Shown here one piece after another: positions 1 through 36,886 of a DNA stretch of 36,886 nt. The notes beneath the pieces are model-generated. The model did not search any database, was not told the DNA's origin, and saw nothing but the letters and a program-made list of their open reading frames with translations. The position numbers were made by a program, and so were the translations under genes. The stretch is from Holophagaceae bacterium. GTDB lineage: Bacteria > Acidobacteriota > Holophagae > Holophagales > Holophagaceae. The DNA lies in the NCBI GenBank assembly GCA_017859995.1, contig JAFJUR010000006.1, positions 1-36,886 on the forward strand, read 5' to 3'. The first letter of the stretch is position 1. Every line of letters starts with the position of its first letter.

Positions 1-150
1 CCCGTGGGCCACGTGAAGTCCCGCAAGGGCGACTGGACCATCCACCAGGGCGAGACCGGCCCCGTGGCCGCGAAGCTGCGCGAAGTGCTGCTCAACATCC
101 AGCATGGCCTCGCCCCCGACACCCACGGCTGGATGAAGAAGATCGTCTAG
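1..150 (+). CDS. ilvE: Branched-chain amino acid aminotransferase, C-terminal fragment (truncated by window edge)
   Basis: Frame 1 reads ...PVGHVKSRKGDWTIHQGETGPVAAKLREVLLNIQHGLAPDTHGWMKKIV*, resembling the C-terminus of class IV aminotransferases (GxxT..L..IQ.G...D..GWM..V). Confidence 0.75.
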   Translation, partial: PVGHVKSRKGDWTIHQGETGPVAAKLREVLLNIQHGLAPDTHGWMKKIV

Positions 151-168
151 TCCGATCCGTCGTCATGG

Positions 169-196
169 AAAGGGCCCGCCGACCGGCGGGCCCTTT
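169..196 (+). terminator. Rho-independent-type hairpin
   Basis: Perfect 12-bp stem AAAGGGCCCGCC-GACC-GGCGGGCCCTTT, 19 nt after the ilvE stop; serves + and possibly the convergent - gene. Confidence 0.85.
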
Positions 197-226
197 CGCG
201 TTCGGAAAATGTCAGAAGCAGAGCTT

Positions 227-1366
227 TCAGGGGTAGGTGAGGACGCTGGTGGCCGTGGCCCCGGCGCTCACCAGCACCTGGGTGCCCGTCTTCATGACTG
301 GCGCGGCGCCGCTGGTGCTGCGCTGGGCGGTGACGCCGTAGGTGCCCGGAGCCAGGCCCAGGATGCCCGCCTGGTCCTGGGCCAGGCCCGAGTCCATAGG
401 CTGAGAGCGCACGATGAGCGTCTGGGAACCGGTTCCGCCCGTGGACAGGGTCTGCCGCAATTCGCCCCAGGTTCCCTGGGTGGCGGTGGAGGCGGGCGTG
501 ATGGTGAGGGTGAGCGAGCCGGGTGTCTGCGGGGGGCTGAAGGCCAAGTTCACGGTGGTGGCCGTGGCGGTGGTGGCATTGACCGGCGCCGCCGCCAGGG
601 CGGCGTAGGCGCTGAGGGTGCTGGCGGGCTGGGCCACCACGAAGTAGAGGTTGCCCGTGGGCAGGCCTTCCAGCACGTAGTTGCCGGAGGCGTCCGTGAA
701 GGCCCGGCGCTGGACCGTGGCGAGGCCGCTGCCGTCCACGGTTTCCGCGAACACCTCCACCCCGGACAAGGCCGTGGCGCCGTCCCCGAGGTGACCGACG
801 ATGCGGGCGGTGCCCGCCAGGTCGAAGGCGCGGCCGGTGGCCTGAAAGGTGTGGGGTCCCCCGGCGCGGGCCTGCACGGCCTGCTGCCCGCTCAGCATGA
901 TGAGGGCCGACACGTTGGCGTTGCCGGAAACGGTGATGGGGCCGTTCACCACCGTGGTGGTGGGCATGCTCAGGGAAAGCTCGGTCCCGCCTGCGTTCAC
1001 GAGGTAGGCGGGAACATGGATCGCGGAACTGTAGTTCACCGTGGCCCAGGTGAGGCGGAACTGGGTGTAGGTGGCGGCGGTGACTGTCGTGGCGGGCAGG
1101 ATGCCCACGGCATGGCCGTTCTGCAGGGCCATCAGGTCGTAGGTGGCCTTGACGTTTCCGAGGGGAATCCAGGTGGCGCCATCGGCGGTCGCTTCCACCT
1201 TCTCGAGGCTCACCACGGCCTGGCTGTAGCCGGGGAAGCTGTCGCTGCCGAAGGCCAGGGCGAGGCTTCCCGTGGGCGTGGCGGTGCGGGTGAAGCCGCC
1301 GCCTCCGCCGCAGCCCAGGGTCATACCCAGGGAGAGCAGGCCGGCCAGGATGGATCGCACGTGCAT
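227..1366 (-). CDS. DUF4382-like lipoprotein with carboxypeptidase-regulatory-like segment
   Basis: Lipobox-like MHVRSILAGLLSLGMTLGCGGGGG; GSLALAFGSDSFPGYSQAVVSLEKVEATADG matches the DUF4382 pattern; FTDASGNYVLEGLPTGNLYFVV. Confidence 0.7.
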   Translation of the reverse strand: MHVRSILAGLLSLGMTLGCGGGGGFTRTATPTGSLALAFGSDSFPGYSQAVVSLEKVEATADGATWIPLGNVKATYDLMALQNGHAVGILPATTVTAATYTQFRLTWATVNYSSAIHVPAYLVNAGGTELSLSMPTTTVVNGPITVSGNANVSALIMLSGQQAVQARAGGPHTFQATGRAFDLAGTARIVGHLGDGATALSGVEVFAETVDGSGLATVQRRAFTDASGNYVLEGLPTGNLYFVVAQPASTLSAYAALAAAPVNATTATATTVNLAFSPPQTPGSLTLTITPASTATQGTWGELRQTLSTGGTGSQTLIVRSQPMDSGLAQDQAGILGLAPGTYGVTAQRSTSGAAPVMKTGTQVLVSAGATATSVLTYP

Positions 1367-1477
1367 GGGGGCTCCGGAAAAGGGGTCCAGATTCCAGTCT
1401 AGACCCGCGCCCCCCCTGCGGGTTCAAATCCCCCGCCCGCTTCCGGGTCAAGCGGGCCGACCCTCCGCGTGGTTCAC

Positions 1478-1870
1478 CTATTTGGCGCGGGATCGCCGAA
1501 GCTCGCTCTCGCGAATGACCTCGGTCATGTCGGCCGCGGGCCGGATCTCCCAAGGCCCCATCTTCACGCCGGGGTGGTTCGAGAGCAGCTGGATGGCATG
1601 GTTCAGGTCCCTGGCCTCCAGCATCAGCAGCCCGCCGAGCAATTCCTTGGTCTCGGCATAGGGACCGTCCGTCACGGACACCTTGCCGTTCTGCAGCCGT
1701 AGCATGGTGGCGGTTTCCGGGCCCTGAAGCCCCTCGCCGCCCGCCCAGTGGCCGTTCTTCTTCAGCACCTCGTCGTAGGCGAGGCAGTCGTCGATCATGG
1801 CGTTCTGTTCGCTCGGGGACAGGGTGCCCCATCGCTTGACATCGAGGTAGCCGAAGCAGATGTATTTCAT
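1478..1870 (-). CDS. YCII-related (DGPF-domain) protein
   Basis: MKYICFGYLDVKRWGTLSP...VTDGPYAETKELLGGLLMLEARDLNHAIQL: DGPF/YCII signature; ATG at 1870 with GGAGGAA RBS. Confidence 0.88.
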   Translation of the reverse strand: MKYICFGYLDVKRWGTLSPSEQNAMIDDCLAYDEVLKKNGHWAGGEGLQGPETATMLRLQNGKVSVTDGPYAETKELLGGLLMLEARDLNHAIQLLSNHPGVKMGPWEIRPAADMTEVIRESELRRSRAK

Positions 1871-1912
1871 GGGTGGTTCCTCCAGGGTGGGTTGGATGAC
1901 GTACACCCCCTA

Positions 1913-1939
1913 GTCGTTCGAAGGGGACCGGAATCGACA
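1913..1939 (-). promoter_or_regulatory. Putative ECF42-type promoter for the DGPF gene
   Basis: Minus strand TGTCGA (1934-1939) - 17 nt - CGAC (1913-1916), matching the reported ECF42 consensus (TGTCGA / CGA(T/C)C-like). Confidence 0.7.
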
Positions 1940-1952
1940 ACGGTTTGGAACA

Positions 1953-3206
1953 TTATTTCGGCAGCTCAGCCAGACGCCGCTCAAGCCATCGCCGTTCCGG
2001 TTCTTGCCGGGCCAGGCGCAGGGCCTGCTGGTAGGCCTGCCGGGCCTCGCCGGTTCTCTCCAAGCGGCGGAGGAAGTCAGCGCGCACCGAGTGGGCCAGG
2101 TGGTAGCCCTCCAGGTCGCCACCTCGGAGGATGGCCTCGACGAGGTCCAGGCCGGCCTGGGGGCCATCCCGCTTGGCCACCGCCACTGCCCGGTTGAGCG
2201 CCACCACGGGCGATGGTGCGATCCGCTCCAGCAGGCTGTACAGGCCGACCAGCTGGGACCAGTCGGTGGCCGCCTCCGCCGGGGCATCGGCATGAACCGC
2301 CGCGATCGCCGCCTGCAGCGTGTAGGGACCCAGTCGGTGCGACATCATCGCCTTGTCCAGCCACGCCTTGCCTTCCACCATCAGGGCGCGATCCCAACGC
2401 GAACGGTCCTGGTCCGCCAATAGGATCAGCTCCCCCTCCGGCGAGGTGCGCGCCGCGCGACGCGATTCGTGCAGCAGCATCAGGGCGAGGAGCCCCATGG
2501 CTTCAGGCTCCGGCAACAGCTCGTTGAGCAGGCGCCCCAGCCGGATCGCTTCGCCTGAAAGATCAGACCGCGTCAGCGCCGCGCCCGAGGAGGCGGAGTA
2601 GCCTTCGTTGAATACCAGGTAGATCACCCGCAGCACGGCGTCCAACCGGTCGGGCAGCTCGGCGCGGCCTGGCACTTCGTAGGGAATGCGGGCGTCGCGG
2701 ATTTTCGCCTTGGCGCGGACGATGCGCTGGGCAAGCGTCGCGGGGGCGGTGAGGAAGGCGCTCGCGATTTCCTCCGTCGTCAGGCCGCAGACCTCGCGGA
2801 GGGTCAGGGCGATGGAGGCGTCACGGGGGAGCGCCGGATGGCAGCAGGTGAAGATGAGCCGGAGGCGGTCGTCCTCCACGGTCGCCTCGTCCAGATCCAG
2901 GATGCCTGAGACGGAATCGTCGGAGGGCTCGGCGAGGGATTCCAGCGGCGTGCTGAACCTGGCGCGCTGTCGCAGGCGATCAATGGCCTTGAACCGGCCG
3001 GTGGAGACGAGCCATGCACGGGGATGGTCCGGCAGGCCCTGCCTCGGCCAGATCTCGAGCGCCGCGGCAAACGCGTCATTCAAACCGTCCTCGGCCAGGT
3101 CGAAATCACCGAGCAGGCGAATCAGGGTGGCGAGGATCCGCCGCGACTCGGTGCGGAAGAGCGCATCCAGCAATTCCGGAATGCCCTCAGAGGGCATCGC
3201 GGCCAT
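1953..3206 (-). CDS. ECF RNA polymerase sigma factor, ECF42-like with long C-terminal extension
   Basis: 417 aa; [87 protein letters not shown]-terminal TPR-like extension. Confidence 0.92.
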
Positions 3207-3352
3207 GGGCCCTCCCTCGCCGGACGGGCACCGCCGTGGCGCCTGCCGGCGCCACCAGGCAGGAATGGTTGGGCCCCTGGGCCAGAGATCCGGTGGACAT
3301 CACGGCAGGCATGTTACCAACGGCTCCTGCCTTCCCTCTCCGTCTCGGCACG

Positions 3353-3374
3353 AAAAGCCGCCCGAAGGCGGCTT
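3353..3374 (-). terminator. Intrinsic terminator of tRNA-Ser(TGA)
   Basis: Minus strand AAGCCGCC-TTCG-GGCGGCTTTT: 8-bp stem, TTCG tetraloop, T-run. Confidence 0.85.
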
Positions 3375-3378
3375 CATC

Positions 3379-3468
3379 TGGCGGAGGGAGCGAGATTCGA
3401 ACTCGCGGTGAGCTCACACCCACGACGGTTTTCAAGACCGTTGCCTTAAACCGCTCGGCCATCCCTCC
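3379..3468 (-). tRNA. tRNA-Ser (anticodon TGA), CCA encoded
   Basis: Reverse complement GGAGGGATGGCCGAGCGGTTTAAGGCAACGGTCTTGAAAACCGTCGTGGGTGTGAGCTCACCGCGAGTTCGAATCTCGCTCCCTCCGCCA; class II variable arm. Confidence 0.96.
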
Positions 3469-3512
3469 CTGCCTCCATCTTGAAGGCTGGGCGCGGGTCT
3501 GGGCAAGAAGCC

Positions 3513-3541
3513 TTGTGCGGGCGGGGGTCCAACGGTAATCT
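3513..3541 (+). promoter_or_regulatory. Putative sigma-70 promoter of tRNA-Ser(GCT)
   Basis: TTGTGC - 17 nt - TAATCT, about 10 nt before the tRNA 5' end. Confidence 0.55.
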
Positions 3542-3551
3542 GGTGGACCTT

Positions 3552-3644
<93 letters not shown>

Positions 3645-3648
3645 CCAC

Positions 3649-3672
3649 GCCGCCCCGCGACCGCGGGGCGGC
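3649..3672 (+). terminator. GC-rich hairpin downstream of tRNA-Ser(GCT)
   Basis: GCCGCCCCGCG-AC-CGCGGGGCGGC, 11-bp arms; no strong U-run. Confidence 0.55.
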
Positions 3673-3905
3673 TTCGCGCATGGCGGAGCGGCTTCGCTCG
3701 CGGCGTTCGCGGGCGGGATGCGCCCCTGGCCGGTGCCGCGGTGGGAAGGACACACATTGGCAGGCATCCGAGGCCTCGGCTCCGGTTCTGCCCCTGATTC
3801 GGAAAACCTCGTCCCTCAGGGCCGGGGAGTGGCGGCAGAAGAGGCGTCTCCTGAGCAGATGTTCCGACTATTCAGGTCTGGCACAGGCGAGAGGAGTCGA
3901 ATCCC

Positions 3906-4364
3906 ATGAAGGTCGTGCTCCACACCCCCTCGGGCGACACCGGCGACATCTCGGACTGGGTCGCCCGGTTCAGCGAAGGCTGGGCTGCGGGCAGCCGCTG
4001 CACCGATCAACTGGTGAACCTGCTGGGCCCGGAGGTGCGGCTGGTGGCGCCGGGGCTGCGTTCCACCCGGGGGCGGGTGGCCGCCCTGTCAGCCTTCCGG
4101 AAGACCTTCGAGGTGCTGCCGGACCTGACTGCCCAGGTGCACCGTTGGAGCGCCACGGGAGAGGCGCTCTTCCTGGAGATGACCTTCCGGGCCACCATCG
4201 GGGGCCGTGTCCTGGAATGGCATTCCGTGGACCGCGTGCTCTTCCATGACGGGGTGGCCGTGGAGCGCGTCGCCTACTTCAACCCGCTCAAGGTGCGGCG
4301 TGCCTTCCTCCGGAGCCCTGCGGGCTGGCTGCAGCTCCTCCGCCGGAAGCTGAAGGGCCTGTAG
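3906..4364 (+). CDS. SnoaL/NTF2-like domain protein
   Basis: 152 aa, FSEGWAAGSRCTDQLVNLLGPEVRLVAPGL...EMTFRATIGGRVLEWHSVDRVLFHDGVAVERVAYFNPL, NTF2-fold pattern. Confidence 0.7.
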   Translation: MKVVLHTPSGDTGDISDWVARFSEGWAAGSRCTDQLVNLLGPEVRLVAPGLRSTRGRVAALSAFRKTFEVLPDLTAQVHRWSATGEALFLEMTFRATIGGRVLEWHSVDRVLFHDGVAVERVAYFNPLKVRRAFLRSPAGWLQLLRRKLKGL

Positions 4365-4380
4365 GCCGAAACGGGCGGGG

Positions 4381-5697
4381 TCATTGCCGAGGCAGGCCCA
4401 GGGTGGCCTTGGCTCCCTGGCGGTCGGCGCGGTTCGCGAGGGTGAGCGTTCCACCATGGGCCTCGGCGATCTGGCGGCTCAGCGCCAGGCCGATGCCAGA
4501 CCCGTCCGGTTTCGTGGTGAAGAAGGGCACAAACAGGTTGGCCGGGTTTGCCAGACCCGGTCCCTCGTCCAGCACCTCGACCTCCAGCCAGGAAGGATGA
4601 GCCTGCCAGCGGAGGGTGACCGCCCCGCCAGTTTGCTGTGCGGCCTCCACCGCATTGCGAAGCAGGTTGATGAGCACCTGATCCAGCTGGTCGCCATCGG
4701 CCACGAGGGTCAGATCCGGACCGGGCTCCAGGCGCACCGGCTGACGGTTCTCCAGCTCCACCGCTCGCCGGATCCAGGGGCCGACTTCCAGGGGTCGCCG
4801 CTGGGGAGGTGGCAGCTTCGCCAGCTTGGCGTAGGCGTCCAGGAAGCGCTTCAGCGCCTCGCTCCGGCCAGCGATGATGCCGAGGCCCAGGACCAGGTCC
4901 TCCTTCAGGTCCGCAGGGGGAGGTTCCTGGTGGAGCAGGGTGCCGAGGCTTCCGGCCAGGCTATGGATGGGCGCCAGTGAATTGTTGATCTCGTGGCTGA
5001 GCACTCGGATGATGCGCTGCCAGGCTTGGCGCTCCTCCTCGCGGAGGGGCCGCGTCAGATCAGAGAGCACCAGCAGGCGGTGTGGCTGGCCAGCCTGGCG
5101 GAACAGGCTCCGCCGTACCTCCCAACGGCCCGTGTGGCCAGGGAAGGTCATGGCCGCCGCGCTGTCGGCGGGCCCGGCCAAGGCCTCCTCCAGCCCCAGC
5201 GTCCCGGCGGATTCGCCCAGGGCGCGCTCCCTGGGCCGGGCGAGGAAAGCCTCTCCGGCCCGGTTCAGGAGACAGAGGCGGCCCCCTGCATCGAAGGCAA
5301 ACAGGGCCACGTCCATCTCGGCCATGACGGTCCGAAGCAGGGCCGAGGCGTCACGGGCGCCGAGGCGCTGCTGCTGGAACTGCTCGGCCAGATTGTTCAG
5401 TTCGACCATGGCCTGGTGGAGGGCATCCCCTCCCCCGGTGTCGCGGGCCCGGAAGGAATAGTCCCCTTCGCGCAGTGCCGCGAGCAGGTTGGCGAGGGTC
5501 TGCCAGGGGCGAAGGGCCCGCTCCTGCAGCCGGGCAGACATCCGCCACCAGACCGCAGCCGCGGTCGCGGCCAGGGCGGCCCGGAGGGGCCAGGGCCACG
5601 GGGCGACGGCAAGAAGGCCGCCGGCGAGGAGGAGGGCCGGGCCGCCTGCCATCAGCGAGAGCCCCTGGAGCTGGCGGTCGTGGGCAAGCGGCTTCAT
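4381..5697 (-). CDS. Sensor histidine kinase (NtrY-like, PAS + HisKA + HATPase)
   Basis: 438 aa; H-box RIIRVLSHEINNSLAPIHSLAGSL, N-box QVLINLLRNAVEAA, G-boxes VEVLDEGPGL and GSGIGLALSRQIAEAHGG; overlaps RR by 4 bp. Confidence 0.92.
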   Translation of the reverse strand: MKPLAHDRQLQGLSLMAGGPALLLAGGLLAVAPWPWPLRAALAATAAAVWWRMSARLQERALRPWQTLANLLAALREGDYSFRARDTGGGDALHQAMVELNNLAEQFQQQRLGARDASALLRTVMAEMDVALFAFDAGGRLCLLNRAGEAFLARPRERALGESAGTLGLEEALAGPADSAAAMTFPGHTGRWEVRRSLFRQAGQPHRLLVLSDLTRPLREEERQAWQRIIRVLSHEINNSLAPIHSLAGSLGTLLHQEPPPADLKEDLVLGLGIIAGRSEALKRFLDAYAKLAKLPPPQRRPLEVGPWIRRAVELENRQPVRLEPGPDLTLVADGDQLDQVLINLLRNAVEAAQQTGGAVTLRWQAHPSWLEVEVLDEGPGLANPANLFVPFFTTKPDGSGIGLALSRQIAEAHGGTLTLANRADRQGAKATLGLPRQ

Positions 5698-7046
5698 CCG
5701 CTGATCCCGAGTTTCTGAAGGCGGCGATACATGGCGCTGCGGCTGAGGCCGAGGGCCTCGGCGGCGGCCGAGGCCGTGCCAAAGCGGGCGAGGGCCTTGC
5801 GGACCAGGAGACCTTCCATGTCCTCGAGGCTCAGGTCTCCGGTGTCCAGGGATGCCTGCGGCCTGTCGAGCATGAGGTCGGAGGGACGGATGTGGTCGGA
5901 GGATCCCAGCAGGACCGCGCGTTCCATGGCGTGGTCGAGTTCCCGGACATTGCCCGGCCAGCGATGCTGCTCCAGAGCGCGCAGGGCGGCCTCGTCGAGG
6001 CGACGCGGGGGTTTCCGGTACCGCTGGGCGTGCCGCGCCAAGAAGGCCGAAGCCAGCGGCCCCACATCCTCCCGCCGCTCACGCAAGGGCGGAAGGTGCA
6101 GTTCGATGGTATTGATCCTGAAACGAAGGTCCTGGCGGAACCGCCCGGCTTGCACTTCCGCGGCAAGGTCGGCATTGGTGGCGGCCAGCAGGCGCACATC
6201 GGTCTTCAGGGTGGTCGAGGATCCCACCCGCTCGAACTCCCCCGTTTCGAGGACGCGCAGCAGGCGGGCCTGGAGGGAGAGGGGGGCGTTGGCGATCTCA
6301 TCGAGGAAGAGGGTTCCTCCATCGGCTAGTTCGAAACGGCCGGCCCGGGGCGATTTCGCATCGGTGAAGGCGCCTTTCACATGGCCGAAGAGTTCGCTTT
6401 CCAGAACGCCTTCAGCCAGGCCTCCCGCGTTCAGGGTGAGGAAAGGCTGTGCGGCCCGGTTCGAGGCGGCGTGCAGCACCCGGGCCGCCAGGGACTTTCC
6501 GGTTCCGTTCTCGCCGGTGATGAGCACGTTGGCATCGCTGGGCGCCACTTTCCGAAGCAGCCCCAGGAACGCCTGCATGGCGGGCGATTCGGCCACCAGG
6601 GGCGGGATGCCATCGCCGCGAAGGAGCGCGTTTTCCGCCTCGAGCCGCTGGTTGCGGCGCAGTGCGGAGGACAGCTCCGCCTGAACCCTGAGTGTCGCCA
6701 AAAGCCGGGCGTTGTCCCAGGGTTTCTGGACGAAATCCTTTGCGCCCCTCCGCATCGCCTCCACCGCCAATTCGATGCTGCCAAAGCCCGTCATGACCAC
6801 GACCGGGAGCTGGGGATCCAGGGCCTGCACCTGAGCCAGCAGGTCCATGCCCTCCTGGCCGGAAGTGGTATCGGCGCGGAAATTGAGATCCATCAGGAGG
6901 AGGTCGGGCCGCCTCGCGTCAAGCGCGGACAGGGCGGCGGCCGGCGTACCGGCGCGGTCCACCGAATAGCCCTCTCCCTTCAACAGGAGGCGGAGGGCTT
7001 CCTGCACGTCCACATGGTCATCGGCGATGAGGATGCGGGTGGGCAT
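5694..7046 (-). CDS. Sigma-54-dependent response regulator (NtrC family)
   Basis: REC domain ILIADDHVDVQEAL...DLLLMDLNF; AAA+ GENGTGKSLAARVLH, GAFTDAKSPRAGRFELADGGTLFLDEI; Fis-type HTH SAAAEALGLSRSAMYRRLQKLGI. Confidence 0.94.
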   Translation of the reverse strand: MPTRILIADDHVDVQEALRLLLKGEGYSVDRAGTPAAALSALDARRPDLLLMDLNFRADTTSGQEGMDLLAQVQALDPQLPVVVMTGFGSIELAVEAMRRGAKDFVQKPWDNARLLATLRVQAELSSALRRNQRLEAENALLRGDGIPPLVAESPAMQAFLGLLRKVAPSDANVLITGENGTGKSLAARVLHAASNRAAQPFLTLNAGGLAEGVLESELFGHVKGAFTDAKSPRAGRFELADGGTLFLDEIANAPLSLQARLLRVLETGEFERVGSSTTLKTDVRLLAATNADLAAEVQAGRFRQDLRFRINTIELHLPPLRERREDVGPLASAFLARHAQRYRKPPRRLDEAALRALEQHRWPGNVRELDHAMERAVLLGSSDHIRPSDLMLDRPQASLDTGDLSLEDMEGLLVRKALARFGTASAAAEALGLSRSAMYRRLQKLGISG

Positions 7047-7055
7047 GGCAGCAGG

Positions 7056-9437
7056 TTACTCGCTTCGCAGCGCCGTGGCCGGATCCACCCGGGCGGCCCT
7101 GAAGGCCGGAAGGAGACAGGCCGCAAGGGCGGCAAGGATTAGCAGCACCGCGGCACCCAGAGGCCCCAGGAGGCCGGGATCCGGGAGTTCCACGACCCGT
7201 GCCTGGACGCCGCGGGTGAGTGCCAAGCCCAGCAGAAAACCGGCGGCGCCTCCCATCGCGGCGAGTCGGGTTGACTCTTGGAGCACCATGAGGAGGAGGT
7301 CCCGGGTCGTGGCGCCGAGGGCTGAGCGCACGCCGAATTCTCCTCGCCGTTCAGAGGTGTTCGCGGCCACGAGCCCAAACACGCCGCCCCCGGCCAGGAG
7401 GAGGGCCAGCACCGCGAACGCGGAGAAGAAGGCGCGGATCATTCGCTGGGGACCGAGGATGGCATTCATGTTTGCCTCCAATGGCCCGAAGTGGTGAATG
7501 GCCAGGCCCGGGCTGACCTCCCTCAGGACCTCGCGCATAAGCTCCTCGCTGGGACCTGGGCCGTCCGTCCGGATGACGGCGTGGAGCGTGCGGTACCACA
7601 GCGGCCCGCTCTGCGCGTTTGAAAGGTAGAACACCATGGGCGCCGGCTGGCCAGGGCCGAACTCCAGGTAGTCGTCGATCTCGCCCACCACGGTCACGGG
7701 GCCGCCGATGTCTACCTGGCGGCCGATGGGATCCGCGGATCCAAAGCAGGCGCTGGCGAGGCCACGGGTGAGGATGGCCACGCGGGGGTGGGCCGGGTCG
7801 TCCTCTTCGGTGAAATCCCTGCCGCGTCGGAAGCGCATGCCGAGGGCTGGCAGCGAGCCCGGGCCGGCTCCGCGCGCTTGCGGACCCAGCCTCTCGGTGC
7901 TGCCCAGGGCGCTCATGCCCAGGTCGCTCTTGAATCCGGTCATGGGCACGTTGTTGAACAACCCCGCAGCCTTCACCCCCGGAAGTTGCCGCAATCGATC
8001 CAGGAGCTGCTGCTGCAGGGCGTTGAACCTGCCAGGGTCTTGCAGGACGTCACGAGCTGGGCTGATCCGGAAAGACCAGGCCCCTTTGGGCTGGAATCCC
8101 GGATCCTTGGCCAGGAGCAGCCCAATGCCGCCCTGCAGCCAGGCGGCCACGCCGAGGGTGGCCGCCGCGAGCGCAAGCTGGCCGAGCACCAGACCCCGAC
8201 GAAGGTTGCGCTGGCCGCCGAGGAGCCCTCGGCCTTGTTCCCGAGCCGCCTGCCCCAGGTTCGTGGCTGGCTGGCTGGCCAAGGCGCACAGGGCGCCAAG
8301 CAAAGGGCCGAGGATGACAGCGGCAGAGATCGAGGCGGCATCAAGACGGAGACCATCCAGGGGGAGATCCCGCAGGCCCCATTGCATTGCCTGACCGGCC
8401 GGACTCAGGGCGAGGTGCCCGAAGAGCAGGCCCAGGAGGGCGCCGCCGAGACCCAGCAGGGCGCCCTCCGTCAGCACGTGGCGACGCCACTCCAGCGGGG
8501 TGGCCCCCAGCGCGAACCGCACGGTCCACTCCTGCCGGCGGGCGGAGGCCCGGGCCACCAGCAGGGCCGAGGCGTTGAACACGGCCATGGCCAGGAGCAA
8601 CAGCACCGCGAGATCGAGCGCCGCGAGGACCTTGAGACCTGATCCGAGCCAGTCTTCGATGAGGGGGTTGCACCCGTAGCCGTATCTGCCCGCGGTCAGA
8701 TCCGAGGCGTACTCGGGTTGCAGAACCGCCAGCTGGTCGCCGAACCGGGCCATGTGCGCGCGCACTTGAGCGAGGGTGGTGGCGGGGCGAAGGCGGGCGA
8801 ACACCCTCAGGTAGTGGGCGCCGAAGTTCGCCCGCTGAGCTGGCGACACGGCGAGAGGCTTGAAACATTGGGATCCCAGCGGCGTGTGGAAATCCTTGGG
8901 CAGCACGCCCACGACCCGATGCGGCCTCCCATCCAGGTCCAGGAGGCTTCCGAGAACCCCCGGGTTCCCCCCAAAGCGGCGCATCCAGTACCCGTGGCTG
9001 AGGATCAGAACCTCGCTCTGGCCGGGAGTTTCATCAGCGGAGCTAAAGTCCCGGCCCAGGAACGGAACCACCCCCAGCACCTGGAAGAAATTGGCGGTCA
9101 CGCGTTCGAGATGCACGAATTCCGGCGTGTCGCCCGCCACGTTTCCCTGGGTGGGATCTGTGGCGGCCACGCCCTCAAAGACGTCATGCCCGGTCCGGAA
9201 CAGCTCCAGTTCGCCGTAGGAAGGCGTGCCGTGGCGCTCAGGGCGGTCCATCCGACCATTCCAGAGGGCAACCAGCCGATCCGGGTGGGCCACTGGAAGG
9301 CTTCTCAGCAGCAGGCTTCGACGAAGGGCGAGCATCCAGACCAGTCCGCCCAGGCCGATGCCCAGAAGCAGCATCGCGGGAATGGATGTCTTGGGGTCGC
9401 GGATGAGGCTGCGTGCCAGCTGTTTCAATCGGGACAT
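7056..9437 (-). CDS. ABC transporter permease, MacB/FtsX type with duplicated FtsX domains (ADOP-like)
   Basis: 793 aa; MacB periplasmic-core-like segment; two FtsX-like segments (LLLLAMAVFNASALLVARASARRQEWTVRFALGAT and LLLAGGGVFGLVAANTSERRGEFGVRSALGAT). Confidence 0.88.
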   Translation of the reverse strand: MSRLKQLARSLIRDPKTSIPAMLLLGIGLGGLVWMLALRRSLLLRSLPVAHPDRLVALWNGRMDRPERHGTPSYGELELFRTGHDVFEGVAATDPTQGNVAGDTPEFVHLERVTANFFQVLGVVPFLGRDFSSADETPGQSEVLILSHGYWMRRFGGNPGVLGSLLDLDGRPHRVVGVLPKDFHTPLGSQCFKPLAVSPAQRANFGAHYLRVFARLRPATTLAQVRAHMARFGDQLAVLQPEYASDLTAGRYGYGCNPLIEDWLGSGLKVLAALDLAVLLLLAMAVFNASALLVARASARRQEWTVRFALGATPLEWRRHVLTEGALLGLGGALLGLLFGHLALSPAGQAMQWGLRDLPLDGLRLDAASISAAVILGPLLGALCALASQPATNLGQAAREQGRGLLGGQRNLRRGLVLGQLALAAATLGVAAWLQGGIGLLLAKDPGFQPKGAWSFRISPARDVLQDPGRFNALQQQLLDRLRQLPGVKAAGLFNNVPMTGFKSDLGMSALGSTERLGPQARGAGPGSLPALGMRFRRGRDFTEEDDPAHPRVAILTRGLASACFGSADPIGRQVDIGGPVTVVGEIDDYLEFGPGQPAPMVFYLSNAQSGPLWYRTLHAVIRTDGPGPSEELMREVLREVSPGLAIHHFGPLEANMNAILGPQRMIRAFFSAFAVLALLLAGGGVFGLVAANTSERRGEFGVRSALGATTRDLLLMVLQESTRLAAMGGAAGFLLGLALTRGVQARVVELPDPGLLGPLGAAVLLILAALAACLLPAFRAARVDPATALRSE

Positions 9438-9479
9438 GCGGGGCTCCGGAAGGCGGGCGTGGGGCGTTTCCGAGGTGGG

Positions 9480-10178
9480 TTAGATGTCGGCCCGATGGCC
9501 CTCCTCAACCACCCGGCCATCGAAGAGGCGGATGCTGCGATCGGAGGACCGGGCGAAACGCTCATCGTGGGTGACCATGCAGATGGTGGAGCCCCGCCGG
9601 TGGAGGTCCTTCAGCAGGGCCATCACCGACTCGCCGTTGGTCGAGTCGAGATTCCCGGTGGGTTCGTCCGCCAGCAGGATCGCGGGCCGTCCGGCCACCG
9701 CGCGGGCCACGGCCACGCGCTGCTGCTGCCCACCGCTCAATTGGGAAGGCAGGTGGTTGGCCCGGTGGCTCATGCCCACGACCTCGAGGGAATCCAGCGC
9801 CCGCGCCCGCCGCTCGCCTGGAGGCATGCCGCGGTACACCAGCGGCAGTTCCACGTTCTCGAGGATGGTGAGGTCGCCGATGAGGTTGAAGCTCTGGAAA
9901 ATGAAGCCGATCTCCCGGTTGCGGAGCCGCGCGCGCTCCCGGAGATCCAGCTGGCCGACGCCTTTCCCATGGAGGGAGTAGTGGCCCGACGAAGGCGCGT
10001 CCAGCAGCCCGAGGATGGCGAGCAAGGTGGATTTCCCGCATCCGGACGGGCCCGAGATGGAGACGAATTCCCCTTCATGGATGTCGAGCTGGATGTCGGA
10101 CAGGGCGTGGGTCTCCACTTCATCCGTGATGAAGACTTTGCGGATGCCATCGAGACGGATGAGGGGATCGGCGGTCAT
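9480..10178 (-). CDS. ABC transporter ATP-binding protein (LolD/MacB family)
   Basis: MTADPLIRLDGIRKVFITDEVETHALSDIQLDI; Walker A GPSGCGKST, signature LSGGQQQRVAVARA, Walker B ILLADEPT. Confidence 0.94.
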   Translation of the reverse strand: MTADPLIRLDGIRKVFITDEVETHALSDIQLDIHEGEFVSISGPSGCGKSTLLAILGLLDAPSSGHYSLHGKGVGQLDLRERARLRNREIGFIFQSFNLIGDLTILENVELPLVYRGMPPGERRARALDSLEVVGMSHRANHLPSQLSGGQQQRVAVARAVAGRPAILLADEPTGNLDSTNGESVMALLKDLHRRGSTICMVTHDERFARSSDRSIRLFDGRVVEEGHRADI

Positions 10179-10201
10179 GGTCGCTCCTTGCGGTTGGAGG
10201 G

Positions 10202-11446
10202 TCACTTGATCTGAATACGGTCCGAACCGTCCCAGGCTGAGGCATCGGAGAGGATCACCCGGTCGCCCGCCTGCAGGCCCGCCAGAACCTCCAGGGTGGC
10301 GACGGAACCCCGCCCGAAGGCCACCTTCACTCGGGTGGCTTCGGTTCCATCTGCCGACAGCCTGAACAGGCTGGCGCTGCCGTGAGCCTGGGCCTGGACG
10401 GGGCGTCCGACATACAACACGTCCGCGACCCGATCCACCTCCACGATGCCTTCGACGCTGAGGTCGAGGCGTGCGCCTTGGGGAAGGGGGCCGTCGAGGC
10501 TGACATCCACGGTGACTGTTCCGCCCTGGACCGAAGGGTCGATGCGGGTGATTTTTCCGGGCACCAGGCCGCTGCGGGTATCGATGTGGACAGGCTGGCC
10601 CAGCGCCAGGTCCTTGGCCTGGCTCTCGCCGATCTTCAGCTCGGCCTTCAACTGCGTGGGCTGGGCCACCTTCGCGAGGACCGCGCCCGGCTGGAGCTGC
10701 TGGCCCACCTGCACGGGCAGCTGCTGAAGCACGCCGTCCAGCCCTGCGCGGACCTTCAGGCCATCCACCTGGGCGCGCTTGAGCGTGCAAAGGGCCCGGG
10801 CCTGCTCGACCCTGGCCTCGAAGGTGGCCAGCTGGGCCTTGATGGAGTCCGATCCAATCTGAAGCCGGCTCTGTTCGATGACGAAGCGGGTTTCGAGTTC
10901 CTCATCCAGGGTTCTCGCCTTCAGAAGGTCCTGGTGGGAGATGAGCCCTGCTTTCGCCAGGGCCTCGCTCGCCTTCAGGCCCATACCCGCGTTGGACCGG
11001 TTCGCCTTCGCCGAGGCCATTGACGCGCGGACATCCAGCAGCTGGCCCTGCAGGCGGGCCCGGGCCGCCTGCAGATCGGCCTCGGCGGCCTTCAGCTGCC
11101 AGGCCGCGTCGAGGGCGGACTGTTGAAGCTCGGGATTGCTCAGTTCCAGAATGACATCGTCCGAATTCACGGCCGCACCTGGCAGGGCCACGAGGCGCTC
11201 CACGCGCCCGGCGGCGCCGGTGGTGAGCCAGCGCACATGCAGCGGCACGAGGGACCCGTTGCCCCGGATCTGGATGACGAGGGGGCCCCGCTTCACGGCA
11301 TCCACCAGAAGGTTCTGGCGTTCCACCGTCGGGACTGCTGATCTCGACCGGGCCAGCCCCACCCCCAGCAGCAGCACCCCCGCACCGATCCCGATCGCCA
11401 GGGGCAGGTGGCGAGGGCGGGGCGCGGGATTTCGCGGGATGTCCAT
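10202..11446 (-). CDS. Efflux periplasmic adaptor subunit (HlyD/MacA family)
   Basis: N-terminal TM, GNGSLVPLHVRWLTTGAAGRVERLVALPGAAVNSDDVILELSNPEL, coiled coil, VRAGLDGVLQQLPVQVGQQLQPGAVLAKVAQPTQLKAELKI; start at 11446 with upstream GGAG. Confidence 0.88.
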   Translation of the reverse strand: MDIPRNPAPRPRHLPLAIGIGAGVLLLGVGLARSRSAVPTVERQNLLVDAVKRGPLVIQIRGNGSLVPLHVRWLTTGAAGRVERLVALPGAAVNSDDVILELSNPELQQSALDAAWQLKAAEADLQAARARLQGQLLDVRASMASAKANRSNAGMGLKASEALAKAGLISHQDLLKARTLDEELETRFVIEQSRLQIGSDSIKAQLATFEARVEQARALCTLKRAQVDGLKVRAGLDGVLQQLPVQVGQQLQPGAVLAKVAQPTQLKAELKIGESQAKDLALGQPVHIDTRSGLVPGKITRIDPSVQGGTVTVDVSLDGPLPQGARLDLSVEGIVEVDRVADVLYVGRPVQAQAHGSASLFRLSADGTEATRVKVAFGRGSVATLEVLAGLQAGDRVILSDASAWDGSDRIQIK

Positions 11447-11480
11447 CAGGGCTCCGGCAGGGGGATGACCCCCTGTTGAG

Positions 11481-11496
11481 AGCCAAAGCCGTGCCG
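11481..11496 (-). promoter_or_regulatory. Putative sigma-54 (-24/-12) promoter of the efflux/two-component operon
   Basis: Minus strand CGGCACGGCTTTGGCT: GG-N10-GC spacing, matches YTGGCACGN4TTGCW except two positions; about 35 nt before ATG. Confidence 0.7.
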
Positions 11497-11545
11497 ATGG
11501 TCCATGTTTAATCAATTCAACGCAAAGCTCGACATCTCACGATCC

Positions 11546-11586
11546 GGGACCAGGCTGGGTGTCCCGAAACCGGGACAGGGCGTCCC
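11546..11586. promoter_or_regulatory. Candidate NtrC-type upstream activating sequence cluster
   Basis: GGGAC(11546-11550), TGTCCCG(11560-11566)-AAAC-CGGGACA(11571-11577), GTCCC(11582-11586): four half-sites centred ~100 bp upstream of the sigma-54 start. Confidence 0.65.
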
Positions 11587-11601
11587 ACGCATGGCGGCGC
11601 C

Positions 11602-12282
11602 TCATGGCCGCGCATCCCACCCTTCGGCCGCGCGGTAGCTGTGGTACCGGTCGGTGCCCAGGATGAGGTGGTCAGCGAGGGGGATACCGAGGGATTCGCC
11701 GGCGGCCTGGAGGCGCCGGGTCAGCTGGGTGTCCTCGCGGCTGGGGGTTGGATCGCCGCTGGGGTGGTTGTGGTAGGCCAGGGCGCTGCAGGCGCCATAA
11801 CGCAGGGCCTCGCGAAAGAATTCCCTCGGGCTGATGAGGGTGGCGGTGGCCGTGCCCTGGCTGAGGATGCGCTCGGCGAGGAGGTCCCCCTTGGCGTTCA
11901 GCGCAAGGAGGCCGAAGCGTTCCTCTGTCCAGCCGCGGCAGCGCGGAAGCAGGTAGGCCCCGGCGGCGCGCGGGCTGGTGATCCGGGGGCGCTCGGCGCT
12001 CCGCTGGGTCCGACGGGCCAGCTCTAGCGCGGCCCACAGCTGGCTGGCCTTGGCGGGGCCCAGACCCGGCTGGTCCAGCCAGTCGGAGAGTCCGAGCGAC
12101 AGGAGGCCCGCCAGGCCGCCGGTGCGCCCAAGCACGCCCTGGGCCAGCTCCACGGCGCTCTGGCCTTGGCGTCCCGTGCCCCAGAGCAGGGCCAGGAGGT
12201 CGGCGTCAGCCAGGCCCTCGCCCTGGCCCGCCAGGAGGCGTTCGCGGGGGCGTTGATCCGGTGAGAGGTCGAGGATGCGCAC
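11602..12282 (-). CDS. radC: RadC-family (JAB/MPN) DNA repair-like protein
   Basis: GLGPAKASQLWAALELARR helix-hairpin-helix; SPREFFREALRYGACSALAYHNHPSGDPTPSREDTQLTRRL; GTG start at 12282 with GAGGAACC. Confidence 0.93.
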   Translation of the reverse strand: MRILDLSPDQRPRERLLAGQGEGLADADLLALLWGTGRQGQSAVELAQGVLGRTGGLAGLLSLGLSDWLDQPGLGPAKASQLWAALELARRTQRSAERPRITSPRAAGAYLLPRCRGWTEERFGLLALNAKGDLLAERILSQGTATATLISPREFFREALRYGACSALAYHNHPSGDPTPSREDTQLTRRLQAAGESLGIPLADHLILGTDRYHSYRAAEGWDARP

Positions 12283-12292
12283 GGTTCCTCCC

Positions 12293-12736
12293 TCAGCAGC
12301 GGGTCCAGGCCCGCAGGCGGGGACGGTAGCGAAGCAGCTCCACCGTGCCGGACAGATCCAGGCGCAGGCAGAGCGCCTGGCGGCCATGGTGGAGGAACCA
12401 GACGTTCGCGGCGGCCCGGCGCCGCGGCATGACGGTGAGAGGGCGGGGATGCCCGTTCCCCCAGCCGCTGCCCGCCAGGCTCGGCGGCAGGGGGATGTCC
12501 TGGGGCCGACCCCAGCACACGCCCGCGGGCAGGTGGAGGCGGAGGCGCCCCTCGGTGGCCCCGCGGAGGGGCTCGATGACGACGGGTCGATGGTGGGCCG
12601 AAGCGAGGTTGAAGGCCAGCTGGAGGTTCCGGCGGAGTTCGGTTTGCGCGGCGCGGAGGGGTGGGCCTAGCGGTTCGGGCAGCAGGCGGACCGCCTGGCG
12701 GAGGTGGCGGAGGAAGGTGGCGGCGGCGTCGCGCAT
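12293..12736 (-). CDS. Pseudopilin-like protein lacking a prepilin signal (paralogue of the upstream gene)
   Basis: MRDAAATFLRHLRQAVRLLPEPLGPPLRAAQTELRRNLQLAFNLASAHHRPVVIEPLRG...WFLHHGRQALCLRLDLSGTVELLRYRPRLRAW; aligns by eye with the 12736-13239 product; TGATG overlap. Confidence 0.7.
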   Translation of the reverse strand: MRDAAATFLRHLRQAVRLLPEPLGPPLRAAQTELRRNLQLAFNLASAHHRPVVIEPLRGATEGRLRLHLPAGVCWGRPQDIPLPPSLAGSGWGNGHPRPLTVMPRRRAAANVWFLHHGRQALCLRLDLSGTVELLRYRPRLRAWTRC

Positions 12737-13239
12737 CAGATCCTCCTCCACGCCAGGAGGTCCTGCCGCCACCGCAGCACCTGCAGGTGGCCATGGCCCG
12801 ACAGGCGCATGCAGAGCGCCTCGTTGCCGTTGTGCAGGAACCAGGTGCTGGCCAGCGCAGTGTGGCGGGGGGTGACGGTGAGGATGGGGTGGGCCTCGCC
12901 GGTGCGGGAGGCCACCGTGGGCGTGTCCATGCCGGGCGGGAGGGGGATATGGGCGGGCTTGCCCCACTTCACGTGCCGGCTGAGCTGCACCGGCAGGTGC
13001 TCCCCGACGCCGCTGGCCCGGCCCAGGGCCACCGTCACGTTGGTGCCCCGGGCCCGGGCGAGGGTGAAGGCCTGTTCCAGACTGCCCCGGATCTCCTGGT
13101 GGGCGGCCATGAGCTCGGTGGCACCCGTGTCCCAGGTATAGGTGCCCACGATGGCCAGGATGGCCACCACGGCCATGACCACGGTGAGTTCCAGCAGGGA
13201 GGTGCCCCGCTGGGAAGCGTTGCGGCAATCTGGACGCAT
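12736..13239 (-). CDS. Type IV pilin-like / GspH-type pseudopilin
   Basis: Prepilin motif RG^TSLLELTVVMAVVAILAIVGTYTW; GspH-like body QEIRGSLEQAFTLARARGTNVTVALGR. Confidence 0.85.
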   Translation of the reverse strand: MRPDCRNASQRGTSLLELTVVMAVVAILAIVGTYTWDTGATELMAAHQEIRGSLEQAFTLARARGTNVTVALGRASGVGEHLPVQLSRHVKWGKPAHIPLPPGMDTPTVASRTGEAHPILTVTPRHTALASTWFLHNGNEALCMRLSGHGHLQVLRWRQDLLAWRRI

Positions 13240-13248
13240 CGCCCCCTC

Positions 13249-13560
13249 CTACCGCTTCAGGGCCGCGGGACGCGGCGCGGGGGTGGCGGCGAGGAAGGGC
13301 TTGAGCTTGGCGTAGGACTTCTCGCCGATGCCCTTCACGTTCATCAGCTCCTCGGGCCGCTGGAAGCCCCCGTGCTGCTTGCGGAAACCGACGATGCGCT
13401 CGGCCGTCTTCTGGCCGATCCGGGGCAGCTGCATGAGCTCCGTGACGGTGGCGGTGTTGAGGTTCACCGGCCGCTGGGGGGCCCGGGGGGCCTGGCCCGC
13501 GGCCGAGAGGGGAAGGGCCAGGGCGAGTGCCAGGGCCAGGGGGGTGAGGGGGTTGGACAT
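13249..13560 (-). CDS. comEA: ComEA-like helix-hairpin-helix DNA-binding protein
   Basis: Signal peptide plus VNLNTATVTELMQLPRIGQKTAERIVGFRKQHGGFQRPEELMNVKGIGEKSYAKLKPFL. Confidence 0.9.
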   Translation of the reverse strand: MSNPLTPLALALALALPLSAAGQAPRAPQRPVNLNTATVTELMQLPRIGQKTAERIVGFRKQHGGFQRPEELMNVKGIGEKSYAKLKPFLAATPAPRPAALKR

Positions 13561-13819
13561 GGTTGCCTCCTTTCAGGCCCCCATGTCTAATCGAGATTCG
13601 TTCCAATCTCTAAATTGTTGTAAATAAATAAATTGGATCAATATTAAAAATATATTCTGTCGTAATTGAATGACATATTTTTAGACAATCGATTCAAGCT
13701 GTTTTATTTGTTCTTTTGGATTGAGTCACTTTGAATTGAAGAATTCGTAGTCGATGACAGATATCTCTGTTCAAGCTTTTCGCCCCCGGATGCCTGTCGG
13801 CACCGCTACCCTGGAAAGG

Positions 13820-13898
13820 TCCGAGGAGCGCTGCAGGACCCGGCAGGTTGTCTGCGCGGGATCTCAGGCTCGGGCCATCTCCTTCGAACGGCGCTCAC
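13820..13898 (+). ncRNA. S-adenosylhomocysteine (SAH) riboswitch
   Basis: CCGAGGAGCGCTGC...CAGGCTCGG...GAACGGCGCTCACC; P1 13821-13825/13869-13873, inner hairpin 13839-13846/13852-13860, pseudoknot GAGCGC 13826-13831/GCGCTC 13891-13896; directly upstream of ahcY. Confidence 0.92.
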
Positions 13899-13964
13899 CT
13901 CAACCCTGAATCGAGGCGATGAGGTGGATCCCACCCGCCGTCCCGACCCTTCGAGGAGGTCCCC

Positions 13965-15362
<1,398 letters not shown>

Positions 15363-15380
15363 AACGAGCGTGGTTCGCGT

Positions 15381-15410
15381 GAAGAAGGGCGCCGAAAGGC
15401 GCCCTTCTTC
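15381..15410. terminator. Bidirectional intrinsic terminator between ahcY and the caspase-like gene
   Basis: GAAGAAGGGCGCC-GAAA-GGCGCCCTTCTTC, perfect 13-bp stem with GAAA loop. Confidence 0.9.
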
Positions 15411-15428
15411 ACTCAATTCGAGCCCGTA

Positions 15429-16307
15429 TCAGGTCGGCATTTCCGTGGGCAGGGGCACCAGGTTGGGGGGCACTTCCACGACCTTCAGCACGGCATGGCG
15501 GGTGAGCGCTTCGCAGTCCAGCTGCGGGGTCTGGGTGAAGTGGGCCAGGCTGAGGTCGGCGCGGACTTTGGCCAGCACTTTGGCGCGGGACAGGTGGTTG
15601 CCGCAGGCCCGCGCTTCGCGGCAGAGGTGCCAGGTGAAGGCACCATGCCAGCTGCCCTGGATGAAGGCGTCCGCGGCGGTCTGGCTGTCCTTGCAGGCCG
15701 TCCAGAGGATGTGGTGGGAGAGGCCTTTCTCCATGAGCTTCAGGTGGGCCGGGCGGGCCCGGCGGTACTCGATGTCCCGGAAGGCCTCGATGGAGGGCGG
15801 CGGCATGTACTTGGGGCGGCGGTCCAGCAACAGGTCCGCGGCCCGCAGGCCCGTGCCGCTGTGGCAGGTGTCGAGGTAGACCTCCAGGACCACCGTCTGC
15901 GGAAGCTGCACGAAGAGGTTGTGCAGTTCGTCATCCACGATGAGGTGGTCGCGGTCCCACTGGGGGCCGCTGGGGGCCAGGTCGTAGGGGCAGAAGGCCT
16001 CGTCGGCCCGGTCGAATTCGTCGAGGTTCAGGTCCGGCACCTGGGTGCCGTGGCCGGAGAAGCTGAAGACCAGGTGGTTGTACTGGCCCGCCAACGCGCC
16101 GTCCACCATGCGTCGCAGTTCACGCAGGATGTTGGTCTTGGTGGCGTCCTGGTCGGTCAGCCGAGTGATGTCGGAATCCTCGAAGCCCAGCATATCCTTC
16201 AGCAGCGAGGCCATGTCCTGGACATCGTTGAGGCAGCCATTGAGCGAGGCTGAGGGGAAATGCTGGTACTGGTTGATCCCGACGCAGAGGGCGTTGCGAT
16301 GCAGCAT
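15429..16307 (-). CDS. Caspase-family (metacaspase-like, peptidase C14) protein
   Basis: MLHRNALCVGINQYQHFPSASLNGCLNDVQDMASLLKDMLGF; catalytic His HLVFSFSGHGTQVPD; catalytic Cys VVLEVYLDTCHSGTGLR; RBS AGGAGG. Confidence 0.92.
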   Translation of the reverse strand: MLHRNALCVGINQYQHFPSASLNGCLNDVQDMASLLKDMLGFEDSDITRLTDQDATKTNILRELRRMVDGALAGQYNHLVFSFSGHGTQVPDLNLDEFDRADEAFCPYDLAPSGPQWDRDHLIVDDELHNLFVQLPQTVVLEVYLDTCHSGTGLRAADLLLDRRPKYMPPPSIEAFRDIEYRRARPAHLKLMEKGLSHHILWTACKDSQTAADAFIQGSWHGAFTWHLCREARACGNHLSRAKVLAKVRADLSLAHFTQTPQLDCEALTRHAVLKVVEVPPNLVPLPTEMPT

Positions 16308-16482
16308 GGGAATCCTCCTTGGTCGGGGTGGAACGGACAGCGCCTGCCCGTCTAGGAACACGGGGCAATCCGGCCAGCGGAGGAGGACTGCGGCATTCGG
16401 CGCACATCCTGAAGGACTCCAAGGTCCACCATAGGCCTCGCCGGGGGAGGTTCAACCGACCCGGAGGGGACCTGTGGTAATC

Positions 16483-17037
16483 ATGAAGAGTCCCTGTGAG
16501 GAACCATTGAGCGACGACCGGAAAGAACCCTGGCTGAACCTGCTGGCCCTGACCACCGTGATCCTCGCGGTCTGCGCCACCCTCGCCACTTTCAAGGGTG
16601 GCGGGCATTCCACGCGCACCGTGCTGAGCCAGAGCCAGGCCTCGGACCAGTGGGCCTACTACCAGGCCAAGGGCATCAAGGGGAACCTGTACGAGCTGGA
16701 GGCCCTGCGCCTCAGGCGGGAGCTGCAGCTGGCCCCGAAAGCCTCCGTGCCGCTGCTGGAGCAGAGCCTGGCGGACGTGGAGCGGAAGGTCGCGAAGTAC
16801 GAAGGCGAGAAGGCCGAGATCCAGAAAGAGGCCCGGCGCTTCGAGGACATGAAAGCCCAGGCCCAGAAGCACGGCGCGGCCTTCGGGCTGGCGGTGATCT
16901 TCCTCCAGATCGGCATCCTGCTCTCCTCCATCGCCGCGCTGCTGAAGCAGAAGCCCGTCTACTACCTGGGCCTGGCGGTGGGCGTGGTGGGAATCGTCTA
17001 CTTCATCAACGGCTTCCTCCTCTTCCTGCCCGCCTGA
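16483..17037 (+). CDS. DUF4337-like membrane protein
   Basis: EPWLNLLALTTVILAVCATLATFKGGGHSTRTVLSQSQASDQWAYYQAKGIKGNLYELE, two C-terminal TMs; alternative GTG start at 16474. Confidence 0.85.
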   Translation: MKSPCEEPLSDDRKEPWLNLLALTTVILAVCATLATFKGGGHSTRTVLSQSQASDQWAYYQAKGIKGNLYELEALRLRRELQLAPKASVPLLEQSLADVERKVAKYEGEKAEIQKEARRFEDMKAQAQKHGAAFGLAVIFLQIGILLSSIAALLKQKPVYYLGLAVGVVGIVYFINGFLLFLPA

Positions 17038-17480
17038 TGTGGGCCCTCACGGTGGCCGCCGTCGTCGAGCGCCAGGGGCGCTTTCTGGTGGTGGAGGAGC
17101 CTGACAAGGTGACGGGCCTGCCGGTGATCAACCAGCCCGCGGGCCATGTGGAACCGGGCGAATCCGTGCTCGACGCGGTGCGCCGCGAGGTGCGCGAGGA
17201 GACGGGCCTGGCCTTCACGGCGGAGGCCATCGTGGGCCTGTATCCGCTGAAGGCCGCCAACGGGAAGGACTACTTCCGGGTGTGCTTCATCGGCTCGGTG
17301 CCTGAGGGCGCGGACGCAGTCCCGGAGGATCCTGGCATCCTCCGCTGCCACTGGCTCACCCCCGCGGAGCTCGCCGCGGCGCCGCTGCGTTCGGGCTGGG
17401 TGCTGCGGTGTCTGCAGGATGCCCTCGCGGGCCGCCGGTTCCCGCTGGACCTGGTGGCCGACATCCGCCTGGAGCGTTGA
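17037..17480 (+). CDS. NUDIX hydrolase
   Basis: Nudix box GHVEPGESVLDAVRREVREETGL; TGATG overlap with upstream gene. Confidence 0.93.
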   Translation: MWALTVAAVVERQGRFLVVEEPDKVTGLPVINQPAGHVEPGESVLDAVRREVREETGLAFTAEAIVGLYPLKAANGKDYFRVCFIGSVPEGADAVPEDPGILRCHWLTPAELAAAPLRSGWVLRCLQDALAGRRFPLDLVADIRLER

Positions 17481-17482
17481 GC

Positions 17483-17965
17483 CTATTTCTTGCGGAGCCA
17501 GACCGCCGCGACGACGGAGGTGAGGAAGCCGGTGACCACGGTGCCGATGGCGCCGGCCATGGCGCTGGCGCGGGGCGTCTGCAGGGGCGCCTGGAGGCGC
17601 ACGGCGGTCTCGATCTGTTCCGGGCTCAGGCCCTGCCGGGCCATCATCTGGCGGCCCAGGGCCTCCAGGTCCTGGAAGTAGTGCGGGAACACCACGGTGG
17701 TGAAGAGGATGCTGGCGCCGAAGATGATCAGCGAGGCCAGCACCGAGATGCTCACGCCGTTCCACACCTGGCGTCCGAAGCCGGAGACCGGGGCCAGCCC
17801 TCGCAGGGCCCAGACCAGGAGGCCGATCTGGAGGGGGATCACCAGCCAGAAGAGGCGGTGCAGGGAGGGATGCCTGTACCAGCCCGTGACACCCATGACG
17901 AAGGTCCAGGCGGCCACGGAGAGGCCGAGGATCAGGCCGGCGCGAAGGGTGGGGGGCATGGGCAC
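17483..17965 (-). CDS. DUF4199-like/uncharacterised four-TM membrane protein
   Basis: 160 aa with four hydrophobic segments; C-terminal VVAAVWLRKK; family assignment uncertain. Confidence 0.6.
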   Translation of the reverse strand: MPMPPTLRAGLILGLSVAAWTFVMGVTGWYRHPSLHRLFWLVIPLQIGLLVWALRGLAPVSGFGRQVWNGVSISVLASLIIFGASILFTTVVFPHYFQDLEALGRQMMARQGLSPEQIETAVRLQAPLQTPRASAMAGAIGTVVTGFLTSVVAAVWLRKK

Positions 17966-17984
17966 CTCGGGAAGGACCAGGGGA

Positions 17985-18503
17985 TCATACCCCGGCGGCG
18001 TTACCGTCGTCGGGGATCCCCATGGGCTCGGTGGCGCCGGCCACGCCGGTGAGGGCGCGGCGCAGGTAGCCCGCCTGTCCCAGGTGGAAGGCCAGGTGGG
18101 TTTCCAGGTGCACCAGCAACAGGCCCGTGGCGGGACGGTGGCCGCCCACGGCCACGGGATAGGGCGCCGCCAGGACCTCGGCGCGGAGGGCCGGAAGGCA
18201 GGCCTCCACCTCGGCCAGGGCCGCCTCGAGGCCCGCCACCACCTCGGCGCGGGTGCCCTCCCGCGTCGAGAATTCCAGGTCGCGCTGCCGGACGTAGCCG
18301 GTGCCGCCCAGCACGGTGCCCACGAAATGCCGCAGGTTCCCGGTGACGTGCAGGGCGAGGTTGCCGGCGCTGTTGGCGATGCCGGGCAGGGTGCGCCAGA
18401 GGGTGGCGTCGTCGGGGAAGGCTTCGACCTCCCGCATGAGGCAGCGGAGGTCGCGGCGGAACAGAACCAGGAGGTGGGCGGTGATGGAGGTCATGGCGTC
18501 CAT
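17985..18503 (-). CDS. DinB-family protein
   Basis: LVLFRRDLRCLMREVEAF...NSAGNLALHVTGNLRHFVGTVLGGTGYVRQRDLEF...LLVHLETHLAFHLGQAGYLRRAL, DinB-like His pattern. Confidence 0.85.
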   Translation of the reverse strand: MDAMTSITAHLLVLFRRDLRCLMREVEAFPDDATLWRTLPGIANSAGNLALHVTGNLRHFVGTVLGGTGYVRQRDLEFSTREGTRAEVVAGLEAALAEVEACLPALRAEVLAAPYPVAVGGHRPATGLLLVHLETHLAFHLGQAGYLRRALTGVAGATEPMGIPDDGNAAGV

Positions 18504-18537
18504 CCTAAACCCACGGGCCTTGTGTGATGCTCATGGC

Positions 18538-19449
18538 ATGGACCTTCAAGCGCTCCTCGACGACCTCGCCCGGGAATCCGCGCCCTTCGCCGCGGAGGGG
18601 AACGTGGCGGACTACATCCCCGCCCTGGCGGCCGTGGATCCGTCCCGCTTCGGCATCGCCCTGGCCACCATGGACGGCGCCCTGATCGGCAGCGGGGACT
18701 GGCGGGTGCCCTTCTCCATCCAGAGCGTCTCCAAGGCCTTCTCGCTGGCCCTGGTGCTGGCCCGGGACGGCGAGGCCCTGTGGAAGCGCGTGGGCCGAGA
18801 GCCCTCGGGCAACCCCTTCAATTCGCTGGTGCAGCTCGAATACGAGAAGGGCATTCCAAGGAATCCCTTCATCAACGCCGGGGCCTTGATCCTCATCGAC
18901 CGCCTGCTCAGCCTCACGGGAGACTCCCTGGGCACCCTGCGGGATTTCCTGCGCACGGAGAGCGGGCGGCCCAACGTGGACCTGGATCCGGAGGTGGCGG
19001 CTTCGGAGGCCGCCCACGGACACCGCAACGCGGCCCTCGCCCACTTCATGGCCAGCTGCGGCAACCTGGAGAACCCGGTGGAGCGCGTGCTCGACCACTA
19101 CTTCCGCCAGTGCGCGCTCACCATGAGCTGCGCCGACCTGGCGAAGGCGGGCCTCTTCCTGGCCAACCACGGCCTGCGGGCCGACGGCTCGCGGCTGCTG
19201 ACCCGCAGCGAAGCCAAGCGCATCAACGCGGTCATGCTCACCTGCGGCACCTACGACGCCGCCGGCGACTTCGCGTACCGCGTGGGCCTGCCAGGCAAGA
19301 GTGGCGTGGGCGGCGGTATCCTGGCGGTGCTGCCCGAGCGGGGCGTGCTCTGCGTCTGGAGCCCAGCCCTGGACCGCCACGGCAACAGCGTGGCCGGCGT
19401 GGAGGCGCTGGATCGCTTCACGACGCGAACAGGCTGGTCGGTGTTCTGA
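18538..19449 (+). CDS. glsA: Glutaminase
   Basis: GNVADYIPALAAVDPSRFGIALATMDG...FSIQSVSKAFSLALVL...EPSGNPFNSLVQLEYEKGIPRNPFINAGAL...GLPGKSGVGGGILAVLP. Confidence 0.96.
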   Translation: MDLQALLDDLARESAPFAAEGNVADYIPALAAVDPSRFGIALATMDGALIGSGDWRVPFSIQSVSKAFSLALVLARDGEALWKRVGREPSGNPFNSLVQLEYEKGIPRNPFINAGALILIDRLLSLTGDSLGTLRDFLRTESGRPNVDLDPEVAASEAAHGHRNAALAHFMASCGNLENPVERVLDHYFRQCALTMSCADLAKAGLFLANHGLRADGSRLLTRSEAKRINAVMLTCGTYDAAGDFAYRVGLPGKSGVGGGILAVLPERGVLCVWSPALDRHGNSVAGVEALDRFTTRTGWSVF

Positions 19450-19493
19450 TCACGAGCGAGCCCCGGATGGTGGAACCCGAACCGGATGGAGGC

Positions 19494-19823
19494 TCAGCCT
19501 TCCGTCTTCCGCGGGTGCAGAAGCCAGGCCGCCCAGGCGGTGAAGAGGGTCACGGCGCCGAGAATCGCGGCCAGGCGCAGCCAGGGCAATCCTTCGGCGA
19601 GGCGCTCCTGCACCCGCAGCCAGGCCATGCCCACCCAGGCGAGGGCTCCGGCCCAGAGCAGGGCGGCCAGGGTTGTCTGGAGGAGGACCCGTGGGACGAA
19701 CAGCAGCACCGTCAGCGCGAGGGCCACGGGCACGGCCGCCTGGAAGGGCAGGCCCAGGCGCAGGGACAGCGCCCCCAGCATGAGCAGGGCCAGGGCGGCG
19801 GGCAGGCGGCGAAGGACGAACAT
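19494..19823 (-). CDS. Small hypothetical membrane protein
   Basis: 109 aa, about four hydrophobic segments, good position between genes; no family recognised. Confidence 0.55.
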   Translation of the reverse strand: MFVLRRLPAALALLMLGALSLRLGLPFQAAVPVALALTVLLFVPRVLLQTTLAALLWAGALAWVGMAWLRVQERLAEGLPWLRLAAILGAVTLFTAWAAWLLHPRKTEG

Positions 19824-19871
19824 GGAGGCTCCGGCGACGGGACATCATACCGGGCCCCCTGGACCGCTGGA

Positions 19872-20840
19872 TTACGCGCCCCAGCGGATCCGCCAGCCCT
19901 CCCGCGCCTCCGGATCCAGGAAGGTCCAGGCCACGAAGCGGCTCTGCTTCTGGCCCTGGGCCATGGGCACGGTGCGGATCTCCGTGGCGCCGGCATGGCG
20001 CAGGGCCCGGTGCACGGCCGGCAGGCTCGCGGAGCTCGACAGCAGCGTGGTGAACCAGCGCACCCGCGGGGCGAGGGCCCGGCTCTCCTCGATCATGCGC
20101 CGCGTGAAGCCCACCTCGCCCCCCTCGCACCACAGCTCCGCCCCCTGGCCGCCGAAGTTCCGGCCCGCGCTGGCGCCGCGGCCCAGCTTCCGCCATTTCT
20201 CCTGGGCCGCTTCCCGCGCCGCCCACCGGGAAGCGTGGAAGGGTGGATTGCACAAGGTGAGGTCGAAGCGCTCCTCCGGCAGCACGACGCCCGCGAAGAT
20301 GGCCCCGGGCTCGGCCTGCCGGCGCAGGGCCAGGGCCTGGCCGAACGCTGGGTTCGCCGCCAGGATGCGGGCGGCGGAGGCCAGGGCCGCGGCGTCCACC
20401 TCCGTACCCACGAAGGTCCACCCGTATTCGGAGTGACCGATCAGCGGGTAGATCGCGTTGGCGCCCACGCCCACGTCCAGCACCCGCACCGTAGCGCCCC
20501 GGGGAATGACACCCCCGTTGCCCTCGGCCAGCAGGTCGGCCAGGTGGTGCAGGTAGTCGGCCCGGCCGGGGATGGGCGGGCAGAGGTAGCCCTCGGGGAT
20601 GTCCCAGCCGCGGATGCCGTAAGCCTCCTGCAGCAGGGCCCGGTTCAGGGCCTTCACCGCCATGGGGTCGGCGAAGGGGATGGTGGCGCCGCCGTGGGGC
20701 GCCCGCACGACATGGCGGCCCAGCTCGGGGCAGGCGGCCACCAGCTTCGGGAAGTCGTAGCCGCCGGCGTGGCGGTTGCGGGGATGCAGGCCCGGTTTGG
20801 CAGGTCGGGCTGGCACGGAGGAACGGGGGCGGGATCCCAT
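19872..20840 (-). CDS. rlmF: 23S rRNA (adenine(1618)-N(6))-methyltransferase RlmF-like
   Basis: [53 protein letters not shown]; catalytic [36 protein letters not shown]. Confidence 0.92.
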
Positions 20841-20874
20841 CCGGCCAGTGTCCGATGGCTGGCGGTCCGGCGCA

Positions 20875-21477
20875 TCAGGGAAGTGGGCCTGGTTCCATCC
20901 TGGAAGGAGGCGGGGGCGCCGCGTCCAGTTCCGCGGCGCGGCGGCGGGTGATCCACCCGAACGCCGTCGCGGTGAAGGCGGTGAGCCAGGCCAGCGTGTA
21001 GGCCAGGGACCGTCCATGCCAGAGCCCGTCGAACCAGCGCATGAACTCGGTGGCCAGCACATTCACCTTGCCGCCGTAGATCTCCAGGTCGCGCAGGTAT
21101 TTCTTGGTGTCCATGGGGTCGTAGCCCAGCGGGTTGCCCGCGGCCGGGGCGGCGGTGAGGTAGACGAAGGCGGCGGCGCCGAAGCCCACGGCGAGGATGG
21201 CCAGGGTCATGCGGCGGATGCGGGTCCTGCGGGTGGCGGGATCGTGGCCCAGCAGGCCGTCGTACCAGGCCGGGGCCAGGTGCAGATCGGCTTCCCGGGC
21301 CAGGAGCGACCTCCGGATCTCCGCCAGGGTCTCGTCGGAAGGACCCAACCCCCGCCGCGCCAGTTCGGCCAGCGCCGCTTCCACGGCCTCCGCGCGGTAT
21401 TCCAGGGGCCGCGCCGCGTACCGCTGGAGATCCGCGTCCGGCAGGGCAGGCATGCGGTCGCGGAAGGAATCGGTCAT
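20875..21477 (-). CDS. Hypothetical membrane protein
   Basis: 200 aa, soluble N-terminus and two TM segments; overlaps the downstream end of 21474-21938 (ATGA). Confidence 0.6.
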
Positions 21478-21938
21478 GGCTGGGGTGCCGTGGCGCGGTG
21501 CGCCTGGTTGCCGTTGTCCATGTCGGAGTGGATCAGCCAGCGCCCGTCGGCCTGCCGCTTGAGGGTGAGCGTGAACTTGCCCGCATCGGGACTGCCTGGC
21601 TTGCTGCTGTAGGCGCCGATGATGTGGCCGAGACCGCCCTCGACGGCGAAGGCCAGGGCGCGCAGGGCGAGGGGCCCGCCCGCCGTGGCGTAGGCCGCCT
21701 GGATGGCCGCCCGGCCCCGGACGGGCAGGCGGCCGCCGGTCAACACGAAGCCGTCCTCGGTGAAGAGCCTGCTGAGGGCGGCCGCGTCGCGGCGCTGCCA
21801 GGCCGTCTCGTAGTCGCGGAGCACGCGGTCAAGCTCAGGGGGCAGCTGGACCGAGGGGAGGCTGGCTTCCTGAACTGGCTGGGCCAGGAGTGGTGGGGCG
21901 GCCAGAAGCACTGGGAGCAGGTATCTCGACAGGGACAT
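21474..21938 (-). CDS. DUF4440/SgcJ-like NTF2-fold secreted protein
   Basis: Signal peptide MSLSRYLLPVLLAAPPLLAQ; VLRDYETAWQRRDAAALSRLFTEDGFVLTGGRLPVRGRAAIQAAYA. Confidence 0.82.
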   Translation of the reverse strand: MSLSRYLLPVLLAAPPLLAQPVQEASLPSVQLPPELDRVLRDYETAWQRRDAAALSRLFTEDGFVLTGGRLPVRGRAAIQAAYATAGGPLALRALAFAVEGGLGHIIGAYSSKPGSPDAGKFTLTLKRQADGRWLIHSDMDNGNQAHRATAPQP

Positions 21939-21974
21939 GGAGGCCTCGCGGAGCGGAAACGTGGCGCCCCGGGT

Positions 21975-22364
21975 TCAGGGCAGGTTGAGCTGCCAGGACA
22001 CGCCGAAGCGATCCTGCACCCAGGCGAAGCGCCGGCTGAAGCCGTAGTCGCCGGCGGGCATGAGCACCTGGCCGTCCTCTCCAAGCTGGGCGAAGGCCTG
22101 GTCCAGACCGGCCTCGCTGTCGCAGTCCACGAAGAGGGAGATCGAGGGCGTGAAGGTGAAGGCGTGGACCGGGGGGCTGTCCACGCACATGAGCCGAGTG
22201 CCATAGAGGTCGAGGATGGCCCGCTTGACGGTGCTCTCCCGGCCCGGCTCCCCGGCCCCGTACCGATCCATGGATTCGATCCGGGATCCCGGGAAGACCG
22301 AGGCGTAGAAGGCCATGGCCTCCTCGGCCTGGCCGGTGAACATGAGGAACGTCGTGACCTTCAT
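21975..22364 (-). CDS. VOC-family (PhnB-like) protein
   Basis: MKVTTFLMFTGQAEEAMAFYASVFPGSRIESMDRYGAGEPG...FAWVQDRFGVSWQLNLP. Confidence 0.9.
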   Translation of the reverse strand: MKVTTFLMFTGQAEEAMAFYASVFPGSRIESMDRYGAGEPGRESTVKRAILDLYGTRLMCVDSPPVHAFTFTPSISLFVDCDSEAGLDQAFAQLGEDGQVLMPAGDYGFSRRFAWVQDRFGVSWQLNLP

Positions 22365-22500
22365 GGGAACTCCTCCAGGTTGGGGTGGCCCGTGATGACC
22401 TTCAGCTTGAACGTCCCGCGATGGATGCGCCACTGGGTCGGTGGCGAGCCCGTCCGTGCCGGCCAAGGGCGCGTCTCGATCAAGCCGTGAGGAACCAAGG

Positions 22501-22920
22501 TCAGCTTCGGCGGGCCCACACAACCCGGGACACCCCCAGGGCCAGGCCGAGGCACAGGGGCGAATAGAGGTATGAATCGAAGGTCGCGAAGCGGGTGCCC
22601 CTGACGCGCTTGAAGAATCCCACCAGCCGGAAGTCGCCGATGGCGCGGGCCAGGAAGATCAGGGCCAGGGCGCAGCCGGCCAGATCCAGGAGGCCCGCCC
22701 GCAGGGGGAGGCTCACCCACCCGGCCAGCACGGCCACGAGACCCGCGCAGGCGAAGAGCCCCGCGCCCACCACCAGGGTGGCCCCTTTCGAGGGCAGGAA
22801 GGCCGGGCGGCCCTCCACCTCGGGAAGGGCCGCCGCCAGGCCGAATCGGCCCCCGAGGAGCCAGTAGACGTGGAGCGCGCCGAGGGCCGCGAAGGTGGCG
22901 ATGAGCATCGCAGGAAGCAT
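22501..22920 (-). CDS. DUF3995-like membrane protein
   Basis: 139 aa; AALGALHVYWLLGGRFG...RAIGDFRLVGFFKRVRGTRFATFDSYLYSPLCLGLA. Confidence 0.85.
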   Translation of the reverse strand: MLPAMLIATFAALGALHVYWLLGGRFGLAAALPEVEGRPAFLPSKGATLVVGAGLFACAGLVAVLAGWVSLPLRAGLLDLAGCALALIFLARAIGDFRLVGFFKRVRGTRFATFDSYLYSPLCLGLALGVSRVVWARRS

Positions 22921-23016
22921 GGGCGGTCACTCCAGAAGCCGGGCTGGAAGCATCCTCCCAGTCGGGATGAGTCTGGACAAGGGCGGCGCCCCCGCGGAAG
23001 GGAGTAACCTCATCCC

Positions 23017-23388
23017 ATGCACGTGTCCGACCGCGCGTTTCGCAGACTGGTGGACGAGGCGCTGGCCCTCGTTCCCGGGGAGTTCCGGCCCTACCTCGAA
23101 GGCGTCCCCGTGATCATCGAGGACTGGGCGCCGGACGACGTGCTCGACGACCTGGGCGTGCCCGAGGATGACACGCTCTACGGGCTCTACTCGGGCCGGG
23201 CGCTCACGGAGGGCCCCCCGGAGCCGGGGGATCTGCCGCCCCGCATCACGCTCTACCGCGGACCGCTGTTGGAGGACTGCGTGGACGAGGAGGACCTCCG
23301 CGAGGAGATCGCCACGACGGTCATCCACGAGATCGCCCACCACTTCGGCATCGACGAGGCGCGCCTGGAGGAGCTGGGCTGGGGCTGA
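23017..23388 (+). CDS. Minimal zincin metallopeptidase-family protein
   Basis: EIATTVIHEIAHHFGIDEARLEELGWG (HExxHxxGxD) and ITLYRGPLLEDC. Confidence 0.88.
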   Translation: MHVSDRAFRRLVDEALALVPGEFRPYLEGVPVIIEDWAPDDVLDDLGVPEDDTLYGLYSGRALTEGPPEPGDLPPRITLYRGPLLEDCVDEEDLREEIATTVIHEIAHHFGIDEARLEELGWG

Positions 23389-23397
23389 AGTCCGCGG

Positions 23398-24189
23398 CTA
23401 GAACGTCTTCAGGATGGCGCCGCGCTTTTCCTTGTACTCGGCTTCCGTGATCAGGTTCTCGTCGCGGAGCTGCTTGAGCGCGCGCAGCTTCTGGATCTGC
23501 GCCTCGTAGAAGGCGGGATCCCGCAGGCCTGGCGGAGTGGGCTGGGCGGCCGAGACGGGAACCGGGGCCGCCGCCGGGGCGGTGGCTGGCGTGGTGCCTG
23601 TGGCAGGCGCGGCGAGGGGCAGTGCCAGCCAGTCGGCGCGGAGCGCGCGGGCGCCGGGGGCCTGGAGCTTCACGGCCGAGGCGGCCTTGCGGGCGCCGTA
23701 GGCGAAGTCGGGCAGGGTGCGGTCCGCGGAATAGCGGCCCATGAAATCGAGGCGCGCGTCGTGGACGAGGAGGTTCAGGGCGCCCTCGCGCACGAAGAGG
23801 CGGGCCGTGAGGCCCAGGGCGGGATCCATGAAGCCCCCGCCCCGCCGGGAGGTGCTGAGGAGCACCAGGTCTTCGCCGGGCCGCGCCAGGGCGAAGGCTT
23901 CCGAGAGGGCCTTGGCGAGCCCCTTCAGCTCGGCCTGCTCGAACAGCGGGGCCTCCTGGCCATCCGACAGGAGTTTCACGGAACCGAGAACCTCCACCAG
24001 GGCGGCTTCCGTCAGGGGGGCCGGGTGGGTGCTCGGCTCGGCGCCGGCCTCGGCGGGCACGCGTTTCACCCAGGTGAAGTTGGCGAGCTTCCACTGCGTC
24101 TGGTCCGGTTCGCCAGCGCAGGCCGGAAGGCCTCCGGCCAGGGCGAGCGTCAGCATCATGGCCGGAATCATCCAATCCTTGTGTCGCAT
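23398..24189 (-). CDS. Secreted/lipoprotein-like protein with C-terminal SHOCT-like domain
   Basis: MRHKDWMIPAMMLTLALAGGLPACAG; C-terminal FYEAQIQKLRALKQLRDENLITEAEYKEKRGAILKTF. Confidence 0.75.
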   Translation of the reverse strand: MRHKDWMIPAMMLTLALAGGLPACAGEPDQTQWKLANFTWVKRVPAEAGAEPSTHPAPLTEAALVEVLGSVKLLSDGQEAPLFEQAELKGLAKALSEAFALARPGEDLVLLSTSRRGGGFMDPALGLTARLFVREGALNLLVHDARLDFMGRYSADRTLPDFAYGARKAASAVKLQAPGARALRADWLALPLAAPATGTTPATAPAAAPVPVSAAQPTPPGLRDPAFYEAQIQKLRALKQLRDENLITEAEYKEKRGAILKTF

Positions 24190-24277
24190 GCGGTCTTCCC
24201 CGTGGCAGCTGTCCCCTTCAGGATAGCCGCTCCGGCAGGCAAGGAATTCCCGTGCGGGGGGGCCGGGCAGGCTGGCT

Positions 24278-25210
24278 ATGCTGGTCGATCCGGCCCGGCG
24301 GGCCGTGCGGGGGCAGGCCTTGGCCAATCGATTCTGGTCCACCTTCAAGGGCGCCTTCGCCAGCTCGGTGCTGGCGGCGAACGCCATGGCCATCTTCTCG
24401 GGCATGATCCCGGTGGCCCTCGTGAAGCTGGCCCTCCCCTTTGGCGCTGTGCGGCGGGGGGCCGACCGGATCCTCAACGCCCTGGCCGAGGGGTGGATCG
24501 CCGTGAACGGCTGGTGGATGGCCGCGGTGCAGCGCATCCGCTGGGACGTGGCGGGACTGGAGGGCCTGCGGCGCCGGGGCTGGTACCTGGTGAGCAGCAA
24601 CCACCAGAGCTGGGTGGACATCCTGGTCCTGCAGAAGGTCTTCCACCGCCGCGTGCCCTTCCTGAAGTTCTTCCTCAAGCGCCAGCTGCTCTACGTGCCA
24701 GTCATGGGGCTCGCCTGGTGGGCCCTGGATTTCCCGTTCATGAAGCGGCGGAGCGGCAGCCGCACTGCGGATCTGGCCACGGCGCGGAAGGCCTGCGAGA
24801 AGTTCCGCGAGATTCCCACCTCGGTGATGAACTTCCTGGAGGGCACCCGGTTCAGCCATGCGAAGAAGGCCGCCCAGCAGTCACCCTACCGCCACCTGCT
24901 GAAGCCCAAGGCGGGCGGCCTCGCCACGGCGCTGAGCGCCATGGGCGAGCGCTTCGACGCCCTGCTGGACGTCACCATCGTCTACCCCGATGGCGTCCCC
25001 AGCTTCTGGGATCTGCTCTCGGGCAAGGTCCGGCAGGTGGTGGTGAGGGTGCGGGAGCTGGAAATCCCCCGGGACCTGCTGGGCGGCGACTACGAGGGCG
25101 ACCCGGCCTTCCGCGCCCGCATGCAGGCATGGGTCCGGGCCATGTGGGCCGAGAAGGACCGCCGCATCGAGGAACTCACCCCCTCCCTGGGCGATCCTGC
25201 GGAAGCCTGA
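24278..25210 (+). CDS. 1-acyl-sn-glycerol-3-phosphate acyltransferase (PlsC/YihG-like)
   Basis: LVSSNHQSWVDILVLQKVF (HX4D), FPFMKRRS, VMNFLEGTRFSHAKK. Confidence 0.9.
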   Translation: MLVDPARRAVRGQALANRFWSTFKGAFASSVLAANAMAIFSGMIPVALVKLALPFGAVRRGADRILNALAEGWIAVNGWWMAAVQRIRWDVAGLEGLRRRGWYLVSSNHQSWVDILVLQKVFHRRVPFLKFFLKRQLLYVPVMGLAWWALDFPFMKRRSGSRTADLATARKACEKFREIPTSVMNFLEGTRFSHAKKAAQQSPYRHLLKPKAGGLATALSAMGERFDALLDVTIVYPDGVPSFWDLLSGKVRQVVVRVRELEIPRDLLGGDYEGDPAFRARMQAWVRAMWAEKDRRIEELTPSLGDPAEA

Positions 25211-26905
25211 TCAGATCAGGAGCAGCGTGCCGAAGAGCGAGCCGAGCACCGGAGGCCGCCCGGGCAGGCGCTCCTCGTAGAGCCCCGCCAGGCCCGCATC
25301 CGGGTGGTACTGCCCCGGGGGCGCGGGCTGAAGGTCGTGGAAGCAGACCTGGGCGCAGAGGTTGGAGGTGAGGGCCGCTTCGTCCCCGGCCTTGATCTGC
25401 GCGGTGCTGAAGACCCGCGAGGCGGCCTTGTGGTGGCGCAGGCGCTTGCGGATGCGGTCGAAGAGGTTCGCGTAGTCGTCGAGGGGCATGGGCGCGCCCA
25501 GGCGCTCCAGGCGGTCCAGCGTGGCGAACACGTGGAGCAGCACCTGCACCGGGAGGCGGGTGGGGGAATCGCCGTCCCGCAGCCGCGCGTGGATGGCGGC
25601 GAAGGCGTCGATGGGGCCCTGGATCTTCGCCTTGGAAAAGCTCGCGGCATGGGCCAGGTGCAGGCCGAACAGCAGTGTGGTGCCGCGGTCGCCCAGGTCG
25701 TAGGGGGCCGACTGGGATGCCTCCAGCACCGTCTCGAGCGCCTGGCGGATGAATCGGTCCATGAGGATGCCGGGCGCGAAGTTGCGGACCCTCGCGGCGT
25801 GGGTGAGCACCAGGGCCAGACGGAAGAACTGGCCGTCGCGGATGCGCAGGTCCTGCAGCAGGTCGGTCTGGAGGCGGAGGACGGCCTCGAAGCGCCGGAC
25901 CCGCTGCTCCATCAGCTCCTCGTCGCCCAGGAGGCCGCCGTCGGCCAGGAAGAAATCCACCGCGTAGGGCAGCCGCCAGCCGGAGGCGGCGACCGTGAAG
26001 GGCAGCAGGGCCTGCATGCGGTGCAGGACGGCGCCGAGGCGTTCGCGGCTGCACCAGAGGTAGGCGCGCTTGGGCTCTTCCCGGGAGGCGCGGAGCAGCC
26101 GCACGAGGAATCCGATCTTGGCGCGGAGCGGCTGGAGCTCGGCGAAATGGGGGATGCGCTCGAAGGCGTCCAGCAGGCTCTCATACTCGCCCATGATCGC
26201 GGACGGCCGCTCGCCCCGGGCCGTGCGGTCCATCAGGAACGTGAGGAGGCCGGAGGGATCCTCCTTGAAGTGGGCGTAGCTCCCCCCGCGGTGGCTGGTG
26301 CCGAAGGCCGCCTGGAGGGCAGCGTCCAGCAGGTCGATCACCGGCGCCTCGGGCAGGGCGGCCTCTCCGGCGGGCGTCAGCCGGAAGAAACCCCTCCCCT
26401 CGACCTGGGTGCCGGCAGGCGTCTGCTTCTGGGCCTGGTCGATCTCCCGGTCCGTCGCCGCCAGGCGGTCGAGGCATTCCCGCCCCTCCACCTGCAGGTA
26501 GTCGTGGATGCGCTCCAGGTGGGCCACCACGTCCGGGGGGCCCTTCACGCCCCGCACCTGGATCTTCAGGAGCTCGAGAAGGTGGAACAGCTGGATGGCG
26601 TCCGGGTCCTCCGGACCGGGGCCCGCCGAGGCTCCCATGGGCAGGAGGCCGGCGAAGCGGGATTTCGGCACGAGGCGCCGCTGGAGGCGATCCGCGCAGC
26701 CCTTGGCCTCCACGATGTTCCGGTGGACCTCCTGGAGGGTTTCATACCGCACCTCCAGGCTGGCCTGCAGGGGACGCTCGTCCTTGAAGATCAACCCCTG
26801 GGCGAGGAGGTCCTCCAGGCCCTCGGCGCCGACGGCCTCCAGGCGCACCGTTTCGGAGGCGGCCAGCACCTTGAGGCAGTCGAGCCGGGTGGAAGGGGTC
26901 TGCAT
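25211..26905 (-). CDS. Hypothetical protein, 564 aa, no recognised domain
   Basis: Intact ORF starting MQTPSTRLDCLKVLAASETVRLEAVGAEGLEDLLAQGLIF; protein-like composition; internal GRGFFRLTPAGEAALPE resembles a winged-helix wing. Confidence 0.7.
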   Translation of the reverse strand: MQTPSTRLDCLKVLAASETVRLEAVGAEGLEDLLAQGLIFKDERPLQASLEVRYETLQEVHRNIVEAKGCADRLQRRLVPKSRFAGLLPMGASAGPGPEDPDAIQLFHLLELLKIQVRGVKGPPDVVAHLERIHDYLQVEGRECLDRLAATDREIDQAQKQTPAGTQVEGRGFFRLTPAGEAALPEAPVIDLLDAALQAAFGTSHRGGSYAHFKEDPSGLLTFLMDRTARGERPSAIMGEYESLLDAFERIPHFAELQPLRAKIGFLVRLLRASREEPKRAYLWCSRERLGAVLHRMQALLPFTVAASGWRLPYAVDFFLADGGLLGDEELMEQRVRRFEAVLRLQTDLLQDLRIRDGQFFRLALVLTHAARVRNFAPGILMDRFIRQALETVLEASQSAPYDLGDRGTTLLFGLHLAHAASFSKAKIQGPIDAFAAIHARLRDGDSPTRLPVQVLLHVFATLDRLERLGAPMPLDDYANLFDRIRKRLRHHKAASRVFSTAQIKAGDEAALTSNLCAQVCFHDLQPAPPGQYHPDAGLAGLYEERLPGRPPVLGSLFGTLLLI

Positions 26906-26981
26906 GGTGCTTTCAGGATGCTCCGTGTACGGACAGTGGGTCTCAGCATGTCATCGGTTCGGCCCGGCCGCGACCCAAGTA

Positions 26982-27017
26982 CGGAACAGGGGCACCGATG
27001 ACGGCGCCCCTGTTCCG
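26982..27017. other. Long hairpin downstream of serC
   Basis: CGGAACAGGGGC-A-CCG-ATGA-CGG-C-GCCCCTGTTCCG: 12-bp plus 3-bp stem; no U-run on either side. Confidence 0.75.
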
Positions 27018-27037
27018 GTCTCTGAAGGGTCCCAGGC

Positions 27038-28138
27038 CTAGCCGTTCGTCTTGACGAACTGTTCCATGAAGTCCACCAGGGTCTTCACGTGGTCCACGGT
27101 GACCGCGTTGTAGGTGCTCACGCGGATGCCGCCGATGTCGCGGTAGCCCTTCAGGCCCACCATGCCGGCCTTCTTGGCTTCCTTGACGAACTGGTCGTCG
27201 AGCGCGGGGGTGGGGAGGAAGAAGTCGACGTTCATGAGGCTGCGGTGGGCCTTCTCGGTGACGAAGCCCTTGTAGAAGCCCGCGTGCTTGTCGATGCAGC
27301 CGTAGAGCAGCTCACCCTTCTTGCGGTTGCTGGCCTCGATGGCCTTCAGGCCGCCGATGCTCTTGTTGTAGGCCAGCACGTTCCGCAGGATGTAGATGCC
27401 GAAGGTGGGCGGGGTGTTGTAGAGGCTGTTCTTCTCTGCATGGATCTTGAAACGCAGGTAGCTGGGCAGGTCCTGGGCCTCGCACATCTCGAGGAAGTCC
27501 TCGCGGATGATGGTGAGGGTCACGCCGCTGGGGCCGAGGTTCTTCTGGGCGCCGCCGTACATGAGGCCGAAGGGGCTCACGTCAAAGGGCCGGCACATGA
27601 AGTCGCTGCTCATGTCGCAGATGTAGGGCACATTGCCGACCTTCGGGAACTCGTGCCACTGGGTGCCTTCCACGGTGTTGTTCGACGTGAAGTGCACGAA
27701 GGCGCTGTCGGGCCCGACCTTGATCTCGTCAGCGTGGGGCAGGCGGCTGAACTTGAGGTCCTTGGTGCTGGCGGCCACGCGGACGTTGTCGCCCGCCACG
27801 AGCTTGGCCTCCTTGGTGGCCTTCTCCGCCCAGTTGCCCGTGACGATGTAGTCGGCCTTGCGGCCGCCGCGCAGCAGGTTCAGGGGGATCATGCCGAAAG
27901 ACAGGTGGGCGCCGCCCTGGAGCAGCAGCACCTTGTAGTTGTCAGGCAGGCCCATCAGCTCCTTGGTGAGGGCGATGGCCTCTTCATGCACCGCGTCGTA
28001 CTCCTTCGAGCGGTGGCTGACTTCCATGACGGACATGCCGGTGCCGGCGAAGTCGAGCAGCTCCTCCTGGGCGCGCTCGAGGGCGGGCAAAGGCAGGCCG
28101 GCGGGGCCAGCGTAGAAGTTGATCACACGATGGGTCAT
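27038..28138 (-). CDS. serC: Phosphoserine aminotransferase
   Basis: MTHRVINFYAGPAGLPLPALERAQEELLDFAGTGMSVMEVSHRSKEYDAV; YGGAQKNLGPSGVTLTIIRED; NTPPTFGIYILRNVL. Confidence 0.97.
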   Translation of the reverse strand: MTHRVINFYAGPAGLPLPALERAQEELLDFAGTGMSVMEVSHRSKEYDAVHEEAIALTKELMGLPDNYKVLLLQGGAHLSFGMIPLNLLRGGRKADYIVTGNWAEKATKEAKLVAGDNVRVAASTKDLKFSRLPHADEIKVGPDSAFVHFTSNNTVEGTQWHEFPKVGNVPYICDMSSDFMCRPFDVSPFGLMYGGAQKNLGPSGVTLTIIREDFLEMCEAQDLPSYLRFKIHAEKNSLYNTPPTFGIYILRNVLAYNKSIGGLKAIEASNRKKGELLYGCIDKHAGFYKGFVTEKAHRSLMNVDFFLPTPALDDQFVKEAKKAGMVGLKGYRDIGGIRVSTYNAVTVDHVKTLVDFMEQFVKTNG

Positions 28139-28213
28139 GGGAGGCTCCTTCAGAAAGAAACTGATAACCACCAGATGTCAGTTTGTCTCGCGTATCGCCG
28201 GGGCGATACCGAG

Positions 28214-28290
28214 AAGGCACCAGGACACCAGGAAGAGACACCAGGGAATTTCTTTTGCAGTTCTTGGTGCCTTGGCGCCTTGGCGGTGAA
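28214..28290. repeat. Imperfect palindromic intergenic element, CACCAGG / CTTGGTG-CCTTGG type
   Basis: AAGGCACCAGGACACCAGGAAGAGACACCAGG...TTCTTGGTGCCTTGGCGCCTTGGCGGTGAA in the serC-serA spacer. Confidence 0.65.
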
Positions 28291-28293
28291 ATT

Positions 28294-29166
28294 TTAAGCT
28301 TTGAAATCCTGAAGAATGAGCACGACCTCGTCGCCGATGCGGCCCAGGTTCTCCTTGGAGCTGGCGCCCAGGTGCGGCGCCATGAAGACGTTGGGGGCGC
28401 TGAGCAGGGGGCAGTCCGCCGGGGGCGGGTCGCTGGGCCACACGTCGGTGCCGTAGGCGCGGAGCTTGCCGCTTTCCAGGGCCGCGGCGAGATCCGCCTC
28501 GACCACGCACTTGCCGCGGCCGGTGTTGATGAGGATGGCGCCATCCTTCATCTTGGCGATGAAAGCGGCGTTGATCATGCCCTTCGTCTCGTCGGTCAGC
28601 GGCGTGTGCATGCTGATGACGTCGGCCTTGGCGGCGAGTTCGTCCAGGCTCACGAGGCGGGCGATGGGGTGCTCCTTGAGGAAGGGATCAAAGGCGATCA
28701 CCTCCATGCCGAAGGCCTGGGCGCGCTTGGCCACTTCCGTGGCGATGTTGCCGGCGCCGATGAGGCCCAGCGTCTTCTTGAAGAGCTCGGTGCGCTTCAG
28801 CTCGCTCTTGAGGAACTTGCCCTCCTTCATGGAGGTGTGGGCCTCGATGAGCCGCGCGGGAATGGCCACCATGAAGGCCATGGCCATCTCCGCCACGGCT
28901 ACGCTGCTGGCCCGGGGCGTGTTCACGGCCTTGATGCCCTTCTCGGCGCAGAGCTTCTTGTCCACGTTGTCCATGCCCACCCCGCCCCGGATCACGAGCT
29001 TGAGGTTGGGGGCCTTGGCCACCAGGTCGGCATCAACCTTGGTCTTGGAGCGGACGAGGAGCACCTCGGCCTTTCCGAGGGTGGCCATGTCGGTGCTGAC
29101 CGATCCGAAGGGCGCAAGGCGCTCGGGCAGCTTGGCGTCAAAAGCGTCAGCGATGAGGATCTGCAT
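28294..29166 (-). CDS. serA: D-3-phosphoglycerate dehydrogenase, short form without ACT domain
   Basis: 290 aa; VIRGGVGMDNVDKKLCAEKGIKAVNTPRASSVAVAEMAMAF; LGLIGAGNIATEVAKRAQAFGMEVIAFDPF; DAVFISMHTPL-like; APHLGASSKENLGRIGDE. Confidence 0.95.
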   Translation of the reverse strand: MQILIADAFDAKLPERLAPFGSVSTDMATLGKAEVLLVRSKTKVDADLVAKAPNLKLVIRGGVGMDNVDKKLCAEKGIKAVNTPRASSVAVAEMAMAFMVAIPARLIEAHTSMKEGKFLKSELKRTELFKKTLGLIGAGNIATEVAKRAQAFGMEVIAFDPFLKEHPIARLVSLDELAAKADVISMHTPLTDETKGMINAAFIAKMKDGAILINTGRGKCVVEADLAAALESGKLRAYGTDVWPSDPPPADCPLLSAPNVFMAPHLGASSKENLGRIGDEVVLILQDFKA

Positions 29167-29223
29167 GGGAACTCCGATGGAGTGTTGCGTCAGTCGGGCA
29201 AAGAGGAAATCAACTGAATTTGA

Positions 29224-29310
29224 AACCGCAGATGACGCAGATGGCGCAGATGGCGCAGATGAAAAACGGATCAGTTCTTTTATCTGCGTCCATCTGCGTC
29301 ATCTGCGGTT
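29224..29310. repeat. Palindromic intergenic element built from ~9-nt GCAGATGRC units
   Basis: AACCGCAGATGACGCAGATGGCGCAGATGGCGCAGAT...ATCTGCGTCCATCTGCGTCATCTGCGGTT, arms pair over ~28 bp with one bulge. Confidence 0.85.
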
Positions 29311-29342
29311 AATCCCTAGAAGTTTTCAAAGCGGGACCCGCC

Positions 29343-30581
29343 TCAGCCTTCGTACATCCGCACGAGCAGGCCGGAGCGCAGTTTGGGTTCGAACCAGGTG
29401 GATTTCGGCGGCATGACCTCTCCGGCGTCGGCGACGGACATCAGCTGCGTGAGCGAGGTGGGGTAGACCGAGAAGGCCACGGCGCAGCCTTCCTTCACCC
29501 GGCGCTCCAGCTCGTCCATGCCCCGGATGCCGCCGACGAAATCGATGCGGGTGTTCGTGCGGGGATCGTCGATGCCGAGGATGGGACCGAGCAGATTCTC
29601 CTGGAGGATGCTCACGTCCAGGCCGCGAACGGGATCGCTGGCGGGGAAGGTGCCCGCCTTGGCCTTCAGTTCGTACCAGGTGCCGCCCAGGAACATGCCG
29701 AAGGTGGTCGGCGCCTGGGGACTGCGGTGGGTGGATACCGCGACGTCGAATGTCTCTTTCACCTTCGCAAGGAACGCGTCCTGGCCGAGGCCGTTGAGAT
29801 CCTTCACCACGCGGTTGTAGTCCATGATTTTCAGCTGGTCGTGGGGGAACACCACGGCCATGAAGCTCTCATAGGGCTCGTCGCCGGTTCCAGATCCGGC
29901 TGCGGCACGGCGGGCCTGGGCGTAGCGGATGGCGGCGGCGGTGCGGTGGTGGCCATCGGCGATGTAGAGGGCCGGAACGCCGTTGAAGAGGTTCACCAGT
30001 TCGTAGACCACGGTTTCGCCCGAGACGACCCACACGGTGTGGCCGATGCCATCCGGCGTGACCACGTCATAGACGGGAACCTGTTTCCGCACGTCATTGA
30101 CGATGTGGTCGATGTAGGGAACGGCCCGGTAGGTGAGGAAGACGGGTTCGGCGTTGGCGGCCTGCTCGGTGACGTGGCGGGTGCGGTCGTCCTCCTTGTC
30201 CTTGCGGGTGAATTCGTGGCGCTTGATGGTGCCGTTCTCGTACTCCTCCACGGAGCAAAGGCCCACCAGGCCGGCCTGGACATGGTCGCCCATGCGCTGC
30301 TGGTAGACGTAGAGGCAGGGGGTGTTCTCCTGGAACAGCACACCCTTCTCGATCATGGCCTTCAGGTTGGCCACGCCCTTGGCGTAGACAGCGTCGGCGT
30401 GGATGTCAGTGTCGGCGGGCAGGTCGATCTCGGGGCGTCCCACATGCAGAAATGAATACGGGTTGCCCTTGGCCAGTTCGGCGGCCTCCTGGGTGTTCAC
30501 CACGTCGTAGGGTACGGCCGCTACCTGGGCGGCGAGCTCGGGCCGGGGGCGGTGGGCGCGAAAGGGCTTCAGCTGGGACAT
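29343..30581 (-). CDS. DUF1015-family protein
   Basis: MSQLKPFRAHRPRPELAAQVAAVPYDVVNTQEAAELAKGNPYSFLHVGRPEIDLP; LYIADGHHRTAAAIRYA. Confidence 0.95.
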   Translation of the reverse strand: MSQLKPFRAHRPRPELAAQVAAVPYDVVNTQEAAELAKGNPYSFLHVGRPEIDLPADTDIHADAVYAKGVANLKAMIEKGVLFQENTPCLYVYQQRMGDHVQAGLVGLCSVEEYENGTIKRHEFTRKDKEDDRTRHVTEQAANAEPVFLTYRAVPYIDHIVNDVRKQVPVYDVVTPDGIGHTVWVVSGETVVYELVNLFNGVPALYIADGHHRTAAAIRYAQARRAAAGSGTGDEPYESFMAVVFPHDQLKIMDYNRVVKDLNGLGQDAFLAKVKETFDVAVSTHRSPQAPTTFGMFLGGTWYELKAKAGTFPASDPVRGLDVSILQENLLGPILGIDDPRTNTRIDFVGGIRGMDELERRVKEGCAVAFSVYPTSLTQLMSVADAGEVMPPKSTWFEPKLRSGLLVRMYEG

Positions 30582-30753
30582 GGGCACCTGCCTGGGAAGG
30601 GGCCCCCCGCGGGGCCGCACAGGCGCCATTATTCCCCGGGTGGTGCCCTTTGGAGCCCGGTTTGGACCGGTTTTGACGAAAGTCCCATACTTGGGGCGAT
30701 TTCATCCCGAACCGTCAAGGCCGCAGCCCCGCCACAGACGGGTCGGACCGGCT

Positions 30754-31485
30754 TCAGGCCTCGCCGAACTCGGGGTTTCGACGGTCGGTGATCAGGGCGG
30801 CGTTCATCAGCAGCTCGGTGAGGGGCAGGTCCAGGGTCGGCTCCACCCGGCAGGTTTCCACGAACTCGATGTCGGGCCGGTCCCAGGAGAGGATCTCGTA
30901 GACGGCGGGAAGGCCCTCGTCGGCGTGGTAGGCGGCGTGCACCACTTCGCCGTGCTTGAGGTAGAGCAGGCCCATGCCGGCCTCGGATTTCACGGTGAGG
31001 GTGCAGGATTTCTTTTCCCAGTTGAGCAGCTGGAGGATGCTGTTGAGCCCGATGCCCCGGATCATGCCGGTGGGTTCGAACTGGGCGGCGGCGCGGATGG
31101 CATCCATCAGCAGCGTCAGGCGCGGGGGCTTGGTGAGGATGCGGATGGCGCCCAGCTGCAGGGGGGTGTTCAGGTGCTGGCTCTCGTCCAGGCCGGTCAT
31201 GACGATGATGGGCACCTGGGGATAGAGGCGGCTCACCTTGGCGATGAGGTTGAACCCGTCCATGACGGGCATGTTCAGGTCGGTCACCAGGACATGGACC
31301 GGCTCCTGGCGGAGCAGCTCCAGGGCTTGGCCGCCGTCCTGGGCCATGAGGATCTTGAAGCCCTGCAGGCCTTTGAGCCCAGCCCGGTAGAGGCTCAGGG
31401 TCGCGCGGTCATCCTCCACCACCAGCAGGGTCTTGGTGGGGCCTTCCGGCTTCGGCAGGGGGCGGGGGCGGGTGGGCAGGCTCAT
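30754..31485 (-). CDS. Response regulator receiver with C-terminal DUF4388 (PATAN-like) domain
   Basis: TLLVVEDDRATLSLY...VHVLVTDLNMPVMDGFNLI...IIVMTG...ILTKP; then GIGLNSILQLLNWEKKSCTLTVKSEAGMGLLYLKHGEVVHAAY. Confidence 0.9.
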   Translation of the reverse strand: MSLPTRPRPLPKPEGPTKTLLVVEDDRATLSLYRAGLKGLQGFKILMAQDGGQALELLRQEPVHVLVTDLNMPVMDGFNLIAKVSRLYPQVPIIVMTGLDESQHLNTPLQLGAIRILTKPPRLTLLMDAIRAAAQFEPTGMIRGIGLNSILQLLNWEKKSCTLTVKSEAGMGLLYLKHGEVVHAAYHADEGLPAVYEILSWDRPDIEFVETCRVEPTLDLPLTELLMNAALITDRRNPEFGEA

Positions 31486-31515
31486 GGATCTCGTCAGGAT
31501 ACCTTCGGCAGGACC

Positions 31516-32775
31516 TCAGCGCTCCTCGCCTTTTGGCACCCGGCGGGCCGGGACCGGCTCCTTTGCGAGGATGGCCTTGGCCTCGGCGGCATCGGCGGGG
31601 TGCCGGGCCTCCCAGTCCAGCACCCAGGGGGGCAGCTCGGCGTCCTCGTAGTCCCGCACCTTCCGGTGCCAGCTGACCAGGGCCTGCACCACCGCCTCGT
31701 GGATGTTCTCTGCCCTGGGAGGGATGTGGCCCTCCCAGATGGGTTCTTTGAAATACTTGCGCAAGGTGGCCTCGGCGGGCTTGCCCCACACCGCGTAGGT
31801 GCGGTCCAGGGGGCCGCCGATGGGCTTCTGATTGAGGTTCTCGCCATAGAGGTAGTAGAAGACCGCGTCGCCGTCGCTCCAGTGGCGCAGCACGCCGAAG
31901 GCGCCCTTGAGGAGGTGGTCCTGGAGGGCGAGGTCGAGGGGCTTGTCCGTGCGGAAATCCCAGGGGCCCACATGGGCGTGGGCCACGGAAGGGTAGCCCA
32001 CCTCGGTGATCATCACGGGGTGCTGGAACCGGGCGGTGAGGGTGCGGGCCTTGTAGACGATCCACCACCAGGCGTCGCGGATCTGATCCTGGGAGGGGTA
32101 TTCGTCGTACTTGGCGATGGGATCGTAGGTGTTGATGCCGATGACATCGAGGCAGTCGCCGAAGGTGAAGCTGTCGTGGCTGTCGAAGTTCACGCTGTAG
32201 ACCAGCTTGCCCTTGAAGACCTGGCGCACGTCGGTGGCCAGGCGGCGCCAATGGTCGGGGAAGGGGTGGGTGGAGGCCATCTCGGTGCCGAGGCTGTACC
32301 ACTCCACGCCACCTTCCTGGGCCAGCGCCGCGAGCCGCACGTTGAAGGCGGTGTAGTTCTTCCACCACAGGTCCCAGTCGTCGGGCGCGATGTTGCCGCG
32401 CCACCATTCGGCGTTCTCGGCCTCGTCCCGCATGTTGATCGTGGGGAAGAACATCATGCGCAGGCCCCGGACCTTCGCCTGGCGGAAGGTCCGGCGCAGG
32501 CTCTCCTCGGTGGGGCTGGAGGTGGGGTGGCGCCGGATCTCGGTGCTGTGGCCGGTGTCCATGCGGTAGATGGCCTGCAGGCTCACGCAGGTGGCGCCGG
32601 TCGCCGCGATGCGGTCGAGTTCCTCGCCGTAGTCGTAGTCCGGGACGCCGGCGTAGAGTCCGAGCACCATGCCGCGGGGCTGGGGCACCAGCGCTCGCCG
32701 CTGGGCGCGCCGAACCCACATCAGGGTGGCGGGCAGTCCGAGGATGGCGAGCAGGATGAGGATGCGACGGATCAT
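31516..32775 (-). CDS. GH113-like glycoside hydrolase-fold protein, membrane anchored
   Basis: 419 aa; N-terminal TM; TGATCVSLQAIYRMDTGHST, WYSLGTEMAST (acid/base Glu), VMITEVGYPSV (nucleophile-like Glu). Confidence 0.78.
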   Translation of the reverse strand: MIRRILILLAILGLPATLMWVRRAQRRALVPQPRGMVLGLYAGVPDYDYGEELDRIAATGATCVSLQAIYRMDTGHSTEIRRHPTSSPTEESLRRTFRQAKVRGLRMMFFPTINMRDEAENAEWWRGNIAPDDWDLWWKNYTAFNVRLAALAQEGGVEWYSLGTEMASTHPFPDHWRRLATDVRQVFKGKLVYSVNFDSHDSFTFGDCLDVIGINTYDPIAKYDEYPSQDQIRDAWWWIVYKARTLTARFQHPVMITEVGYPSVAHAHVGPWDFRTDKPLDLALQDHLLKGAFGVLRHWSDGDAVFYYLYGENLNQKPIGGPLDRTYAVWGKPAEATLRKYFKEPIWEGHIPPRAENIHEAVVQALVSWHRKVRDYEDAELPPWVLDWEARHPADAAEAKAILAKEPVPARRVPKGEER

Positions 32776-32846
32776 GCGGAGCGGCTCCAGGCTTCAGCCT
32801 AGCGGGGGAATCCTGGAGAAAGGAACCTCAAGTCCGCGCCCGGCCC

Positions 32847-34094
32847 TCAGGTCCGCTCCACCTTCACCTGCACGATGCGGGTGCCCTCCATGCGCAGCAC
32901 GGTCAGGCGGGCGCCTTCGACGGCCACGGATTCCTGGGGTCTGGGCACGCGGCCCAGGCGCGCCATGACCAGGCCGGCGAGGGTGTCGAAGCCATCCCGT
33001 TCCCAGGTGAGGCCGACGGCCTGGGCCACGTCCTCCACGTGGGCATGGCCGGATACAAGCCAGACGCCAGGCGCCTGCTCCACGAGGCCCACCGGGCCCT
33101 CGTGCTCGTCCTGGATCTCGCCGAAGACTTCCTCCAGCAGATCCTCCATGGTGACCAGGCCGGAGACGCCGCCGAACTCGTCCACCACCAGGGCGAGCTG
33201 GGTGCGGGCCCGCTGGAGGTCGCGCAACAGCTCGGCCACAGGCTTGCTCTCCGGCACGAAGTGGGCGGGCTTCAGCAACGTGGCGAGGGGGGGCTGGGCC
33301 CCGTCCGGCAGCTGCATGAGGTCCTTCACCAGGAGCACCCCGCGCACCTGCTCGATGCCGCCTTCAAAAACGGGCAGGCGGGAGTGGCGGCTTTCGGTGA
33401 AGGCCGTCCAGGCCTCCTGGATGCTGGCCTCCAGGGGCAGGGCCACGATGCGGGTGCGGGGGGTCATGACCTCGCGCACCACGGTGTCGCCGAAGGTCAC
33501 CACGTTCCGGATGAGTTCGCGGTCTTCGGCTTCGAGGATGCCCTCGGCCTCGCCTTCCTCCAGCAGCGCGGTGACGGCCTCCTCAGTGGCCTCCTCGCCG
33601 TCGTCCTCGCGCGCCCGCTCCTCGGCGTGGCGGCGGTCGGTCATCTGCGCCAGGGGGCGCACCAGGGGGCCGAGCACGGCCTCCGCCGGGGCGTAGAGGG
33701 GAAACAACCGGGTGAGCCAGCGCGCCGGGTCGCTGGTGCTGAGCAGCGCGGGCAGGAGCAGGTCGAGCAGCCAAAGGGCCGCCAGGGCCAGGACGCAGAA
33801 GGTCCAGGCTCCGCCAGGCAGAAGGCTGTGGAAGGGCCAGAGCAGGGCCGCGAGGGGCAGCAACAGGGCCTGGTTCCAGAAGGAGAGGCCCATGCCCAGG
33901 GCCCGCGGTTGCTCCAGCAGCGCCGCCAGCCGGGGATCGGCGATGGCTCCTTCCTCCAGCAGGCGCCGCCGCTGCAGGGAATGCAGGGCATGGAAGGCGG
34001 AGAGCAGCAGCGCCATCGCGCAGCGGTAGGCCATCACCGCGAGCGCGGCGAGCAGGAACCAGGATGGGGGGGCGTTGCCGCCTGAATCAGCCAT
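32847..34094 (-). CDS. Hemolysin/CorC-HlyC family transporter (CNNM + CBS pair + CorC_HlyC)
   Basis: RNVVTFGDTVVREVMTPRTRIVALP; HSRLPVFEGGIEQVRGVLLVKDLM; QLALVVDEFGGVSGLVTMEDLLEEVFGEIQDEHE. Confidence 0.95.
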   Translation of the reverse strand: MADSGGNAPPSWFLLAALAVMAYRCAMALLLSAFHALHSLQRRRLLEEGAIADPRLAALLEQPRALGMGLSFWNQALLLPLAALLWPFHSLLPGGAWTFCVLALAALWLLDLLLPALLSTSDPARWLTRLFPLYAPAEAVLGPLVRPLAQMTDRRHAEERAREDDGEEATEEAVTALLEEGEAEGILEAEDRELIRNVVTFGDTVVREVMTPRTRIVALPLEASIQEAWTAFTESRHSRLPVFEGGIEQVRGVLLVKDLMQLPDGAQPPLATLLKPAHFVPESKPVAELLRDLQRARTQLALVVDEFGGVSGLVTMEDLLEEVFGEIQDEHEGPVGLVEQAPGVWLVSGHAHVEDVAQAVGLTWERDGFDTLAGLVMARLGRVPRPQESVAVEGARLTVLRMEGTRIVQVKVERT

Positions 34095-34107
34095 TATCTC
34101 GCCAATT

Positions 34108-35571
34108 CTAGCGCGATTCCCGCCTGGCCAGGATCTGCTGCGCCACGTCGGCGCGGGCCTCCGGTCCGAGGCGCAGCTTCAGGCGCTCGGCCTCCCGGAA
34201 GTACTCCTCCGGATCGCGGGAGAGCCCGTCGGGCGTCGGCGGCAGGCCTTTGCGCGCCCGGGCCGCATTCAGGAAGCGGTAGGGCTCCTTGGCCAGCTCG
34301 GGGCTCTGCAGGAAGTGGCGGAAGGTCCACCAGCCGCCCAGCACGAACCACACGCCCAGGGCCGCCACGGCCCGGCGCTGGAGCAGGCGCATGCGCTCCG
34401 GCGTCTGGCGCACCCGCTGCCAGGCCACGCCCGCCCAGAGGTTCAGGGCGATGATCGCGGCCGTCAGGAGCAGGGTGCCGGCCCAGCCCTGGGTGCCCCA
34501 ACCCCACCCCGTCACCGCGAGAACCGCAGGGGCCAGCAGCACGCCGAAGATCAGGTTGAGGTGCAGCATGTAGAGCAGCAGGGACTCGGCGCTGGCGGCC
34601 TTGATGGGGTTCGGGCCCTTCCATTTGGGCCGCGCCAGCTCGACGGCGCCCATGAGGGAGCCGCCAAGGAGGATCCAGCCGGCGCGGGCCGCCACACTGG
34701 GCAGGGTGGTGTTGGCGATGCCGCCCAGCTCGCTGTAGGTGAAGGCGCCGGTGCGGCTGTGCAGCATCCATACTCCGTTCGACTGGAGCCAGGTGCCGCC
34801 CCAGAGCCAGCCCTGCTGGGCGATGGCGCCCCAGGCGAGGAGCAGAGCCCCGACCGCGGCGAGGCCCGCGAGGAACCGCGCCTCGCTCCAGCGCGCCCGG
34901 CCCTCGACGGGCTCCACCCGCAGGTGCCGGTAGAGGCCGCCCAGGAAGGCGCCGAAGGCCGGGAAGGCGATCCACGGGAAGAGGGGGAAGAGGGCCTGCA
35001 CGCCGCGATCAGGCAATCCATTGAAGAGGCCGCGGATGGGCAGCCACATCCCGTCGGCCACGCCGGTGGCCCAGAGGTGGGGCGAGACCAGGGGCACGAA
35101 CACCGCGATCACCAGCGCGAGCCCCGTGAAGACCTTCGGGTTCCGCACCAGCCGGGCGAGGCCCTGGAGGATCAGCAGCGAGAAGACGATGCACTGGAGC
35201 ACGTCGATCTTGAAGAGCTCGCGGGCCTTCTGCGCGGTGTTGAGCACGGTCCAGTCCGCCGCGGTGATGCCCGGTGCGTGCAGGGCGTAGGCGCAGAGCA
35301 GGATGAAGCCCAGGCGCCGGGCCGTGTCGGGCCAGAAGGGACGAAGGGTGCCGTCAGTCCTGAACGTGGAGATCACCAGGCTGTAGCCCGCGGCCATGGT
35401 GAAGCTGGGGGCCACCAGGCCATTGAGGTAGTTCAGCCAGTCGGGCCGGAGACCCGACTGCAGCCACACATTCACCGCATGGACCTCGATCATCACGATC
35501 ACGGCCCAGCCGCGCAGCTGGTCAATCCAGTCGCAGCGTTTCGACGGGGTCAGATCGTTCCAGAGGGACAT
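34108..35571 (-). CDS. DUF5009/DUF1624-like membrane acyltransferase family protein
   Basis: 487 aa multi-TM; CDWIDQLRGWAVIVMIEVHAVNVWL near N-terminus; FKIDVLQCIVFSLLILQGLARL; FPLFPWIAFPAFGAFLGGLYRH. Confidence 0.78.
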   Translation of the reverse strand: MSLWNDLTPSKRCDWIDQLRGWAVIVMIEVHAVNVWLQSGLRPDWLNYLNGLVAPSFTMAAGYSLVISTFRTDGTLRPFWPDTARRLGFILLCAYALHAPGITAADWTVLNTAQKARELFKIDVLQCIVFSLLILQGLARLVRNPKVFTGLALVIAVFVPLVSPHLWATGVADGMWLPIRGLFNGLPDRGVQALFPLFPWIAFPAFGAFLGGLYRHLRVEPVEGRARWSEARFLAGLAAVGALLLAWGAIAQQGWLWGGTWLQSNGVWMLHSRTGAFTYSELGGIANTTLPSVAARAGWILLGGSLMGAVELARPKWKGPNPIKAASAESLLLYMLHLNLIFGVLLAPAVLAVTGWGWGTQGWAGTLLLTAAIIALNLWAGVAWQRVRQTPERMRLLQRRAVAALGVWFVLGGWWTFRHFLQSPELAKEPYRFLNAARARKGLPPTPDGLSRDPEEYFREAERLKLRLGPEARADVAQQILARRESR

Positions 35572-35606
35572 GGGAGGGCCTCAAAATTGGGATCAAGCAG
35601 GATGAC

Positions 35607-35628
35607 CACCACCAAGGTCTTGGTGGTG
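35607..35628. repeat. Short perfect palindrome CACCACCAAG-GT-CTTGGTGGTG
   Basis: 10-bp arms, 2-nt spacer, upstream of the acyltransferase gene; sequence-related to the element at 28214-28290. Confidence 0.75.
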
Positions 35629-35661
35629 AATTCTTGAATGGTGGTTGAAATGAACCCAGGC

Positions 35662-36886
35662 TTAGACGTTCTGCTGCCGCATGACGCTGTGCTTCTTGCC
35701 GTAGGCGAAGTAGATCACGAAGCCGAGGGCCAGCCAGGCGATGAGGCGCCACCAGTTCGCCACGGGCAGGGAGAACATCAACATCAGGCAGGTCAGCACG
35801 CCCATGACGGGCACGAAGGGCACCCAGGGGCAGCGGAAGGGGCGCTCGGCCTCGGGATGCTTCTTGCGCATGATGAGCACGGCCGCGCAGACGATGACGA
35901 AGGCCAGCAGGGTGCCGATGTTGGCGAGGTGGAGCAGGGCGTCGATGGGCAGGAAACCCGCCAGGGTGCCCACGAAGGTGCCGACCAGCATGGTGGATTT
36001 CCAGGGCGTGCGGAACTTCGGGTGCACGTCGCCGAAGGTGGCCTTGGGAAGCAGGCCATCGCGCGCCATGGCCAGGAACACGCGGGGGCCGCTGAGCATC
36101 ATCACCAGCAGCACGGAGGTGATGCCCGCGACACCCGCGGTGGCGATGAGCCCCTCGGCCCAGGCCATGCCCTTCTGCTTGAAGGCCGTCGAAACGGGAG
36201 CGTTGATGTCGAGCTGATCGAACTTGACCATGCCGGTGAGCACGGCCACCACGGCGATGTAGAGCACGGTGCAGACCAGGAGGGAGACGATGATGCCGAT
36301 GGGCACGTCCCGCTGGGGCCGCATGGGTGGAGACCGAGTCGAAGCCGATGTAGGCGAAGAAGATGATGGCCGCGCCGGCCATGGTGCCGATGGGCGCGCC
36401 ACCGCCGTCCACCATGCCCGCCACGCGGTGTCCGAAGAAGCTGATGCCAGTCCACCCGAAGGGCGCGAAGGGGTGCCAGTTGGTCGTGGTGATGAAGAAG
36501 GCGCCCACGGCGATGACGAAGAGCACGGCGGCCACCTTGATGGCCACCATGACGCCGTTGAAGGTGGCGCTCTCCTGGATTCCCTTCACAAGGATGGCGG
36601 TGATGATCGCCACGATGAGGAGGGCCGGCAGGTTCATCATGGCGCCCGTGCTCGCGAAGTGGCCCGTGGCGGGATCGTACTTCCAGGGCGATTCGCTGAG
36701 AAGCTTGGGAATGTGGATGCCGATGTTGCTGACGGCGCTTTGGAAGTAGGCGGACCAGCCGGTGGCCACCGCCGCGCTGGAGACGCCATATTCGAGGATG
36801 AGATCCCATCCGATGATCCAGGCGAACAGCTCGCCCAGCGTGGCGTAGGCGTAGGTGTAGGCCGAGCCCGCCACGGGCACCATGGC
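35662..36886 (-). pseudogene. APC-family amino acid permease, apparent frameshift near 36320; N-terminus beyond window
   Basis: Frame A VPVAGSAYTYAYATLGELFAWIIGWDLILEY...FFAYIGFDSVSTHA, then frame B PQRDVPIGIIVSLLVCTVLYIAVVAVLTG...GKKHSVMRQQNV; the expected EE-x-x-(N/R) before PQRD is absent. Confidence 0.8.

Follow-up and report, generated by a model that had tools for sequence, protein, structure and literature searches.

An array of GGGAC/GTCCC half-sites in front of a predicted exporter operon of a Holophagaceae bacterium is very probably the upstream activator sequence (UAS) of the operon's own NtrC-type regulator, placed at a sigma-54 promoter through which this ADOP/MacB-type exporter operon would be autoregulated. 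The stretch of DNA analysed (hereafter, the window) has a length of 36,886 nucleotides and is part of a 3.2-Mb draft genome of 258 contigs (contig labelled C110). Operons of this kind, which contain ADOP permeases and carry their own regulator and kinase, are widespread and uncharacterised, and the array provides a sequence-defined candidate switch for them; a reporter placed behind the hlyD promoter could reveal the signal and hence the substrate. It also illustrates how the comparison of orthologous promoters can build a strong regulatory prediction on a motif picked out by eye in a single genome. The features of the locus, from the array through the promoter to the end of the operon, are as follows.

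11593 to 11597, minus strand: position of the first half-site, decayed to CCGCC (2/5 matches); complete in the relatives G053, G062 and G063 and near-complete in G031
11582 to 11586, minus strand: GGGAC on the coding strand, the second in-register half-site; kept in 5/5 aligned genus promoters and in the family table
11560 to 11577, minus strand: core dyad TGTCCCG-GTTT-CGGGACA, that is, the palindromic GTCCC-N6-GGGAC of half-sites three and four, seen in the sequence and with N6 rigid in relatives
11546 to 11550, plus strand: leftmost GGGAC of the initial annotation, out of register (N10) and with no counterpart in aligned relatives
11481 to 11496, minus strand: predicted sigma-54 promoter -24/-12 box CGGCACGGCTTTGGCT, with GG at 11495-11494 and GC at 11483-11482; aligned in 5/5 genus promoters, score 0.90
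10202 to 11446, minus strand: hlyD/macA-type gene for a periplasmic adaptor, at the head of the operon (Pfam HlyD_D23, HlyD_3)
9480 to 10178, minus strand: ABC ATPase, MacB/LolD/DarD-like, start inferred at about 10178 (Pfam ABC_tran; NCBIfam DarD at 250 bits, below cutoff)
7056 to 9437, minus strand: ADOP/MacB-type FtsX permease (Pfam MacB_PCD, FtsX; NCBIfam TIGR03434 at 569.8 bits, cutoff 622.3)
5694 to 7046, minus strand: NtrC-family response regulator with receiver, AAA+ domain bearing a GAFTDA loop, and Fis-type HTH (Pfam Response_reg, Sigma54_activat, HTH_8)
4381 to 5697, minus strand: sensor histidine kinase that presumably partners the regulator (Pfam HATPase_c; the gene follows the regulator in relatives)

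The product of the operon is likely a tripartite ABC exporter, judging from these domain matches. The regulator has the domain architecture of an NtrC-type bEBP (PF00072, PF00158 and PF02954) and is the sole DNA-binding protein encoded in the conserved operon. In place of GAFTGA it carries GAFTDA, as do its orthologs with few exceptions, and this variant is listed as keeping activator function (PMC4641369). The number of ADOP/MacB-type permeases varies, from one in the window operon to about nine side by side in relatives; one ABC ATPase was found per operon in the multi-permease operons of G016, G030, G053, G006 and G031 (L034-L039, L045). Downstream of the operon, on the same strand, lies a gene for an ECF-type sigma factor with a DUF6596 extension (1953-3206).

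The four half-sites reported in the initial annotation, including the perfect 7-bp inverted repeat, are all present. Read on the plus strand, they are GGGAC at 11546-11550, TGTCCCG-AAAC-CGGGACA at 11560-11577 and GTCCC at 11582-11586. They occupy non-coding DNA within the 155-bp intergenic stretch between the radC stop (11602, minus strand) and the hlyD ATG (11446-11444, minus strand), 15 bp after the end of radC, which is on the same strand. The -24/-12 box at 11496-11481 places the expected start of hlyD transcription near 11470 and the centre of the array near -100, in agreement with the distance of about 100 bp originally proposed. The GG-N10-GC of the box (11495-11482) follows the array by 65 bp, and UASs of sigma-54 promoters typically lie within about 100-150 bp upstream of the -24/-12 box. 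The -12 element of the window, TTTGGCT, is off consensus. The genome itself encodes rpoN (sigma-54), and a search for a sigma-70 promoter found none. A second perfect inverted repeat, CAGGGGG-TCAT-CCCCCTG, is present on the minus strand at 11458-11475, past the -12 element and before hlyD begins. It coincides with the expected transcription start or follows it closely, and could be a 5′ hairpin or a product of chance.

Only part of the four-half-site array is conserved. In the promoter comparison, the conserved unit comprises three half-sites (11561-11586, minus strand), which are in register and kept in relatives. The leftmost half-site (11546-11550) is separated from these by N10, and the window has a 12-bp insertion relative to its relatives between array and promoter at its position; since it breaks the register and none of the aligned relatives has it, it is probably a chance product.

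Orthologs of the HlyD adaptor occur in only 15 of 77 family genomes, so that presence and absence of the operon can be compared. Of the promoters of the orthologous HlyD-ABC-permease-response regulator-kinase operon, 14 are readable, and every one of these has an in-register array, with the family pattern GTCCC-N6-GGGAC-N4-6-GTCCC-N6-GGGAC, in which one outer half-site is usually decayed. In an alignment of five promoters from the genus, the array is followed by a spacer that is A+T-rich in most of them, by the -24/-12 box and by ATGGA; apart from one mismatch in G031, all five have the three half-sites in exact form. The spacing within a dyad (N6) is rigid and that between dyads varies from 4 to 6, so the dyad centres are 20-22 bp apart, or two turns of DNA. 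The second dyad is nearly complete in G053, G031 and G063 and half decayed in the window; the locus has more than one site in phase, as would allow oligomer loading. Scored against a four-half-site model of 20 positions, G053 reaches 19/20, the genus members and G062-G067 reach 17-18, G056 and G061 score 16 without an exact array, and G070 scores 15. Setting aside the other-strand reading of the same site, the array is the top score of the locus in 13 of 14 cases, the exception being G070. The distance from the array to the GG of the box is 52-53 bp in nine promoters and 64-67 bp in five (window included), two classes that differ by slightly over one helical turn. In G031 the array (L034, about 4948-5003) lies within a perfect inverted repeat, CATCAACAAGTGCCATTTCCGGGACG-AGC-CGTCCCGGAAATGGCACTTGTTGATG, whose arms are about 26 bp long.

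Going by the translations, different genes precede the array in different genomes: radC (window), an MBL-fold-like gene (G006), one encoding a Gly-rich protein (G016) or a desaturase-like gene (G066, G067 and G070). In G031, G053 and G065 no same-strand gene ends close before the array. This variation indicates that the array belongs to the downstream operon. Array and box are thus kept as a pair in 14 orthologous promoters irrespective of the upstream gene, which supports the original proposal of an array at UAS distance for a Fis-type regulator. A natural contrast is provided by G052, in which HlyD is kept (52% identity) but placed after the ABC gene. Within 17.5 kb around this HlyD, a regulator and kinase of this type are absent, and the best regulator match in the genome is 46% identical vs. 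66-73% for the family orthologs; before HlyD, neither the array nor a sigma-54 box was found. The array is therefore kept together with its cognate regulator in 14 of 14 readable operons and absent from the regulator-less G052, and two genomes, both fragmented assemblies, can be compared only in part: in G067, which has HlyD and the array, no regulator gene was located, and in G068, which has the regulator, the HlyD promoter is not assembled. No readable Holophagaceae operon retains the regulator while having lost the repeat, the combination that the initial annotation had named as contrary to its proposal.

The inverted repeat alone is unremarkable, since the window contains 12 perfect 7-bp inverted repeats with a 4-nt loop vs. 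5.3 per shuffle; the hairpin in itself is little evidence, and it is conservation that counts. Likewise, a window scan for TGTCCC-N6-GGGACA with up to two mismatches showed no enrichment (3 found vs. 3.15 expected). The three-half-site pattern GGGAC-N5-GTCCC-N6-GGGAC is rarer: it occurs once in the window and in none of 60 shuffles (expectation 0.0025). Across the whole genome, pattern-based searches returned two exact matches to TGTCCC-N6-GGGACA, one at the array locus and one inside an open reading frame, and the second exact three-half-site match (C57) is likewise within an open reading frame, away from any operon gene. The genome-wide search for the palindrome suggested in the initial annotation thus yielded a single-operon target in this genome, and with the other exact palindrome sitting in an open reading frame we rejected a genome-wide regulon. 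In the 77 family genomes, matches to the dyad plus a -24/-12 box fall mainly at the exporter operon, and the rest resembles the background of the reversed-pattern control. A scan of the same genomes for the exact array gave 15 matches, against 20 for a reversed control pattern. Nine of the 15 are directly upstream of an orthologous HlyD (the G063 array is reversed) and five are background with no operon genes nearby (C57 of the window genome, G034, G063:C296, G068:C101 and G070:1468770). The remaining one (L062, G067:C242:1086-1111) stands with a sigma-54 box of its own, TGGCACGAAACGCGCA, before the gene of a stand-alone ADOP-like permease, which the regulator likely controls as well in that genome.

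These observations bear on what else the array might be. The initial annotation had already judged a radC terminator hairpin to be the weaker reading, and we consider a hairpin of radC, whether an intrinsic (or Rho-type) terminator or a processing site, very unlikely. The palindrome does lie just past the radC stop, with a 7-bp GC-rich stem and a GTTT loop, and the arrays of several relatives are 5-22 bp past the stop of the upstream gene, but no U-run follows the stem, no terminator is predicted and the fold is no better than that of shuffled sequences (z = 0.38), which together with the lack of an Rfam match also led us to discard an RNA element. Moreover, the array persists beside unrelated upstream genes, or with no close same-strand gene at all, and what is conserved is a series of alternating in-register half-sites rather than a single stem. 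To the idea that the half-sites arose by chance in a G+C-rich intergenic region, or belong to a palindromic repeat element, we assign next to no probability: perfect 7-bp inverted repeats are common in the window, as noted above, but the half-sites of the array stay in register across 14 promoters of different genera in which the surrounding bases have diverged, and the array has no repeats elsewhere in its own genome. In our judgement, this conservation already refutes both versions.

Palindromic GGGAC sites could serve many regulators, and the array might instead be the operator of another DNA-binding protein, such as a repressor or a one-component regulator. We regard this as unlikely, given that the conserved operon encodes no DNA-binding protein besides the NtrC-type regulator, that array and regulator are lost together in G052, that the array is followed by a -24/-12 box, and sigma-54 promoters need a bEBP, and that the single target in the genome is what is expected of a local regulator.

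For the preferred reading, a UAS bound by the co-encoded regulator, the bEBP paradigm suggests the following sequence of events. The histidine kinase of the operon would phosphorylate the NtrC-type regulator, whose dimers would attach through the Fis-type HTH to the GTCCC-N6-GGGAC dyad and to the half dyad beside it. The window dyad reads as TGT-N12-ACA, within the TGT-N10-12-ACA class of dyad-symmetric sites for Fis-type HTH dimers. With dyad centres about 20-22 bp apart (two helical turns), binding would seed assembly of the AAA+ hexamer, which, with the DNA looped, would contact RNA polymerase-sigma54 at the -24/-12 box and open the promoter. The operon would in this way activate itself when its signal is present, a form of positive autoregulation.

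The arrangement extends beyond the Holophagaceae. Counting family members, 33 of 78 loci have a -24/-12 box scoring at least 0.87 at 70-10 bp before the HlyD start, compared with 0.6% of control 60-mers. Outside the family, 31 promoters have such a box, and the 150 bp preceding it were scanned for dyads with at most one mismatch: 18 promoters contain GTCC-N6-GGAC (0.8 expected), 12 contain GTCC-N7-GGAC (1.8 expected) and 5 contain GTCC-N8-GGAC (2.3 expected); Lysobacterales HlyD promoters carry TGTCCGATTCCGGAC-type sites. Regulator orthologs with 56-64% identity were found in 16 of 18 genomes outside the family, with the recognition helix LGLSR..YRR wherever the match covers it and the GAFTDA loop in nearly all (one ortholog has GAYTDA and one GATTDA). 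Several Acidobacteriota HlyD homologues outside the family have no strong sigma-54 box or dyad at the cut-offs used, so the arrangement is widespread and not universal.

Between clades, the dyad spacing varies (GTCC-N6, N7 or N8-GGAC) and the recognition helix is nearly constant (L065-L142 for promoters, L155-L169 for regulators), so that no simple code connects helix and site. N8 tends to pair with ALGLSRSA[FMI] and N6 with LGLSR[PGAT], but we did not adopt a rule relating dyad spacing to HTH sequence: the trend is suggestive, with too few independent pairs and some promoters without a clear dyad. More speculatively, and with the balance of our judgement somewhat against it, a single exporter-linked NtrC-type regulator, present from Acidobacteriota to Gammaproteobacteria and Phycisphaerae, might use an operon-dedicated two-dyad enhancer whose half-site spacing drifts (N6 for the Lysobacterales, N7 for several further lineages, N8 for the Holophagaceae) while its helix LGLSR..YRR hardly changes. 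If true, this drift would constitute a natural series for studying how operator spacing is set by Fis-type HTH dimers.

Several known systems resemble parts of this arrangement. One of them is GlrR (QseF) of Escherichia coli, likewise an NtrC-type response regulator acting with sigma-54, whose sites have the consensus TGTC-N10-GACA (PMC8745638). The window dyad TGTCCCGAAACCGGGACA fits this consensus exactly, and the GlrR sites upstream of glmY are TGTCGCTAAAAAGAGACA, TGTCGCCAGAAAGCGACA and TGTCGTGATTTACAGACA. In contrast to these, the core here is GTCCC-N6-GGGAC, many relatives have G for the outer A, the half-sites alternate in a tight two-dyad array, and the target is an exporter operon rather than a small RNA. 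We rejected the window regulator as a GlrR ortholog: its GlrR score of 286 bits is below the cutoff of 763 and is exceeded by those of the NtrC, NtrX, AtoC and ZraR models, and the two recognition helices are different. More generally, TGT-N10-12-ACA is the site form in fifteen EBP groups (PMC6615313), and as with generic UASs of NifA/FhlA-type and other EBPs, the TGT-N12-ACA core lies upstream of a -24/-12 promoter; unlike those, it has extended CCC/GGG arms, and its target operon and regulator group do not appear in the papers found. The yGTCA-N6-TGACr sites predicted for DVU2894 / FlrA-like regulators (PMC4641369) share the geometry of short arms around an N6 spacer and the association with sigma-54, but differ in arm sequence and in target, theirs being the flagellar cascade. 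On the side of the exporter, the HlyD adaptor, DarD/MacB-like ATPase and FtsX/MacB permease are common to the MacAB / DarCD-type exporters and ADOP permeases (TIGR03434), whereas here the matches to named families all fall below curated cutoffs, relatives have up to about nine permeases and the operon has a dedicated NtrC-type two-component system. In the open-licence literature, we found no paper on sigma-54 efflux regulation in Geothrix, on ADOP regulation or on MacB with sigma-54 in Acidobacteria. Overall, with a dyad of EBP type and a regulator that is not a GlrR ortholog and has a different helix, the array is a new example of a well-known type of bacterial switch and not a new mechanism.
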